A stretch of 53,705 nt of DNA from a virus. The stretch covers positions 1-53,705 of the IMG/VR virus record IMGVR_UViG_3300032116_014300; one strand, 5' to 3'. Positions 1 through 53,705 of this stretch are shown here, piece by piece. A program made the translations under genes and the position numbers. The notes beneath the pieces were generated by a model, which was not told the DNA's origin, did no database searches, and was given only the letters and a program-made list of their open reading frames with translations. Position 1 is the first letter of the stretch. Every line of letters begins with the position of its first letter.

Positions 1-13
1 TGTCAAGAGGGGT

Positions 14-172
14 TCACCAAGGGGGGTTGAACCAGATGTTGAACCCATTCACCCGCTTGTCGTGCGTGGCAGCAACGGCTGGGGTGAACGTGGCTTCATC
101 ATCGTTGAACACCCACACCACCGCGTCATCGGGCACGTTCTCAAGCATCCGCCGGAGGTCAGCCACGGTCAT
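14..172 (-). CDS. Small hypothetical phage protein (52 aa)
   Basis: A short ORF of unknown function whose N-terminus reads MTVADLRRMLENVPDDA, a pattern common in small phage proteins. A longer frame begins at 202, but that ATG lies almost at the predicted transcription start of the promoter at 208-236. The internal ATG at 172 has an AGGA ribosome site a few bases upstream, so 172 is preferred. The protein is soluble and acidic with no recognisable catalytic motif. It belongs to the GC-rich small-gene block at the left edge of the window. Confidence 0.6.
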   Translation of the reverse strand: MTVADLRRMLENVPDDAVVWVFNDDEATFTPAVAATHDKRVNGFNIWFNPPW

Positions 173-207
173 CGTATCCTGTATAGTCACGTTGTTTGTC
201 ATACTGT

Positions 208-236
208 ATTATAACCTATTTGTGGGCGGGAGTCAA
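208..236 (-). promoter_or_regulatory. Sigma70-type promoter
   Basis: Read on the minus strand, TTGACT (231-236) and TATAAT (208-213) are separated by 17 bp, with AGGT just before the -10. It drives the small gene ending at 14. Confidence 0.75.
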
Positions 237-281
237 GTGGGTTATAAAACTGTTACAAATCCTTCGGGTTTTCTTCGGGAG

Positions 282-354
282 TGCTCCGCCTGGGGTACGA
301 TCCCAGAACCTACCGGTTAAAAGCCGGTTGCTCTACCAGTTGAGCTAACGGAGC
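282..354 (-). tRNA. tRNA-Lys(TTT)
   Basis: A full cloverleaf: acceptor GCTCCGT/GCGGAGC, anticodon arm ACCGG-CTTTTAA-CCGGT, T arm CTGGG/CCCAG with a longer-than-usual loop reading, and discriminator A. CCA is not encoded. A second tRNA-Lys(TTT) lies at 9393-9466. Confidence 0.9.
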
Positions 355-402
355 AGGGGCCCTAATATTTTCACGAGGTCTAGGGCTAATCCTCGTGGGC
401 TG

Positions 403-486
403 TTAGTCCAGCCCGAACGCCTTCCCGATCAACGCACCCACGATCAACACCGTGATGAACAACCCACCTGCGACGACGACAGCCAT
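403..486 (-). CDS. 27-aa single-span membrane peptide
   Basis: The peptide starts MAVVVAGGLFITVLIVGA and is almost entirely one hydrophobic segment ending in GLD. A GGAG ribosome site lies about 6 bases before the ATG, and a consensus promoter (512-540) is about 20 bases further upstream, so this very short gene has its own transcription and translation signals. Function unknown. After the stop, CACGAGG/CCTCGTG (372-398) can form a hairpin before tRNA-Lys. Confidence 0.6.
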   Translation of the reverse strand: MAVVVAGGLFITVLIVGALIGKAFGLD

Positions 487-511
487 ATCGTTCTCCGTTG
501 AAGTTATACTG

Positions 512-540
512 AATATAACAGGGGGAGCCTAACTTGTCAA
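512..540 (-). promoter_or_regulatory. Sigma70-type promoter
   Basis: TTGACA (535-540), 17-bp spacer, TATATT (512-517) on the minus strand. It serves the 27-aa membrane peptide at 403-486. Confidence 0.75.
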
Positions 541-544
541 GGGG

Positions 545-730
545 TCACCGACGCCCTCGCCGGGGCACCCGATCAATCCGCTCAGCCGGGCTAGGCGGCT
601 CAGTAACAGAGGCTGGCTCTGGAATAGGGGTAGGGGAGGGCTTGTCCAGGAAACGAAGAGCGAGGACCGTGAGCGGGGTCGCTATCCCCACTGCGAGGAA
701 CGCCACGCCCAGTACGATAAGGTAGGTCAT
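545..730 (-). CDS. Small single-span membrane protein (61 aa)
   Basis: Starts MTYLIVLGVAFLAVGIATP, one N-terminal membrane segment, followed by a Pro-rich stretch and a basic tail ending RVPRRGRR. An upstream in-frame ATG exists at 766, but the start at 730 makes an ATGA overlap with the stop of the upstream gene and has GGGAGCAG before it. Function unknown; the basic tail would face the cytoplasm or bind nucleic acid or lipid (inference). Confidence 0.6.
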   Translation of the reverse strand: MTYLIVLGVAFLAVGIATPLTVLALRFLDKPSPTPIPEPASVTEPPSPAERIDRVPRRGRR

Positions 731-942
731 GAGTGGCTGCTCCCATCGGGTAGGACGGCAATCCACATAGAGCCGGTATTAATCATAAACTCCTTACCAT
801 TGGAGCCGAAGACGGGCTCCACGATCACCGTGTGCGTGAGCCCCCACTGGTGGGCAATCTCACATGCCCTCTCGTATTGGGGGAGTGTCATGTGGGCGGA
901 GAACCCATTGGCGAACTGGAACCGGTAGGTGAGCATGGGCAT
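727..942 (-). CDS. Hypothetical protein (71 aa)
   Basis: A small soluble protein starting MPMLTYRFQFANGF, with no family I recognise. It lies 2 bases downstream of the 55-aa membrane protein gene and overlaps the next gene by ATGA, so it sits inside one minus-strand operon driven from the promoter at 1136-1164. The ribosome site is weak, and a second ATG two codons in is an alternative start. Confidence 0.55.
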   Translation of the reverse strand: MPMLTYRFQFANGFSAHMTLPQYERACEIAHQWGLTHTVIVEPVFGSNGKEFMINTGSMWIAVLPDGSSHS

Positions 943-944
943 GG

Positions 945-1112
945 TTACTTACCGAACCGAGCCTTCCACTGCTTGTTGAACTTCCGGTTCTGACTCCACA
1001 CATGGTACGACCCGATCACGAGGTAGGTCACGATCCCGGCGACGATCAGGAGCTCGACGATGGAGTTGACAGTGTACATCGTGGCGGCAGTTTCGATTGC
1101 GTTGGTCATCAT
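945..1112 (-). CDS. Small membrane protein (55 aa)
   Basis: Starts MMTNAIETAATMY. Residues about 14-37 form one hydrophobic segment (IVELLIVAGIVTYLVIGSY), followed by a basic cytoplasmic tail ending KARFGK. CGGAGAAC precedes the two adjacent ATGs, and the consensus promoter at 1136-1164 lies directly upstream, so this is the first gene of the operon running down to 545. Function unknown. Confidence 0.65.
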   Translation of the reverse strand: MMTNAIETAATMYTVNSIVELLIVAGIVTYLVIGSYHVWSQNRKFNKQWKARFGK

Positions 1113-1135
1113 GTTCTCCGTTTAGTGTATGGTGT

Positions 1136-1164
1136 ATTATAACCTATTACTTCGGTCGTGTCAA
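1136..1164 (-). promoter_or_regulatory. Sigma70-type consensus promoter
   Basis: A perfect TTGACA (1159-1164), a 17-bp spacer ending AGGT, and a perfect TATAAT (1136-1141) on the minus strand, about 24 bases before the ATG at 1112. This is the strongest of the promoter series. Confidence 0.85.
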
Positions 1165-1168
1165 GGGG

Positions 1169-1390
1169 TTACTTCTGACAGAGTAGGGTTCCCGTCCACA
1201 CATACAGGTTCCCGTTCTGTTTCACATCGGGAACCGTGATCGTGTACTTGACACATCCCAGCTTGATCGCCGTGTGGGTCAGGTCGAACGTCACCTTATC
1301 CCGACCCAACTGCATGTCACGGGAAGAACGGGAGATGGTGACCGTGGTGTCGGTGACCAGCGTAACGGAGAGAAGAAGTGAAGTAATCAT
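1169..1390 (-). CDS. Hypothetical possibly exported protein (73 aa)
   Basis: The N-terminus MITSLLLSVTLV is hydrophobic but short, and two Cys residues (near residues 46 and 71) could form a disulfide, which would fit an exported protein. No family is recognised. There is no visible ribosome site: the -10 box of the promoter at 1397-1425 ends 6 bases before the ATG, so the predicted transcript begins at the start codon. Either the mRNA is leaderless or the true start is internal. Confidence 0.5.
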   Translation of the reverse strand: MITSLLLSVTLVTDTTVTISRSSRDMQLGRDKVTFDLTHTAIKLGCVKYTITVPDVKQNGNLYVWTGTLLCQK

Positions 1391-1396
1391 AGTATA

Positions 1397-1425
1397 ATAA
1401 TACCATACCCCAAGCCCCCCGTCAA
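1397..1425 (-). promoter_or_regulatory. Sigma70-type promoter, predicted leaderless
   Basis: TTGACG (1420-1425), 17-bp spacer, TATTAT (1397-1402) on the minus strand. The expected +1 falls on the A of the ATG at 1390. Confidence 0.65.
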
Positions 1426-1667
1426 GTGGGGAGAACCATTGTTACAAAAGGATGGAGAATGTAACGATGTGCGGCGTGGACTTGACAGGGAGGTTTCTCG
1501 TAACTGACAGCGTGCCTATCGCAAGCGACCGGCGGTAACCTGTTCACGAATCGGGGCTATTTTTTTCTTGACAGCCGTTTTTTCTTATACGGTAATTTGC
1601 GAATTCCGTAATGCGAGTTCCTATTGCATTCCCCCGTCCTTTATAAAAAAATCCGCTACAAATTTTT

Positions 1668-2345
1668 TTATGGGAAAATATACGGTGTTAACTTATCAAG
1701 TACGACTTTAATATGCACGGTGCGATATCCGGTTTGCTGTCGAATCTCTTCCAAGAATTCTTTTTTATGATATTTGGTGAGCGTATGGGGATGTTGTAAT
1801 AGGGCAATAACTGCCTGTGCAATACGCTGTTGCCGAAGTTTTTTGAAGATTCTGGGAATAGCCAACTGTTGTAGCTTTTCGTGGATAGGTACTGCGTAAT
1901 TGTCACATTCGTCCATGCGATACAATAATTGTCGGGGATAGACCGTCTTGGCAGTCTTCAGAACGGTTTCATGCGTGTTACTCTGTACATCGGCAATTTC
2001 CAGGAGTTGATGCCACCCCAGTATATTGGTATGTTGCGTTTCTTCTTTATGCGCAAGTTCACGAAGATAAAAAATTCTATTCTTGATAATGACCGTGAAG
2101 TAACTGAAGCTTTTTCCACGAGCTGACGTATACTTGTCTAGTTGCAGGACCGTATAGACGAGGAGATCATATTCCAGTTCAGAAGTGATCAGTTCAGGAC
2201 TATAGAACTTCCGTACGAGAATCTGTATCATTTTCCGCAACGGAACGTCTATCTGGGTACGGTAGAGGTGTTCCCGTTCCATAGGATCCGTGGACTCATT
2301 ATAGGTTACAATTGTGGTGTCGAGCGTGTTCTGCCAATATATCAT
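1668..2345 (-). CDS. gp55-like late sigma factor, divergent paralog (225 aa)
   Basis: Likely an RNA polymerase sigma factor of the T4 gp55 type, which directs host polymerase to late promoters. The core KYTSARGKSFSYFTVIIKN resembles the sigma region 2 segment of phage late sigma factors. The protein is clearly paralogous to the product of 34125-34889: shared blocks include VTYNES/VEYNKS near the start, FSYF-V--KN in the middle, and RIFKK-R--IA-AVI-L and TVHI-KV---K in the C-terminal half. It is the only such gene in the minus-strand half and has its own sigma70-type promoter (2373-2401), so it may be made earlier than the other copy. The role of this copy is inferred. Confidence 0.65.
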   Translation of the reverse strand: MIYWQNTLDTTIVTYNESTDPMEREHLYRTQIDVPLRKMIQILVRKFYSPELITSELEYDLLVYTVLQLDKYTSARGKSFSYFTVIIKNRIFYLRELAHKEETQHTNILGWHQLLEIADVQSNTHETVLKTAKTVYPRQLLYRMDECDNYAVPIHEKLQQLAIPRIFKKLRQQRIAQAVIALLQHPHTLTKYHKKEFLEEIRQQTGYRTVHIKVVLDKLTPYIFP

Positions 2346-2372
2346 ACGTACCTGGTGAAAGAATATGTATGA

Positions 2373-2401
2373 AGTATAAGAGTTTCGCAGATTCTTGTCA
2401 A
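2373..2401 (-). promoter_or_regulatory. Sigma70-type promoter for sigma paralog
   Basis: TTGACA (2396-2401), 17-bp spacer, TATACT (2373-2378) on the minus strand, about 28 bases before the start at 2345. Confidence 0.75.
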
Positions 2402-2410
2402 GAGTGTACT

Positions 2411-2418
2411 CTATTTAT
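2411..2418 (+). promoter_or_regulatory. Candidate late promoter motif CTATTTAT
   Basis: The octamer CTATTTAT lies 37 bases before the plus-strand ORF at 2455, at a spacing like that before the structural genes at 34929 and 52694. It is assigned by analogy with TATAAATA late promoters of T4 and is not proven. Confidence 0.35.
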
Positions 2419-2454
2419 GAGTATTACCCGTTATGAGCGAGCTAACGAGACATT

Positions 2455-2694
2455 ATGATATCCTTATTGGACATTTTATTTGAACGCACCGAAGAGTATA
2501 GTGAAGGGGAGGTCTGGGTCACTCCCAAGAAGTTTTATGGTGCGAAGAGTGCTACGGGCGACATTCGGTACTTTATAGATCGGGAAGATGCAGTGAAGTA
2601 TGCAAGTGGGAAAACACCACCGCCACATGTTGGGCGCCCAGAACCGAAACAACATAAGCAACATCACGAGCCGGTGCAACACTACACGAAGTAA
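2455..2694 (+). CDS. Hypothetical protein (79 aa)
   Basis: A small plus-strand gene within a minus-strand region. It begins MISLLDILFERTEEYSEGE and ends in a His/Gln/Pro-rich tail. The N-terminus resembles many small proteins of large T4-like phages that start with a MISL-DIL-E pattern. It converges on the methyltransferase gene, overlapping its 3' end by 13 bases. The ribosome site is weak, but a TATTTAT motif lies 37 bases upstream. Function unknown. Confidence 0.45.
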   Translation: MISLLDILFERTEEYSEGEVWVTPKKFYGAKSATGDIRYFIDREDAVKYASGKTPPPHVGRPEPKQHKQHHEPVQHYTK

Positions 2695-3680
2695 CGTGAA
2701 TAGCAAATCGTCACATCAGCATTCTTTTGATTTTTTGCTTCAGTCTGTTGGTTGGCTTGACGCTTTGAGGACGTAACGGAAAAGATTTTTTTGGCGGGAT
2801 ATGCTTCGTGCATATGTGCAATATCTTGAATCATGTGCATCTTGCCGACGTTATGTACGTTCCAACAACTCCACCCATTGGGTACTAATTTTGCCAATGC
2901 TTTCTGTACAAGCGGATTGAGGAACTGCTCCACCCACATAGCATAGGTCGTGCATCCCGTAATAGACTGCGTAGCCTCGCGGGAATATACCTCAAGGTCA
3001 AAGTACGGGGGAGACGTAAGAATGAGATCTACGTTGGGAATCTCGTAGTGATCCATATTGAGCGCACTGTCATGATAGAGCGTTACCTTATTGCCCACGT
3101 TGAGGAAGTCCACCAATCGGAGTAGGTTGTGATACGTTTCGGTATTCGGTTCAAAGGCAGTATAATGTGCTCCTGTCGCAACTGTTCCCAACAACCGACC
3201 GCCCCAACCTGCACATGGATCCAAGACATGCTCCGCTCGGAGATTACCCACAATCATTTTTGCCATTTGGGGACGGTACATGGTGGACTTGGGGAGTCCG
3301 AAATTAAAATAAATCCCACGTTTCAATTCGGAGAGATAGGGTGTGGAATGTGACTTACGGTTCCATCGGAGTACCTTTTCCAAATTATTGGGGGTCCATA
3401 ACGAACTAAACGAAACGCCTTTCTTATCTTCAATATTATAAAAGTTGGGAAAAAAATACTCGCAGAGTTTCATACCAAGGCGTTGGGTAGACGAGATGGT
3501 ATCGGCGTTGGGAATCCATTTGCGGAGTTTCATCCAATCGGTTTTGAGCTCTGCGTCGGTATAATGGGGATGAAACGAGACAGTGGAGAGTTCGTGAGCA
3601 AGCGACGGCACAAGGGTGTTAAATTCTTCATCGGAAAGATTTCTAAGACTGTGCCGAATATTGAGAAATTTATGAATCAT
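2682..3680 (-). CDS. DNA methyltransferase (N4-cytosine/N6-adenine type)
   Basis: An S-adenosylmethionine-dependent amino-methyltransferase. Motif I-like DPCAGWGGRLLG is at about residues 154-165 and the catalytic motif IV TSPPYFDLEVY at about 222-232; TSPPY is typical of enzymes methylating the amino group of cytosine N4 or adenine N6. The frame remains open upstream to 3755, but the ATG at 3680 overlaps the end of the upstream gene by 11 bases and gives a 332-residue protein of normal size. No strong ribosome site is visible, so translational coupling is likely. The upstream partner looks like a PD-(D/E)XK nuclease, so this may protect phage DNA within a restriction-modification pair or against host restriction. 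Confidence 0.8.
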   Translation of the reverse strand: MIHKFLNIRHSLRNLSDEEFNTLVPSLAHELSTVSFHPHYTDAELKTDWMKLRKWIPNADTISSTQRLGMKLCEYFFPNFYNIEDKKGVSFSSLWTPNNLEKVLRWNRKSHSTPYLSELKRGIYFNFGLPKSTMYRPQMAKMIVGNLRAEHVLDPCAGWGGRLLGTVATGAHYTAFEPNTETYHNLLRLVDFLNVGNKVTLYHDSALNMDHYEIPNVDLILTSPPYFDLEVYSREATQSITGCTTYAMWVEQFLNPLVQKALAKLVPNGWSCWNVHNVGKMHMIQDIAHMHEAYPAKKIFSVTSSKRQANQQTEAKNQKNADVTICYSRYFV

Positions 3681-4260
3681 GCTGGGGCGGACTGATGAGA
3701 GGGAAAAACTTTTTATTAAACACGTACCTATACGTCTGAATATTATTACGTACAAATATTACTTTGTGTGGTTGATTCATCCAATGTTTGTATGTAAAGG
3801 CAACCGTGCGAACATACGTACCTTTAATGTCCCCGTTAGGGAGTTTCTTGTTAAGAATATATTCCACACGATCTTTAATTGATGTATATGGAAACTCTAC
3901 AATGAATAGGAGCTTACCATTCTGAAAGCCGGAGATAAGCATTCGTAAATCGTCGGCAAGGTACTTATGGTGACGAGCCCACGTAAGGTCAGAAAAGTTT
4001 CCCTTGCCGTCTAACTTTCCTGTATCTGTCACATTTGATGGTTTCACCTCAATTGCTGCAAAGTCATCGTCATATCCTTTCTTACCTTCAGATGGACGAA
4101 GCCCCACGACAATCTTGGTGACATCTTCACGATATTTGGAAGAATTCTTGTCGTTGGCAAATTCTTGAATAATATCATAAATGACTTTTTCTGTGTCATT
4201 TACAGGAACAACTACATCATTCAATGCATAATGGAGCTTATATTCTTCTGCCGTTTTCAC
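3670..4260 (-). CDS. Putative PD-(D/E)XK nuclease (restriction endonuclease-like, 196 aa)
   Basis: Residues about 62-75 read YDDDFAAIEVKPSN. An acidic cluster followed by E-V-K fits the PD-(D/E)XK nuclease core, here D64-66, E71 and K73. The rest has a beta-strand-like VFPYTS/LLFIVEF region and a basic C-terminus, but I cannot assign a named family. The start is GTG at 4260 with AAGGGGG upstream, and the promoter at 4290-4318 drives it together with the overlapping methyltransferase gene. Operon order and overlap suggest a restriction-modification-like function. A DNA repair nuclease or another PD-(D/E)XK role is possible. Confidence 0.5.
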   Translation of the reverse strand: MKTAEEYKLHYALNDVVVPVNDTEKVIYDIIQEFANDKNSSKYREDVTKIVVGLRPSEGKKGYDDDFAAIEVKPSNVTDTGKLDGKGNFSDLTWARHHKYLADDLRMLISGFQNGKLLFIVEFPYTSIKDRVEYILNKKLPNGDIKGTYVRTVAFTYKHWMNQPHKVIFVRNNIQTYRYVFNKKFFPLISPPQHDS

Positions 4261-4289
4261 AAGAAACCCCCTTGATTGAGTATCCTATA

Positions 4290-4318
4290 AATATAATATA
4301 GGTATATTCACATGTCAA
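4290..4318 (-). promoter_or_regulatory. Sigma70-type promoter
   Basis: TTGACA (4313-4318), 17-bp spacer, TATATT (4290-4295) on the minus strand, upstream of the nuclease-methyltransferase operon. Confidence 0.75.
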
Positions 4319-4342
4319 GGGGTTTGTAATGATTACATAATA

Positions 4343-4416
4343 CGGGATGGACGGGGATCGAACCCGCAACCTCTGGAGTGACAGTCCAGTGAGCTAACCG
4401 ATTGCGCCACCACCCC
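4343..4416 (-). tRNA. tRNA-Asp(GTC)
   Basis: Acceptor GGGGTGG/CCATCCC, anticodon arm CTGGA-CTGTCAC-TCCAG, T loop TTCGATC, discriminator G. First of a three-tRNA group. Confidence 0.92.
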
Positions 4417-4418
4417 TA

Positions 4419-4491
4419 CACGCCGGGAGAGAATCGAACTCCCAACCCCTAGTTTTGGAGACTAGTGCTCTACCAATTGAGTTACCGACGC
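4419..4491 (-). tRNA. tRNA-Trp(CCA)
   Basis: Acceptor GCGTCGG/CCGGCGT (with G-T pairs), anticodon arm CTAGT-CTCCAAA-ACTAG, T loop TTCGATT, discriminator G. The anticodon is CCA. Confidence 0.9.
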
Positions 4492-4496
4492 AGAAG

Positions 4497-4569
4497 CTCC
4501 CAGAGAGGGACTTGAACCCCCGACCCGGTGATTAACAGTCACCTGCTCTACCGACTGAGCTATCTGGGA
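4497..4569 (-). tRNA. tRNA-Asn(GTT)
   Basis: Acceptor TCCCAGA/TCTGGGA, anticodon arm GGTGA-CTGTTAA-TCACC, T loop TTCAAGT, discriminator G. Confidence 0.92.
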
Positions 4570-4572
4570 ATG

Positions 4573-4646
4573 GTGTGCTAGGTCATACCCTTCTTTTGCC
4601 TTTAGGTCTTCCGACGTTCAGGTACCAACCGGGATGCCTAGCACAC
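4573..4646 (-). ncRNA. Candidate structured RNA beside tRNA-Asn
   Basis: A 10-bp perfect terminal stem (4573-4582 with 4637-4646, GTGTGCTAGG/CCTAGCACAC) closes a 54-nt interior. On the minus strand the interior can form a CCC/GGG extension and small hairpins, including GTC-GGAA-GAC with a GNRA-type loop. It is the size of a tRNA but has no TTC T loop and no clear anticodon arm. It could be a decayed tRNA, a processing element or a small RNA. Confidence 0.35.
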
Positions 4647-4647
4647 G

Positions 4648-4743
4648 TTATTCTTCTTCATTTCGTAAAAAACGATATGCGAGGTACGTTCCCCCGCACG
4701 CCGTTAATGCAATCACACCGAACCAGAGAAACGCACCAATCAT
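4648..4743 (-). CDS. 31-aa membrane or lipoprotein-like peptide
   Basis: Starts MIGAFLWFGVIALTACGG, a hydrophobic segment with LTAC resembling a lipobox, and ends in an acidic tail RNEEE. Its ATG overlaps the stop of the PEP-CTERM gene as ATGA, so it is translationally coupled to it. It may be a tiny lipoprotein or a single-span membrane peptide working with the PEP-CTERM protein; this is inference from context. Confidence 0.5.
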   Translation of the reverse strand: MIGAFLWFGVIALTACGGTYLAYRFLRNEEE

Positions 4744-5591
4744 GTGAGTTTCTTTCTCCGTCCAACCATTCCCAATCCAACCAATCCCACGATCATCATA
4801 AGATAGGTGGATGGTTCTGGAACGGTCGTTGATGGAACGCCGCGATCAAAGTTGGTGTTAAGGACTTCGGTACCACCACTGGATACCTTTACGTTATCGA
4901 CGAATCCCTTGTACGCATAGGGCCATTGACTGCCCAATCCCACCCCGACACCCATCACCTGTTTGTCACCATAACACGAGACGATTTGACTAATGGTCAG
5001 TGCTTGAACCCCACCACCCCACACCGGAAGTTCGTTGGTGGAGCAGGGATTGGCACTTAAACTATATCCTTCTGCGTTACGATACCAGAAATTTCCATTA
5101 ATCATTTCAGAAGTTTGCCAACTATCGACGTAACTGAGATCGTTGTTAATAGGACGGTTGAAATAATTTTCCCATACAATTTCCGTATTATCGTCCAAGA
5201 ACACCCGAAACGCAGGTGACTTGTACTTCCAATCATAGAGCTGAATGCCGTCCTTGGTTACGTCGGCATCCCAATTCGGATTAGAACTACGGAACCAATC
5301 AAAACTCAAACTGGTTAGGTTGGATAATGCTCCCCAATTCGTATCTGCATACCGATAAGCAAATACCCAATCTTCCATCTTACCTGTCGTATGCATTTGA
5401 AGTGAACCAAATCCTACATCACCAAATCCATACCGTGGCTTAGCACCTGTAACGGTGGCATTGCCGTTACCTTGGATTTCGGTGTACCATCCAAGGTCTT
5501 TCTGTGCCAGATTGTTCTGTGATACGACTTGTGCGGCTGCGTTTGGAGCAAACAACAGAAGTCCGAGTACAATCATCATAATCTTTTTCAT
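4740..5591 (-). CDS. PEP-CTERM domain exported protein (283 aa)
   Basis: A secreted protein with a textbook PEP-CTERM tail. The N-terminus MKKIMMIVLGLLLFAPNAAAQ is a signal peptide. The C-terminus has VPEPSTYLMM, a membrane segment rich in Gly/Val, and a terminal basic cluster GRRKK. In bacteria this signal is recognised by exosortase for sorting to the cell surface or extracellular matrix. The body is rich in Trp, Asn and aromatics with two Cys, like a beta-sandwich surface protein, but no named domain is recognised. TAGGAGAA lies before the ATG at 5591. A longer frame to 5684 is not preferred because the signal peptide would become internal. Confidence 0.85.
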   Translation of the reverse strand: MKKIMMIVLGLLLFAPNAAAQVVSQNNLAQKDLGWYTEIQGNGNATVTGAKPRYGFGDVGFGSLQMHTTGKMEDWVFAYRYADTNWGALSNLTSLSFDWFRSSNPNWDADVTKDGIQLYDWKYKSPAFRVFLDDNTEIVWENYFNRPINNDLSYVDSWQTSEMINGNFWYRNAEGYSLSANPCSTNELPVWGGGVQALTISQIVSCYGDKQVMGVGVGLGSQWPYAYKGFVDNVKVSSGGTEVLNTNFDRGVPSTTVPEPSTYLMMIVGLVGLGMVGRRKKLT

Positions 5592-5599
5592 AAATTCTC

Positions 5600-6106
5600 C
5601 TAATCCCAAAGTCCTTCGTAATATTTGCCGAATAGACGAAACCCATTGGTAATACGTTCTTGATACTTGGTGCGACCTTCCCAATCACATTCCCCTTCGG
5701 TTTTCCATTTAAATTGATATGCTTCCAATCCATCGACAACCTTTTCTGGCGTCACTGGATCATTCCAATCAATTTCTGGTTTGGTCTTCCAGAACTGTTC
5801 TTCCCAATCGGTGAGCTTACTTTCAAATGCGAAAATCATCTCATCTAATACATACTCCCACCGTTTGAAATGATTCTCATCTACGTCATATTCACCGACC
5901 AACTGCTCCGTACGAAGTTCTTCGGGAACATCTTCCATATCAACGTTGGGAGCACCATGTTGGGTTTCCTTCAACTGCTTTAACATCGGAGTGATAATGT
6001 GGGCAAGAGTATTATCCATACTCCACGTATCCCACGGATCAATCTGGATTTTAACTTTCCGTTCACGATCCGACTTCTTTGGATACTTCCCGATAAAGAC
6101 TTTCAT
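5600..6106 (-). CDS. Conserved phage hypothetical protein (168 aa)
   Basis: A soluble acidic protein with blocks DPWDTWSMDNTLAHII, KETQHGAPNVDMEDVPEEL and RWEYVLDEMIFAFES, which I recognise as a conserved protein of many large phages with no assigned function. It ends 8 bases before the PEP-CTERM start and overlaps the SemiSWEET-like gene at its own start by ATGA, so it is part of the same operon. Confidence 0.7.
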   Translation of the reverse strand: MKVFIGKYPKKSDRERKVKIQIDPWDTWSMDNTLAHIITPMLKQLKETQHGAPNVDMEDVPEELRTEQLVGEYDVDENHFKRWEYVLDEMIFAFESKLTDWEEQFWKTKPEIDWNDPVTPEKVVDGLEAYQFKWKTEGECDWEGRTKYQERITNGFRLFGKYYEGLWD

Positions 6107-6405
6107 AGATCTGATAGTTTCCCCAGAACAAGTGGTTCCTTTTCTACATATCCTTGACCCCGTGTCATGGTATGTATTTTATAACCCAACATAATAATGA
6201 CGACTATGAAGTTGAAAACGTAATTTAAAATAAGGGGCATGTTGCCAAGACTGATTGCGTAAATCGTCATGAAGACCTCTCCGATAAACCACAACACCAA
6301 CATGGGCCACCCGATATGACATCGTTGATCGTTGATCGTACGAATCAGTTCAGGTACGGCATTTATCGTCAAAAATACGCTACCGATATATCCAATGAGT
6401 TCCAT
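6103..6405 (-). CDS. SemiSWEET/PQ-loop-like three-span membrane protein (100 aa)
   Basis: Three hydrophobic segments (about residues 3-20, 32-52 and 58-76). The first contains NAVPELI, resembling the Pro-containing PQ-loop signature of bacterial SemiSWEET sugar transporters, which are about 90-100 residues and work as dimers. It overlaps the downstream gene by ATGA and starts 1 base after the thioesterase stop. A transport role is an inference from topology and the Pro motif. Confidence 0.55.
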   Translation of the reverse strand: MELIGYIGSVFLTINAVPELIRTINDQRCHIGWPMLVLWFIGEVFMTIYAISLGNMPLILNYVFNFIVVIIMLGYKIHTMTRGQGYVEKEPLVLGKLSDL

Positions 6406-6406
6406 A

Positions 6407-6766
6407 TTACTTTGCTAGACTGTGTTTGGTGGGTCTTCCGTTTTCATCGACGCACACAAATATCATTTCATCAATATCGACGATAACCTTTTGTGTGGTC
6501 AAATCACGAACCTGAACTTCCAACGTAATAGATGTGGTGCCAATCTTCTTTAATGCAATGCCGATTTCAACAACATCACCTTGAAATGCGGGAGCAACGA
6601 AGTTGATAGCTGAGATACTCTTTGTAACAACCTTCTTGTGTCTCGTTTCAATTGCTGCATAGATGGACGCTTCTTCGTCCACCCACTCCAAGCAACGACC
6701 GCCAAACAATGTACCGTTCACATTAAGGTCACCGGGCTGTACCAACTTTCGTGTAAGGAATCGCAT
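6407..6766 (-). CDS. Acyl-CoA thioesterase, hotdog fold (YciA/BACH-like)
   Basis: A 119-residue single hotdog-domain protein that would hydrolyse acyl-CoA thioesters. The segment NVNGTLFGGRCLEWVDEEAS matches the YciA/BACH family, with the G-T-L-F-G-G turn and an Asp followed by a helix. KSISAINFVAPAFQGDVVEI corresponds to the central strands of the fold. The size matches stand-alone bacterial enzymes. In a phage it would be an auxiliary metabolic gene acting on fatty-acid or membrane-lipid pools. It lies between a SemiSWEET-like and a flavodoxin-fold gene. Confidence 0.8.
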   Translation of the reverse strand: MRFLTRKLVQPGDLNVNGTLFGGRCLEWVDEEASIYAAIETRHKKVVTKSISAINFVAPAFQGDVVEIGIALKKIGTTSITLEVQVRDLTTQKVIVDIDEMIFVCVDENGRPTKHSLAK

Positions 6767-6771
6767 AGTAT

Positions 6772-7338
6772 TTATTGTTTAATGTCTTTTTGAATGTCCT
6801 TGCGAACTCTATCTAAATACTTCTCACGTTTCTCTTGGGTAACAAATGGAACACTCCAGAACTGCCGTGTCTTTGCCTTGAACCACCCGAAGACGAAGGA
6901 GTATACCCCAAGGGATAACCGTAATTTAACCGCATTGAGGTATAAAGTCAAGACGGGAAGTGCGGGAGCACCGTGGGTTAAATATGTTCTAACTTTCTTA
7001 GAAGATAATAACGGTTTTGGATATCCATACTTAGGAATTAATGGCATAAACTTATAGGCAAATCCCGGCGTAAATACCACATCAAAAAATTCTTCCATGA
7101 GTGGGGTACAACGGAACCACCAGACGGGAGATATAATATAGATTCTGTCTGCCCACGTAACAAGTTCTTGATAATGTTTAATGACTTCTTTCTTTTTAAT
7201 TGAAAGATCGTCTTTATACAAATCAATAATTTCTATATTTTGTTTATGTTGCTTGAGTTCGTGTTGAATGGTTTTCATGATTCCATTATAACAAAAACTT
7301 TTTCTGTCGGGATGACCGATAACGATGAGGTTATTCAT
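6772..7338 (-). CDS. Flavodoxin-fold NAD(P)H:quinone reductase-like protein (188 aa)
   Basis: The N-terminus NNLIVIGHPDRKSFCYNGI has the nucleotide-binding loop of NQO1/MdaB-type flavoproteins. SPVWWFRCTPLMEEFFDVVF is the second conserved flavin-binding block of that family (PF02525). These enzymes reduce quinones with two electrons from NAD(P)H using FMN or FAD. The C-terminus is basic. It is the promoter-proximal gene of the operon running down to 4648 and follows directly on tRNA-Ile, so it may be read from the tRNA-array transcript. A flavodoxin-like reductase is the safest call. Confidence 0.8.
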   Translation of the reverse strand: MNNLIVIGHPDRKSFCYNGIMKTIQHELKQHKQNIEIIDLYKDDLSIKKKEVIKHYQELVTWADRIYIISPVWWFRCTPLMEEFFDVVFTPGFAYKFMPLIPKYGYPKPLLSSKKVRTYLTHGAPALPVLTLYLNAVKLRLSLGVYSFVFGWFKAKTRQFWSVPFVTQEKREKYLDRVRKDIQKDIKQ

Positions 7339-7357
7339 ATTAGTAAGAAAAAGGAAG

Positions 7358-7431
7358 TCCGCGTTCTAGGAGTTGAACCTAGTGCCTTCTGTGTATCAGA
7401 CAGACGTGCAAACCACTTACACTTAACGCGG
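7358..7431 (-). tRNA. tRNA-Ile(GAT)
   Basis: Acceptor CCGCGTT/AACGCGG, anticodon arm TCTGT-CTGATAC-ACAGA, T arm CTAGG-TTCAACT-CCTAG, discriminator A. It starts the main tRNA array. Confidence 0.9.
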
Positions 7432-7434
7432 ATA

Positions 7435-7517
7435 TGGGGGTGGAAGGATTCGAACCTACTCAGCCAATGGCAGCAGATTTACAGTCTGTCGTAACTCTCC
7501 AACTTTACCGCACCCCC
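7435..7517 (-). tRNA. tRNA-Tyr(GTA)
   Basis: Acceptor GGGGGTG/CACCCCC, anticodon loop CTGTAAA, long class II variable arm containing TGCCATTGGC, T loop TTCGAAT, discriminator A. Confidence 0.9.
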
Positions 7518-7520
7518 AAA

Positions 7521-7600
7521 TGCACTCAGAGGGACTTGAACCCCCACGGTTTCCCGCACGCTCCTAAGGCGTGTGCGTCTGCCAATTCCGCCATGAGTGC
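7521..7600 (-). tRNA. tRNA-Leu(TAG)
   Basis: Acceptor GCACTCA/TGAGTGC, anticodon arm CACGC-CTTAGGA-GCGTG, class II variable arm, T loop TTCAAGT, discriminator A. Confidence 0.9.
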
Positions 7601-7604
7601 GTAG

Positions 7605-7679
7605 GGTGAGAGACGGGAATCGAACCCGCAACCCCCGGAACCACAATCCGGTGCTCTAACCGATTGAGCTACAATCACC
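7605..7679 (-). tRNA. tRNA-His(GTG)
   Basis: Anticodon arm CCGGA-TTGTGGT-TCCGG, T arm GCGGG-TTCGATT-CCCGT. A G at -1 opposite C73 fits His tRNA. The acceptor GTGATTG/CTCTCAC has two mismatches in its lower half. Confidence 0.85.
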
Positions 7680-7686
7680 ATAGAAA

Positions 7687-7771
7687 CGGACAGTGAGGGA
7701 TTCGAACTCTCGGAACCTTTCGGCTCGGTGCTTTTCAAGAGCACTGCAATAGACCACTCTGCCAACTGTCC
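7687..7771 (-). tRNA. tRNA-Ser(TGA)
   Basis: Acceptor GGACAGT/ACTGTCC, anticodon arm GTGCT-CTTGAAA-AGCAC, long variable arm, T loop TTCGAAT, discriminator G. Confidence 0.92.
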
Positions 7772-7775
7772 TAGA

Positions 7776-7847
7776 TGCCCTGAGAAGGATTCGAACCCTC
7801 ACTAACGGTTCCGAAGACCGCTGTGCTCTCCATTACACCATCTGGGC
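7776..7847 (-). tRNA. tRNA-Arg(TCG)
   Basis: Acceptor GCCCAGA/TCAGGGC with one A-A mismatch, anticodon arm GCGGT-CTTCGGA-ACCGT, T loop TTCGAAT, discriminator A. Confidence 0.88.
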
Positions 7848-7852
7848 GTTAA

Positions 7853-7927
7853 TAGGGGAAGAGGGATTCGAACCCCCGACCTCCTGCTCCCAAAGCAGGC
7901 GCGATAACCGGACTACGCTATTCCCCT
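7853..7927 (-). tRNA. tRNA-Pro(TGG)
   Basis: Acceptor AGGGGAA/TTCCCCT, anticodon arm CCTGC-TTTGGGA-GCAGG, T loop TTCGAAT, discriminator A. Confidence 0.9.
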
Positions 7928-7932
7928 AAAAG

Positions 7933-8016
7933 AGCTCCCGGTGGGATTCGAACCCACAGCGTTTCTTAAGTGCTGGTTTACAAAACCAGTGCAATCAGCC
8001 ATTATGCGACAGGAGC
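7933..8016 (-). tRNA. tRNA-Thr(TGT) with long variable region
   Basis: Acceptor GCTCCTG/CGGGAGC, anticodon arm CTGGT-TTTGTAA-ACCAG, T arm GTGGG-TTCGAAT-CCCAC, discriminator T. The variable region is about 15 nt rather than the usual 4-5 of Thr tRNAs. Confidence 0.82.
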
Positions 8017-8019
8017 ATA

Positions 8020-8062
8020 GGATATCAGCAACGTTATGGATTCTCGCACATCCCTGATATCC
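8020..8062 (-). ncRNA. Candidate structured RNA downstream of the SET gene
   Basis: A perfect 9-bp stem GGATATCAG/CTGATATCC (8020-8028 with 8054-8062) encloses a smaller hairpin GGAT/ATCC. It lies between the SET-domain gene and tRNA-Thr. The stretch 8063-8266 otherwise holds only an AT hairpin at 8184-8209 and no supported gene. Confidence 0.3.
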
Positions 8063-8266
8063 AAGCGAGATAAATAAAACACAGCGGGAAAGATGTTGTC
8101 CTGAAATATACTGGCATGTGTAGATATCCATCAATGCCCGTCCGATAGATAACTACGCCTCCCCATCGTCGTTATTCATTCTCAAATATATAAGCGGGTT
8201 TATATATTTTTCACCGAATGTCTTTCCATACGACCACTAACCGAGTAAGACTCGTCCTGCTATGTT

Positions 8267-8650
8267 TTACCAATCGTAACCAAATTCTTTTAATCCAAAC
8301 TTATCATCAAACGTTTTATAATCTTGTGTAATCTCGTCACCAATATGTATGTCTCGTGACGCAATTGCAGTATTACCATCTTCCGTAAAGATACAATTTG
8401 GGTTATCGGAATGATTAATATATTTTTCGTTATCAATACAAATAATATATTCTCCGTTTTCTACCCAACCATATCGTTTGAAAATATCTTGACATACTGA
8501 CGGAAGTGCTTCTACAACAGCCGGCGATATTTTTTGATCTATCCCATCGTGCCATTGCCATACAACACCACCCATAGGAACAAACTCTTCACTAAAAACT
8601 CCTAATCCGTGTATCGGACTCGGTGCTAGTTTATTTTTAATCATTAACAT
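8267..8650 (-). CDS. SET-domain protein-lysine methyltransferase-like protein (127 aa)
   Basis: A stand-alone SET domain. HGLGVFS (about residues 14-20) is the SET N-terminal cofactor motif, NHSDNPNC (79-86) matches the knot motif NHSCxPN, and GDEITQDY (104-111) matches GEELTxDY with the catalytic Tyr. SET enzymes transfer methyl from S-adenosylmethionine to protein lysines. No pre-SET or zinc post-SET cysteine cluster is present. GGAGG lies just before the ATG at 8650. The gene interrupts the tRNA array, as mobile or recently gained genes often do. The substrate is unknown; a host or phage protein is inferred. Confidence 0.85.
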   Translation of the reverse strand: MLMIKNKLAPSPIHGLGVFSEEFVPMGGVVWQWHDGIDQKISPAVVEALPSVCQDIFKRYGWVENGEYIICIDNEKYINHSDNPNCIFTEDGNTAIASRDIHIGDEITQDYKTFDDKFGLKEFGYDW

Positions 8651-8662
8651 ACAACCTCCATA

Positions 8663-8734
8663 AGCGTGTGGTGGGAGTCGAACCCACGTCTCTAGCTTGG
8701 AAGGCTAGGATAATAGCCGTTATATGACACACGC
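8663..8734 (-). tRNA. tRNA-Gly(TCC)
   Basis: Acceptor GCGTGTG/CACACGC, anticodon arm CTAGC-CTTCCAA-GCTAG, T loop TTCGACT, discriminator T as usual for bacterial Gly. Confidence 0.92.
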
Positions 8735-8739
8735 AACAA

Positions 8740-8814
8740 TGGTCCTTGAGGGACTTGAACCCCCGAATCGGCTGATTATGAGTCAGCTGCTTTGACCAAC
8801 TTAGCTAAAGGACC
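8740..8814 (-). tRNA. tRNA-Met(CAT), elongator type
   Basis: Acceptor GGTCCTT/AAGGACC, anticodon arm GCTGA-CTCATAA-TCAGC, discriminator A. It lacks the GGG/CCC anticodon stem of initiators; tRNA-Ile with a lysidine-modified CAT is an alternative. Its 5' end overlaps the stop of the HNH gene. Confidence 0.88.
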
Positions 8815-9251
8815 GAATTATAAGAATTGATTTGTTTTAATGTTGCATATTTCCTTCGCAGTTCAACATTACGAGAATCTGTTTTTGGAAATTTTTTGCT
8901 ACCACCTTTATATGTTTCGGTTTGACTGTGACAATTTGGACATAATAACCTAAGATTTTCTGGATAGTTATTGTCTGGATTTCCGTCAACGTGATCAACT
9001 TGAAGTGTTATAGGTTGATTATTCCAATTTGATAATTTACAAACGACACATTCGTATCCAAAATCTTCTATCAAAAACTTTCTAATAGCAGGACGATGTT
9101 TTAATTTACCTTGAACATATAATTCTCTATTAGTTTTTTTATTACTTACCACACGAGCATCTGCCGAACATTTTAAACTACAATATTTTCCAGTTTGTTG
9201 TGAAGGTGAGTATGTAAAATCAACACCACAATACATGCAATTACTTTTCAT
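8805..9251 (-). CDS. HNH endonuclease in tRNA array (148 aa)
   Basis: A free-standing HNH nuclease, probably a homing-type endonuclease that cuts DNA and spreads itself. An N-terminal zinc finger uses C5/C8 and C24/C28. The HNH core has C68/C71, VDHVDGNPDNN with H87, N99, and C104/C107/H108 in CPNCHS. It sits between tRNA-Met and tRNA-Ile, and its TAG stop (8805-8807) lies inside the tRNA-Met gene by 10 bases. No good ribosome site precedes the ATG at 9251. Confidence 0.85.
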   Translation of the reverse strand: MKSNCMYCGVDFTYSPSQQTGKYCSLKCSADARVVSNKKTNRELYVQGKLKHRPAIRKFLIEDFGYECVVCKLSNWNNQPITLQVDHVDGNPDNNYPENLRLLCPNCHSQTETYKGGSKKFPKTDSRNVELRRKYATLKQINSYNSVL

Positions 9252-9261
9252 AATAAAATTG

Positions 9262-9303
9262 GTTAGAGTACGACCATCATACTATAAGTAGTCTAACTCT
9301 AAC
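9262..9303. ncRNA. Hairpin in tRNA array
   Basis: An 8-bp inverted repeat GTTAGAGT/ACTCTAAC (9262-9269 with 9296-9303) in the gap between tRNA-Ile(TAT) and the HNH gene. No gene is seen in this gap. Confidence 0.3.
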
Positions 9304-9310
9304 AAAAAAG

Positions 9311-9385
9311 TCCGCCCCACTGGACTTGAACCAGTATATCTTTCGTGTATAAGACGAATGCTGTCACCAATTTAGCTAGAGGCGG
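9311..9385 (-). tRNA. tRNA-Ile(TAT)
   Basis: Acceptor CCGCCTC/GGGGCGG, anticodon arm TTCGT-CTTATAC-ACGAA, T loop TTCAAGT, discriminator A. The TAT anticodon reads AUA directly, unlike the usual lysidine-modified CAT. Confidence 0.88.
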
Positions 9386-9392
9386 GTATTCA

Positions 9393-9466
9393 TGCTTCCA
9401 CTAGGATTCGAACCTAGACCTAAAAGATTAAAAGTCTCTTGTGCTAACCGTTGACACTATGGAAGC
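9393..9466 (-). tRNA. tRNA-Lys(TTT), second copy
   Basis: Acceptor GCTTCCA/TGGAAGC, anticodon arm AGAGA-CTTTTAA-TCTTT, T loop TTCGAAT, discriminator A. The sequence differs widely from the tRNA-Lys at 282-354. Confidence 0.88.
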
Positions 9467-9476
9467 AGTACATCAG

Positions 9477-9559
9477 TGCTCCGAGCCGGAATCGAACCGG
9501 CAAGCTTATTAGGCGGAAGATTTTAAGTCTTCTGTGTTTACCGATTTCACCATCGGAGC
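9477..9559 (-). tRNA. tRNA-Leu(TAA)
   Basis: Acceptor GCTCCGA/TCGGAGC, anticodon arm GAAGA-CTTAAAA-TCTTC, long class II variable arm, T loop TTCGATT, discriminator A. Confidence 0.92.
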
Positions 9560-9564
9560 AAATA

Positions 9565-9638
9565 TGGGTAGTGACGGATTCGAACCGCCGACCCTCTGCG
9601 TGTAAAGCAGATGCTCTAACCAGCTGAGCTAACCACCC
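9565..9638 (-). tRNA. tRNA-Val(TAC)
   Basis: Acceptor GGGTGGT/ACTACCC, anticodon arm TCTGC-TTTACAC-GCAGA, T loop TTCGAAT, discriminator A. Confidence 0.92.
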
Positions 9639-9641
9639 TCA

Positions 9642-9714
9642 TGGACCTAGACGGGATCGAACCGACGACCTTTCGCTTGCAAAGCGGACGCTCTCCCAGC
9701 TGAGCTATAGGCCC
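9642..9714 (-). tRNA. tRNA-Ala(TGC)
   Basis: Acceptor GGGCCTA/TAGGTCC including a G3-T70 pair, anticodon loop TTTGCAA, T loop TTCGATC, discriminator A. The anticodon stem has one C-A mismatch. Confidence 0.9.
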
Positions 9715-9732
9715 AACTTCATTTCTATTACA

Positions 9733-9803
9733 TAGGCCCAGGTGGTACTGCCCCACCGACTCTTGATCCAAAGTCAAGCGTATTACTATTATACTATGGG
9801 CCA
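9733..9803 (-). tRNA. tRNA-Gln(TTG) with odd T loop
   Basis: D stem GTAT/ATAC, anticodon arm CTTGA-CTTTGGA-TCAAG, T stem GGTGG/CCACC, acceptor TGGCCCA/TGGGCCT with a T-T first pair. The T loop reads GGCAGTA and lacks the TTC present in nearly all tRNAs. Confidence 0.75.
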
Positions 9804-9806
9804 ATA

Positions 9807-9873
9807 GCAGGGGGAGGTTATTCAGATGTTTACCAGACACCCAAGGAAACCGACATTCTAGACTGTCCCCCGC
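9807..9873. ncRNA. Hairpin in tRNA array
   Basis: GGGGGA (9810-9815) pairs with TCCCCC (9866-9871), extended by a GC pair on either side across a bulge. The element is about 65 nt, near tRNA size, but has no T loop. A second small hairpin follows at 9872-9905. The gap 9804-9987 holds no supported gene. Confidence 0.3.
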
Positions 9874-9987
9874 AACCTTTTGCAACAATCCAATCATGTT
9901 GCCGATATATATCACTTAACACTGGATATACTCAGCGATAGAGTTTTCGGTTTAACGTCAACTACTCTATGAAACTGACGGGATAAG

Positions 9988-10059
9988 TACGGCGTGCGGG
10001 AATCGAACCCGCCTTCTAGCCTTGAAAGGGCTATGTCCTGACCGATAGACGAACGCCGC
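9988..10059 (-). tRNA. tRNA-Glu(TTC)
   Basis: Acceptor GCGGCGT/ACGCCGT, anticodon arm TAGCC-CTTTCAA-GGCTA, T arm GCGGG-TTCGATT-CCCGC, discriminator A. It is the first tRNA of the array after the promoter at 10168-10196. Confidence 0.92.
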
Positions 10060-10064
10060 ATAGT

Positions 10065-10113
10065 GGGGTTGATAACTCCTCTGGTTATGTAACCCACTCT
10101 GGTTACCAACCCC
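10065..10113 (-). ncRNA. Candidate three-way-junction RNA at the head of the tRNA array
   Basis: A terminal 7-bp stem GGGGTTG/CAACCCC (10065-10071 with 10107-10113) closes two adjacent inner hairpins. On the minus strand these are GTAAC-CAGAGTGG-GTTAC and ATAAC-CAGAGGA-GTTAT. The two hairpins share the stem type and a CAGAG loop start, so they look like an internal duplication. The element lies in the leader between the array promoter and tRNA-Glu. Its role is unknown. Confidence 0.45.
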
Positions 10114-10167
10114 GTGCTTCTTTCATATTTCACTTGTCAAACAACGTATCGTTCACTCAACTCTTGT

Positions 10168-10196
10168 AATATAACCCCGTATACATCGTTTGTCAA
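10168..10196 (-). promoter_or_regulatory. Sigma70-type promoter of the tRNA array
   Basis: TTGACA (10191-10196), 17-bp spacer, TATATT (10168-10173) on the minus strand. The first downstream elements are the three-way-junction RNA and tRNA-Glu. Confidence 0.78.
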
Positions 10197-10207
10197 GGGG
10201 TCAGTTT

Positions 10208-10381
10208 TTACTCGTAATCGTCGTAATCGTAAATCTCGTACGGGTTCAATAGCTCATCATCGGGAATAATTTCTTCGTAATGCTTTCTGTTCTTTCTCGG
10301 AACACTCTTACCAGCAACGTCTTCTTCCTTATGACGAACCTTCTTGTCATACTTCCGCTGATCCTTATATGTCTTACCCAT
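10208..10381 (-). CDS. Small charged hypothetical protein (57 aa)
   Basis: Starts MGKTYKDQRKYDKKVRHKEE, strongly basic at the N-terminus, and ends with an acidic Tyr-rich tail (YEIYDYDDYE). Its start overlaps the stop of the upstream 58-aa gene by 8 bases. The charge split suggests nucleic-acid or protein binding, but no family is recognised. It is the last gene of the AAA+/VWA transcription block. Confidence 0.6.
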   Translation of the reverse strand: MGKTYKDQRKYDKKVRHKEEDVAGKSVPRKNRKHYEEIIPDDELLNPYEIYDYDDYE

Positions 10382-10550
10382 ACGACTTTACGTCCTCCAC
10401 GTTAAGTTCCAGTTCTACGTCTGGATTTGAAAGTAATTTGATTAATACCGTACATCGTTCGTTGGTTTTCCGAAAGCAATCATCTATGACAGTTGCTCTC
10501 CAACCTTTCCACCATCCGTTATTGATGATGACCGTATCTCCGATAGTCAT
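10374..10550 (-). CDS. Small KOW/SH3-like protein (58 aa)
   Basis: MTIGDTVIINNGWWKGWRATV has the G-D-x-V-x-I pattern and a following Gly-rich turn of KOW/SH3-like barrels, which often bind RNA or ribosomal and transcription proteins. An AAGAGAT ribosome site precedes the ATG. It lies 10 bases after the AAA+ ATPase gene and overlaps the next gene. The family call is tentative. Confidence 0.5.
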   Translation of the reverse strand: MTIGDTVIINNGWWKGWRATVIDDCFRKTNERCTVLIKLLSNPDVELELNVEDVKSYG

Positions 10551-10559
10551 ACATATCTC

Positions 10560-11723
10560 TTAGAACTTGATTTCCCACGGATTCTCCCCGCCAAGATCAG
10601 TGGGGAGATATTTCTGGACCAACTGTCGCATGTAGGTCCGTTCGGAATCGGCACCACCTGCGTCACTGAAGAAGGGATAGATACAGACCTCTGCTGCTTC
10701 TGCGAGAGTGAATCCATCGTGGATCAGTCCAGCCATCTCTACCGTCATGCGGGACGAGATAGAGGTAGTAACCTTCGGATCATCGGAACGAACCTGCGAC
10801 CGTGTAGTGGAGGCAATTTCAGCAATTGCGTTAATATCTTTCTGGGCAAGATTGGGATACGTCATAGAGAGCAGTCGGGACTCATCATCCTTACTGAGCG
10901 GTTCCATCTCCACGATTGCTGCAAACCGATCCAACATGGCACGATCCAGAACACGAGTTGCGGTATACTCACTTCCGATATTTGCCGTAGCGATAAAGGT
11001 AACGCCCTTTGCCACCTTAATCGTCGGAGTATCGGGACGTTCGTCAATACGAAGGTACCGCTGGTTCTCGTCAAGTACCGTGATCAGAATATTCCATGCG
11101 TCAGGCGTAGCGCGGGTCAACTCGTCCATCAGAATAATTGCGTTTGGCGTCTGAATGGCCTGACAGAACAGTGCGTCGGCCACGAACGTTCCACGATCCT
11201 TACTGTAGTGCGTGTTGCCGATAAGAGCAGAACGTGGATCGGTAGTCGCGCCGAGATTGAAGTAGAAGAAGGGACGACCGTCAAGAGCCTTAGCAACCGA
11301 CTGTACAGCAAGAGTCTTACCGCAACCAGACGGACCCGTCATCATGATATTCTTGCCACGAACAACAGACCGCATCAAATACTTCCACTTGAGATCAGAC
11401 AGAATGAGATTGGTTGGACGAAGAGTATTACTCTTGGCGAGGAACTGCTCAACATCTTCATGCATTTCATCATTCCGATTATCCACGTTATCTAGCACCA
11501 CTGCCGCCTTTTTGAGTTCGTTATAAACCGAAATATCCTCACTGCGCCACTGCGTCCCGCCAGTCTTGGTTGCTACCATACGAAGACAGATGTTCTTGTC
11601 ATTCTTAAGTGCCCGTACCTTGTGGGCCGGGAGCTTCTTGGAATAATCATTACCATTTTGGTCAACGATCTTTCCCTCTACCAGTGCCACAAAAATGTCG
11701 GTACCACTCTTGGTCTTCGCCAC
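10560..11723 (-). CDS. MoxR/CbbQ/CobS-type AAA+ ATPase (387 aa)
   Basis: A AAA+ ATPase with Walker A GPSGCGKT (130-137), Walker B AIILMDE (195-201), a sensor-like ATAN segment, and Arg-containing LDRAMLDRF. The layout and the VWA gene directly upstream match MoxR-type pairs, in which an ATPase ring and a von Willebrand A partner remodel or insert cofactors into client proteins. Many large phages carry such pairs, often annotated as CobS/CobT. It has its own promoter (11767-11795), about 44 bases before the ATG. The client is unknown. Confidence 0.85.
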   Translation of the reverse strand: MAKTKSGTDIFVALVEGKIVDQNGNDYSKKLPAHKVRALKNDKNICLRMVATKTGGTQWRSEDISVYNELKKAAVVLDNVDNRNDEMHEDVEQFLAKSNTLRPTNLILSDLKWKYLMRSVVRGKNIMMTGPSGCGKTLAVQSVAKALDGRPFFYFNLGATTDPRSALIGNTHYSKDRGTFVADALFCQAIQTPNAIILMDELTRATPDAWNILITVLDENQRYLRIDERPDTPTIKVAKGVTFIATANIGSEYTATRVLDRAMLDRFAAIVEMEPLSKDDESRLLSMTYPNLAQKDINAIAEIASTTRSQVRSDDPKVTTSISSRMTVEMAGLIHDGFTLAEAAEVCIYPFFSDAGGADSERTYMRQLVQKYLPTDLGGENPWEIKF

Positions 11724-11766
11724 GTGAAAATCTCCTATAAAGTGTTGTGTTGTTGATTACCTATAT

Positions 11767-11795
11767 AATATAACCTACTTACCACCGTTTGTCAA
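11767..11795 (-). promoter_or_regulatory. Sigma70-type promoter for AAA+ gene
   Basis: TTGACA (11790-11795), 17-bp spacer ending AGGT, TATATT (11767-11772) on the minus strand. Its -35 overlaps the stop codon of the VWA gene. Confidence 0.75.
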
Positions 11796-13993
11796 GTACC
11801 CCGAGTTAATAACAATTTATTAAGGGTACGGAGTACTTCAGTTGCGTTTTCTACCGAGCAAAATACGGCATCTTCCCCGTACATTTTCTTAAATACTTCT
11901 TTTCCAATATTAGACCGATATTGTGAATAATTCCCGCCCATATCTTCGGAAATAAAGTAACTCAGTACCTTGACACCCTTTTCCTTAATTTGGTTGACCA
12001 TCGCACGAGTATGCTTGTGAGCAGTTTCACCGCCGTAATCAAACCAATCACGATCCGACTTATCCTTCACCGGCATACTCTTCTTATCGTAGGCAAATGA
12101 CGGTTCCCCATCGCTGAAGTTGATGAAGTATACATCGTGTGTATCGGCACATTCTGTAATCAGATCCAACGTTGCCTTGAAGCACAGACCCTCTGGGGTT
12201 CCACCTGCGGGTTCCAGAATACGCATGAACTTGAGACACTTATTGAAATGATCCACACGAGAATCGTATACGACATGAACAACGGGAATTTCTGATCCGC
12301 CACGAATACTGATTACTGCATCGACGTTGCGCATCTTGCTAGCAACATATCCGATTGCTACGGCGATAGTACGAACCTTCTGCCACTTTTTCCCACCCAT
12401 AGAGCCAGACGCATCAATCGTCAAGTGCAGCATGGCTGGACGATGTTGATCCACGCGAGACTTCTGGAATACCGACGTAATGTCCATACCCAACTGTGCG
12501 AGAAGCCGACGATCCAATCCACCCTGCGGGAGCCGTGTCTGTTTAGTCAGAAGTGGATCATTGCGTACTTGGAGACGATGAACAAGAATCTGACCGATAC
12601 GCTTACCTGCGGCAATTGCCTGCTCAGTGTACGGAGACGTACGTCCACTATCCCAACCATACCGTGAGAAAATAAACCAATCCTGCTTGAACAGTGATTC
12701 GTTCATCTTACGAGTCACCATGCACCGACCAAACGGAACACCGTGACCGGCAATATCCACGAGGTCTGCCTTGGACTCTTCGAATGCGTCAATTGCTGCA
12801 AGTTCTGCCTTGGTCACCTTCTTCTTAGAAAGTTCCCCGTTCATCATCTTTTTCAATTCTTTCTTTTCGTTCTTTGCACGAGTTTCGTTATACTTGACAG
12901 GATTCTTGCGAGGTGACGGTTCCACACCAGTGGGCGTCATCTCAGAAGGAGACGATGGTGCACCGTCAAGGTTCGGAAGTGATTCCAACAACGGATTGAG
13001 ATTGGGCGTAGACTGCTTACTCTCGCCCGTAGACTGACCATCCCCTTCACCATCCGGTGTACCATTCACTTCTTCTTTCTTATCTTGTTCAGCAAGTGCA
13101 ACGAATCTCAGAATGTGAGCAAAGATCTTGTTTGCTTCTTGCCACAAAATCGGCATATCAATAAACGAACAACTAGTCTTCCAAGCAGGCATGTTTTCCA
13201 GCACTCGTGGATCGTTCTCAGGCGCGACCCGATCAATATTCTGAATGTCAACGAGCTTCAACAAGGCCTCAAGACCAGGCATCGCATCAGGTTGTGCCGC
13301 CGGGTGAAACGCATAGAGCATGCGATCCAAATAATTCTCAATGGTAATCTCACGCCACTTCGGATTGAACTTGAGATTCTTCCCAACTTCAGCGGTAAAG
13401 AAATACTTATCGTACAGAGCACGATAGTAGGGACGATACCCACCTGCGTTCCGATACACATACTGGTCAATCCTACGATCTTCCAGAATATTCATGATAT
13501 CCCAGATATATCCAATCATCTGAGCAGCTGCTTCACCACGTTCCACAAATTTGGATGCAGTGGGAAGTGTCGCGGCAAGTTCGGGCATGAACATGTACTC
13601 GTATACGTCGGGCTTGAACGTATTTCCCATCCAATGTTGTGGGACGTACCCATTATACTTTTTGTACTTTCCAAGAATTTCCAAGAATTCAAAATTGGAA
13701 AGGAGAATATGGGAACCCTCGTGGAGCGCAAGTCCAACCATCGCATCAAACTTAGCGGGATTATCGTCGGCGGAAATAACCACTTCCTTGCCGTCCGTAT
13801 ATGAACTCTTCCCACTGGAAAACTTGACGGGAATATTCTTTCCGCTCATAATACTCACAAAGTTTCCGATAGCTCGACGGGCGGTCGCAAGACGGGCAAG
13901 TCGGAGAACTTGGGACTCTTCCTTACTGTCCAACTCGTCGTCAACCAGCAGATCATCGTCCAACCAATAATTTGAGTATTGTTCGGTTTTCAT
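11792..13993 (-). CDS. Metalloprotease-like and VWA-domain protein, CobT-like (733 aa)
   Basis: A partner of the adjacent AAA+ ATPase. The N-terminal half contains HEGSH (91-95), an HExxH zinc motif, followed by NILEDRRIDQ (about 168-177), whose Glu could be a third ligand. The middle (about 300-390) is a low-complexity Ser/Pro/Lys linker. The C-terminal VWA domain has the metal-ion-dependent adhesion motif DASGSMGG (527-534) and a later TPEG and FSDGEP. The layout resembles CobT-type and VWA-metallopeptidase proteins that work with MoxR/CobS ATPases. A GAGG ribosome site and the promoter at 14022-14050 precede it. Confidence 0.85.
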   Translation of the reverse strand: MKTEQYSNYWLDDDLLVDDELDSKEESQVLRLARLATARRAIGNFVSIMSGKNIPVKFSSGKSSYTDGKEVVISADDNPAKFDAMVGLALHEGSHILLSNFEFLEILGKYKKYNGYVPQHWMGNTFKPDVYEYMFMPELAATLPTASKFVERGEAAAQMIGYIWDIMNILEDRRIDQYVYRNAGGYRPYYRALYDKYFFTAEVGKNLKFNPKWREITIENYLDRMLYAFHPAAQPDAMPGLEALLKLVDIQNIDRVAPENDPRVLENMPAWKTSCSFIDMPILWQEANKIFAHILRFVALAEQDKKEEVNGTPDGEGDGQSTGESKQSTPNLNPLLESLPNLDGAPSSPSEMTPTGVEPSPRKNPVKYNETRAKNEKKELKKMMNGELSKKKVTKAELAAIDAFEESKADLVDIAGHGVPFGRCMVTRKMNESLFKQDWFIFSRYGWDSGRTSPYTEQAIAAGKRIGQILVHRLQVRNDPLLTKQTRLPQGGLDRRLLAQLGMDITSVFQKSRVDQHRPAMLHLTIDASGSMGGKKWQKVRTIAVAIGYVASKMRNVDAVISIRGGSEIPVVHVVYDSRVDHFNKCLKFMRILEPAGGTPEGLCFKATLDLITECADTHDVYFINFSDGEPSFAYDKKSMPVKDKSDRDWFDYGGETAHKHTRAMVNQIKEKGVKVLSYFISEDMGGNYSQYRSNIGKEVFKKMYGEDAVFCSVENATEVLRTLNKLLLTRGT

Positions 13994-14021
13994 GTGTTCC
14001 TCATGTAGAAGGTATGTCTAT

Positions 14022-14050
14022 AATATAACCTTATAATACACAAAAGTCAA
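14022..14050 (-). promoter_or_regulatory. Sigma70-type promoter for VWA gene
   Basis: TTGACT (14045-14050), 17-bp spacer ending AGGT, TATATT (14022-14027) on the minus strand. The -35 overlaps the foot of the terminator hairpin at 14049-14086. Confidence 0.75.
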
Positions 14051-14086
14051 CCCCCTGCCAACTTTTGTTACAATTGACAGGGGGTT
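14049..14086 (-). terminator. Hairpin terminator candidate
   Basis: A perfect 9-bp stem AACCCCCTG/CAGGGGGTT with a 20-nt loop, followed on the minus strand by GACTTTTGTG. It lies 24 bases after the stop of the 56-aa gene and overlaps the next promoter. Confidence 0.5.
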
Positions 14087-14109
14087 ATTACTATAAAATT
14101 ATATTATAA

Positions 14110-14280
14110 CTATGCTTCCATCAACTCATCGGGAGAGCAGGCAATTAATCTATTTCCAATTTCTACCATATAAAAAGTATGTCCACGGACCATATCAATT
14201 CTCCGAATAACGCCAATCTTTCCGTTATACGTGTGCTCTGCATGATCGTAAATCTGTACCATGTTACTTACATTGAACAT
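14110..14280 (-). CDS. Small KOW/SH3-like protein (56 aa)
   Basis: The middle reads HTYNGKIGVIRRIDMVRGHT, with a Gly-Lys-Ile-Gly-x-Ile turn and hydrophobic strands like a small KOW or SH3-type barrel. It starts MFNVSNMVQIY; an alternative ATG lies at 14262. AAGGGG precedes the first ATG. It lies between tRNA-Arg and the VWA promoter. Function unknown. Confidence 0.5.
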   Translation of the reverse strand: MFNVSNMVQIYDHAEHTYNGKIGVIRRIDMVRGHTFYMVEIGNRLIACSPDELMEA

Positions 14281-14319
14281 AGGTGCCCCTTGTATGGTTG
14301 AAGGTACTACGGTGTACAG

Positions 14320-14393
14320 CCTCCCCGGAGAGATTCGAACTCCCGACCGTTCGCTTAGAAGGCGAATGCTCTATCCAACTGAGCTACGAGGAG
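14320..14393 (-). tRNA. tRNA-Arg(TCT)
   Basis: Acceptor CTCCTCG/CGGGGAG, anticodon arm TTCGC-CTTCTAA-GCGAA, T loop TTCGAAT, discriminator G. Confidence 0.92.
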
Positions 14394-14397
14394 AAAA

Positions 14398-14482
14398 CGG
14401 AAGGGGTGGGATTCGAACCCACGATAGGTTTCCCTATTCTTGTTTAGTAGACAAGTGCTATTAGCCGCTCTGCCACCCTTCC
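14398..14482 (-). tRNA. tRNA-Ser with anticodon ACT
   Basis: Acceptor GGAAGGG/CCCTTCC, anticodon arm CTTGT-CTACTAA-ACAAG, long class II variable arm, T loop TTCGAAT, discriminator G. The loop gives ACT rather than the usual GCT of AGY-reading Ser tRNAs. Confidence 0.85.
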
Positions 14483-14489
14483 AACAAAA

Positions 14490-14563
14490 TGCTTCCGGTG
14501 GGAGTCGAACCCACAAGACCAGGATTTTGAGTCCCGTACGTATGCCAGTTCCGTCACAGAAGC
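14490..14563 (-). tRNA. tRNA-Leu(CAA) with short variable loop
   Basis: Acceptor GCTTCTG/CGGAAGC, anticodon arm CGGGA-CTCAAAA-TCCTG, T arm GTGGG-TTCGACT-CCCAC, discriminator A. The D arm is Leu-like, but the variable region is only about 5 nt (GTCTT). Confidence 0.82.
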
Positions 14564-14589
14564 AAACCATTACATTAGATCATTCTTGT

Positions 14590-14618
14590 GTCTTGATCGG
14601 CATGTTGAGCATCAAGAC
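14590..14618. ncRNA. Hairpin in tRNA leader
   Basis: An 8-bp stem GTCTTGAT/ATCAAGAC (14590-14597 with 14611-14618). A second small hairpin GGGAGA/TCTCCC lies at 14654-14676. Both are in the leader between the promoter at 14681 and tRNA-Leu(CAA). No gene is seen in 14564-14704. Confidence 0.3.
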
Positions 14619-14680
14619 CATTTACCTATCACGCATGTATGCCCATGCAATAAAGGGAGACACATATCGTATCTCCCCTT

Positions 14681-14708
14681 AATATAACAATTATTCTATG
14701 TTTGTCAA
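14681..14708 (-). promoter_or_regulatory. Sigma70-type promoter of the second tRNA group
   Basis: TTGACA (14703-14708), 16-bp spacer, TATATT (14681-14686) on the minus strand, upstream of tRNA-Leu(CAA), Ser and Arg. Confidence 0.72.
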
Positions 14709-15061
14709 GGGGTTGGTGTTGGTATAACTTCCCACGGCGGCGTCATTGGTCCTCGTGTGGGGTGTAATTTGTCTTGTATAGAGGCGCTTAAACTGCTTTT
14801 CATGTTGTTTATTGCTTCTTCCCCAAGTTTAGTTTCCACCCACCCAGTAACAATTTCTTTTGTTAAATCTTCAAACGGTACAAACGACCCCGTGTCAGGC
14901 GTTTCTAGTCCCACTGTTCCAATGTTTTGTACTAAAATACTTGAACTGACATGAGTTGCTTGTAACTGCCAGTGTACGACATTTACCACATTTGTTAGTG
15001 TATCTTCGTTATACACAACTTCCAGTGGATGAAAGTTCCAATTATATACTATTTCGTCCAT
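14705..15061 (-). CDS. Conserved phage protein, DUF7936-like (118 aa)
   Basis: YNWNFHPLEVVYNE and VVNVVHWQLQATH at the start, SFVPFEDLTKEIVTGWVETKLGEE in the middle, and a Pro/Thr-rich end PPWEVIPTPTP. I recognise this as a protein widespread in cyanophage-like and other myoviruses, often near tail-fibre or lysis genes, tentatively DUF7936; its function is not established. It lies 12 bases downstream of the endolysin gene and is the last gene of the lysis operon. Confidence 0.65.
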   Translation of the reverse strand: MDEIVYNWNFHPLEVVYNEDTLTNVVNVVHWQLQATHVSSSILVQNIGTVGLETPDTGSFVPFEDLTKEIVTGWVETKLGEEAINNMKSSLSASIQDKLHPTRGPMTPPWEVIPTPTP

Positions 15062-15073
15062 ATACCTCTCCTG

Positions 15074-15673
15074 TTATTTTAATAATCCGTAAAACTTCTT
15101 AAATTTTGCGATACGGTCATCTAACCCATGTGTTCCACCATTGACCTTTTTAGTAATAGCAGTTACGTCGGCATCAGTTGCTCCCTTATCCGCCAATATA
15201 TTTAGTGTACGAGAATTCCAAAACCACGCAGCAGAAAGTAATGGATATTTAGTTGCTACAAGATCGGGATTGTCTGTGGTGTTTTCGTCCACTACTTTAT
15301 CAAATGATTGATAATTCACTTTACCTGTTAGTTGGATGTATCCACGCCCCCGATATTTGAATCCATCCCCACTACTTTCTGGTCCGTTGCCCATGCGATC
15401 TGCATATACCCGATTGGCAATCTTTTCTGGCTGTCGTTCGTATTCTTTTGCCTTTGCTTCGGTTGGAAAATATTTTTTGAAAATTCCAAGTAATCCTTTT
15501 GCACCATAATTTAAATTTTCATTAACGACTTTGAAATTACCCGACTCGTGCGCGCATTGTGCAAGGAAATGACAGAGACGGAGTGGTGTATTGATTTGAA
15601 ATTTTTCCATCACGCCGGGAATTTGTGATAACACCTCGTCGGGAACTGCTCCCTTGAGCTTGTTGATATCCAT
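15074..15673 (-). CDS. Endolysin, glycoside hydrolase family 19 (199 aa)
   Basis: A peptidoglycan-degrading endolysin of the GH19 chitinase/lysozyme fold. FLAQCAHESGNF (about 37-48) holds the catalytic Glu at 43, and GDGFKYRGRGYIQLTGK (about 102-118) is the family signature with its second acidic region nearby. The size matches single-domain phage GH19 endolysins without a binding module. There is no signal peptide, so release would depend on a holin such as those encoded upstream. Its ATG overlaps the upstream stop as TAATG. Confidence 0.92.
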   Translation of the reverse strand: MDINKLKGAVPDEVLSQIPGVMEKFQINTPLRLCHFLAQCAHESGNFKVVNENLNYGAKGLLGIFKKYFPTEAKAKEYERQPEKIANRVYADRMGNGPESSGDGFKYRGRGYIQLTGKVNYQSFDKVVDENTTDNPDLVATKYPLLSAAWFWNSRTLNILADKGATDADVTAITKKVNGGTHGLDDRIAKFKKFYGLLK

Positions 15674-16266
15674 TACTTAATATCCTCCGACGTAAGTAAT
15701 GTATACGAAAAACTATTCCCATGAACTTTTGCTGACTTGTTGATGATTTCCATAAATAAATTGAAATCTTTTACTCGCTTGAACACTTGACATCCTTCAC
15801 TCCAATTTTCTACAAATTCTGATTCAGTTTTTGGATTTGAACGATGAATGTTGATACCAAACAATCCCGTATCTTTTGTTGCTTCATCAAACGTCATGTC
15901 TTTATTCTTATCACGCCAAACAGTTACCGGTTTCGCCTGTTTCATGGCTTCATACTTTCCTTGATGTAATCCGATTGTATGTGATCCACGATATTGGTTT
16001 GGAACAAGGCGAGCAACACCGTTGGGATTATGGAATTCCCGCACGGCTTTTGTACCGGGATCTGTGGTACACGGCCAAATGTGAAATTTCCATACGCCTG
16101 CTTCTTTATAGGAAAGAGTCATCCAATCGTCAAACACGTTGGTGACTTTCTTTCCAGGTACAGCATTTCTGACACCGACGATATTAACATCTAAGTTATC
16201 ACCCTCAAACCACGCATAACCTTTGTCTTTTACTGCTTTCTCTATCTGTTCACGAGTAAATGACAT
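15673..16266 (-). CDS. L,D-transpeptidase-like cell-wall enzyme (197 aa)
   Basis: GLFGINIHRS (about 134-143) and NWSEGCQVF (about 154-162) give a His and a Ser-x-Gly-Cys block like the YkuD L,D-transpeptidase active site, here H141 and C159. The N-terminal KGYAWFEGDNLDVNIVGVRN and LVPNQYRGSHTIGLHQGKY blocks are typical of a conserved phage/bacterial family usually found next to endolysins. It probably cuts or modifies peptidoglycan cross-links. The family call is by motif and neighbourhood. Confidence 0.65.
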   Translation of the reverse strand: MSFTREQIEKAVKDKGYAWFEGDNLDVNIVGVRNAVPGKKVTNVFDDWMTLSYKEAGVWKFHIWPCTTDPGTKAVREFHNPNGVARLVPNQYRGSHTIGLHQGKYEAMKQAKPVTVWRDKNKDMTFDEATKDTGLFGINIHRSNPKTESEFVENWSEGCQVFKRVKDFNLFMEIINKSAKVHGNSFSYTLLTSEDIK

Positions 16267-16278
16267 AGAATTTCTCCG

Positions 16279-16908
16279 TTACTGTTTTCGTAAATTATTG
16301 ACACTATCTACAGTAACTAGATGTTCCGTTATACTTTTACTTTTCTCTGGAACATTCTTAAAACTATATGCGCGAATTTCTCCTGTCTGTTGGATACGAA
16401 TGATTTTCCAGCAATAGGTTGGGACTGATACGTTTTTGATTTTTTTCAGTTCTCCCACACATCCTGCTTCCACATAAATAGAATCTAGAGAACGGGATAA
16501 TTCTCGGGTATGATCTTCTAAGGCTTTCCATTGACCCCGATTTAAACCTGGATATTGTGGAACCATATTCGTATAAAAAAAGGATTCATCCATCACGGAT
16601 TTTCCTAAACAAATATTATCACCTGCTGGACTAAGATGTCCCCTATCAAATCCTGACCCAATATAGTCGGTACTCAGATCCGTGTTGGTTAATAATGGAT
16701 CGGCTAGAAATTTATCACTACGTTTGGCGGGAAGTTTGCATGTTAATTTTTCTTTTGTCACCCACCATTGAACAAGCACAGGATACTTTTTACTCTGAGA
16801 AAAAACTGTTTCATAATTGGTATGTTTGACTCGGATCGTATCTTGTGCTTGTAATGGAAGACACCAAAAGAAAATTATTCCGACGACGAAGTTCCGCAAT
16901 TTACACAT
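16279..16908 (-). CDS. Secreted DNA/RNA non-specific endonuclease (209 aa)
   Basis: A NucA/EndoG-type beta-beta-alpha-metal nuclease. FDRGHLSPAGDN (about 87-98) holds the DRGH motif with the catalytic His, and FFYTNMVPQ (about 110-118) the metal-binding Asn. The N-terminus has a signal peptide (hydrophobic from about residue 8, ending LPLQAQ), so the enzyme is predicted to be exported to the periplasm or outside. It overlaps the upstream membrane gene by 34 bases. It lies in the lysis cassette and could degrade host nucleic acid released at lysis or lower viscosity. Confidence 0.88.
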   Translation of the reverse strand: MCKLRNFVVGIIFFWCLPLQAQDTIRVKHTNYETVFSQSKKYPVLVQWWVTKEKLTCKLPAKRSDKFLADPLLTNTDLSTDYIGSGFDRGHLSPAGDNICLGKSVMDESFFYTNMVPQYPGLNRGQWKALEDHTRELSRSLDSIYVEAGCVGELKKIKNVSVPTYCWKIIRIQQTGEIRAYSFKNVPEKSKSITEHLVTVDSVNNLRKQ

Positions 16909-17180
16909 TCCGTAACAGAAGCTTCGGCCTTTACTTTAGCAGCAGGAGAAAATTTTTCTAGTCCTGCAATACCAAACGATCCGATAGTCAACATTAAAAA
17001 CGAATTATAGATATAGTCTTTGATTTCCAAGTGTTGGCCGTATACGCCAGTGACTAAATCCACGCCGGCAACGATAACCATAACCGTAAACGACAAAAAT
17101 CCAATGATTGTTTTTTCGTTATAATCGTTGTTATCTTTAAAAATTTGTGTAAACCATTGCATAATCTTCTCCACGTCCAT
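16875..17180 (-). CDS. Two-span membrane protein, holin candidate (101 aa)
   Basis: Two hydrophobic segments (about residues 24-46 and 58-76) are flanked by charged ends, with CVNC near the C-terminus. Size, topology and position upstream of the secreted nuclease and endolysin fit a holin or lysis-accessory protein. No named family is certain. Confidence 0.5.
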   Translation of the reverse strand: MDVEKIMQWFTQIFKDNNDYNEKTIIGFLSFTVMVIVAGVDLVTGVYGQHLEIKDYIYNSFLMLTIGSFGIAGLEKFSPAAKVKAEASVTECVNCGTSSSE

Positions 17181-17221
17181 ATAGTTCTCCTATTGACGTT
17201 TAGTGTGGTTTACAAAACCTG

Positions 17222-17545
17222 TTAGTTTCTATCGCTTGCTCGACGGTTCACTCTGATCACACGGAATTTCTTTGCGTGATAGATTGCCGCCCATACAAAT
17301 AACCCACCCATACCAAGATTCAAAACGATCTCGGTAAAATTTGGGGATGATAACGTAACAAGATTTAAAAAAGCACCTGCGGTCGTAAATGCCAATCCAA
17401 GTTTGACCAACCAATGTGAGGTGGCAGGGAAACTATCTACAGCTTTGTGTCCCTTACCAATCTTGGAAAATAACATAATATAGAATGTTCCTGCGCCCAA
17501 CAAAATGCAACCGTTTGCGATAAAATTAAGAATCGTGTTTAACAT
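17222..17545 (-). CDS. Three-span membrane protein in lysis cassette (107 aa)
   Basis: Three hydrophobic segments (about 5-27, 46-66 and 70-91) with a basic C-terminus RVNRRASDRN. DSFPATSHWLVKLGLAFTT is a block seen in a phage membrane protein family of unknown function near lysis genes. GGAGAC lies just before the ATG. It overlaps the holin-like gene upstream by 20 bases. It may be a holin or antiholin. Confidence 0.5.
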   Translation of the reverse strand: MLNTILNFIANGCILLGAGTFYIMLFSKIGKGHKAVDSFPATSHWLVKLGLAFTTAGAFLNLVTLSSPNFTEIVLNLGMGGLFVWAAIYHAKKFRVIRVNRRASDRN

Positions 17546-17819
17546 TTGTGTCTCCAGGAACTGCTTTATTGATAATCATTTCTACACCGCGTAAACCAAG
17601 AACACCTAATAAAAATGCAGTGCCTGATTGAACTTGTGGGGTAGCAGTCATATTCAATATGCCAAAAATAAATGGGGTTAAGAAATATGCACTAGATAAT
17701 CCTGCACCAATTGCTAAAATGTTTTCACGTAGACTTGCCGATGAGTTTTTTCCAACGGCTAACAAAGAACCAAATAATCCGGCGACTAAAAGCATCGCCC
17801 CATCACTGGTGTGTGTCAT
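17526..17819 (-). CDS. Holin-like protein, LydA-type candidate (97 aa)
   Basis: LLVAGLFGSLLAVGKNSSASLRE followed by GLSSAYFLTPFIFGIL and a third segment LLGVLGLRGVEMIIN give a three-span pattern resembling phage holin superfamily III/LydA-like proteins, with a conserved small-residue first span and a YFLTP block. Holins form membrane lesions that let the GH19 endolysin reach the wall. Best holin candidate in the cassette. Confidence 0.6.
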   Translation of the reverse strand: MTHTSDGAMLLVAGLFGSLLAVGKNSSASLRENILAIGAGLSSAYFLTPFIFGILNMTATPQVQSGTAFLLGVLGLRGVEMIINKAVPGDTNVKHDS

Positions 17820-17837
17820 CTTTATCTCAGAAAAAGG

Positions 17838-18236
17838 TTAAAAACCCTTGTTCTTACAAGTAGTTAATAAACTTTTATCCATGTAATATGGCATAACCTT
17901 ACATTCATTCACAACTAATATTTCTGTAGATGTTTTTAACAAACCTACAGATTGTTCTAGTTCTGTGACCTTTGTTTCCAAGGCTGTGATAGCCGTTACT
18001 GCATCGGTGATTTGTGATTCGGTTATTGTATGTTTTTTCAAAGAACTTTTGTCAAACAATTGCGAAACGGTGGTCAATGTATCTAACCGTGTTTCTAGTG
18101 TTTGTATTGCGGTTTCGTTTTGATCCGCCATACGCATATACAAAACAAATTGTCCAGCAATTATAGTAACCAGTGCAGCAATAGTGCACAGTATTACGAC
18201 TTTAATTGCATGATATGTTTTGTTGGGAATAAACAT
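17838..18236 (-). CDS. Membrane-anchored coiled-coil protein, spanin-like (132 aa)
   Basis: An N-terminal membrane anchor (about residues 11-32) is followed by a long predicted coiled coil (about 38-110) rich in Thr/Glu/Leu heptads, then two Cys near the end. This is the layout of inner-membrane spanins (Rz-type). No overlapping Rz1-like lipoprotein frame was identified, so the spanin call is tentative. Confidence 0.45.
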   Translation of the reverse strand: MFIPNKTYHAIKVVILCTIAALVTIIAGQFVLYMRMADQNETAIQTLETRLDTLTTVSQLFDKSSLKKHTITESQITDAVTAITALETKVTELEQSVGLLKTSTEILVVNECKVMPYYMDKSLLTTCKNKGF

Positions 18237-18238
18237 GA

Positions 18239-18733
18239 TTATCGCCCTCGCTTCTTCCCAGACGTTTTCATTGTGGTGTCACCCTTAGATACCACCACAT
18301 TGTCACCATCAATTTCTACATTCATAGCTTCACGAGCTTCATCTAATTGCTTGATAAGGCTCTTGATGATTTCAATTTCTGGCTTCTCTTCCTTCTCGGT
18401 GGTTCCCGTGATACCCGCCAACATACTAATCATTGCCATTACTGCTGTGGACACTAGACCAATAACGGCTGGGAGTGACTCGGATGGAAGGAATGCGCTG
18501 GATACTACTCCAACAATAACCAATAAGACAATCCACGGTACTGCGGTTTTCCCAATAACCTTACTTGCGACTTCCTTAGCGGTAGAATTACCTTCTAAAC
18601 GCTTGAGGTCTGTTTCGGTTCTCTTGAGTTCAAGTTCAGCAACCAATTCTTGCTTCTTTAACTCAATATCCGCCTCCATCTTGGTCTTCTTGAGAGCCAA
18701 ACGAGGGGAAAATCCTGCCATCTTGTCTGCCAT
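18239..18733 (-). CDS. Coiled-coil membrane protein (164 aa)
   Basis: Starting at the ATG at 18733 (CCGAGAAA upstream), the protein begins MADKMAGFSPRLALKK. A Lys/Glu-rich coiled coil follows (about 15-55), then two hydrophobic segments (about 68-86 and 90-112) and an acidic C-terminal part. A frame extends to 18799, but that start has no ribosome site. A weak TTGACA lies at 18801-18806. Function unknown; the position suggests a lysis or membrane role. Confidence 0.5.
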   Translation of the reverse strand: MADKMAGFSPRLALKKTKMEADIELKKQELVAELELKRTETDLKRLEGNSTAKEVASKVIGKTAVPWIVLLVIVGVVSSAFLPSESLPAVIGLVSTAVMAMISMLAGITGTTEKEEKPEIEIIKSLIKQLDEAREAMNVEIDGDNVVVSKGDTTMKTSGKKRGR

Positions 18734-18815
18734 ATGTTTCTCGGTAAACGTTAATACAACCATAACATAGACCGTAAAAACCATATAAACGTAACTCAAT
18801 TGTCAAACAGCTAGG

Positions 18816-18917
18816 CGGTAGTGGGGGATTCGAACCCCTAATCCTTGGCGTAGCACGACATAAACATAACAGTAGCGAGCCCTTTATATCGTCGTTGTCC
18901 CGACCAACTGCACTACC
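18816..18917 (-). tRNA. tRNA-like gene with an oversized central region
   Basis: Acceptor GGTAGTG/CACTACC, D stem GTTG/CAAC, T loop TTCGAAT and discriminator G are clear. The region between the D and T stems is about 54 nt and folds as an ACGAC-ATAAA/TTTAT-GTCGT hairpin with an 18-nt loop, so no normal anticodon can be assigned. It may be a tRNA with an insertion or a decayed copy. Confidence 0.55.
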
Positions 18918-18926
18918 TTTCTATAA

Positions 18927-19199
18927 TTATCTCCGTGATTTAACTTCTTCTCGTAAATCTTGGAGGAATCCATCACGTTGTTGAACTAAATATTTTTCTC
19001 GTTCAATTAACCGTATTCGTTCGTCGTCGGTTAATTTAAGTACGAGATTTTCTTTTGCTTCAATCATTTTCTTGTATTCTTCCAATTGACGGGTGAACAT
19101 CAAATTTTGATAATACATGATGCCCACCAACAAAATAATCGTAAATGATTGTTCTTTTAACTTGTCAAGAAATGTTTCACTTAACTGTTTTGCTGCCAT
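18927..19199 (-). CDS. Single-span membrane protein with coiled coil (90 aa)
   Basis: One membrane segment (about residues 17-33, SFTIILLVGIMYYQNLMF) is followed by a Lys/Glu/Arg-rich helix to the end (about 36-90). The topology fits an i-spanin or small membrane scaffold. No family is recognised. Confidence 0.5.
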   Translation of the reverse strand: MAAKQLSETFLDKLKEQSFTIILLVGIMYYQNLMFTRQLEEYKKMIEAKENLVLKLTDDERIRLIEREKYLVQQRDGFLQDLREEVKSRR

Positions 19200-19211
19200 A
19201 CCATTCTCGGT

Positions 19212-19865
19212 TTAGATGGTAATAACCTCATTAATATCTAAGATACGAATATTTCCATCAATAACACTGCGGTGCATATGACCACAAATGAAATTTCTGG
19301 GACGTATGGTGTGATAGACTTTAGACATTCGTTGAGCCGATATATCTTCCCACTCATCAGGTAACCCCCAATACTTTGTGTTTAACGGACCAAAATGTGC
19401 GGTGATAGTGAACTTGGGTGGAACATGGGCAATTAAGAAATCCAACTGTCGGTAATTCACATTCTCAACTATTACCTCTGTGTCCTTAGCGGTAATCTGT
19501 TCTTGTTTCCACCACGAGACGTTTTCTTTTCGGTATGCTTTGTCAATACTCTCTCCACCACCAAGGAATCCAAAAAGTTTTTCTTCAATTTCCATGACAG
19601 TTCCACGAGGGATGTAAAATAAGTTACCAACCACATTGTGAATTCCTTCTCCAAATGTGGAAATATAATTAAAGTCTTCGTGGTTTCCGTCTATTGCAAG
19701 AATGCGACATGGATAGTTTTCAAAGAGGTCTGTCCATAGTCGGATATTCTCTGGATAAAACCCGAAGTCACCGACTTGGACAACTGTGTCGTCGGGAGTT
19801 ACATGTTTTTTTAATGTTTCAAGCCGCATGAACTCCCCATGTAAATCACCGACTACATAAATCAT
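19212..19865 (-). CDS. Calcineurin-like metallophosphoesterase (217 aa)
   Basis: All signature blocks of the two-metal phosphoesterase fold are visible: GDLHG (6-10), VQVGDFGFYP (about 30-39), IDGNHEDF (about 58-65), IAHVPP (about 145-150) and CGHMHR (about 194-199). Family members hydrolyse phosphomonoesters or diesters, including nucleotides and phosphoproteins; this phage enzyme's substrate cannot be told. It lies between membrane-protein genes on the minus strand. Confidence 0.88.
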   Translation of the reverse strand: MIYVVGDLHGEFMRLETLKKHVTPDDTVVQVGDFGFYPENIRLWTDLFENYPCRILAIDGNHEDFNYISTFGEGIHNVVGNLFYIPRGTVMEIEEKLFGFLGGGESIDKAYRKENVSWWKQEQITAKDTEVIVENVNYRQLDFLIAHVPPKFTITAHFGPLNTKYWGLPDEWEDISAQRMSKVYHTIRPRNFICGHMHRSVIDGNIRILDINEVITI

Positions 19866-19878
19866 ACGAACCTCTTAT

Positions 19879-20253
19879 TTATTTTTTGATAACAGTCTTG
19901 GTGACCGCGTTGACACCCATTGCACTTAATGCAACAGTCAAACCGGCCACGGTGGTTTCTAGTGCAGAAATATCGGGATTAATCAACAACCCAGTCTTTA
20001 CACTGACCCACGTTGCTGCTTGTGCGAAGGCGACTGCGACCAACGCCTTGACTGGACCAGGTAGTGCGGCAACCTGTGTTGACGCCTTCTTTGCTAAATC
20101 CACAGCAAACTTGGTGATCACGGATAATCCTAATGCAACGAGTGTTGTAACTTGAGTTCCTACTTGGGTTCCAACTGTAGTCGCCAAACTATCGGCGGCA
20201 ACTTGGATGGTATCTACGGCAGATGTTGCAACTACGAGTGTGTCTTGTATCAT
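19879..20253 (-). CDS. Ala/Val/Thr-rich membrane protein (124 aa)
   Basis: A strongly hydrophobic, Ala/Thr/Val-rich protein with two or three probable membrane segments (about 34-52, 65-85 and 98-118) ending TVIKK. Low-complexity composition makes any family call unsafe. It may be a membrane or lysis-associated protein. Confidence 0.5.
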   Translation of the reverse strand: MIQDTLVVATSAVDTIQVAADSLATTVGTQVGTQVTTLVALGLSVITKFAVDLAKKASTQVAALPGPVKALVAVAFAQAATWVSVKTGLLINPDISALETTVAGLTVALSAMGVNAVTKTVIKK

Positions 20254-20264
20254 ATAATACTCCG

Positions 20265-20528
20265 TTAAGGGTTAGTAGACTTTGTGACCACTTCGTACAG
20301 ATTTTCATACTCCTCGTGAAGCTGTACTTCTTCACTAAAATTCTGCTTATGATAGGTTTTGGCAAGTTTGGAAAACACCTTTTTATTTAAATCCAACTCC
20401 TTACAAATATCATTCTTGACATTTTTTTGTAAATCCTTTTCCGCTTCCATTCTGGACATAGACGTACTGATATCCTTCAATGCGCCTAACAACTTGATCT
20501 TATCATTTGGTCCTAACGTGTTTAACAT
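20265..20528 (-). CDS. DsbA-like DNA-binding protein (87 aa)
   Basis: The C-terminal half KELDLNKKVFSKLAKTYHKQ followed by an acidic LHEEYENLYEVV resembles T4 DsbA, a double-stranded DNA-binding protein that modulates late promoters. T4 DsbA has about the same length and a related FNRLLALYHK-type segment. With two gp55-like sigma factors in this window, a role in late transcription fits. Similarity is judged from memory of the T4 protein. Confidence 0.6.
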   Translation of the reverse strand: MLNTLGPNDKIKLLGALKDISTSMSRMEAEKDLQKNVKNDICKELDLNKKVFSKLAKTYHKQNFSEEVQLHEEYENLYEVVTKSTNP

Positions 20529-20541
20529 AATAACCTCTTAT

Positions 20542-20934
20542 TTAAAGTTTGACTATCGTTGCCGCCGCATGAAACATTCCGGCGGCTTTCTCCAACTCCA
20601 CCAACTTTGACTTATCGTCCATTACATCTTTGTACAACATTTCTATTTCATGTGCGTAATATAGTTTATTGGTATAATCTACCAATTGATCTTGTGGTAA
20701 TACCCCGTCCAATACTCTGGACATGTTTATTGCAAAGTGTTTCATTCGTTCACATGCCCCGTGCGGGACTTCATTATTTTTAAATTTTATGACTACTTCG
20801 TCCAACGTCAACGCAACTTCTGTTAAAAAAAGACATGCTTTGCTCCTTTTTAACTCATTTAAATTTTTTGCTGATTGAATAGCGGTGAGAATTCCAGACG
20901 CTACTCCCACGATGAGCGATATCGTCTCCAACAT
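20542..20934 (-). CDS. Hypothetical protein with N-terminal hydrophobic segment (130 aa)
   Basis: Starts MLETISLIVGVASGILTAI, a hydrophobic helix, followed by a mostly helical charged body (Lys/Glu/Leu) with three Cys. A GTG four codons upstream (20946) is an alternative, but the ATG at 20934 has GGGTG upstream. It overlaps the DUF1289-like gene by 34 bases. Function unknown. Confidence 0.5.
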   Translation of the reverse strand: MLETISLIVGVASGILTAIQSAKNLNELKRSKACLFLTEVALTLDEVVIKFKNNEVPHGACERMKHFAINMSRVLDGVLPQDQLVDYTNKLYYAHEIEMLYKDVMDDKSKLVELEKAAGMFHAAATIVKL

Positions 20935-21074
20935 ATTTTCACCCACACTAAAATTTTAACGAAACTGGATGAACCTTTCCACTGTTTAATTTCTCCCGTT
21001 GAACGTCTGCATCCTGTACAATATCCGTTACTGTTCAATTTACAAATTTTAAGACATGGTGATTTTATATCCAT
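20901..21074 (-). CDS. DUF1289-like small Cys protein (57 aa)
   Basis: MDIKSPCLKICKLNSNGYC continues with TGCRRSTGEIKQW: four Cys (7, 11, 19 and 22) and the E-I-x-x-W ending match the DUF1289 family, in which the cysteines probably bind a metal or iron-sulfur cluster. The C-terminal part after W32 departs from the family (basic, Trp-rich). It overlaps genes at both ends (10 bases upstream, 34 downstream). The function of DUF1289 is not known. Confidence 0.6.
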   Translation of the reverse strand: MDIKSPCLKICKLNSNGYCTGCRRSTGEIKQWKGSSSFVKILVWVKICWRRYRSSWE

Positions 21075-21343
21075 CGTGCAATTCCAATGAGATCAATTAA
21101 CAACCATGTTAAATTGACAATAACCATTGGACGATCATGCTTCAACCAAAAACTATGTAACATGCCACCGTGACCAAAAAAGAAAAACGTATAGGGGATG
21201 AACGGAGGAATATACGGAATACGACCCGCTAACATCACCCCTCCTATAATTAACAAGAAAACTGCCCACCATTTCCGTTTGACAATAATATGTTCTTCGG
21301 TTTCTGTTAAGATTTTTGGCACATCAGATAAAATATATTTCAC
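21065..21343 (-). CDS. Multi-span membrane protein (92 aa)
   Basis: Two or three hydrophobic segments (about 24-42, 46-62 and 73-90) with aromatic-rich PYTFFFFGHGG in the middle. It overlaps the A1S_2505-like gene upstream by ATGA and the DUF1289-like gene downstream by 10 bases. No family is recognised. Confidence 0.5.
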   Translation of the reverse strand: MKYILSDVPKILTETEEHIIVKRKWWAVFLLIIGGVMLAGRIPYIPPFIPYTFFFFGHGGMLHSFWLKHDRPMVIVNLTWLLIDLIGIARWI

Positions 21344-21696
21344 TTATAATTTCTCCACCCAACAGGTAAAATACAATTCATTGGCGCAGTTCTAAACATG
21401 GGAGCAATGTCCGCTTCATCATATCCACCAAGACCACATCCAATCTGCGTAACTTGAAATGTGATGTCTGGGTTTAATTCTGCATATCGAAGCATCTTAT
21501 CCACGTAGGATTTTATTTTATTTAACGGTAAAAATTTAAAATTTTCGTCTTTGACGGGAATAGCAAAACTACTACCTTGTAATCCATATCCCTCGCCATA
21601 AACTGCACCATGATCTTCGTAGGCACGTAATGCAGTACCCGTCGTGTGCCTACCTTCTACATTACTTGAAAATACAAATACTCTTTTATTCTGCAT
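21340..21696 (-). CDS. A1S_2505-like phage protein (118 aa)
   Basis: VFVFSSNVEGRHTTGTALRA, GEGYGLQGSSFAIPVKD and TQIGCGLGGYDEADIAPMF are conserved blocks of a small protein family found in many phages and bacteria (A1S_2505-type non-structural protein). The Gly-rich loops and internal order resemble a macro-domain-like fold, which binds ADP-ribose or nucleotides, but that is inference. Confidence 0.75.
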   Translation of the reverse strand: MQNKRVFVFSSNVEGRHTTGTALRAYEDHGAVYGEGYGLQGSSFAIPVKDENFKFLPLNKIKSYVDKMLRYAELNPDITFQVTQIGCGLGGYDEADIAPMFRTAPMNCILPVGWRNYK

Positions 21697-21716
21697 AAGT
21701 GTCTCCTATATAACAG

Positions 21717-21799
21717 AGAACGGAGCCGGATTCGAACCGGCGTGGGATTACTCCTAGAGTTTTGCAGACTCCTGCTTTCAGCCACTCAGCCATCCGTTC
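21717..21799 (-). tRNA. tRNA-Cys(GCA) with class II variable arm
   Basis: Acceptor GAACGGA/TCCGTTC, anticodon arm GGAGT-CTGCAAA-ACTCT, T arm GCCGG-TTCGAAT-CCGGC, discriminator T (a Cys identity base). The variable arm is about 14 nt with a GGA/TCC stem, and the D arm is Ser-like. Confidence 0.85.
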
Positions 21800-21800
21800 A

Positions 21801-22262
21801 TTATCGTTCGTTATGAACCTCAAATTCTGTGAATACTAATTCTATATCCGAATATCCCTGCGTTGCTAATTCATTTTTTAAAATATCTTCTGCCATCACC
21901 ACCAACATTTTTTCAAAGTTCGTCACAATTCCTTCTTCAATTTTACTAGTCATATTTAATTTGGTCACATCGTTTTTACATAATGTTTCCGTCCAATCTG
22001 TGAGAGGCCATAATAAACAATGTACCATCTCATGAATAGCAATTGACACCACATCATAATGACTAAGTTCTCCTAACTGTTTCGTATTACACCGAATTAC
22101 CGCTTCTTTATACTCCGGCGATGCTTCACAGTCTGCGGTATTCTTCATACGACTGGAATATCGTACAATGATCCGCCAATCCCTTAAATTCAAATATGGT
22201 TGGAGAATTTCAACTGTCTTGGCGAACAATATTTTCTTTGTTATACGTTTCTTCCGTGGCAT
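21801..22262 (-). CDS. SprT-like zinc metallopeptidase (153 aa)
   Basis: SIAIHEMVHCLLWPL (about 73-87) contains HEMVH, the HExxH zinc motif, in a helix context like SprT/zincin proteins; a downstream EEG (about 112) may supply the third ligand. The N-terminus is basic and the layout fits the small phage SprT-like family. SprT proteins in bacteria and eukaryotes act on DNA-protein crosslinks; a role in clearing host or phage DNA-bound proteins is inference. tRNA-Cys starts 2 bases from its stop. Confidence 0.75.
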   Translation of the reverse strand: MPRKKRITKKILFAKTVEILQPYLNLRDWRIIVRYSSRMKNTADCEASPEYKEAVIRCNTKQLGELSHYDVVSIAIHEMVHCLLWPLTDWTETLCKNDVTKLNMTSKIEEGIVTNFEKMLVVMAEDILKNELATQGYSDIELVFTEFEVHNER

Positions 22263-22282
22263 TTGAAATCCCCAAGTGGTAT

Positions 22283-22492
22283 TTACAACGGTTTAATTTT
22301 GTTTAACACCTCGTCTATTTTCTTCTGAACTTCTTCACTACAATGATTATATATATCTATGAGACGGGTTTCTAGGTACCACGCTCTCATGAATAATTGC
22401 CTAGTTTGTTTCGTACGAGTTCGGTATTTTATTGATAATACTATAGTTACAATAACTAATATAATGTTCATACTGATAGAATATTTTAACAT
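22283..22492 (-). CDS. Single-span membrane protein (69 aa)
   Basis: One N-terminal membrane segment (about residues 5-22), a basic stretch (RTRTKQTRQ), and a charged helical C-terminus. AAAGGAAC precedes the ATG, with the promoter at 22521-22549 directly upstream. It is the first gene of the minus-strand block reading leftward from the divergent promoter region. Function unknown. Confidence 0.55.
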   Translation of the reverse strand: MLKYSISMNIILVIVTIVLSIKYRTRTKQTRQLFMRAWYLETRLIDIYNHCSEEVQKKIDEVLNKIKPL

Positions 22493-22520
22493 ATGTTCCT
22501 TTTGGACAGAATTTCTATAT

Positions 22521-22549
22521 AGTATAACCTTAAAATTGTTTTATGTCAA
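22521..22549 (-). promoter_or_regulatory. Sigma70-type promoter, left arm of divergent pair
   Basis: TTGACA (22544-22549), 17-bp spacer ending AGGT, TATACT (22521-22526) on the minus strand. It drives the leftward genes from 22492. Confidence 0.75.
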
Positions 22550-22573
22550 GACCCCTACTTATAAAAAAATAAA

Positions 22574-22600
22574 TTGGACTTGACAACTATAGGTTATGAT
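22574..22600 (+). promoter_or_regulatory. Plus-strand promoter, right arm of divergent pair
   Basis: TTGGAC (22574-22579) and AGGT-TATGAT (22591-22600) with a short 15-bp spacer; a better TTGACA at 22580-22585 is too close to this -10. It precedes the first plus-strand gene of the right half. Confidence 0.45.
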
Positions 22601-22632
22601 ATTAAGTTAAAAAAACATTCAGGAGGACACCT

Positions 22633-22857
22633 ATGAGTAATTCTAAATTAGAACGTTATATAGTCTATGCAAAGTTAACCGTATGGGGAGAATCTCCTGA
22701 AGATGCGTTAGATTACGCGTATACTGCCGTTGACAACTCAGATTTGTTAACGCAAGACGGTATCGTTGGAATTGAAATTATTGACGATACCGACAGTATA
22801 GAACTCGTAGACGAGGATAATGGTTATGGAGATGACGAAGAGTCGGAAGATTATTAA
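22633..22857 (+). CDS. Acidic hypothetical protein (74 aa)
   Basis: A small, strongly acidic protein (ends EDNGYGDDEESEDY) with KLERYIVYAKLTVWGESPED at the start. A full AGGAGG ribosome site lies 8 bases before the ATG. It is the first gene of the plus-strand half, after the divergent promoter region. Function unknown; the acidic tail is typical of early phage regulatory or DNA-mimic proteins, though nothing more is shown. Confidence 0.6.
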   Translation: MSNSKLERYIVYAKLTVWGESPEDALDYAYTAVDNSDLLTQDGIVGIEIIDDTDSIELVDEDNGYGDDEESEDY

Positions 22858-23071
22858 AGATGTAGTATTTTATGGCGCCGTTCTTGTGGCAGTTGTTGCT
22901 GCAAATACGGTGCGTAAAAAGTATAATGAGAATGTTGCAGTAGCAGACGGTGTTAGACAGAAATCAATTTGCCCGGCACTATTGAGTATTAGTCGGTCTG
23001 CTCGTGATACTCTGATTGTGATGAAAGCTGAACCGTTGTGTAATGGATTTGTTTTGGATAGTTTAAAGTAA
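22826..23071 (+). CDS. Small membrane protein (81 aa)
   Basis: MEMTKSRKIIKDVVFYGAVLVAVV is basic then hydrophobic, one membrane span, followed by a mixed C-terminus with two Cys. ATGs at 22820, 22826 and 22832 are possible; GAGG at 22813 favours 22826. It overlaps the end of the acidic gene. Function unknown. Confidence 0.5.
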   Translation: MEMTKSRKIIKDVVFYGAVLVAVVAANTVRKKYNENVAVADGVRQKSICPALLSISRSARDTLIVMKAEPLCNGFVLDSLK

Positions 23072-23076
23072 ACATA

Positions 23077-23084
23077 CTATTTAT
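23077..23084 (+). promoter_or_regulatory. Candidate late promoter motif CTATTTAT
   Basis: CTATTTAT lies 26 bases before the ATG at 23111, the spacing seen at other candidate late sites. Confidence 0.35.
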
Positions 23085-23110
23085 TATTAGTAGTATAAAC
23101 GGAGTTGGAT

Positions 23111-23314
23111 ATGGATAAAAAATCGTGTACAAATCAACATCCGTTATGTGCAACAATTGTGTTTTTTTCTGGGTGTACCCTTGGTGCGTATTTCCAACAC
23201 ACCGGGGGTATGACCCACGATTTTGTAGTTATTGGTACCGCAACACTAGCGTTTTATTTAACACAAGTTATTAATCTCAATCCAATAAAAGCGTTATGTA
23301 AAAAAATCAAATAA
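23111..23314 (+). CDS. Two-span membrane protein (67 aa)
   Basis: Starts MDKKSCTNQHPLCATIVFFSG. Two hydrophobic segments (about 14-30 and 37-54) and a basic tail KALCKKIK, with four Cys. GGAG lies 6 bases before the ATG; a TTG two codons upstream is less likely. A 9-bp inverted repeat (23310-23318 with 23333-23341) overlaps its stop. Function unknown. Confidence 0.55.
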   Translation: MDKKSCTNQHPLCATIVFFSGCTLGAYFQHTGGMTHDFVVIGTATLAFYLTQVINLNPIKALCKKIK

Positions 23315-23355
23315 GGTTTTTTGTAGTTTCGTAACCTTATTGATTGGAAGACAAC

Positions 23356-23706
23356 ATGACTTTGGTTGATAATTTTGGAGAATTTAACTCTGCAATATAT
23401 GGGACTGTCGGCGCATTATTGGCAGGAGCAGTAATCCAATATATTAACAAATTTGTAAACAGAAAAAAAGAAAATTTAGAAGAACATTTGTCATTACGTA
23501 AAGAACTTCGTGAAGAACTTGATACGGTAAAAGAAGAGTTGCATGAATTACAAAAGGCACTCGATGAATGGAAAGAAAAATACTATCATCAAGTAGAAAT
23601 CACAAACAAGTTAAAAGCTGAAGTTTTACGGTTGAAGGATGAAGTAGAAGAATATAAAATAATTAGTGGAGTGTACAAAACCGTTAAACCGCAGAATGAT
23701 GATTGA
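23356..23706 (+). CDS. Membrane-anchored coiled-coil protein (116 aa)
   Basis: An N-terminal segment (about residues 9-30, FNSAIYGTVGALLAGAVIQYI) is followed by a long Glu/Lys-rich coiled coil (about 32-102). GGAAG lies before the ATG at 23356. Topology resembles inner-membrane spanins or membrane scaffolds; the name cannot be given. Confidence 0.55.
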   Translation: MTLVDNFGEFNSAIYGTVGALLAGAVIQYINKFVNRKKENLEEHLSLRKELREELDTVKEELHELQKALDEWKEKYYHQVEITNKLKAEVLRLKDEVEEYKIISGVYKTVKPQNDD

Positions 23707-23730
23707 TACCCCTTGACAAAAGGAAGTTAC

Positions 23731-24165
23731 ATGACTATTGTAGAAACAGTTTTTGTAGTGTCTACCGTGTTTAATGTTTTATGTATGTTTTTAATTTTTG
23801 TCGTATTTGCTAATATGATTAAAATAAAAACATTAATAGAACAAATGCACATGGGACTTGGTGGTGTTGTAGGAAAAGTAGTTGCCATAGAACAAACCAC
23901 AAATAAAATGGCACAAAGTTTTACAGAATTTATTAAAATGGCAGAAGCAGTTGTAGATAGAATGGATGACGATGAGAGGATATCATCAATTTATAAGACT
24001 AGTGATGGAAAATTTTCAGCAAGAACTCTGGACGAATTAATTAATAAAATCCGTAGTAGTGGAGAAGAGTCTGAATATTTTTCATCGGACGAGTTGGACA
24101 AACTAAAAAATTTATTTTCAGAAGATGAAGATCTTTTTGATGACGAGGACGATGAAAATTCATGA
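23731..24165 (+). CDS. Membrane protein with acidic tail (144 aa)
   Basis: MTIVETVFVVSTVFNVLCMF begins one long membrane segment. A middle helical part and a very acidic C-terminus (SEDEDLFDDEDDENS) follow. AAAGGAAG precedes the ATG at 23731; the frame opens 6 codons earlier. A TTGACA at 23713 has only a weak -10 and is not called. Function unknown. Confidence 0.55.
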   Translation: MTIVETVFVVSTVFNVLCMFLIFVVFANMIKIKTLIEQMHMGLGGVVGKVVAIEQTTNKMAQSFTEFIKMAEAVVDRMDDDERISSIYKTSDGKFSARTLDELINKIRSSGEESEYFSSDELDKLKNLFSEDEDLFDDEDDENS

Positions 24166-24344
24166 TAATGAATGAAAAACAATTGCAGTCTTTACTTAAA
24201 AAGACGCAAAAGAAATCAGAAGAAAATCTTGCTAAAAAACAAAGATTAGCAAACAAATTAGCACCAAAAGAACCAGTTGTAGAAGAAAATACGGAAGCAA
24301 CCGATATCTTTCGGGAAATGAAAAAACTTCCATTTAGTGAATAA
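24162..24344 (+). CDS. Small Lys/Glu-rich protein (60 aa)
   Basis: Overlaps the preceding gene by ATGA and starts MIMNEKQLQSLLKKTQKKS. It is helical and charged, without membrane segments, ending REMKKLPFSE. It is probably translated by coupling. Function unknown. Confidence 0.5.
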   Translation: MIMNEKQLQSLLKKTQKKSEENLAKKQRLANKLAPKEPVVEENTEATDIFREMKKLPFSE

Positions 24345-24485
24345 GTAAGCTTACAAGATCGCGATCACAACTTTAATTTAATAATACGTTATTCATACGT
24401 AGTTGTAAACGTATGTCTATATAAATGCGTCTTATAAAAGAAAAAGTACCAAAAAGAAAAGTTTAAAAACGTTATAAACAATATT

Positions 24486-24821
24486 ATGATAATATTAGAA
24501 AAGTTTGGTAAAGGTTGGAGAGATAAGTTTGAGGATAAGTTACAAACGTTATTCAGTAAACTTCCAGATATAACACTTAATAATATAGAACGTTATAAGG
24601 GAATGTTAAGAATTAATATTCAATCCCTTGACAAAGGTACGCAATACATAGTAGATTGTGTTACCTACGTCATAGAACGTGAATCGGTACGTACCTGTGA
24701 GTTATGTGGTGCATATGGATTCAGACGCCAACATGACGAGTGGATGCTAGAAACGAAGTGCCTATGTCTCCCGTGTTATACAATAGAAATTGATAACACA
24801 CTTTCTCAACAAAACAAGTAG
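24486..24821 (+). CDS. Zinc-finger-like hypothetical protein (111 aa)
   Basis: RTCELCGAYGFRRQHDEWML and TKCLCLPC give paired Cys (C-x-x-C near residue 71 and C-x-C-x-x-C near 93), like a small zinc-binding family widespread in phages and bacteria that carries a C-x-x-C-G-x-x-G-x-x-R block. The N-terminal half is helical. No catalytic role can be assigned. The gap 24345-24485 upstream holds two palindromes (GTAAGCTTAC, GATCGCGATC) and AT-rich sequence. Confidence 0.55.
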   Translation: MIILEKFGKGWRDKFEDKLQTLFSKLPDITLNNIERYKGMLRINIQSLDKGTQYIVDCVTYVIERESVRTCELCGAYGFRRQHDEWMLETKCLCLPCYTIEIDNTLSQQNK

Positions 24822-24832
24822 TAGAGGATTTT

Positions 24833-25069
24833 ATGTTTTACACAGAAGAAGATGTACAGCCAGTAGTTGACATGGCGACTGAATTGTTTGGTACGGTTGG
24901 TTCCATGTCTGCGGAAAAGAATGTATTGAAGAATATTGTTATTTTCAGTAAGCAGTATGGTAAGTTGTGGTATGGGGATATTGAAGATCAGATGGAAAAC
25001 ATTCATACTAAGTGTAATCAAATTGCACAAAAATTTAGTATTAGTGTAGAACCCATTAATGACGTATAA
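24833..25069 (+). CDS. Hypothetical protein (78 aa)
   Basis: A soluble helical protein starting MFYTEEDVQPVVDMATELFG. AGAGGA lies 6 bases before the ATG, and the gene follows the zinc-finger-like gene after 11 bases. No family is recognised. Confidence 0.5.
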   Translation: MFYTEEDVQPVVDMATELFGTVGSMSAEKNVLKNIVIFSKQYGKLWYGDIEDQMENIHTKCNQIAQKFSISVEPINDV

Positions 25070-25079
25070 AAATTACCCC

Positions 25080-25108
25080 TTGACAACTCAGGTTGTATTA
25101 GTTACACT
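25080..25108 (+). promoter_or_regulatory. Sigma70-type promoter
   Basis: TTGACA (25080-25085), 17-bp spacer, TACACT (25103-25108), followed by an 80-nt leader with a GCAAGG/CCTTGC hairpin (25127-25161) before the gene at 25190. Confidence 0.7.
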
Positions 25109-25189
25109 ATAAAAGTGTCATGTGAAGCAAGGCACAGACATATTAAAATAATAGTCCTTGCAAAAAACTACTAACTGTAGAGGTTATGT

Positions 25190-25498
25190 ATGCACAACAC
25201 AAATTCAACAAAGCGTTTCACTGTTAAGACCTACACCCCGGCAGAGTTTGATCGTACCGCTAGCCGCATGCGGAGTTGGCTGTATAGTCTCGCCCGTCGG
25301 CGTTCAACTGGTACCGTGACTGCTGATGACGTTCACACCTATCTCGACCGTGAAGGTGTCCGTCCACAGCAGGTTCGTACCCGCCTCTCGTTCATCAATT
25401 CAGTTCTTCGTGAACCGAATTTTGATCGTGCCGGTGTAACGAATTCGACCCGTCCAGCAGCACGTGGTCGTGCCATCACGGAGTGGACGATTGCATAA
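25190..25498 (+). CDS. Basic Arg-rich protein, GC-rich gene (102 aa)
   Basis: Arg- and Thr-rich with SRMRSWLYSLARRRSTGTVT and AARGRAITEWTIA. It is clearly richer in G+C and in CGN Arg codons than its AT-rich neighbours, suggesting different origin or high expression. It has its own promoter (25080-25108), a long leader, and a strong terminator downstream. A DNA- or RNA-binding role is likely from charge, but no family is recognised. Confidence 0.55.
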   Translation: MHNTNSTKRFTVKTYTPAEFDRTASRMRSWLYSLARRRSTGTVTADDVHTYLDREGVRPQQVRTRLSFINSVLREPNFDRAGVTNSTRPAARGRAITEWTIA

Positions 25499-25540
25499 GT
25501 AAAATGTTGTTTTAAAAAACAACTATAATACTTATCAGAA

Positions 25541-25580
25541 TAGAAATGGGGAGTTATATCCTCATTTCTATTTTGTCTTT
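25541..25580 (+). terminator. Rho-independent terminator
   Basis: A 12-bp stem (25541-25552 with 25559-25570, one G-T pair) with a 6-nt loop is followed by TTTTGTCTTTT. It ends the transcript of the GC-rich basic protein gene. Confidence 0.75.
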
Positions 25581-25595
25581 TGTATGAGGATGCAC

Positions 25596-26066
25596 ATGAA
25601 CGAATGTGATCAATTAGAAAAAGAAATAAACAAGTTAAAGTATGAATTATCAGTGGTAATTCCCAACGATATACAAACATCTATTCAACTGGGAGACTTA
25701 TCAGAGAATTCAGAGTTTTGCGAAGTACTGTCTAGGCAATATGTTGCAAATATTAGGTTATCTCAACTTACGCAACGATTGAGTGTTTGCAAAGAATTTA
25801 CGGCACATGCAATTATACCTGATGTAGTAAACATCGGATCGTTGGTGCGTGTTAGTTGTAAAGAAACCAAAAAGAAAAATGTGTTTAAATTGATAATATC
25901 GGAATTGTCCGACGTACAGTCTGATAAGTTTAGTGAAATCACGTTGCAGTCGCCATTAGGTAAAGCCTTAAAAGGTAGAAAAGTAAAAGATGAAGTATTT
26001 GTGTTTCTGCCTACGGGAAAAGTAACTTATAAAATCTTGGATATATTAACTATGGATGATTTATAA
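25596..26066 (+). CDS. GreA-like transcript elongation factor (156 aa)
   Basis: A phage homologue of bacterial GreA/GreB, which enter the RNA polymerase secondary channel and stimulate RNA cleavage in backtracked complexes. The N-terminal coiled-coil hairpin carries LGDLSENSEF (about 32-41), with the catalytic Asp34 and Glu37 retained. The C-terminal FKBP-like domain shows LQSPLGKALKGRKVKDEV and the P-x-G-x-x-x-Y-x-I ending. Its length matches bacterial GreA (about 158). The start at 25596 follows GAGG by 6 bases; ATGs at 25584 and 25590 are in frame. It lies just before the tmRNA. Confidence 0.82.
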   Translation: MNECDQLEKEINKLKYELSVVIPNDIQTSIQLGDLSENSEFCEVLSRQYVANIRLSQLTQRLSVCKEFTAHAIIPDVVNIGSLVRVSCKETKKKNVFKLIISELSDVQSDKFSEITLQSPLGKALKGRKVKDEVFVFLPTGKVTYKILDILTMDDL

Positions 26067-26071
26067 CTTAC

Positions 26072-26100
26072 TTGACTTTTTCGTTTCGGATATGTATATT
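26072..26100 (+). promoter_or_regulatory. Sigma70-type promoter upstream of tmRNA
   Basis: TTGACT (26072-26077), 17-bp spacer, TATATT (26095-26100). It drives the 72-aa membrane gene and the tmRNA. Confidence 0.72.
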
Positions 26101-26127
26101 TAGACAACATAGTGGAGGATAACGGTT

Positions 26128-26346
26128 ATGTACAAGCAGTCAACAAATAAACAGTATATGTTAGTAGATTTAGGACCGTCCACGATAATAATGTTGGCAG
26201 AGTTAATTCTCATAACATTAAAGTTGATGAATCAAATTAGTTACTCATGGACGTTAGTATTATCTCCTATTATACTGGTTATTCTAGGTGCCTCTATCAT
26301 TTTGTTTTTTACATTAATAAAAGTTATTAAAGATAATTTGTTTTAG
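26128..26346 (+). CDS. Two-span membrane protein (72 aa)
   Basis: Two hydrophobic segments (about 19-36 and 42-66) with the second ending in KVIKDNLF. GAGGAT lies before the ATG. The last base of its TAG stop (26346) is the first base of the tmRNA gene, so the two share one transcript. Function unknown. Confidence 0.55.
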   Translation: MYKQSTNKQYMLVDLGPSTIIMLAELILITLKLMNQISYSWTLVLSPIILVILGASIILFFTLIKVIKDNLF

Positions 26347-26683
26347 GGCGTGTCATGGTTTCGACGGGGTGTGGGTGATTAAGTTTTGTACCCAGTTTGG
26401 TAAAACTGGTAAAACAGACCAAATAAATCTAACTGGCAACTATAATTTAGCCCTCGCTGCTTAATTGCAGCCTGATGACTTAATCTGACCGACCACATAG
26501 GGTTAATTCATTCATTAATGTGGTCTAGCCTTGCTAGGAACCGTATTCAAGGTGATTTTTCGGTTCTATATCTACTCAAGTTTGTTCCTCAACGACAAGT
26601 AGATGAAAATTTATAAGGAACTACGTACATAAACCCTTAATAGGAAGCAAGACCGGACGCGGGTTCGACTCCCGCCACGTCCA
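26346..26683 (+). ncRNA. ssrA: tmRNA (transfer-messenger RNA)
   Basis: A one-piece tmRNA of 338 nt. The tRNA-like ends pair as GGGCGTG/CACGTCC with discriminator A, the 5' side shows GGTTTCGACGGGG, and the 3' side has a T arm GCGGG-TTCGACT-CCCGC; CCA is not encoded. The tag-coding frame near 26435-26464 ends AAC-TAT-AAT-TTA-GCC-CTC-GCT-GCT-TAA, giving a tag close to GNYNLALAA. tmRNA with SmpB frees stalled ribosomes and marks the unfinished protein for proteolysis. SmpB is not in this window and would come from the host or elsewhere in the phage. Confidence 0.9.
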
Positions 26684-26720
26684 TTCAACGGTTGGTGTTT
26701 ACATTCTATCGGAGTGAGCA

Positions 26721-26984
26721 ATGTATGAGGAAATTAAACACTACCTTAAGAGCATATTTGGAACAGATTCAGAAAAAGAATATATTGAGTCCGAAAGTGT
26801 GAAAGTTATGCAGTTGATTACAGAAGCAAAAACGTTGGCGCAATTGTTTAACGCACGTGCTCGACTAATAGAATTAAATGAAACGGTGAAACAAATAGAT
26901 TCACCTAGTTGGGCAAAAAACAAAGTAAAATTTCTGGAAGCTCGTTGGAATAAACAATATAGACTTTGGAAAGCACGAGGATAA
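26721..26984 (+). CDS. Hypothetical helical protein (87 aa)
   Basis: Starts MYEEIKHYLKSIFGTDSEKE. It is helical throughout, with a basic end WNKQYRLWKARG. CGGAGTGAGCA lies before the ATG. It ends 1 base before the zinc-ribbon gene. No family is recognised. Confidence 0.5.
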   Translation: MYEEIKHYLKSIFGTDSEKEYIESESVKVMQLITEAKTLAQLFNARARLIELNETVKQIDSPSWAKNKVKFLEARWNKQYRLWKARG

Positions 26985-26985
26985 C

Positions 26986-27405
26986 ATGGCACTAAAGCGT
27001 AGAATCAAAAAGTTGACTAAATCAGAAATTCGTAAGGTTGGCGGCCGTCAGTATTTGATTTGTAGCGAATGTGGAAATGAAGATGTAGAAGTTCCAAGTG
27101 ATATTAGTCGTGTTACCTGCGCAACATGTGTTCAAAAAATGATTGCGCCACCTGTGGGTTATAAAAAGGATCCTTCTACCGCCACTCCTAGACCACGGGG
27201 TTGGCATTTCAAGGAATATTTTGAACATGAAGGAGTTGTATATTCTAAGGGTAAGGAAGTTACTGATCCCGAGCAAATTGCGCAGTTGAAAAAAGCATCT
27301 AAAAAGACAAAAACTATAGTCAAGGAAACCAAAGTGGTAAAACCAAAAAAAGTTTCCAAGACTAAAGTAAAAAGAGGACGTAAGAGTGCTCGTACTGCCA
27401 AGTAA
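26986..27405 (+). CDS. Zinc-ribbon protein with histone-like basic tail (139 aa)
   Basis: A zinc ribbon is formed by CSECG (about residue 26) and CATC (about 45). The last third (about 100-139) is a Lys/Thr/Val-rich tail (KTKTIVKETKVVKPKKVSKT and on) like the C-terminal tail of histone H1 or SR-type DNA-binding proteins. It probably binds nucleic acid. It starts 1 base after the preceding stop and overlaps the next gene by 20 bases. Confidence 0.6.
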   Translation: MALKRRIKKLTKSEIRKVGGRQYLICSECGNEDVEVPSDISRVTCATCVQKMIAPPVGYKKDPSTATPRPRGWHFKEYFEHEGVVYSKGKEVTDPEQIAQLKKASKKTKTIVKETKVVKPKKVSKTKVKRGRKSARTAK

Positions 27406-27703
27406 GTCCGCAGTTGTTTGGGATAGATTTTTAACTGAAAATAAAGTCTTGGTATACAAGTATATTGTCCGTGAAATTAAACGTTGCTTGTACGATGAAA
27501 ACGAACGGGTATATTTATTCAAATTTGAAGATGATACCATGTTTGCTTGGGTACCGAAAGATAAATTACTTCAAACGTTGGAAGATGCGTTTAACATATT
27601 TGTGAAAGCAGAAGAATATGAATACGCACAAAAAACAAAAAATGTTATGAACCAATATCATGTTTATAAATTGATTAAAGAATCTACTAAATTAGAGGAT
27701 TGA
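27386..27703 (+). CDS. Conserved phage hypothetical protein (105 aa)
   Basis: VYKYIVREIKRCL, YLFKFEDDTMFAWVPKDKL and EEYEYAQKTKNVMNQYHVYK are blocks I recognise from a conserved protein in large phages, function unknown. The start is a GTG at 27386 with AGAGGACG about 6 bases upstream, which makes a 20-base overlap with the zinc-ribbon gene. A domain match to UvrB/C-like helices in the last part is possible but weak. Confidence 0.6.
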   Translation: MLVLPSKSAVVWDRFLTENKVLVYKYIVREIKRCLYDENERVYLFKFEDDTMFAWVPKDKLLQTLEDAFNIFVKAEEYEYAQKTKNVMNQYHVYKLIKESTKLED

Positions 27704-27706
27704 TTT

Positions 27707-28234
27707 ATGGAGTTTGAAACAACACGGTGCGTTGTTCTCAATTCTACATACGAACCAATATCTATTATAACATCAAAACGTGCGTTACTCTTGATTTTAG
27801 AAGGAAAGGCGGTTATTGTTGAAGAACATCCACATTTGGAAGTACGTTCTCCGAGACAAACATTTAAAGTACCAATTATCGTCGCATTAAAAATGTTTGT
27901 TCGGGGAAGAAAAATCTTCAGAACATCTGCCGCACTAAGTCAACGTAATCTGTTTATACGAGACAACTATACATGTCAGTATTGTAATAGAACGAAGTCG
28001 CAACTACGTAGTAACGAGTTTTTAACACGTGACCACGTAATGCCCGAATGTAGAGGAGGAAAGTCCACATGGGACAATTTGGTTACGGCATGTTCTACTT
28101 GTAATAATAAGAAAGCAGATAGTTTGTTGGAAGATACAAATCTTGTGTTAGCCAAGAAGCCTGTTACACCTACATTGTTTGAATTGTGGATGAAAAATAG
28201 TCAAAAGAAATTATCTATGTATCAACTGTCTTAA
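27707..28234 (+). CDS. HNH endonuclease (175 aa)
   Basis: The HNH core reads CQYCNRT (C90, C93), LTRDHVMPECRGGKSTWDNL (D109-H110, N124) and CSTCNNKK (C129, C132), the standard form seen in many bacterial and phage HNH nucleases. The N-terminal 80 residues are a strand-rich DNA-binding part. Unlike the HNH gene in the tRNA array, it lies in an ordered gene string and could serve in DNA metabolism rather than homing. RBS GAGGATTG precedes the ATG. Confidence 0.82.
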   Translation: MEFETTRCVVLNSTYEPISIITSKRALLLILEGKAVIVEEHPHLEVRSPRQTFKVPIIVALKMFVRGRKIFRTSAALSQRNLFIRDNYTCQYCNRTKSQLRSNEFLTRDHVMPECRGGKSTWDNLVTACSTCNNKKADSLLEDTNLVLAKKPVTPTLFELWMKNSQKKLSMYQLS

Positions 28235-28256
28235 ACTCTAAAAAAAGGTTATTAAA

Positions 28257-28892
28257 ATGTTTACTATCGAAAATTCTGAAGAAAAGATTGAACAGAATTA
28301 CATCAAGTTCATGGAGTACATTGACGCAGACCCACGGGCGGAACAACTGAGAGCAATGTACGATGTCATGAAAGACGAACTGACGTTGGCTCCTGCTTCT
28401 GGAAAGGCACATTTCCATAATGCTTGGCCGGGTGGATACCTTGATCACGTACTTCGTGTTACGGAAACTGCCTTGAAGATGGCATCACTGTATAAGACCC
28501 TTGACGGCGATGTCAATTTCACGAAGCAGGAACTGGTTTTTGCTGCACTTCACCATGATCTTGGAAAGTTGGGTAATCCTGACGAGGGGCCGCATTACGT
28601 GGATCAAGATTCGGATTGGCATCGTAAACGGGGTGAGATGTATAAGTTGAATGACAACGTACAGTATTTTAAGGTGACAGATCGGGCACTCTTCCTCCTC
28701 CAGAAGTTTAATATTCAGATTACACAGAATGAATGGCTCGGTATTAAGTTGTCCGATGGTCTATATGACGAGGGAACAAAGAGTTACCTTATTAATTTTG
28801 CCCCGTATGCAATGAAAACGAATCTACCCCGTATTATTCACTGGGCTGACCATATGGCGTGTTCGGTGGAAAACGATAAGACACGTTTTTAA
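28257..28892 (+). CDS. HD-domain phosphohydrolase (211 aa)
   Basis: Metal ligands of the HD fold are visible: HFHNAWPGGYLDH (about 52-64), HHDLGKLG (about 99-106) and a late D in HWADHMA (about 195-201). HD enzymes hydrolyse phosphomonoesters or nucleotides; this phage version's substrate is unknown, with nucleotide salvage or signalling nucleotides as candidates. It lies between HNH and Hsp20 genes. Confidence 0.8.
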   Translation: MFTIENSEEKIEQNYIKFMEYIDADPRAEQLRAMYDVMKDELTLAPASGKAHFHNAWPGGYLDHVLRVTETALKMASLYKTLDGDVNFTKQELVFAALHHDLGKLGNPDEGPHYVDQDSDWHRKRGEMYKLNDNVQYFKVTDRALFLLQKFNIQITQNEWLGIKLSDGLYDEGTKSYLINFAPYAMKTNLPRIIHWADHMACSVENDKTRF

Positions 28893-28901
28893 TAATACAA
28901 C

Positions 28902-28909
28902 ATATTTAT
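28902..28909 (+). promoter_or_regulatory. Candidate late promoter motif ATATTTAT
   Basis: ATATTTAT lies 74 bases before the Hsp20 start, a longer spacing than at other sites. A GC-rich hairpin (about 28914-28933) follows it in the leader. Confidence 0.25.
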
Positions 28910-28982
28910 CTTAGGGACGCCTTCGGGGTTCCTATCCCGTTATCCAATAGTGGAAACGGAAACTTATAAAAAGGAGAAGTAT

Positions 28983-29483
28983 ATGACAAAGTGGACAGTA
29001 CAGCGAGTACCAAAATCGGTTATTGAGAAGGAAATTGAGTTCAATCGTGATAATTTGTTAAACACGTTTGACAGGTTTTTTGATGAGGCTTTCCGGGGAC
29101 AATTCCCAGATGTATACAAAAATTTTGGAATTGAACCATTCAGTAAGGCAGCATATCCAAAGGTTAACGTGTTGTCGTTTGACGATAAAGTTGAAATTGA
29201 AGCAGAAATTGCAGGATATAACAAGGAGGACATCTCAATTCAGATTGAGGACGATGTTCTAAGTATTGTTGGAAAGACTGCACAGCAGGGTGAGCAAACT
29301 GATAAATCTGTTTATCTACTTCGTGAATTGAAGCGTAGCTCGTTCAGTCGTTCATTTAGACTCACTGATCAGCTGGATCCAGATAAGGTCGAAGCAGCTT
29401 TCAACAATGGGTTACTTCATATTACTATTCCACGTAAAGTTCAAACTAAGGAGAACAAAGCGAAGACTGTGGTAATCAAGTAA
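28983..29483 (+). CDS. Hsp20/alpha-crystallin small heat shock protein (166 aa)
   Basis: The alpha-crystallin domain (about residues 60-160) includes KVEIEAEIAGYNKEDISIQI, LLRELKRSSFSRSFRL and the end NNGLLHITIPRK. These proteins hold unfolded proteins in an ATP-independent way. Related genes occur in cyanophages and other T4-like phages. AAAGGAGA precedes the ATG at 28983; the frame opens upstream at 28950. It may protect virion or host proteins during infection. Confidence 0.9.
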   Translation: MTKWTVQRVPKSVIEKEIEFNRDNLLNTFDRFFDEAFRGQFPDVYKNFGIEPFSKAAYPKVNVLSFDDKVEIEAEIAGYNKEDISIQIEDDVLSIVGKTAQQGEQTDKSVYLLRELKRSSFSRSFRLTDQLDPDKVEAAFNNGLLHITIPRKVQTKENKAKTVVIK

Positions 29484-29510
29484 TTAAAACTTAAAAAATG
29501 GAGGTCTAGT

Positions 29511-29567
29511 ATGTGTGGATGTAATGATTGTAATTGCGGTTGTTCCACCATTAACATAACTTACTAA
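29511..29567 (+). CDS. 18-aa Cys-rich peptide
   Basis: MCGCNDCNCGCSTINITY has six Cys within the first eleven residues, like a fragment of a metallothionein. A strong GGAGG ribosome site lies before the ATG. It follows the Hsp20 gene by 27 bases. It may bind zinc or copper or form a small disulfide knot. Its small size means it could also be a leader peptide. Confidence 0.5.
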   Translation: MCGCNDCNCGCSTINITY

Positions 29568-29595
29568 CGAGGGGGTGATCCTTCAAAAGTTATGT
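29554..29595 (+). promoter_or_regulatory. Hairpin overlapping micro-ORF end
   Basis: A 9-bp stem ACATAACTT/AAGTTATGT (29554-29562 with 29587-29595) covers the last codons and stop of the 18-aa ORF. It may link its translation to the downstream transcript. Confidence 0.35.
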
Positions 29596-29629
29596 TCAAC
29601 TAGTAACCCTTATTACTATGGAGAATCAG

Positions 29630-29667
29630 CACGACTAGGGAGCACAAGTTCTCTAGTCGTGTTTCGC
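29630..29667 (+). terminator. Terminator-like hairpin
   Basis: A 9-bp stem CACGACTAG/CTAGTCGTG (29630-29638 with 29653-29661) is followed by TTTCGCTT. It lies 12 bases before the next ATG at 29679, so attenuation is possible as well as simple termination. Confidence 0.5.
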
Positions 29668-29678
29668 TTGAGACATAT

Positions 29679-30719
29679 ATGAATACACGAAAATCGTTAA
29701 TAACCATCACATCACTTACCGCAACATTTGTCGCACTCTGTGCCGCAATATTTTCCGTCACGGGTATTGCCAAATTGTTCGCAGGTGCTGCATTGAGTGC
29801 GGGTGTAATGGCAGCAGCATTGGAACTGGGAAAGATTGTCAGTATTTCGTTCTTATATCAATACTGGAAAGAAATCCCAAAAACACTTAAATACTATTTG
29901 TCGGTTGCTGCGGTAATATTAATGGTTATTACGTCTGCTGGTATCTACGGATACCTTTCATCTGCCTATGCAAAGGTGTCTGCAACTCCATTAGCGTTGA
30001 ATGCAGACATCCAAACAGTTCAAGGAAGAGTGGGTAGTCTAGAACAAGATATTAAACGTAAAGAAGATCGTCTTAATCAATTAATAACATTACGATCTCA
30101 ACAAGAAACCCGTTTGGATAATATGGTATCTAAGTCCACAACAGGAAACAGTTCGACTATTCGTACGGCACAAAACGCATTAAATCAAGCAGACAGAAAT
30201 GTTACGGCATTACAAAAAGAAATCTCTAACCTTTCAGCACAGCGAGATAGCCTCAATGGAATCAGTATTAGCAAACGTGTGGAAATTGAAACAAACGGTG
30301 ATGTTGGCACTTTCATCTATATTGCAAAAGTACTGGGCACTGACCTTGATACGGTGGTCAAATGGTTCACGCTCGTCATTGTATTAGTTTTTGATCCGTT
30401 AGCGGTAGCATTAGTAATTGCAGTTAATTTTCTCATAAAAAATGCAACCCTCGTGTCTAGTAAACCTTCATATAAAATACAAAATGATAATACCGAAGTG
30501 TTTACCGTAGAAGATACCGAGCCATATGAAATGTATTATAAAGAAAATAATATAGATGAAAATGTTATAGAAATGGAAAGTTTACATCTAGCCCAAGAGG
30601 CAGCAGATCCTCAATATTATGCTAGAGGTGATTTTGACTGGTCTAATGAACTTATGTGGAAATACAACCCAAAAGCAATAGAATATTATAACAGAGAAAT
30701 TCTTCCAAGAAAACAGTAA
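29679..30719 (+). CDS. Phage membrane protein with central coiled coil (346 aa)
   Basis: Three N-terminal membrane segments (about 8-30, 33-60 and 72-97), a long coiled coil (about 107-195, with a Gly-Asn-Ser-rich break), one more span (about 226-252), and an acidic C-terminal tail. I recognise this layout as a widespread membrane/coil protein of large marine-type phages, function unknown. It may organise membrane-associated replication or block superinfection. The leader carries a terminator-like hairpin. Confidence 0.6.
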   Translation: MNTRKSLITITSLTATFVALCAAIFSVTGIAKLFAGAALSAGVMAAALELGKIVSISFLYQYWKEIPKTLKYYLSVAAVILMVITSAGIYGYLSSAYAKVSATPLALNADIQTVQGRVGSLEQDIKRKEDRLNQLITLRSQQETRLDNMVSKSTTGNSSTIRTAQNALNQADRNVTALQKEISNLSAQRDSLNGISISKRVEIETNGDVGTFIYIAKVLGTDLDTVVKWFTLVIVLVFDPLAVALVIAVNFLIKNATLVSSKPSYKIQNDNTEVFTVEDTEPYEMYYKENNIDENVIEMESLHLAQEAADPQYYARGDFDWSNELMWKYNPKAIEYYNREILPRKQ

Positions 30720-30723
30720 ACTA

Positions 30724-30752
30724 TTGACAAACTATCAGTAATAGGTTAGATT
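30724..30752 (+). promoter_or_regulatory. Sigma70-type promoter upstream of uvsE
   Basis: TTGACA (30724-30729), 17-bp spacer ending AGGT, TAGATT (30747-30752), 28 bases before the ATG at 30781. Confidence 0.68.
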
Positions 30753-30780
30753 TATTGTATCTCAACAAACGGTTATATAT

Positions 30781-31680
30781 ATGCCACATAATGTTGGTTA
30801 TTGTTGTATTAACATGACGTTGAACAAACAAAAAATTACTACTGGGCGTGGTATGATTCAACGTACCTTCAAAGAAAAGGGGTTGAACTATGCGTCTGAA
30901 CTTGCCCTTGCTAATGCACGTGATCTTGTAAAAATCTTACAATGGAATGCCGATAATAACATCACGGTATTCCGAATGGGGTCGGGTATTTTCCCGTGGG
31001 GTACGGAGTATGATCTGTACGACCTTCCGCACATCAACGAAATTGCACGAACACTGGCAAATGCCGGTATTCTTGCCACATCCACAAAGCAACGTGTCAC
31101 GGCACACCCTGATCACTTTGTCAAATTGGGATCGGAAAAGGAATCCGTTGTACTTAATTCTATCAAAGATTTAGAACTACATTCTAAAGTTTTTGATATG
31201 ATGGGACTGAGCAATACACCATACAACGCACTCAATATCCATGTCGGTATGAATTTTTCTCAAGACACGGCGTACCGATGGATTGCAAATTATCATAGAC
31301 TGTCTAAAAACTGTCAATCACGGTTGGTAGTAGAAAATGACGACAAAGAGAAGGCATTTTCTGTACGCCAACTCTATCATTATTTACACAACGTAATTAA
31401 TATTCCAATTACATTTGATTATTTCCATCATCAATTTCATCCTGATGGATGGGATTCAAAAGATGCTGCTAAAATAGCAGCAGGTACATGGCCAGAAGGA
31501 ATTAAACCACTTTTCCATTACAGCGAGAGTAAAAATATCAATGAGAACGTATCGGGAAATCCTCGGGCACATGCTGATTATGTGTTTAATGTACTTGATG
31601 ATTACGGTCTTGACATAGACGTTGATCTAGAAGCAAAAGCAAAAGAACTTGCCCTCTTCAAATACAGGAGTTTAACGTGA
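30781..31680 (+). CDS. uvsE: UV-damage endonuclease UvsE/UvdE-like (299 aa)
   Basis: A repair endonuclease that nicks DNA 5' of UV photoproducts. The TIM-barrel motifs of the family are in order: VGYCCINMTL (about 5-14), LNIHVGMNF (about 144-152), RLVVENDD (about 180-187), FDYFHHQFHP (about 215-224) and HYSESK (about 249-254). Its length matches the UvsE family (about 300). A sigma70-type promoter lies upstream. It overlaps the glycosyltransferase gene by 1 base. Confidence 0.9.
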   Translation: MPHNVGYCCINMTLNKQKITTGRGMIQRTFKEKGLNYASELALANARDLVKILQWNADNNITVFRMGSGIFPWGTEYDLYDLPHINEIARTLANAGILATSTKQRVTAHPDHFVKLGSEKESVVLNSIKDLELHSKVFDMMGLSNTPYNALNIHVGMNFSQDTAYRWIANYHRLSKNCQSRLVVENDDKEKAFSVRQLYHYLHNVINIPITFDYFHHQFHPDGWDSKDAAKIAAGTWPEGIKPLFHYSESKNINENVSGNPRAHADYVFNVLDDYGLDIDVDLEAKAKELALFKYRSLT

Positions 31681-32306
31681 TGATTAGTTTCGCCGTAACT
31701 ACACATAACGAAGGACAGTATATTCAAGATCTATTGGATCAACTGGTACCATATTGTGAAAAAACAGGTGATGAAATTGTCGTAGTAGACGATAATTCTA
31801 CAGATCCATTTACTGTAAATGTTTTAGAGGGATATGAACGTTCCAATTCTATTAAGTTGCACAACCATGCACTGAATAATAATTTTGCGGCACATAAAAA
31901 CTTTTTGGCAGAACAATGTAAAGGTGATTATATTTTTCAAGTAGATGCTGACGAAACATTTCATCCCAACCTTTTAACCTATCTTCACGACATTGTTGAC
32001 AACAATACCAATATTGATCTGTTTCTTATTCCTCGTGTTAATGTGGTCAATGGACTAGTAGACGAAGATATCAAACGTTGGCGATGGCAGGTAAACGAAC
32101 ACGGGTGGGTCATGTTCCCAGATTATCAAACTCGTTTGTATAAGAGCCACGTTGATATTCGTTGGGAAGGGGTAGTTCACGAACGTATTGTCGGGTTCAA
32201 AACAATGGCCCCGCTCCCAGCCGAAGAAGAATGGTCGTTATATCACATTAAAGATATTGATCGGCAACGTAAACAGAACGATTATTACGCAACTATTCAG
32301 AGGTAA
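31680..32306 (+). CDS. Family 2 glycosyltransferase (208 aa)
   Basis: GT-A fold: AVTTHNEGQYI at the start, EIVVVDDNSTD (about 33-43) and IFQVDADETFHP with the DxD metal/nucleotide-sugar motif (about 85-96). A later HEWSLYHIKD block is typical of phage GT2 proteins. It transfers a sugar from a nucleotide sugar; the target could be phage DNA, a virion protein or host surface. The ATG at 31680 overlaps the uvsE stop; a GTG just before is less likely. AGGAG lies 9 bases upstream. Confidence 0.88.
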   Translation: MISFAVTTHNEGQYIQDLLDQLVPYCEKTGDEIVVVDDNSTDPFTVNVLEGYERSNSIKLHNHALNNNFAAHKNFLAEQCKGDYIFQVDADETFHPNLLTYLHDIVDNNTNIDLFLIPRVNVVNGLVDEDIKRWRWQVNEHGWVMFPDYQTRLYKSHVDIRWEGVVHERIVGFKTMAPLPAEEEWSLYHIKDIDRQRKQNDYYATIQR

Positions 32307-32308
32307 TC

Positions 32309-33337
32309 ATGAGAGGACAAGCATTAACATATGACGATATTACACTCATACCACGATATAGTGAAATTGAAAGCCGTCAAAAAATTGACCTTACAACTCA
32401 ATTAACAACTAATTATAGTATTGGGGTTCCGTTGATTGCTTCTCCAATGGATACTGTGTGTGATTCCGAAATGGCTATTGCTATGGCAGAATTGGGTGGC
32501 GTGGGATGTATTCATCGTTTCAATACTATTACGGAACAGATGAATGAAGTTATGTTAGTGACGAAAAAACTACATACTTTTTTTCTGATGCAATCCCAAG
32601 TAATTCCCGTTATGGCGGCAATCGGAGCAAATGGTGATTATTTAGAACGGGCACACGCCCTTGTTTCTGCTGGAGCAAACGTTATATTAATTGACGTAGC
32701 ACACGGACATCACAAATTTGTTAAAGAAGCAATCAACACGTTAAAATATCAGTTACCGTCACACGTAGATATTATTGCTGGAAATGTTGCAACTGCCCAC
32801 GCCGCAGCAGATCTTGTTGAGTGGGGGGCAGACGCAATTCGGGTGGGGATTGGTGGAGGATCGCTGTGTACCACTCGGATCAAAACAGGGTTTGGTGTCC
32901 CAAATGTTATGTCATTAGAACGTTGCGCCAGTGAGGTTACGGTTCCAATCATTGCGTGTGGTGGTATTCGGAACAGTGGAGACATTGCAAAGGCATTAGC
33001 AGTTGGCGCAAGTTCGGTTATTCTGGGATCACTTCTTGCAGGAACCAAAGAAGCGCCTGGAGCAATCATTGAGAAGTCAAATGGGTTATATAAGAGATAT
33101 CGTGGGGCTGCTTCATTGGAGACGAAGACGGTTCACGGTCAAGCTACTCGAAATGTGGAAGGCGAGTCTACTATCGTTCCGTTCAAGGGTAGCGTGAAAT
33201 TCGTTGTGGAGGGGTTGTTGGATGGCTTGCGGTCTGCATTATCCTATGCCGGAGCAAACAATCTAACGGAGTTCAATCCAGACTATGTACAAGTCACAAA
33301 CGCCGGAATGAACGAGGCCCGTCCCCACCTTCTGTGA
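32309..33337 (+). CDS. IMP dehydrogenase/GMP reductase-family enzyme (342 aa)
   Basis: A TIM-barrel purine nucleotide oxidoreductase. LTYDDITLIPRYSEI and IASPMDTVCDSEMA are the family's N-terminal blocks. GGGSLCTTR (about 183-191) carries the catalytic Cys187, and ACGGIRNSGDIAKALAVGA the phosphate-binding region. There is no CBS-domain insert, so the protein is short (342 versus about 490 for full IMPDH), as in GMP reductases. RYRGAASLE resembles the IMPDH active-site loop. It would adjust IMP/XMP/GMP pools. It begins 2 bases after the glycosyltransferase stop. Confidence 0.85.
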   Translation: MRGQALTYDDITLIPRYSEIESRQKIDLTTQLTTNYSIGVPLIASPMDTVCDSEMAIAMAELGGVGCIHRFNTITEQMNEVMLVTKKLHTFFLMQSQVIPVMAAIGANGDYLERAHALVSAGANVILIDVAHGHHKFVKEAINTLKYQLPSHVDIIAGNVATAHAAADLVEWGADAIRVGIGGGSLCTTRIKTGFGVPNVMSLERCASEVTVPIIACGGIRNSGDIAKALAVGASSVILGSLLAGTKEAPGAIIEKSNGLYKRYRGAASLETKTVHGQATRNVEGESTIVPFKGSVKFVVEGLLDGLRSALSYAGANNLTEFNPDYVQVTNAGMNEARPHLL

Positions 33338-33344
33338 GGAATTT

Positions 33345-33869
33345 ATGAAAAAACTTATTTTGGTACTTGTAATTTTAATTACGTCTGTGTATATTGTTGA
33401 TAGACTTCCAAATGTTACGGTTACACCGATTCCAAAGTCTAAACCTACGCCGGTTGAAATGTTTATGGATCGCATTGCGTCAATTGAGACACCGGGCGGA
33501 ACCCATAGAACAGTCAATCAGTTCGGTATGATGGGACGTTATCAGTTTAGTCCATCTACCGTTCGGGTTTTAGGATTTCGAGTAACGCAACATCAGTTTT
33601 TAAACAACCGACAGATCCAAGATACCGTGATGTTACGATATATGAAGGTCAATCATCGTGAATTGTCATGGTATATTCGTCGGTATAGTGGAAAAGTAGT
33701 GAATGGGGTCAAAATTACCCGTGCAGGTATCCTTGCCGGAGCGCATTTTGCGGGAAGTGAGGGGGTAAAAGCATTTTTCCGTACCGGAAGTAACAGAACT
33801 GATGCAAATGGAACGTCGGTAGCAAAATATATGTCAAAATTTAGTAATTTCCACCTACCAGAGATCTAA
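33345..33869 (+). CDS. Membrane-anchored lysozyme-like/transglycosylase protein (174 aa)
   Basis: An N-terminal signal or anchor (about residues 4-20) precedes a lysozyme-fold-like domain: ASIETPGGTHRTVNQFGMMG, GRYQFSPSTVRVLGF (the G-x-Y-Q-F-x-P block of SLT-type enzymes, with E47 as candidate acid) and GAHFAGSEGVKAFF. It likely cuts peptidoglycan. The neighbouring gp5-like spike lacks a lysozyme domain, so this may be its separate wall-cutting partner, though the signal could make it a periplasmic enzyme instead. Confidence 0.65.
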   Translation: MKKLILVLVILITSVYIVDRLPNVTVTPIPKSKPTPVEMFMDRIASIETPGGTHRTVNQFGMMGRYQFSPSTVRVLGFRVTQHQFLNNRQIQDTVMLRYMKVNHRELSWYIRRYSGKVVNGVKITRAGILAGAHFAGSEGVKAFFRTGSNRTDANGTSVAKYMSKFSNFHLPEI

Positions 33870-34141
33870 TGATAATCGTTATTACAATTTTAGGTATACT
33901 AAACATAGGGTTAGGGTATGCAACCTATAATCTACTGAAAAAATTAGAAATTTATGAAAAAAGTATAGAGGAATTCTATACTTCATTGTCTTTTGTACTC
34001 CATACGATGAGAACATTAGACGAAAAACAAATGTTTGAATCAGATGACGAAGTGGGGACGGTATTTAGGCAAATGTCCGACATACTGTTCACGCTTCGTC
34101 CAATAATTTATGGAAAGGAGCAAAATGAAGAAAAAGACTGA
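33869..34141 (+). CDS. Single-span membrane protein (90 aa)
   Basis: One N-terminal membrane segment (about residues 2-21) followed by a helical acidic region (about 23-90). The TAATG junction couples it to the lysozyme-like gene, and its last 17 bases overlap the sigma factor gene. A similar small membrane protein is common in T4-like marine phages. Function unknown. Confidence 0.55.
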   Translation: MIIVITILGILNIGLGYATYNLLKKLEIYEKSIEEFYTSLSFVLHTMRTLDEKQMFESDDEVGTVFRQMSDILFTLRPIIYGKEQNEEKD

Positions 34142-34889
34142 CCTAGAAATTCGTCGTGCCAAGCTGGGTAAGGTATATTTCACCCAAGATACGGAACGAG
34201 CAATTGTAGAATACAATAAATCTTCCGATCAAGAGGAAAGAGATCAAATATTTAGAGAACGAATACACGCACCAATTGATAAATTAGCAGAAAATATAAT
34301 TAATAGATTTAAATTTCCTTATATAGATGGAAATTTTGAAGATATTAAGAATCAGGTAGTATCATTTCTAGTACTTAATTTACACAAGTTTACGGAAGAT
34401 AAAGGTAAGGCATTTTCATATTTTTCTGTGGTAGCAAAAAACTATTTAGTATTACACAACAATAATTCGTATCGTGATGAATTGCGATCAACTTACATAG
34501 TAGATTCGTCAACCGACGAGTCGTATTTATTGGAGGAAGTACTAACAACAAAACCAGAAGTTGAATCTTCTCACAAAGATACTAGTGATTTTGTAGAATT
34601 GTTAATTCAATATTGGGATTTTAATTTAGATAGAATTTTTAGGAAAAAAAGAGACAAGGAAATAGCAAATGCTGTAATAGAATTAATGAAACGCGCAAAC
34701 ACAATAGAAAATTTCAATAAAAAAGCACTATACGTACTAATTCGTGAAATGACCAACAATAAAACGGTTCATATCACGAAAGTTATTAATAAGATGAAAG
34801 TACATGTTTTGGAACAAATGAAAGAATATCGCCGGTCAGGATATTTATCAGATCCATCCATGCTTTTTGTCTATAATCAAGAAAAATAA
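34125..34889 (+). CDS. gp55-like late sigma factor (254 aa)
   Basis: The main candidate for the phage late-gene sigma factor, of the T4 gp55 type. FTEDKGKAFSYFSVVAKNYL (about 89-108) is the sigma region 2-like core, with further blocks ERIHAPIDKL near the start and TVHITKVINKMK towards the end. The start at 34125 follows AAAGGAG by 5 bases; an ATG at 34110 is in frame. It is a paralog of the minus-strand gene at 1668-2345. It lies directly before the baseplate genes whose upstream regions carry TATTTAT motifs, its probable targets. Confidence 0.75.
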   Translation: MKKKTDLEIRRAKLGKVYFTQDTERAIVEYNKSSDQEERDQIFRERIHAPIDKLAENIINRFKFPYIDGNFEDIKNQVVSFLVLNLHKFTEDKGKAFSYFSVVAKNYLVLHNNNSYRDELRSTYIVDSSTDESYLLEEVLTTKPEVESSHKDTSDFVELLIQYWDFNLDRIFRKKRDKEIANAVIELMKRANTIENFNKKALYVLIREMTNNKTVHITKVINKMKVHVLEQMKEYRRSGYLSDPSMLFVYNQEK

Positions 34890-34897
34890 CTATTTAT
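34890..34897 (+). promoter_or_regulatory. Candidate late promoter motif CTATTTAT
   Basis: CTATTTAT directly follows the sigma factor stop and lies 31 bases before the ATG at 34929, the first gene of the tail module. Confidence 0.45.
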
Positions 34898-34928
34898 GAT
34901 ATAGACCTTCACTCTATAGAAATTGCTT

Positions 34929-35315
34929 ATGGCATTTGATACGGAAATTTTTGACGGAAAAACATTGGCTGATCTGTTCTCGGATATCTACAAAAATACA
35001 GATAAAAAACGAGAACAGATCAATCAATTTGTGGCAAGTTTTGTTAAACTAATCAAAACCCCAGAAGACGCAGCCGTCCTCGGACCAGTTATAAAAGATT
35101 TTTTGGATGTAAATGTTAAAAATGACGAACATTTGGTTAGACTTGCACAGATAGCACAACGATTGGTCATGGTATCCAGTAAAGGATCTTCGTCCGGCGA
35201 CATGTTGAGCGAGGAAGAAAAAATGCAACTGTTAAAAAATATAAAAAGTGATTTTGAAACGGTTATTGCAGAACAAGACGACTTAGAAAATACGATTCAT
35301 CGGATAAAACCGTAA
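34929..35315 (+). CDS. Hypothetical virion-region protein (128 aa)
   Basis: A soluble helical acidic protein starting MAFDTEIFDGKTLADLFSDI. It follows a candidate late promoter and lies 1 base before the gp5-like spike gene. It may be a virion assembly or chaperone protein by position. A TTG two codons upstream is less likely as start. Confidence 0.5.
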   Translation: MAFDTEIFDGKTLADLFSDIYKNTDKKREQINQFVASFVKLIKTPEDAAVLGPVIKDFLDVNVKNDEHLVRLAQIAQRLVMVSSKGSSSGDMLSEEEKMQLLKNIKSDFETVIAEQDDLENTIHRIKP

Positions 35316-35316
35316 T

Positions 35317-36867
35317 ATGGCATCTGGAGACAAGTGGGTTTATAGAGGAAGGCCTGGTGGAATGCTGGCTACGTCAGGAACAACTGATTCAGCCAGACCT
35401 ATAACAACACCCATACATGAAGCAATCGTTGAAGATGTAATATTAGATCATCTTCATCCAAAATATTCGTCGGACGGGTATAACGTAGGGATGATAAAAA
35501 TCAGAATATTTTCAGTAGATAATAGTAGAGATTCCGAGACACTGGATTGGGCTCAGCCGATTGATGCAACAATACAAGAACTTCCATTAATAGGTGAGTT
35601 GGTAATAGTACAACGAGTACTAGGAGACTATTTCTACAATAGAAAAGTTTATCTTGCACACAGAATACAAGAAAACGGTATGTTAAATCTATCAAAGCAA
35701 TTAGATAACAGACCGGCTAAACTTGGCAGAAAAATAACTGCTACACAAACTGAAATTCAAAAGGAAGACCACGAGTTTGGGCAGTATTTTAAGCCTGATA
35801 ATAGAGTACGACCACTCAAACATTTTGAGGGAGACGTTCTCATTCAAGGACGCATGGGACACTCAATCAGGTTTGGTTCAAGTCAGATGGATCCAAGTAG
35901 TAAAGGAATGGCACCCAACATAATATTACGGACTGGACAGGCAAAGGATGCAGAAACTAAAAATTGTACGACGGATAAAGTCTTTGGATTAACGTTAGAG
36001 GATATTAATAGAGATGCATCATCTTTGTGGATGACTTCGGATCAAACAGTTCCTTTTGAACCCATCACGTTGAATGCGGGATCATTTTACAGATCTATTT
36101 TAAATCCACCACAAAAGTTTGATAAAGCACAGATTATATTGAATTCTGATAGAATAATTTTGGATGCAAAGAAAACACATATCATGATGTTTTCAAATGA
36201 AGAAATATATTTGAATAGCTTTAAAAGAACGTCAATAGACGCGGATGAAAGCATCATATTAACAGCAAACTTAGACGTACAGATAAACACCAGTAGAAAT
36301 ATTGATAACGTTGCAGATGAAGATTTTACTGTAAAAGCCGGAAGTGATATATCTATGTTGGCTGGTGAAAAAATTTCTCTAGTGGGTAAAAAAATTCATT
36401 TGGGTGGAATACAAAATGATGCAGAACCCGTGGTTGGTGGAACAAGTTTATCTATATTTTTAGCCAGGTTAATACAAGCTATTATGGGACTAGGAATAAC
36501 ACCCCCGCAAATACCCACATACCAGTCGGCAGGATTATCTGGACCAACTATAAATATTCCGTCAGCAATAACTCCTGGCACTTCTGCATTTTTTCATGTA
36601 CAAACACCAACTGGACCAGGAGTATTGATGCCGCAGATAGTAACCGCGCTAACGGCACTACACACCGAGTTAGTGTCACCAAACCCAGGATCACAAAAAT
36701 CTTCACCGTTTTCTGGAGCACCATTTAATAGCAATGATGTGTTTATTGCAATGTCAAATCAAGACGTAACAACTGCAATTGTTAAAAATGAATTTGAAAA
36801 CGGAACACAAATTAAAACTGAAAACAATCAATGGCTGTTATCAGACAGCTACTATAAAGTAACCTAA
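35317..36867 (+). CDS. gp5-like baseplate hub spike protein without lysozyme domain (516 aa)
   Basis: Central tail spike at the baseplate hub. The N-terminal part includes an OB-fold-like region (about 60-160, with VGMIKIRIFSVDN and PLIGELVIVQ), and the C-terminal half is made of repeating short beta-strands (DRIILDAKKTH, EIYLNSFKRTS and so on) like the triple-stranded beta-helix of T4 gp5/VgrG. A Gly/Pro-rich end follows. T4 gp5 has a lysozyme domain between these parts, absent here; a separate lysozyme-like gene lies at 33345-33869. Confidence 0.75.
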   Translation: MASGDKWVYRGRPGGMLATSGTTDSARPITTPIHEAIVEDVILDHLHPKYSSDGYNVGMIKIRIFSVDNSRDSETLDWAQPIDATIQELPLIGELVIVQRVLGDYFYNRKVYLAHRIQENGMLNLSKQLDNRPAKLGRKITATQTEIQKEDHEFGQYFKPDNRVRPLKHFEGDVLIQGRMGHSIRFGSSQMDPSSKGMAPNIILRTGQAKDAETKNCTTDKVFGLTLEDINRDASSLWMTSDQTVPFEPITLNAGSFYRSILNPPQKFDKAQIILNSDRIILDAKKTHIMMFSNEEIYLNSFKRTSIDADESIILTANLDVQINTSRNIDNVADEDFTVKAGSDISMLAGEKISLVGKKIHLGGIQNDAEPVVGGTSLSIFLARLIQAIMGLGITPPQIPTYQSAGLSGPTINIPSAITPGTSAFFHVQTPTGPGVLMPQIVTALTALHTELVSPNPGSQKSSPFSGAPFNSNDVFIAMSNQDVTTAIVKNEFENGTQIKTENNQWLLSDSYYKVT

Positions 36868-36868
36868 T

Positions 36869-37591
36869 ATGTCAGATCCAATAAAAGACGCAATTAATAC
36901 CGTACAAGCAAAGAATTCTGATGGTAGAAAACTATTTGATTTGGCAACCAATAAAATTTCCAATAATAATGTGGAAAAATTAAAAAAATTACCGATTACT
37001 AAAGATCCCGTATTAATAAAAAAAGAAAAAGAGGCGGAAGTTTTAAAAAAGAAAACGGAGGCAGAAGAACTTAAACTAAATGCCAAACAAATTTTAATTA
37101 ATGAAGGAAAAACAAAGTTAAAAGACTTCATAGTGGCATCTATTCCATTTCCGCCAAAATTACCATTTATTGATCCAAAAATAATTCAAGCGGTTGATAT
37201 AGCCAAGCAATTAAAAAAATTGGCAGGTGAAAAAAAAGAAACAAGTAAAAATAATCTGGAAAAGGGGAAAGAGACATATACATACCCACTAACTCCAGTA
37301 AAAAAAACAGAACCCACACCAGAACCGCCAAAAATTCCAGAAGCATCTCCCCCACCCCCGACAATTTCTACTAAAATGAAATATTTTATAGAAATAAATT
37401 CTAAATCAAACAAAGGTTTGTGGGCAGTGCTGATATATGATAATACTGATGGCAACCGAGATTTTCTGGATAGTAAATATTATTCAAAATCAAAATATTC
37501 AACGGAAAACGAAGTAAAAACAGAGGTAACTAACCTAATTAAATCTAACGGCCTAATAGGATTCCCACCCCAGCCGGATTTCACTTTTTGA
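36869..37591 (+). CDS. Coiled-coil, Pro-rich tail protein (240 aa)
   Basis: A Lys/Glu-rich helical region (about 40-80), a Pro-rich stretch (about 148-170, containing EPPKIPEASPPPPTIS), and a small beta-rich C-terminal domain. It starts 1 base after the spike gene. The layout fits a tail or baseplate accessory protein; no family is recognised. Confidence 0.5.
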   Translation: MSDPIKDAINTVQAKNSDGRKLFDLATNKISNNNVEKLKKLPITKDPVLIKKEKEAEVLKKKTEAEELKLNAKQILINEGKTKLKDFIVASIPFPPKLPFIDPKIIQAVDIAKQLKKLAGEKKETSKNNLEKGKETYTYPLTPVKKTEPTPEPPKIPEASPPPPTISTKMKYFIEINSKSNKGLWAVLIYDNTDGNRDFLDSKYYSKSKYSTENEVKTEVTNLIKSNGLIGFPPQPDFTF

Positions 37592-37621
37592 TAATAATAC
37601 TCATGGTTAAGGAGATTATAA

Positions 37622-37957
37622 ATGGATAAGCAATTATTAAAAGCATATATTCGTACAATTGTTGAAGAAGAAGTTGAACGAATTTTACCGAAAATGTTAG
37701 CAGAAGCAGTTAACGAAGTAAAACAATTGACAGAAATAAAAACGTCCGTAGCAGCTCCGATAAAAAAACCTTCGCTTGATAGAAAACGGTTTGCAGAGCT
37801 CATGGATATATCTTATGACGGCAACACGTTACGTGCGGCCACCAATAATATGACAGTACCGCTCCCAGAAAATACTCCTCATGATGCTGACCCAGAAGTA
37901 ATAAAAGCAGTTACAAAAGATTATTCTGCCATTATGAAAAAATTAGGGTTAAGTTGA
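37622..37957 (+). CDS. Hypothetical baseplate-region protein (111 aa)
   Basis: An N-terminal helix IVEEEVERILPKMLAEAVNE, a short linker, and the end VIKAVTKDYSAIMKKLG. The helix-linker-helix layout resembles small core or assembly proteins of T4-like phages. AAGGAG lies before the ATG. Function unknown. Confidence 0.5.
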   Translation: MDKQLLKAYIRTIVEEEVERILPKMLAEAVNEVKQLTEIKTSVAAPIKKPSLDRKRFAELMDISYDGNTLRAATNNMTVPLPENTPHDADPEVIKAVTKDYSAIMKKLGLS

Positions 37958-37965
37958 GATAATAC

Positions 37966-38346
37966 ATGACTCAAGCGCTTGGAATAACCCTACCCATCAG
38001 AATAGGAAATACTGGCTATTTTGAGCAAGGATTTGATACTTTAACACAAGTTAAATCAAACTTTATAAATTTGATACTTACTAGAAAGGGGGAACGTGTA
38101 CATCAACCCGAATTTGGGTGTGGTATACACGATTATCTCTTTGAGCAATTGACGCCAGAAAATATTGAAGGTGCTCGGTTATCGGTTATAGATGCAGTAG
38201 AACGTTGGATGCCTTTCTTAGAATTGGTACAATTTGAGTTAGGTGCGGGACCAACTGAAATAGACAATAACACACTTCGTTTATATGTCGGGTACAGACT
38301 TAAAAAAAACCCAAACATCAGAGATACCATCATTCTGACGTTTTAG
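37966..38346 (+). CDS. gp25-like baseplate wedge protein (126 aa)
   Basis: A gp25/W-type wedge protein of contractile tails. KSNFINLILTRKGERVHQPEFGCGIHDYLFEQ (read in parts at about 25-57) is the family signature, with the lysozyme-like fold that in T4 gp25 is structural rather than enzymatic. Its length matches T4 gp25 (132). It lies 10 bases before the gp6-like gene, as in T4-like and P2-like phages. Confidence 0.92.
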   Translation: MTQALGITLPIRIGNTGYFEQGFDTLTQVKSNFINLILTRKGERVHQPEFGCGIHDYLFEQLTPENIEGARLSVIDAVERWMPFLELVQFELGAGPTEIDNNTLRLYVGYRLKKNPNIRDTIILTF

Positions 38347-38356
38347 GAGATAATCA

Positions 38357-40342
38357 ATGGCGGTAAACCAATCAATTACACGAAAATTTACACCAAATTT
38401 TAAAGAAGTTAATTACTTAGCAAAAAATTTTTCTGAATTCCGTCAAAATTTGATTGAGTTTGCTAAATCATACTACCCTAATACTTATACGGATTTTAAT
38501 GAAGCATCTCCCGGCATGATGTTTATGGAAATGGCCGCATATGTAGGGGATGTACTATCATTTTATATTGATAATCAATTTAAAGAAAACTTATTATTGG
38601 TGGCGACGGAAAAACAAAACGTAATTCAGATTGCTCAAGCATTAGGTTATAAACCAAAATTAACTGCAGCTGCAACGGTTGAGGCGACTATTTTTCAAAT
38701 GGTACCTGCATTAGGATCTTTACGGCAATATGAACCCGATAAGCGATTTTTCTTAAAAGTACTGACTAATTCAAAATTTTCTACAGATACACCGCCTATA
38801 CAAAGTTTCCGATCCGTGGAAGATGTGGATTTTGCTGACCCAACGAATAGATCTATACGAATACTTTCTCGGGACATAAACAATGCACCCACCATGTATG
38901 TGGTTTCAAAAAAGATAAAATTGGTATCCGCTGATACAAAAGTTGCAACGTTTTCTTTTGGTTCTGCACAAAAATTTTCAAAAATAGAATTGAATGAACC
39001 AAATATCATAGGAATACAATCGGTGGTTGATTCGGATGGGTATACTTGGCATGAAGTAGACTATTTGGGGCAAGATTTATTATTAGAAGAACGTACAATA
39101 CAAGTTAGAGACGATGCGGGATATTTGTCTGAATCTACGTTAGAAACAGGCTCATTACCACCTGCTAAATTGGCAATTTTAAGAAGAAGACCACGTAGAT
39201 TTGCAACAAGAATCAATTCTTCCATGAAAATGGAACTTTGGTTTGGTTCCGGAACAGGAGAAATGGATAGTGATCTTGTTACACTAAACTCTACACAAAT
39301 TGCAAATTCAAAGTACAATCAAGTAATTGCAAATACTTCGTTGGATCCATCTGACTTTATATCAAGTGATACATTTGGAATGGCTCCTGCAAATACTACG
39401 TTAACTGTCACGTATCTTATTGGCGGCGGCGTTCAATCAAACGTTTCATCAAATACAATAAATAAAGTAGATTTACCGTTGGTGGCCAATACGATAACTG
39501 ACTACCAACCTGCGGAGAGAAATTTATTTTCTCAAATAGTTGCAAGTCTAGCAATTTTAAATGACGAACCTGCACGTGGTGGTGGAAACGCAGAAGATGT
39601 TGAAGAAATTCGTCAAAACGCTCTAGCATTTTTCAATGCACAAAATCGTGTAGTCACTGATAAAGATTACATGGTTAGATCCCTTGCAATGCCATCTAAA
39701 TTTGGACAAATCTCAAAAGTATTTGTTGTTCGTGACGAACAAATTAACGCAATCGGCGAACAAGACCCGTCCAATTTAGTAGTAAATAACGACCAAGACC
39801 CATACAATAATAGAATATATGTAAAAGATCCAGTGGCGCCAAATTCTATAAACTTATATGTTCTTGGTTATGATTCAACCGGTAAGTTGGCAACATTAAA
39901 TACACTGGTTAAGAAAAATCTTGTTAAGTATTTAGAACAATATAGAATATTGACGGATGACGTGAACATTCTCGATGCGTTTGTTGTTAATATAGGAGTA
40001 GAGTTTAATATAGTAGTATATAGAACCTATAATATGAACGATGTTGTTGCACGTTGTATAGATGCAATAAAAGAATTTTTTGATATTAAAAAGTGGCAAA
40101 TAAATCAACCCATAATAATGAATGATTTGCGATTGGTAATAGGTTCGGTGGACGGAGTACAAACAGTAGTTGATGTATTAATTACTAACAAGTATAAATT
40201 TAAAGACGGTCGTGATTATTTTGAATATAGGTATCCAATTGAAGAGGCAGTGGTCGATGATATTGTATACCCGTCATTAGACCCATGTATTTTTGAAGTC
40301 AGATACCCAGAAACAGATATTGTGGGTCACGCTCGTCAATAA
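38357..40342 (+). CDS. gp6-like baseplate wedge protein (661 aa)
   Basis: The main wedge protein that joins baseplate arms. DFNEASPGMMFMEMAAYVGD and SFYIDNQFKENLLLVATEKQ (about 50-90) are typical of T4 gp6/baseplate J-like proteins, and later RVVTDKDYMVRSLAMPSKFG (about 433-452) matches the J-like core. Its length matches T4 gp6 (660). It follows the gp25-like gene directly. Confidence 0.92.
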   Translation: MAVNQSITRKFTPNFKEVNYLAKNFSEFRQNLIEFAKSYYPNTYTDFNEASPGMMFMEMAAYVGDVLSFYIDNQFKENLLLVATEKQNVIQIAQALGYKPKLTAAATVEATIFQMVPALGSLRQYEPDKRFFLKVLTNSKFSTDTPPIQSFRSVEDVDFADPTNRSIRILSRDINNAPTMYVVSKKIKLVSADTKVATFSFGSAQKFSKIELNEPNIIGIQSVVDSDGYTWHEVDYLGQDLLLEERTIQVRDDAGYLSESTLETGSLPPAKLAILRRRPRRFATRINSSMKMELWFGSGTGEMDSDLVTLNSTQIANSKYNQVIANTSLDPSDFISSDTFGMAPANTTLTVTYLIGGGVQSNVSSNTINKVDLPLVANTITDYQPAERNLFSQIVASLAILNDEPARGGGNAEDVEEIRQNALAFFNAQNRVVTDKDYMVRSLAMPSKFGQISKVFVVRDEQINAIGEQDPSNLVVNNDQDPYNNRIYVKDPVAPNSINLYVLGYDSTGKLATLNTLVKKNLVKYLEQYRILTDDVNILDAFVVNIGVEFNIVVYRTYNMNDVVARCIDAIKEFFDIKKWQINQPIIMNDLRLVIGSVDGVQTVVDVLITNKYKFKDGRDYFEYRYPIEEAVVDDIVYPSLDPCIFEVRYPETDIVGHARQ

Positions 40343-40354
40343 ATGAGATAAATT

Positions 40355-41395
40355 ATGAGAACTTTTTTACCTATATCTCAAGATGCAACAATATACCAGA
40401 GATATCCTGATAATAACACGGGTCTAGATGAAATTATAGAAGTCGGCAAAGTTATTAAACCATTGGACGGAGTGGGTAAGTATGCATCTGGCTCTGCACG
40501 GATAGTATTGAATATTGATATCCCCTCAGAAAACCAATATCCAACGAATTCCGTATATTATTTGAATCTTAGAATAGCAAATGCCAAAAACGTAACACGG
40601 TATCAACAACTTAACGTCTACCCAGTATCGCGTAGTTGGACGGAAGGAAGTGGATATTTTTATCAAGATGTAAAAAATATGCAAGACGGTGTTACTTGGA
40701 ACGTTGCATCTCCGATTGTTAGTTGGTCATTGTCTGGGAGTGATTATGTTACAACTCCATCTGCTTCATATACTTTTTCAAGGGTACCAATTGAAGATAT
40801 AAAAATTGATGTTACACAAATAATACGTCCCGTTGTATCGGGATCAAATGAATTTGCGTGGAACGGATTGATAGTAAAGTTCCCAGACACGGACGAACAA
40901 CTTACTACAAATACAGGAAACATTAAATTTTTTTCCTCAAATACCCACACGATATTTGCTCCCAAACTAGAAGTGTTATATAATAATCAAACATTTATTA
41001 CAGGTAGTTTAAAACCGATCTCAACGGGAAATATTTCTATCATACCAAAAAATTTGAAAACTGCATACACGGTAGGTGAAATAGATAAAGTGTATCTTGT
41101 CGTTAGAGATAAATTTCCTGATAAACGGTTTGATGAAGCGCAACGATACAAGACAAAATATTATTTACCATCATCATCACTTTACAGAATAAAAGATCAA
41201 GTATCTGGTATGACAATTCATGATTTTGATCAATATTCTACAATTAATTGTGATACGTCTGGATCGTACATACTATTGGATACTACGGGGTTTGACGTTG
41301 ATAGATACTATACAATAGACTTAAAAATTTCTTCGGGACAACAAGTGTGGTTTCCAGAATTTGATTACTCATTTAAAGTAGATAGAAATGGCTAA
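40355..41395 (+). CDS. Tail/baseplate structural protein, DNRLRE-like (346 aa)
   Basis: The first 60 residues read DATIYQRYPDNNTGLDEIIE and later ARIVLNIDIP, like the DNRLRE beta-sandwich repeat (D-A-x-I-x-x, N-x-G). The rest is beta-strand-rich and ends VWFPEFDYSFKVDRNG. Position after gp6 suggests a baseplate wedge or peripheral fibre-attachment protein. The exact T4 equivalent cannot be named. Confidence 0.55.
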   Translation: MRTFLPISQDATIYQRYPDNNTGLDEIIEVGKVIKPLDGVGKYASGSARIVLNIDIPSENQYPTNSVYYLNLRIANAKNVTRYQQLNVYPVSRSWTEGSGYFYQDVKNMQDGVTWNVASPIVSWSLSGSDYVTTPSASYTFSRVPIEDIKIDVTQIIRPVVSGSNEFAWNGLIVKFPDTDEQLTTNTGNIKFFSSNTHTIFAPKLEVLYNNQTFITGSLKPISTGNISIIPKNLKTAYTVGEIDKVYLVVRDKFPDKRFDEAQRYKTKYYLPSSSLYRIKDQVSGMTIHDFDQYSTINCDTSGSYILLDTTGFDVDRYYTIDLKISSGQQVWFPEFDYSFKVDRNG

Positions 41396-41798
41396 TAATA
41401 TTTTAAATTCGTATATATCAAAAGTTTTAGTAGAACTAAATCGTAACAATGATGATGTTATTAAAGTATCAACTAACTATCTGTCACCGGAAGGCGACGA
41501 ATATGTGTTGGATAGACAAACTGTATCACCTATATTAATACAAACCACACAATCGTTACAAGAACTGCAACCTGAAGTATCTAATGTATATCCATTTAAA
41601 ATCGTCACTCCATTAGACTTTGATGGAAGTACTATAATTTTAAGTCCAAGCGTTGACACACAACCAACTGCATCACAAGGATATTACGTACCAATTTATT
41701 TTGAAAGGTACAATACAGAAGTAGTTCAGGCAATAAATACAGAATTCACAGAACTAATCTTGGTAGAGGAAACTGGATTAGAAGTGTTGGGTGAATAA
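41388..41798 (+). CDS. Baseplate-region protein (136 aa)
   Basis: Overlaps the preceding gene by 8 bases. It has a helical start and a beta-rich remainder (PFKIVTPLDFDGSTIILSPS). It is likely a small structural protein of the baseplate; no family is recognised. Confidence 0.5.
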   Translation: MANNILNSYISKVLVELNRNNDDVIKVSTNYLSPEGDEYVLDRQTVSPILIQTTQSLQELQPEVSNVYPFKIVTPLDFDGSTIILSPSVDTQPTASQGYYVPIYFERYNTEVVQAINTEFTELILVEETGLEVLGE

Positions 41799-41800
41799 TT

Positions 41801-42661
41801 ATGCCAAATCAAAATAATTTTAGAAGTGACGTAACAAATATACAGGATGTAAGATTTTCTGCTTCAAGAATTGTTAGAATTCCTGAAGAACTGATTTTAT
41901 TTGAAGAAGTTCCTGCCAGCTTTGCATTTGACGCGGACGATAATATAGAAATTCATTTTTATACAATTCCCGAAAATCAGTTACTACTGAGCACTGTTAT
42001 TAAAACGGCAGAAAATATAATAAAATCACACATTATATCGTATGCAGATGGTACTTATAAAAATTATATAAGAATAGATTTCACAAAACTATTTATTGAT
42101 AAAGAGTTAGTATTAATACCTGGTGATTATAAAATGACGTTGAACCTATTTTCCGATGAAATAGGTAGTTATGACACCAAAAAGTTAAATATTGATATAA
42201 TATCAGACTCACGTACAGAAGTACAGTTATCCTTTAATGACACTATAGATGATGTATATTTTAAACAAAATTCTTACTTATTAAAAGAATTTTTAGAAAA
42301 AGCATTTAATAAAACCGATGCAGTGGGGTTTGCACAAAAAGTATTTATTTCGGGAGTTGAATTGAATGATCCAACCGAAGGGATAAATGCAACCAACATA
42401 TTACAAAATCTTGAAGTGGGTGGGATACAAACTACGGAAGACACTGTAGATAGAATTGAACGTATTAATTTACGAGAAATTTTTGAGACGCAATTGAACG
42501 ATTTTGTACAAGATTTGTTTAAATATATTAGAGAAGAAATAGTTATTAAAGGAGATGATAGAATCCAGCAATATGAGTACCAAAAAGTTATAACTGATAT
42601 AGTTGAACAAAAAATAAAAAATTTACGACAAACCGTAGATTCTAGAATCGTGGTTAGTTAA
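41801..42661 (+). CDS. Tail structural protein (286 aa)
   Basis: The N-terminal half is beta-rich (AFDADDNIEIHFYTIPENQL) and the C-terminal half helical and charged (LNDFVQDLFKYIREEIVIKG), a layout fitting a baseplate arm or fibre-base protein. It starts 2 bases after the previous stop. No family is recognised. Confidence 0.5.
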   Translation: MPNQNNFRSDVTNIQDVRFSASRIVRIPEELILFEEVPASFAFDADDNIEIHFYTIPENQLLLSTVIKTAENIIKSHIISYADGTYKNYIRIDFTKLFIDKELVLIPGDYKMTLNLFSDEIGSYDTKKLNIDIISDSRTEVQLSFNDTIDDVYFKQNSYLLKEFLEKAFNKTDAVGFAQKVFISGVELNDPTEGINATNILQNLEVGGIQTTEDTVDRIERINLREIFETQLNDFVQDLFKYIREEIVIKGDDRIQQYEYQKVITDIVEQKIKNLRQTVDSRIVVS

Positions 42662-42682
42662 TTAACTGGACGGATATATAAC

Positions 42683-45496
42683 ATGGCAATTTTTCCATTT
42701 GGATTCAACGACGAACAATATATAAACTCACAAATTACGCCATCCGACGAGGACACACAGGTCGGTTCAGGAGCCGGTACTGGTATAGGTGGAGGAACGG
42801 GAATTCGTAGACCAATTCTTGACAATGAAGATACAACTAGTACTATAACTGACAGTACAGGAACCGGAACTGGTACTGGAACTGGTACTGGAACAGAAAC
42901 CGGAACTGGTACTGGAACAGGAACCGGCACTGGTACTGGAACAGGAACCGGAACCGGCACTGGTACTGGAACTGGTACTGGTACTGGAACAACCACGGTA
43001 AATAGAGGTTGTCAAGCAGATGATGAATGTCCACGGGGATTTTACTGTGATTTTACAACAACTACCGTAATTGGTGATGATTTAACTAACCAATACGGAT
43101 CATGTAAACAAACTCCGACTGAGGGTACTGGAACCGGCACTGGTACCGGAACCGGCACTGGTACCGGAACCGGCACTGGTACCGGAACCGGCACTGGCAG
43201 AACTGGTACTGGGGGAGAGGGAGAAAAAATTGCTTGTTGTGGCCCAATTACGGAATACAAATGTGTGCGAGGGTTTGCTGGTCCAGATTGTCCTCGTGGA
43301 AGTGGTGAATGTACACCAGGTGAAGACTGCGGTGCTCCTCCCAAATGTGATACCACAGTAAAAACAACAGCTTGTTCTAAAATATTAGGTGACGAATTTA
43401 GTGGAGTTGCGGTACAAACGATATCAATTGAAGGTAGTCCCGCAGGTTGCGTTGCAGCAGCAGCAAGTGATTGGAACACTGACGATTGTCAAAAAATAGA
43501 TACAAATACACCATGTAATACGGTTACCGAAACCGTGTCGTGTACAACCCTTATAAATGATGGTAAAACGTATTCTGGAAGTGCATCTAGAATAATATTA
43601 AAAACTATAAACGGACAACCAACACCTTCCGGGTGTACTATACCTGATACTTCCAGTGACTGGGACACTTCTGGCTGTAGAGTAGTGGCAACCGAGGAAT
43701 GCGAAACCACAACACAAACTATAGCTTGTACAAATATCGGAGCCAACTATGTTGCGGGAACGGCAACTAGAACCGTACTTAGGAAAATAGATGGAAACAA
43801 TACGCCTCGTGGGTGTAGTGCACCAACTGGTTTATCAAGTGACTGGGATGTTAGAAACTGTATAATAAAAGAAGATGACCCGCCCGACAATCGTCCACGA
43901 ATATGTGGCAGTACAACCAGAGTACCTCTTGAATCGTTGGCATTATACACCGAGTCAACGGACGCTGCGGGTGAGTGCCTGGTTAGACGACAATATAGAC
44001 TGTGTGGAACTTCAGAAAGTTCATTAGGCATTCCACCTGCCAACTTAGTACTTAGTAGTGATAATCTGGGTGCCTGTTACGGACCACCTCAACCACGATA
44101 TAGAATTTGTGGCTCTACAAATGAAATTGAAGGGACGCCACCAAGTTCTCTTGAAGAGGGACAGGATCAACGGGGCGTTTGTTATAGAACACCCATAACC
44201 CATCGTATCTGCGGAAATCCAGACGCGCAGAGTGGATATGCACCAGAAGGATACAGACAATCAACCGATCAATATGCAGGAACTTGTTATAGAGCACCTG
44301 AGTTTTGGCGACTGTGCGGAACAACGGAACGTCGAGAAGACCAAGTTCCATCTGGATATGAACAGTTCTCAGATAATTCTGGAGCTTGTTATGGTCCATA
44401 TTTTACTTATTGTAATTCTCCCGATATTAAAAATTTAGGAACAAGACCATCTGACGATAGATATGAGTTTGATACTCAACGATTCTGCTGGAAAGAAAAG
44501 GTTATAATTCCGCCACCAGAAGAAGTATGTGAATGTCATGTTGCATCTGGATATAACGGTACCGTAACGTATGTACCGTGTGGTGGAACGGTTCAACAAT
44601 ACACTACTATACAGCTTGTTGGTGTTGATGTTGGTTTTTGTGCAAGTGATAAATATGCAGTTCTTTCCAATGGTGGAACAGTAGTTAAAAACCTAAATAC
44701 AAATTGTAAAAATAAGCAATCAGTTTGTATAATAACACCGCCACCGGACCCAGAATATCGTATATGTGAAACTCGTGCAATAGTAAAGGGAACTCCGCCT
44801 GCAGACTTTGTTCAATCTACTGATAGATTTGAGGGAGTATGCTATAGACGTAACGTAATTGAAGAAAAAACATATCGTATATGTGGAGAACCTGCGTTAT
44901 TAAAAGGAACACCGCCTGCAGAATTAATTGAATCGCGAGATCAATATCCTGGCGTTTGTTATAAACCACGAGAAATTCCAATAACACATCGTATTTGTGG
45001 CGATCCACAGTTACGTAGTGGTGATCCACCAGAAAATTATGTACAAGATTCTGACCAATATGGCGTGTGTTTCAAGCCAGAACCAGAATGGCGTAGTTGT
45101 GTCGATGGTAAAGTATATAAGGGATTACCACCTGCTGAGTACAAGCAACTAGTATACCCAGGACCAGTCGGTGGAGTATGTTGGGAACCTGCAAGTATAG
45201 TCGGCTTTGAACCAAGTTTAGCAAATGCATTTAACTTTTTATACAAACGTGGTAGTGGAGATTATCCAACTGCTGTCCGAGCAACGGCAACTAACCCATC
45301 ATATGCAGCTTCATATAGGGTTACTATGAACACAAACAGTAAAATAAAACTAAATAATGGTGACGGTACTCTACAATTTTTACTACAACCGCGAAGTTCG
45401 TACGAATTTACAGTAAATGTTACTCCTGAATTATATGAACAACTTGGTGATGGATCTAGTAATCTATCACTTGACGTTGATATAACTGAATTATAA
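42683..45496 (+). CDS. Cys-rich modular tail protein with Gly-Thr repeats (937 aa)
   Basis: Residues about 59-103 and 148-176 are almost pure Gly-Thr alternation. Between them is a Cys module ([13 protein letters not shown]), followed by [17 protein letters not shown]. Then come three repeats of about 55 residues, each with paired Cys and an S-D-W ending (about 225-400). About ten repeats of about 35 residues follow, with YRICG, a G-x-P-P turn, an S-x-D-Q/N block and GVCY (about 405-860). The last part is beta-rich. Probably a surface-exposed fibre or decoration at the tail tip that binds the host; the repeats would form disulfide-linked small domains if exported or oxidised. Confidence 0.65.
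42857..42991 (+). repeat. Gly-Thr coding tandem repeat, first tract
   Basis: A run of ACN-GGN codons encoding Gly-Thr with units such as GGAACCGGAACTGGTACT. In-frame codon changes indicate repeat expansion by slippage or recombination. Confidence 0.85.
43124..43211 (+). repeat. Gly-Thr coding tandem repeat, second tract with 18-bp period
   Basis: The unit GAACCGGCACTGGTACCG of 18 bp recurs about four times without change, more regular than the first tract and so probably younger. Confidence 0.85.
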
Positions 45497-45497
45497 C

Positions 45498-46007
45498 ATG
45501 CCAATACGAAATTATGTTACGGGTGATGTTCCCTACTTAACTTCATATGAACCGTTTACGTTACCGAATGGCATAACGCAAGTGGACTTCATAAGTCAAA
45601 TGATTTCGTATAATTTACAACCGTTAAAAACTCCAACCGAAATAACATATTTTATTGGTGCAGAAAATTCTTATGTTACAACGTTAGAAATAAAAAATTT
45701 GACGGATAATGTAACATTGACTGGAACTATAACGTTTAACAAAGACGTATTTGTTATATACGACGAATTTAATAGATATATAGACGGAATAGATAGAGTA
45801 GAGTTTTCCTTAGAACCAGAAAAAATTGAATCATTTAAGATTGAAGTTAATAAAAAAATATTGAACAGTGTAATTTTAAATACACCACTTAATACGTTGA
45901 TTAATATCACTATCAAAAATGTTACGACAAACGGATTAACGCTCAAAAAAATAAATCAATCTTCTTTGGCAGAAAGCACGTTCCCACAAAATATAACCGT
46001 AAAATAA
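45498..46007 (+). CDS. Tail structural protein (169 aa)
   Basis: Beta-rich throughout, Asn/Thr/Ile-heavy, starting MPIRNYVTGDVPYLTSYEP. It starts 1 base after the preceding stop and 3 bases before the 1566-aa gene. Likely a small tail or baseplate protein. No family is recognised. Confidence 0.5.
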   Translation: MPIRNYVTGDVPYLTSYEPFTLPNGITQVDFISQMISYNLQPLKTPTEITYFIGAENSYVTTLEIKNLTDNVTLTGTITFNKDVFVIYDEFNRYIDGIDRVEFSLEPEKIESFKIEVNKKILNSVILNTPLNTLINITIKNVTTNGLTLKKINQSSLAESTFPQNITVK

Positions 46008-46010
46008 ACA

Positions 46011-49000
46011 ATGTCAGAAAAGATAAATTTAAAAATTACATTTCCGATAAAAGTTCAAATTGTACCGATACAAAAACCCGTAGGATTGCGTGCTCCTATT
46101 AATGTACAAATAACTCCAACACCTACAGTAGAACAAATACTGGATGTTAATTATAACTTTACCATTAACACCGTACCAATTGAAGTTAATATATCCGAGC
46201 CATTAATAGTAACTGCATTTGATTTCTTAAACACCGCATTAAATACATACGTTGACGAAGATCGTACTCTAAAAACACTATTAAATTACGGCGAAGATCG
46301 TCAATCTGTGGTTTTAAATTATAGATATGGTCCGTTGGATATAGCGGGACTAAGAACAATTCAGTTAAAATTACTACAACCTGTTCCCTCTGATATAGCA
46401 CCTACAACGCCCGTATTTTTATCCAGAGAAGTTGCAAAGAGTACTATTGATAAAGTTAGAGTAAGATTTGCTCCTCCTATTGATACCACACCATACCTTC
46501 GTCCAAAAAATACAGCAGTAAACACTGACGTGGAATTAGGAAAAACGGTGCGAAACGTTACATTAAATCGTCTCGCACTAAAAACAGGATCGGTGGGATC
46601 TGACGACGTTTATAAAAACAAAACGTTTGAAGACGAAATATTTAGACAGTGGTACTCATACGATTTTAATTCATCTGAATTAAACATAGACTTTACTAAT
46701 TATAGTAATTTTATATTTTATGGATCTGCTGCAATGCGATTAGCGGCGTTCAGAGAAAAAATAATAAAGTTAGAAAGTATAGATAAAAATAGATTACAAT
46801 TTTTATCATCATCAACGTATACAAATCTTACCGCATCTGTCGGATATAATTTCGTTCAAGAAAAAACGGCAGAATACGCAAAGGAAAAAGAAAATGTAAT
46901 AAGATCGTTTGATAGATACGAACAGTATTTGTATTTCACACCATCCGGTTCTAATAGTGCATATAGTGCTTCTTTTGTATATGCGGACACGGGCACAGAG
47001 TATAATAATATTGGATACTGGCCCAAGACGGTATCAGGAAGTATACACTCAGTTTACAGTACAGAGGCGGTAAACTGGTATTCTACACAGAGTTTAATTG
47101 CCCAAAGATTTGATGAGTTTAATGAAAACAATTTAATCAATACTATACCAACGCACATACGTGAAGATGATAGTAATTCTGCATACATTACCTTTGTGTC
47201 AATGGTCGGACACTTTTTTGATCTCATTAAACCATATATTGACCACATGTCAGATGTGTGGAGTCGTAATTTAAATCCAAACACGGAATTATCAAAAGAT
47301 TTAATTAATGAAATTGTAGAATCCGTTGGATTTAAATTGCCTACGTTGTATTCTACATTTGATCTGACAAATAATATTTTGGGAACAAATGATCAAACTC
47401 CTCGTAGAGATTTGGTGGCAGAAATTTACAAACGACTGTTACACAACTTACCATTTTTTACCAAGGCGAAAGGAACAAAAACTGCATTACAAACATTCAT
47501 AAAATCATTTGGAATAACACCACAAATTTTTGATGTTAAAGAGATAGGAGCTCCTGTAACTAGTTCATATTATGTGTTTGATGAATTTACGCAAGGATTG
47601 GATTTTGACGAAACTAAAATAGCCTACGTTATTTTACCGTTCTATCTAGGTTCTAAAACATTACAGTTTAATTGTAGTGTTGCAAAAAGTAAACAAATGA
47701 CTGTTCTAGTGGGTGATAATAAATGGGCATTAAATGTCGTTCCGCATCCATCAAATAAAACGTTGGGACGATTTGAATTAGCATCCGGTAGTGCTCATAT
47801 ACCAATTTTAAGTAGTAGTTATCAAGAAATCTTCGGAGATGAATTACTTAATGTAGCAATTAAAGTAAATGCTGGATATGCAAGTTTGTATGTAACGCAA
47901 GTAGAAGGAGAAGACATACTACATACATCGGCAATGTCGGAGAACAGTGCATTTGCTTCTTTATGGAATACTACTTCTATTCTGTATTTTGGAGGAGGTA
48001 CATCAATCAGCGTTGGTAATTTTGATGGTACATTAGACGAAATGCGGTTATGGAGTGACGCATTGTCCGATGAAACTATTTTGAACACAGCGTTTGACCC
48101 AGGATCAAATGCAGGTGATACGTACGATGCTGCGTCAGATAAATTGTTGATACAACTTTCGTTTAACAAGTTAAATTCTGATCTACTTGTAGCATCTTCA
48201 TCCCTTGTAAACGAAAGTCCATACAAAGATAAAACTTTAAATAACATAGATACGGTTCTCACATATAACATATCCGAATCGGATTTTTCACGGTATAATC
48301 GTACGGTTAGACAGGAAATGATGAACGTAGGATCATCGGGTATATTGACAAGTAAAATTAAAGTAGCGCCACCACCGGTGTTTATAGACGCATCACAGGG
48401 AAACAGATTATACAGAACAAAAAGTATAGTTAAACCTGAACAGAAAAAACTACAACGTGGACGTAATAAGATTATACTAACTGCGTCCCCAACGGAAATA
48501 GTAAATCAAAATATTATTCGTAATTTTGGATTGGAAAATATTAATGCAGTATTGGGTTCTCCAACCACGTTGTACACTACATTCGAAAAATCATTACAGA
48601 CATTAAAGCAACATTATCAACAATATTATTATGTGAGTGTGGATCCAAATAAATTTATCAGAATTCTTTCCGAGTTTGGATCTATTTTGAATCAATCTAT
48701 TGATTATTTTATTCCATCAAAGGCAACTATACTAAGTGGAATAACAATAGAACAAAATATTCTTGAACAAGTAAAAATTCCACCTTTGAAAAATATCAAA
48801 GTTTATGGAAAAGATACTAGACGTACATTGAACGCCGCGGCCTCTCTTACGCAAAGTAGAGCAGACTATGGCGCTACATTTAATCTATCTCAGACCGTGG
48901 AGGCGACCAATGATGCTGATGCACTGGGTAATTTAAATTCAATAAATTCAAATATTCAAGATATCGGATTTATAGAAATTGGAGGTGGATACCTTAATAA

Positions 49001-50711
49001 ATCTGGATCATTGGTGGTAGATACTTCACTAGAAGGTAAAAATGAAAGACTGTCGGGAATATTAGACCCAAACAAACCAGTACCAGACGCACAGTATCTG
49101 CCGGCAAAGGGCGAGTTAAAAATTGTAAGTGATAATACCGGTAGTTTTGATTACTATAAAACGGCGCTTCCAATAAGAATGGAATCCAGTGCAAGTTATC
49201 AAACTTGGGTAACCGAGCTAGTTCCTATTATAGAATCAACTGGAAGTTATTCCACTGTTACCGCACAACTAGTTCCGAATTATGAAGTTGCCTCAAACGT
49301 GACTACGTACAATATAAAACATGAACAGTGGAACTCTAAACAATTCTGGCAAATTGAACAGTATGGCACGGGATCACCATTGCCTGCAAAACAATCAAGT
49401 GCAGAAACATATGTGGACAATTTAAATAAAATAAAATACGATGATACTAATCTAGGAAATGAAGGAGCGGAACCGTATAATAGACTATATAGTAGAAAAT
49501 TATTTGAGACAGAAATAAATAATAATAGAGATGGTGGACTTACAAGCATGTACATTCCCGCATTGTATGACATACCACCCTCCGCAGATTTTACTGATTC
49601 TGGAGTATATACATATTTCAATAATTCTACTGGCGTTTATTATTTTGAAGAATTATTCAAAACACCTGCATATCAAAAACCATTAAATGCATCCTGGGAT
49701 GTGACAAATCAAACATTTATAGGGGCAACTACGTGGTCGTATGAAGAAAAATATAATATATATGATGTAGTCTACCAACAAGTAACAAGTAATGATAATA
49801 ATACGCTGGGAACTTCTATAGTTAAATCTGCTCGTGCAGGTAACAATCTATACTATGCTTTCAAAACACGACCAGCATACAGAGCACCTACAAATAATAC
49901 CGCATTTTATACAGGAAGTGTTCCTTCATATTTACCCCCGTCGTTGGATAAAGAGAACTGGGAAATCATAAGATTTACTCCAAGTGTAAAACGTATTACT
50001 AAACGAGTAATATTTGATGTGTTTAAAACACCAAATCCAGACGATAATAATTTTAGAACAACAACGGCGCCTGTAGAGACTAGAATTGATATTCCAGATA
50101 GATATGTTGATATTTATCCATTAACTGCAGTTGGTGCAGGATCATATGTAACTGGTGAAATCTTAGTACAAAATATTGCCACGTTATTGGCAATGCAATT
50201 AAATGTGGATAATATTCGGGTACGACTATACAGAACTTCTACGGATCGTGATGCGGATATATTAAGATCGGCAGAAACCAAACCTACGGGGTCACATGGC
50301 GTTCTTTTAGATACTACAATTAATGTAGCAAATGTTGCAACGTTAATTAATCCCGTGATCAATTTAGTGGCAGGTTCAACACCTACTGCGGGTAAACTAT
50401 TTTATACTATAAATAATTTAAACCCCGTATCAAAGTTGGGAATAACAATGACGTTGTTATATTTTGCATTAGAAATTAATCCAAGAATTCCTTCCGGTTA
50501 CTTACCGAAACATTATAAATTCTTTAGAAGTAATTCTACTGCTACAAAACGTAGTAATTATGTTGGGTGTAAAAATACGAAAAGTACGACTATTGACGGA
50601 CAAGAACCAATACAAATTTTCTTGAGCGAAGGCGTAGATCTACGAGTAGCACCATCAATAGTAAACGAAGAAATTATCACCGGCGGTGGCGGAATATTAG
50701 ACGCAACGTAA
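46011..50711 (+). CDS. Very large tail/baseplate protein with LamG-like region (1566 aa)
   Basis: The largest protein in the window. The N-terminus has short beta repeats (ITFPIKVQIVPI, APINVQITPTP). The middle (about 590-700) contains LYFGGGTSISVGNFDGTLDE followed by MRLWSDALSDETI, the end of a LamG/concanavalin-like jellyroll often used for sugar binding. The C-terminal half is long and strand-rich, ending in a Gly-rich IITGGGGILDAT. It is probably a baseplate wedge/periphery or tail-fibre base protein; a role like T4 gp7 is possible but not shown. Confidence 0.6.
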   Translation: MSEKINLKITFPIKVQIVPIQKPVGLRAPINVQITPTPTVEQILDVNYNFTINTVPIEVNISEPLIVTAFDFLNTALNTYVDEDRTLKTLLNYGEDRQSVVLNYRYGPLDIAGLRTIQLKLLQPVPSDIAPTTPVFLSREVAKSTIDKVRVRFAPPIDTTPYLRPKNTAVNTDVELGKTVRNVTLNRLALKTGSVGSDDVYKNKTFEDEIFRQWYSYDFNSSELNIDFTNYSNFIFYGSAAMRLAAFREKIIKLESIDKNRLQFLSSSTYTNLTASVGYNFVQEKTAEYAKEKENVIRSFDRYEQYLYFTPSGSNSAYSASFVYADTGTEYNNIGYWPKTVSGSIHSVYSTEAVNWYSTQSLIAQRFDEFNENNLINTIPTHIREDDSNSAYITFVSMVGHFFDLIKPYIDHMSDVWSRNLNPNTELSKDLINEIVESVGFKLPTLYSTFDLTNNILGTNDQTPRRDLVAEIYKRLLHNLPFFTKAKGTKTALQTFIKSFGITPQIFDVKEIGAPVTSSYYVFDEFTQGLDFDETKIAYVILPFYLGSKTLQFNCSVAKSKQMTVLVGDNKWALNVVPHPSNKTLGRFELASGSAHIPILSSSYQEIFGDELLNVAIKVNAGYASLYVTQVEGEDILHTSAMSENSAFASLWNTTSILYFGGGTSISVGNFDGTLDEMRLWSDALSDETILNTAFDPGSNAGDTYDAASDKLLIQLSFNKLNSDLLVASSSLVNESPYKDKTLNNIDTVLTYNISESDFSRYNRTVRQEMMNVGSSGILTSKIKVAPPPVFIDASQGNRLYRTKSIVKPEQKKLQRGRNKIILTASPTEIVNQNIIRNFGLENINAVLGSPTTLYTTFEKSLQTLKQHYQQYYYVSVDPNKFIRILSEFGSILNQSIDYFIPSKATILSGITIEQNILEQVKIPPLKNIKVYGKDTRRTLNAAASLTQSRADYGATFNLSQTVEATNDADALGNLNSINSNIQDIGFIEIGGGYLNKSGSLVVDTSLEGKNERLSGILDPNKPVPDAQYLPAKGELKIVSDNTGSFDYYKTALPIRMESSASYQTWVTELVPIIESTGSYSTVTAQLVPNYEVASNVTTYNIKHEQWNSKQFWQIEQYGTGSPLPAKQSSAETYVDNLNKIKYDDTNLGNEGAEPYNRLYSRKLFETEINNNRDGGLTSMYIPALYDIPPSADFTDSGVYTYFNNSTGVYYFEELFKTPAYQKPLNASWDVTNQTFIGATTWSYEEKYNIYDVVYQQVTSNDNNTLGTSIVKSARAGNNLYYAFKTRPAYRAPTNNTAFYTGSVPSYLPPSLDKENWEIIRFTPSVKRITKRVIFDVFKTPNPDDNNFRTTTAPVETRIDIPDRYVDIYPLTAVGAGSYVTGEILVQNIATLLAMQLNVDNIRVRLYRTSTDRDADILRSAETKPTGSHGVLLDTTINVANVATLINPVINLVAGSTPTAGKLFYTINNLNPVSKLGITMTLLYFALEINPRIPSGYLPKHYKFFRSNSTATKRSNYVGCKNTKSTTIDGQEPIQIFLSEGVDLRVAPSIVNEEIITGGGGILDAT

Positions 50712-50729
50712 TAAAACGTAGTAAACTAT

Positions 50730-50737
50730 ATATTTAT
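50730..50737 (+). promoter_or_regulatory. Candidate late promoter motif ATATTTAT
   Basis: ATATTTAT lies 31 bases before the ATG at 50769, in the only sizeable gap between tail genes. Confidence 0.4.
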
Positions 50738-50768
50738 ATTAGACCTCTTCTATTTGGAGTAAAATTTT

Positions 50769-51407
50769 ATGGGATATTTAAATAAGGCAACGGTCACCGT
50801 TGACGCAATTTTGACAAAAAAGGGACGAGAATTGCTGGCGCGAGGACGTTCCGCGTTTAACATCACCCAATTTGCGGTCGCAGACGACGAAATTGATTAT
50901 GGACTATACGATCCAGCACATCCATTGGGAACAGAATATTACGGTTCAGCAATTGAAAACATGCCAATCGTAGAAGCATCTACCGACGAAACACAAAATC
51001 TTCGGTATAAACTAGTAACATTGACGAGAGGAACCAACCTGATTCCGACCATCCAAACAGGCATTTCTTCAATACAACTAACATTCAGCAATACACAAAA
51101 TCCAGTAACTACTATTACTCCAACAACAAGTCAAGGACTAAATGCGCTTCCATTCGGCTATACAGCAATTTTATATGATCGTGAAGCGGCAATTTTAACA
51201 AGTAATGGACTACCGGGAACTGCTACCGTGCCAACATTCTTGGGAGACTCGGTATCACAAAACGCAATTGTCGTTCGTGGTACGATTTTTACGATTTCAC
51301 CGAGAGATGTAAATTCAGTAACACAGACACAATTGGTAATTGTTGGAAATCAAACTGGTGCATCGGTAACGATTCCGGTAACAATCAATCCAGCCACCAT
51401 AATTTAA
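50769..51407 (+). CDS. Conserved virion protein (212 aa)
   Basis: MGYLNKATVTVDAILTKKGR, LARGRSAFNITQFAVADDEI and DYGLYDPAHPLGTEYYGSA are blocks I recognise from a virion protein found in many large phages. The fold appears beta-rich with a Thr-rich C-terminus. It is probably a tail or fibre-related structural protein, and has its own candidate late promoter (50730-50737). Confidence 0.6.
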   Translation: MGYLNKATVTVDAILTKKGRELLARGRSAFNITQFAVADDEIDYGLYDPAHPLGTEYYGSAIENMPIVEASTDETQNLRYKLVTLTRGTNLIPTIQTGISSIQLTFSNTQNPVTTITPTTSQGLNALPFGYTAILYDREAAILTSNGLPGTATVPTFLGDSVSQNAIVVRGTIFTISPRDVNSVTQTQLVIVGNQTGASVTIPVTINPATII

Positions 51408-51426
51408 TACATAGGAAGAATATATT

Positions 51427-52614
51427 ATGAGTATTTATAATCAATTTACAGACGACGATCTAGTATCAGCAAATCCTACAGTAGTCACAACAGGATTATG
51501 GTCTGGAGATACAGGATCGTTAGCATCAACCCTATGGCTAGGTACGGCGGCTGGTCAACAAGTACCGATTAGCGGTGAATATTATTTAGACGTATTTGAT
51601 AAACGTCCTGATACCGACCCAACTGCGGAAGTACAATTTTCTGTAACCTATGGTCACATAAATGGCGGTGGTTCGCCGACGTTAGACGATAATGATCTGT
51701 CCACATTGTCAACGCAGGCAATTTATAGTCAATATAGAAATTTATTATTGGACCCATCGGATACAAAATTTACATTTAACAATGTAGAATCTGACCACAT
51801 TTTTGTAATTAATTTTCAACGTTCTAGAATAAGAGAGCAACTGGATCCTGGTAACTGGGAACTCCCATTGTCAGGAACAAAGGGTATTAGTACATTCATC
51901 GATGATAGTGGTCAAACATTAGGTGCATTGACAGCAAACAGTAAGGCCGGTCGTGTGTTTAATGTTGTGTCTGGAGCACTGGACATATTAACGGGTTCAG
52001 TAGTACATAGTTCTGGTTCTACCAACGGTGGTGGATACGGATTGATATATCCCGATCTCGGTATTATTGTATTAAACCCAAATGCAATTGGTCCTACGGT
52101 TGGATTTGTAGCAACGGGGTCATCAAACGAGGGTAGCGGTTCAGCGAATATTACGGTTACAACACCATTTTATTCAAGTACTGATTTTAATACCGGCACA
52201 ACTAGCGTAACGGCAGTATATGCACCTGTAACACACTCTGCGGTCGTTTGGGGTACTAAAAAATCTGCGTATAACCATACAGCACTATTTAATTCAATAA
52301 AAGGCGCCACTGCAGCAACAGGTACTCCTTCGGGTTCTGCATTTAAAGCACGTTCGGCAGAAACCATTTCTTCTACACACTATTTTGTACGTCTTAGAAA
52401 TAAGGAATTCAATTATTCAAACAACCCCACGTTCTATAATCCAGATACGGGAGTACTAACCAATCCAGATTTCCGTAATGATCCGCGAGTATACGTCACT
52501 ACAGTGGGATTGTATAATAGTCAGAACGAATTACTCGCCGTTGCAAAGTTGAGTAAGCCGGTGCGGAAGAGCTTCGATGAGGAAGTTTTGTTGAGGGTAA
52601 GATTAGATTTTTGA
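51427..52614 (+). CDS. Conserved tail structural protein (395 aa)
   Basis: Gly/Ser/Thr-rich and strand-rich, with RLRNKEFNYSNNPTFYNPDT and VYVTTVGLYNSQNELLAVAK near the end, blocks that recur in structural proteins of large marine T4-like phages. GGAAGAA precedes the ATG. It is the last structural gene before the homing endonuclease insertion. Confidence 0.6.
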   Translation: MSIYNQFTDDDLVSANPTVVTTGLWSGDTGSLASTLWLGTAAGQQVPISGEYYLDVFDKRPDTDPTAEVQFSVTYGHINGGGSPTLDDNDLSTLSTQAIYSQYRNLLLDPSDTKFTFNNVESDHIFVINFQRSRIREQLDPGNWELPLSGTKGISTFIDDSGQTLGALTANSKAGRVFNVVSGALDILTGSVVHSSGSTNGGGYGLIYPDLGIIVLNPNAIGPTVGFVATGSSNEGSGSANITVTTPFYSSTDFNTGTTSVTAVYAPVTHSAVVWGTKKSAYNHTALFNSIKGATAATGTPSGSAFKARSAETISSTHYFVRLRNKEFNYSNNPTFYNPDTGVLTNPDFRNDPRVYVTTVGLYNSQNELLAVAKLSKPVRKSFDEEVLLRVRLDF

Positions 52615-52647
52615 CGGAGAGTAAATAATAAGTGAACGTTTGGAAAT

Positions 52648-52690
52648 AATGTCCCCTATTTATATATAGAACGTATAAATAGGGGACATT
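52648..52690 (+). promoter_or_regulatory. 17-bp inverted repeat sequestering a ribosome site
   Basis: A perfect 17-bp stem (52648-52664 with 52674-52690; an 18th pair is possible) with a 9-nt loop lies just before the homing endonuclease ATG at 52694. The right arm contains the ribosome site AGGGGA (52681-52686), which would be hidden in long read-through transcripts. CTATTTAT lies in the left arm and TATAAATA in the right arm. Confidence 0.75.
52656..52663 (+). promoter_or_regulatory. Candidate late promoter motif inside the hairpin
   Basis: CTATTTAT in the left arm of the hairpin, 31 bases before the ATG. Transcripts starting from here would lack the left arm and leave the ribosome site free. 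Confidence 0.45.
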
Positions 52691-52693
52691 ACT

Positions 52694-53584
52694 ATGACTA
52701 CACCTGAGCAAAAAGAACGTTATAAACTAAAAGCACGAGAAAAAAGAGCAAAATTACGTAAACAAACCGATTCTGATATAACTTGTAGACTATGTAATTT
52801 ATCAATAAATCCGAAAGGGATGTCTATACATGTGAAAAATGTACATACGTTAGAATTTACCGTATATTTAGATCAATATCTATCCGATTTTTCTGCGCTT
52901 GGTTGGATACAATGTTCCGTATGTAAAAAAATTACCAAAGGTACAACTTGTTCAAGAAAGTGCATGGGCGTATTATACAAAGAAACTTATAGTGGACGAG
53001 AACCGTGGAATAAAAATTTAACTAAAGAAACCAACGAAAGTTTACGACAAATGGGCCAATCCATAAGTAAACGCAACACAGGTAACCCAAAAATAATGGG
53101 AACAAACAATCCAGCCAAACGAACGGAAGTTCGTGAAAAAATTTCAAAAACACGAATAGAACGTGGTGTTGCAAAAGGTCACAACAATCCCATGTTCGGA
53201 AAAGCGCACACCGAAGAAGCATTGAGAAAAATTTTTGATAAACGTTCCATGACTAGACCGGAACAGCAACTCAAAGAAATTTTAGAAGAATTGCATATTA
53301 CTTATAAATCACAATTTTTTATTAACACGGGTGACCGCACTTTTTCGTACGACTTCTACCTACCAGATCATAATATTATCATTGAGGTTGATGGGGATTA
53401 TTGGCATGGCGGACCAGGAGTATCAAAATATTGGCATGGCGTAGAAGTCACCAAAGAAACGGATATTCTGAAAGATAGTGTTGCTCAAGAACGTGGATAT
53501 ACTATAATTCGTTTATGGGAAAGTCAACTAAATACTGACAAAAAACTAATTATTGATATACTTCAATCCGTACTACACACATGA
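52694..53584 (+). CDS. Homing endonuclease with NUMOD3 and Vsr/EDxHD-like nuclease domain (296 aa)
   Basis: A free-standing mobile endonuclease. An N-terminal C2H2-like finger (ITCRLCNLS to HVKNVHT, about 29-52), a second Cys cluster (CSVCKKITKGTTCSRKC), NUMOD3-type DNA-binding motifs (NPAKRTEVREKISKTR; NNPMFGKAHTEEALRKI), and a C-terminal nuclease domain with YDFYLPDHNIIIEVDGDYWH and GYTIIRLWE, as in very-short-patch-repair/DUF559 nucleases. It is inserted between structural genes, and its stop overlaps the next start by ATGA. Confidence 0.85.
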   Translation: MTTPEQKERYKLKAREKRAKLRKQTDSDITCRLCNLSINPKGMSIHVKNVHTLEFTVYLDQYLSDFSALGWIQCSVCKKITKGTTCSRKCMGVLYKETYSGREPWNKNLTKETNESLRQMGQSISKRNTGNPKIMGTNNPAKRTEVREKISKTRIERGVAKGHNNPMFGKAHTEEALRKIFDKRSMTRPEQQLKEILEELHITYKSQFFINTGDRTFSYDFYLPDHNIIIEVDGDYWHGGPGVSKYWHGVEVTKETDILKDSVAQERGYTIIRLWESQLNTDKKLIIDILQSVLHT

Positions 53585-53705
53585 AAACATTTGGTACACT
53601 TGACGCAAAAGATTACAACGTAGAAGAAATGTATACATCTGCGCCTATGTCGTGGGAGTTAGTTTCTTCTTCAAACGGTGTTCAAGTAACTTCCCCCGCC
53701 GATTT
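53581..53705 (+). CDS. Truncated gene at window edge, likely structural
   Basis: Starts MKTFGTLDAKDYNVEEMYTS, with the ATG overlapping the homing endonuclease stop. Only about 41 codons lie in the window. Its position in the tail module suggests a structural protein; function unknown. Confidence 0.6.
   Translation, partial: MKTFGTLDAKDYNVEEMYTSAPMSWELVSSSNGVQVTSPAD

Follow-up and report, generated by a model that had tools for sequence, protein, structure and literature searches.

The phage represented by the 53.7-kb viral record analysed here over its whole length (the window) carries a gene that most likely encodes a functional one-piece tmRNA of the known ssrA kind, matured by the host and used in trans-translation during infection. 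ARAGORN placed the gene exactly at 26346-26683 (+) with the tag GNYNLALAA*, and a full-length match to Rfam RF00023 was found at 26346-26686 (128 bits, E 9e-50; gathering score 47). These two results agree with the complete tmRNA proposed in the initial annotation. The gene and its parts are as follows.

26346-26683 (+): one-piece tmRNA (ssrA) with no encoded CCA (ARAGORN, Rfam RF00023, covariation in relatives)
26346-26352 (+): 5' strand of the acceptor stem, GGGCGTG, which holds G3 of G3.U70 and pairs with CACGTCC at 26676-26682
26393-26422 (+): pseudoknot PK1 with stems CAGT/ACTG and TTGG/CCAA, from the alignment of relatives
26435-26464 (+): tag reading frame, GGC AAC TAT AAT TTA GCC CTC GCT GCT TAA (GNYNLALAA*)
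26659-26683 (+): T-arm GCGGG-TTCGACT-CCCGC, acceptor 3' strand and discriminator A

The 338-nt RNA combines its RF00023 score with an acceptor stem containing the G3.U70 pair and with PK1 upstream of the tag. The tag frame has a proper upstream context, a hydrophobic -xLAA degron end and a stop codon. The A at -4 of the resume codon is position 26431, and an A at this place is also found in E. coli tmRNA. The tag finishes in LALAA, as known ClpXP degrons do. At the 3' end the sequence is CACGTCC-A-TTC, with discriminator A26683 followed by TTC and no CCA, so CCA must be added post-transcriptionally. The tRNAs of this phage likewise end without an encoded CCA. ARAGORN predicted 24 tRNAs in the window, and one more at 9733-9803 (-), which it missed, was detected by Rfam (49.4 bits).

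Three neighbouring genes are relevant to the tmRNA.

25584-26066 (+): GreA/GreB-like protein, 160 aa (Pfam PF01272, PF03449)
26128-26346 (+): 72-aa ORF, hydrophobic by eye, with a Shine-Dalgarno-like site (PHROG 1374, unknown function, 1e-7)
29679-30719 (+): 346-aa conserved ORF of unknown function, which in relatives lies downstream of the tmRNA and serves as a syntenic marker

The tmRNA had been described as following a GreA-like gene. Matches to GreA_GreB (8e-15) and GreA_GreB_N (2e-7) support the identity of that gene, but the two are not in direct succession, as the 72-aa ORF sits between them. The first G of the tmRNA, G26346, is indeed shared with an upstream stop codon, namely the TAG (26344-26346) of the 72-aa ORF and not that of the GreA-like gene. 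No consistent promoter was found upstream of the tmRNA, where the sequence varies among relatives. A -35/-10-like pair at 26308-26337, just 5' of the tmRNA, was considered and rejected since it is not consistently kept in relatives. Promoter-like sites in the promoter/terminator scan were near the chance level (10 vs. 7.4 expected). The nearest named relatives of the structural genes in the window are just 37-40% identical, and no DNA similarity was found between the window and 50,697 phage records. The window also contains genes for an IMP dehydrogenase/GMP reductase (32309-33337; 4.5e-104), a UvdE UV endonuclease (30781-31680; 1.6e-52) and an Hsp20 protein (28950-29483; 1e-21).

Two sets of relatives were assembled. 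The first comprised 11 viral contigs, retrieved because their DNA can encode this tag; ARAGORN called a tmRNA in nearly all of them. Because it had been picked by the tag itself, this set was unable to show tag conservation and was replaced by a second set, gathered through the neighbouring protein (29679-30719) located 3 kb downstream of the tmRNA. A tmRNA was called in 14 related loci, some of which are near-identical contigs from different samples, and is always at the same place upstream of the marker gene. The loci without a tmRNA call start too near the marker gene, except for L144, which is the most divergent (36% identity). No tmRNA was detected there, the only clear absence among the related loci.

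The phage tmRNAs of these relatives diverge by approximately 15-27% in sequence. RNAalifold applied to 12 aligned phage sequences predicted 72 pairs, 22 of them with compensatory changes. Every pair of the acceptor and T stems is retained in the 12 sequences; changes affect both sides of acceptor pairs 5-7 and T-stem pairs 1-3 without any loss of pairing, and G3.U70 is invariant (12/12). In PK1, CAGT/ACTG is swapped as a pair for TCGT/ACGA, and TTGG/CCAA is invariant. Together with the RF00023 score, these compensatory changes exclude a chance origin of the match. The A at -4 is present in all compared phage tmRNAs. The tags of the relatives read GNYNLALAA or GNQNLALAA and no others, and the variants differ from the window tag by seven synonymous codons and one amino-acid change. 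For L138, the frame called by ARAGORN was wrong and was discarded; the conserved frame encodes GNQNLALAA. The covariation and the retention of the tag through synonymous change are strong evidence for RNA function and for selection on the tag. Given the conserved position, the compensatory stems, the invariant G3.U70 and the nearly synonymous tag changes, the tmRNA is very probably functional.

The tag had been highlighted as unusual and as lacking acidic residues. The reading GNYNLALAA, without acidic residues, is correct, but such tags are not rare, and to call the tag unusual overstates the case. In a survey of Bacteroidota (in the GTDB sense), 148 genomes were drawn from the phylum and 141 of them contained a tmRNA above the cut-off. 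Of the 69 tags read in the survey, one of them belonging to a huge phage, 33 begin with G and 10 lack acidic residues. In one class, acidic residues are absent from 8 of 19 further tags (e.g., ANYNYALAA, ANNNYALAA, and ANNQLALAA). Both G-starting and xNYNxALAA tags are widespread in Bacteroidota. However, GNYNLALAA ending in TAA was found in no tmRNA of the 84,980 species genomes scanned with a pattern for this peptide followed by TAA, which through codon degeneracy also admits F for L. The scan gave only two near variants, both located in tmRNAs and the closest bacterial tags: a Chitinophagaceae genome has GNYNFALAA, and one from Patescibacteria has GNYNFAFAA. Thus, the exact peptide has no bacterial match in these genomes, and the kind of tag is fairly ordinary.

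A search for smpB (PF01668) in the window and eight related contigs, all of them fragments and including the 145- and 167-kb ones, gave no match. A complete phage trans-translation system of tmRNA plus SmpB was therefore not found in the searched contig fragments, and the suggestion that the phage takes over ribosome rescue goes too far. ArfB-like RF-1 domains and a CCA-adding enzyme were searched for in five contigs, and none was found. With none of these three found, the phage would depend on those of the host, and it appears to use host SmpB. Participation of the phage tmRNA in ribosome rescue, in contrast to a takeover, is well supported by its structure, the A at -4, the conserved G3.U70 and the purifying selection on the tag. 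In the proposed mechanism, host enzymes would mature the tmRNA and add the CCA tail, host AlaRS would charge it with alanine, and host SmpB would bind it. During infection, the charged RNA would then act on ribosomes that have stalled at broken messages, and the stalled product would receive (A)GNYNLALAA and be destroyed by host ClpXP-type proteases. The benefit to the phage would most likely be that ribosomes and amino acids are kept circulating while messages are degraded. We infer expression, charging, tagging and benefit from what can be read in the sequence, i.e., the tmRNA architecture, the alanine identity pair, the resume-codon context, the compensatory evolution, the tag conservation and the lack of smpB in the searched contigs.

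It had also been suggested that the phage may redirect tagged proteins. The only hint in this direction comes from a ClpP-like gene in relatives. G001 (145.8 kb) and G002 (166.6 kb), which are the longest relatives, each encode a ClpP-family protein of 192-195 aa.

G002:C1:106509-107024: ClpP-like gene (L244)
G001:C1:8187-8702: ClpP-like gene (L245)

Such a protease could, together with a host unfoldase, form a phage-made degradation chamber that receives the tagged proteins. The Ser-His-Asp triad is intact, with S95, H120 and D171 conserved in four phage proteins, and the gene adjoins one that, judged from the translations, reads as a clamp-loader subunit. The best PHROGs for the protein are head maturation proteases, which argues for a different function. 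However, G001 has a T4-type S77 prohead protease in addition, which makes a head-maturation role less likely there, as the ClpP-like protein would be unneeded for the prohead. Also against a degradation chamber, the protein scores below all NCBIfam ClpP cut-offs (best 88 bits for the G001/G002 ORF vs. cut-offs of at least 228), no ClpX/ClpA-type unfoldase was detected by PF10431 in five contigs, and the ClpP-like gene is not visible in the window itself.

Homologues of the phage ClpP-like protein are widespread in viral contigs, and some lie close to a tmRNA. A permuted two-piece beta-type tmRNA with an AND-type tag is located on the same strand at most 3 kb upstream in 24 of 80 ClpP loci, including L294, L308, L311, L319, and L325, which apparently belong to T4-like phages. 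In the more distant ClpP group, a permuted beta-type tmRNA lies within 3 kb upstream of ClpP in 22 of the 40 loci whose upstream sequence spans 2.9 kb or more, a raw count uncorrected for phylogenetic non-independence. In Synechococcus phage BUCT-ZZ01, ClpP and a permuted tmRNA are both present but widely separated.

ON615601.1, 116861-117279 (complement): permuted tmRNA of BUCT-ZZ01 (L340; RF04321, 112 bits), predicted tag ANDETFSMALAA

Although this co-occurrence favours a phage-made chamber, the linkage may reflect common descent in a single clade, and ClpP occurs without a detectable tmRNA in G228 (160 of 164 kb read), G230 (159 of 179 kb read), G231 and Phosso. The Sinorhizobium jumbo phage AP-J-162 is presumably similar to Phosso, judging by its host and genome size. 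Both a tmRNA and ClpX have been reported in AP-J-162 (PMC11242549). On balance, we consider it unlikely that tagged proteins are delivered to a phage ClpP-like protease. That several large aquatic phage groups carry a paired tmRNA and ClpP module which, with a host unfoldase, controls both ends of ribosome-rescue proteolysis is likewise rather doubtful, and this pairing is put forward as a hypothesis worth testing and not as a result.

Alternatively, the phage tmRNA could be a decoy that titrates host SmpB or AlaRS and dampens host trans-translation rather than performing it. Hudson and Williams noted that a tmRNA with nothing but the tRNA-like domain, an example being that of phage DS6A, can act as a tmRNA inhibitor, perhaps through titration of SmpB (PMC4131195). 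In the window phage, by contrast, the mRNA-like part is intact, with a conserved tag frame, A at -4 and PK1, and the retention of the tag through synonymous changes is more than a pure decoy would need, which makes a decoy very unlikely. Capture of a host ssrA by imprecise excision of an ssrA-integrating prophage, leaving a passenger with no phage function, is conceivable since tmRNA genes are common integration sites and ssrA fragments occur in prophages (PMC9004378), but is extremely improbable given the conserved position across such divergent relatives, the compensatory evolution of the stems and a tmRNA tree in which the phage sequences form one clade (support 1.0) on a long branch away from the sampled bacteria. 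Host-dependent trans-translation with the phage tmRNA is therefore the preferred reading.

The same tree, which sampled Bacteroidota, one Patescibacteria genome and E. coli only, has E. coli nearest to the phage clade by branch length. Host assignment through the tmRNA was attempted and rejected: the best profile matches are from Bacteroidota, several of whose tags start with G, but the phage clade could not be placed in the tree. Shine-Dalgarno sites were found for 23 of 49 phage genes, compared with 4 in shuffles. Shine-Dalgarno use argues against Bacteroidia. Together with the unresolved tree, it leads to no firm choice of host. A possible host clue of another kind is an ORF at 4740-5684 (-) of the window that ends in a C-terminal PEP-CTERM motif (1.9e-7), which certain Gram-negative bacteria use as a sorting signal.

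tmRNA genes have been found in phages before, and the window tmRNA is a new member of that kind. Phages with ssrA listed by Hudson and Williams include Bxz1, Wildcat and phage G (PMC4131195). In Wildcat, the tmRNA is the most highly expressed lytic gene (PMC7474061). The authors of the Melnitz study counted ssrA in 402 phages among 18,146 genomes (PMC9004378), and huge phages carry both tmRNA and SmpB (PMC7162821). In LR756508.1, a distant 484-kb phage record related to the window by baseplate genes, an RF00023 match (72 bits) is located at 92434-92880 (L043), where the tag called by ARAGORN, GRRKPLSW, looks wrong.

Compared with these systems, the window tmRNA resembles those of Mycobacterium phages Bxz1 and Wildcat and Bacillus phage G in being a complete one-piece ssrA (PMC4131195), whereas the window phage belongs to a different group, lacks a DNA match in the 50,697 records and has the tag GNYNLALAA. 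The Melnitz-type marine phages are also large aquatic T4-like phages with a phage tmRNA, for which a similar role has been proposed (PMC9004378), but their tmRNA is permuted and two-piece and that of the window is one-piece. Bacteroidota tmRNAs, with tags such as GEYNYALAA, DNYNYALAA, ANNQLALAA, and GNYNFALAA, are the best profile matches among the sequences compared, and the window RNA differs from them in being shorter and in its long, unplaced branch. The present gene is thus a further one-piece tmRNA with good structural support and a tag shown to be under selection, from an uncultivated phage group without a close relative in phage records. The ClpP-like protease encoded by its two longest relatives is a new lead, and the co-occurrence of tmRNA and such a protease in three phage groups suggests a testable answer to why phages carry tmRNA.
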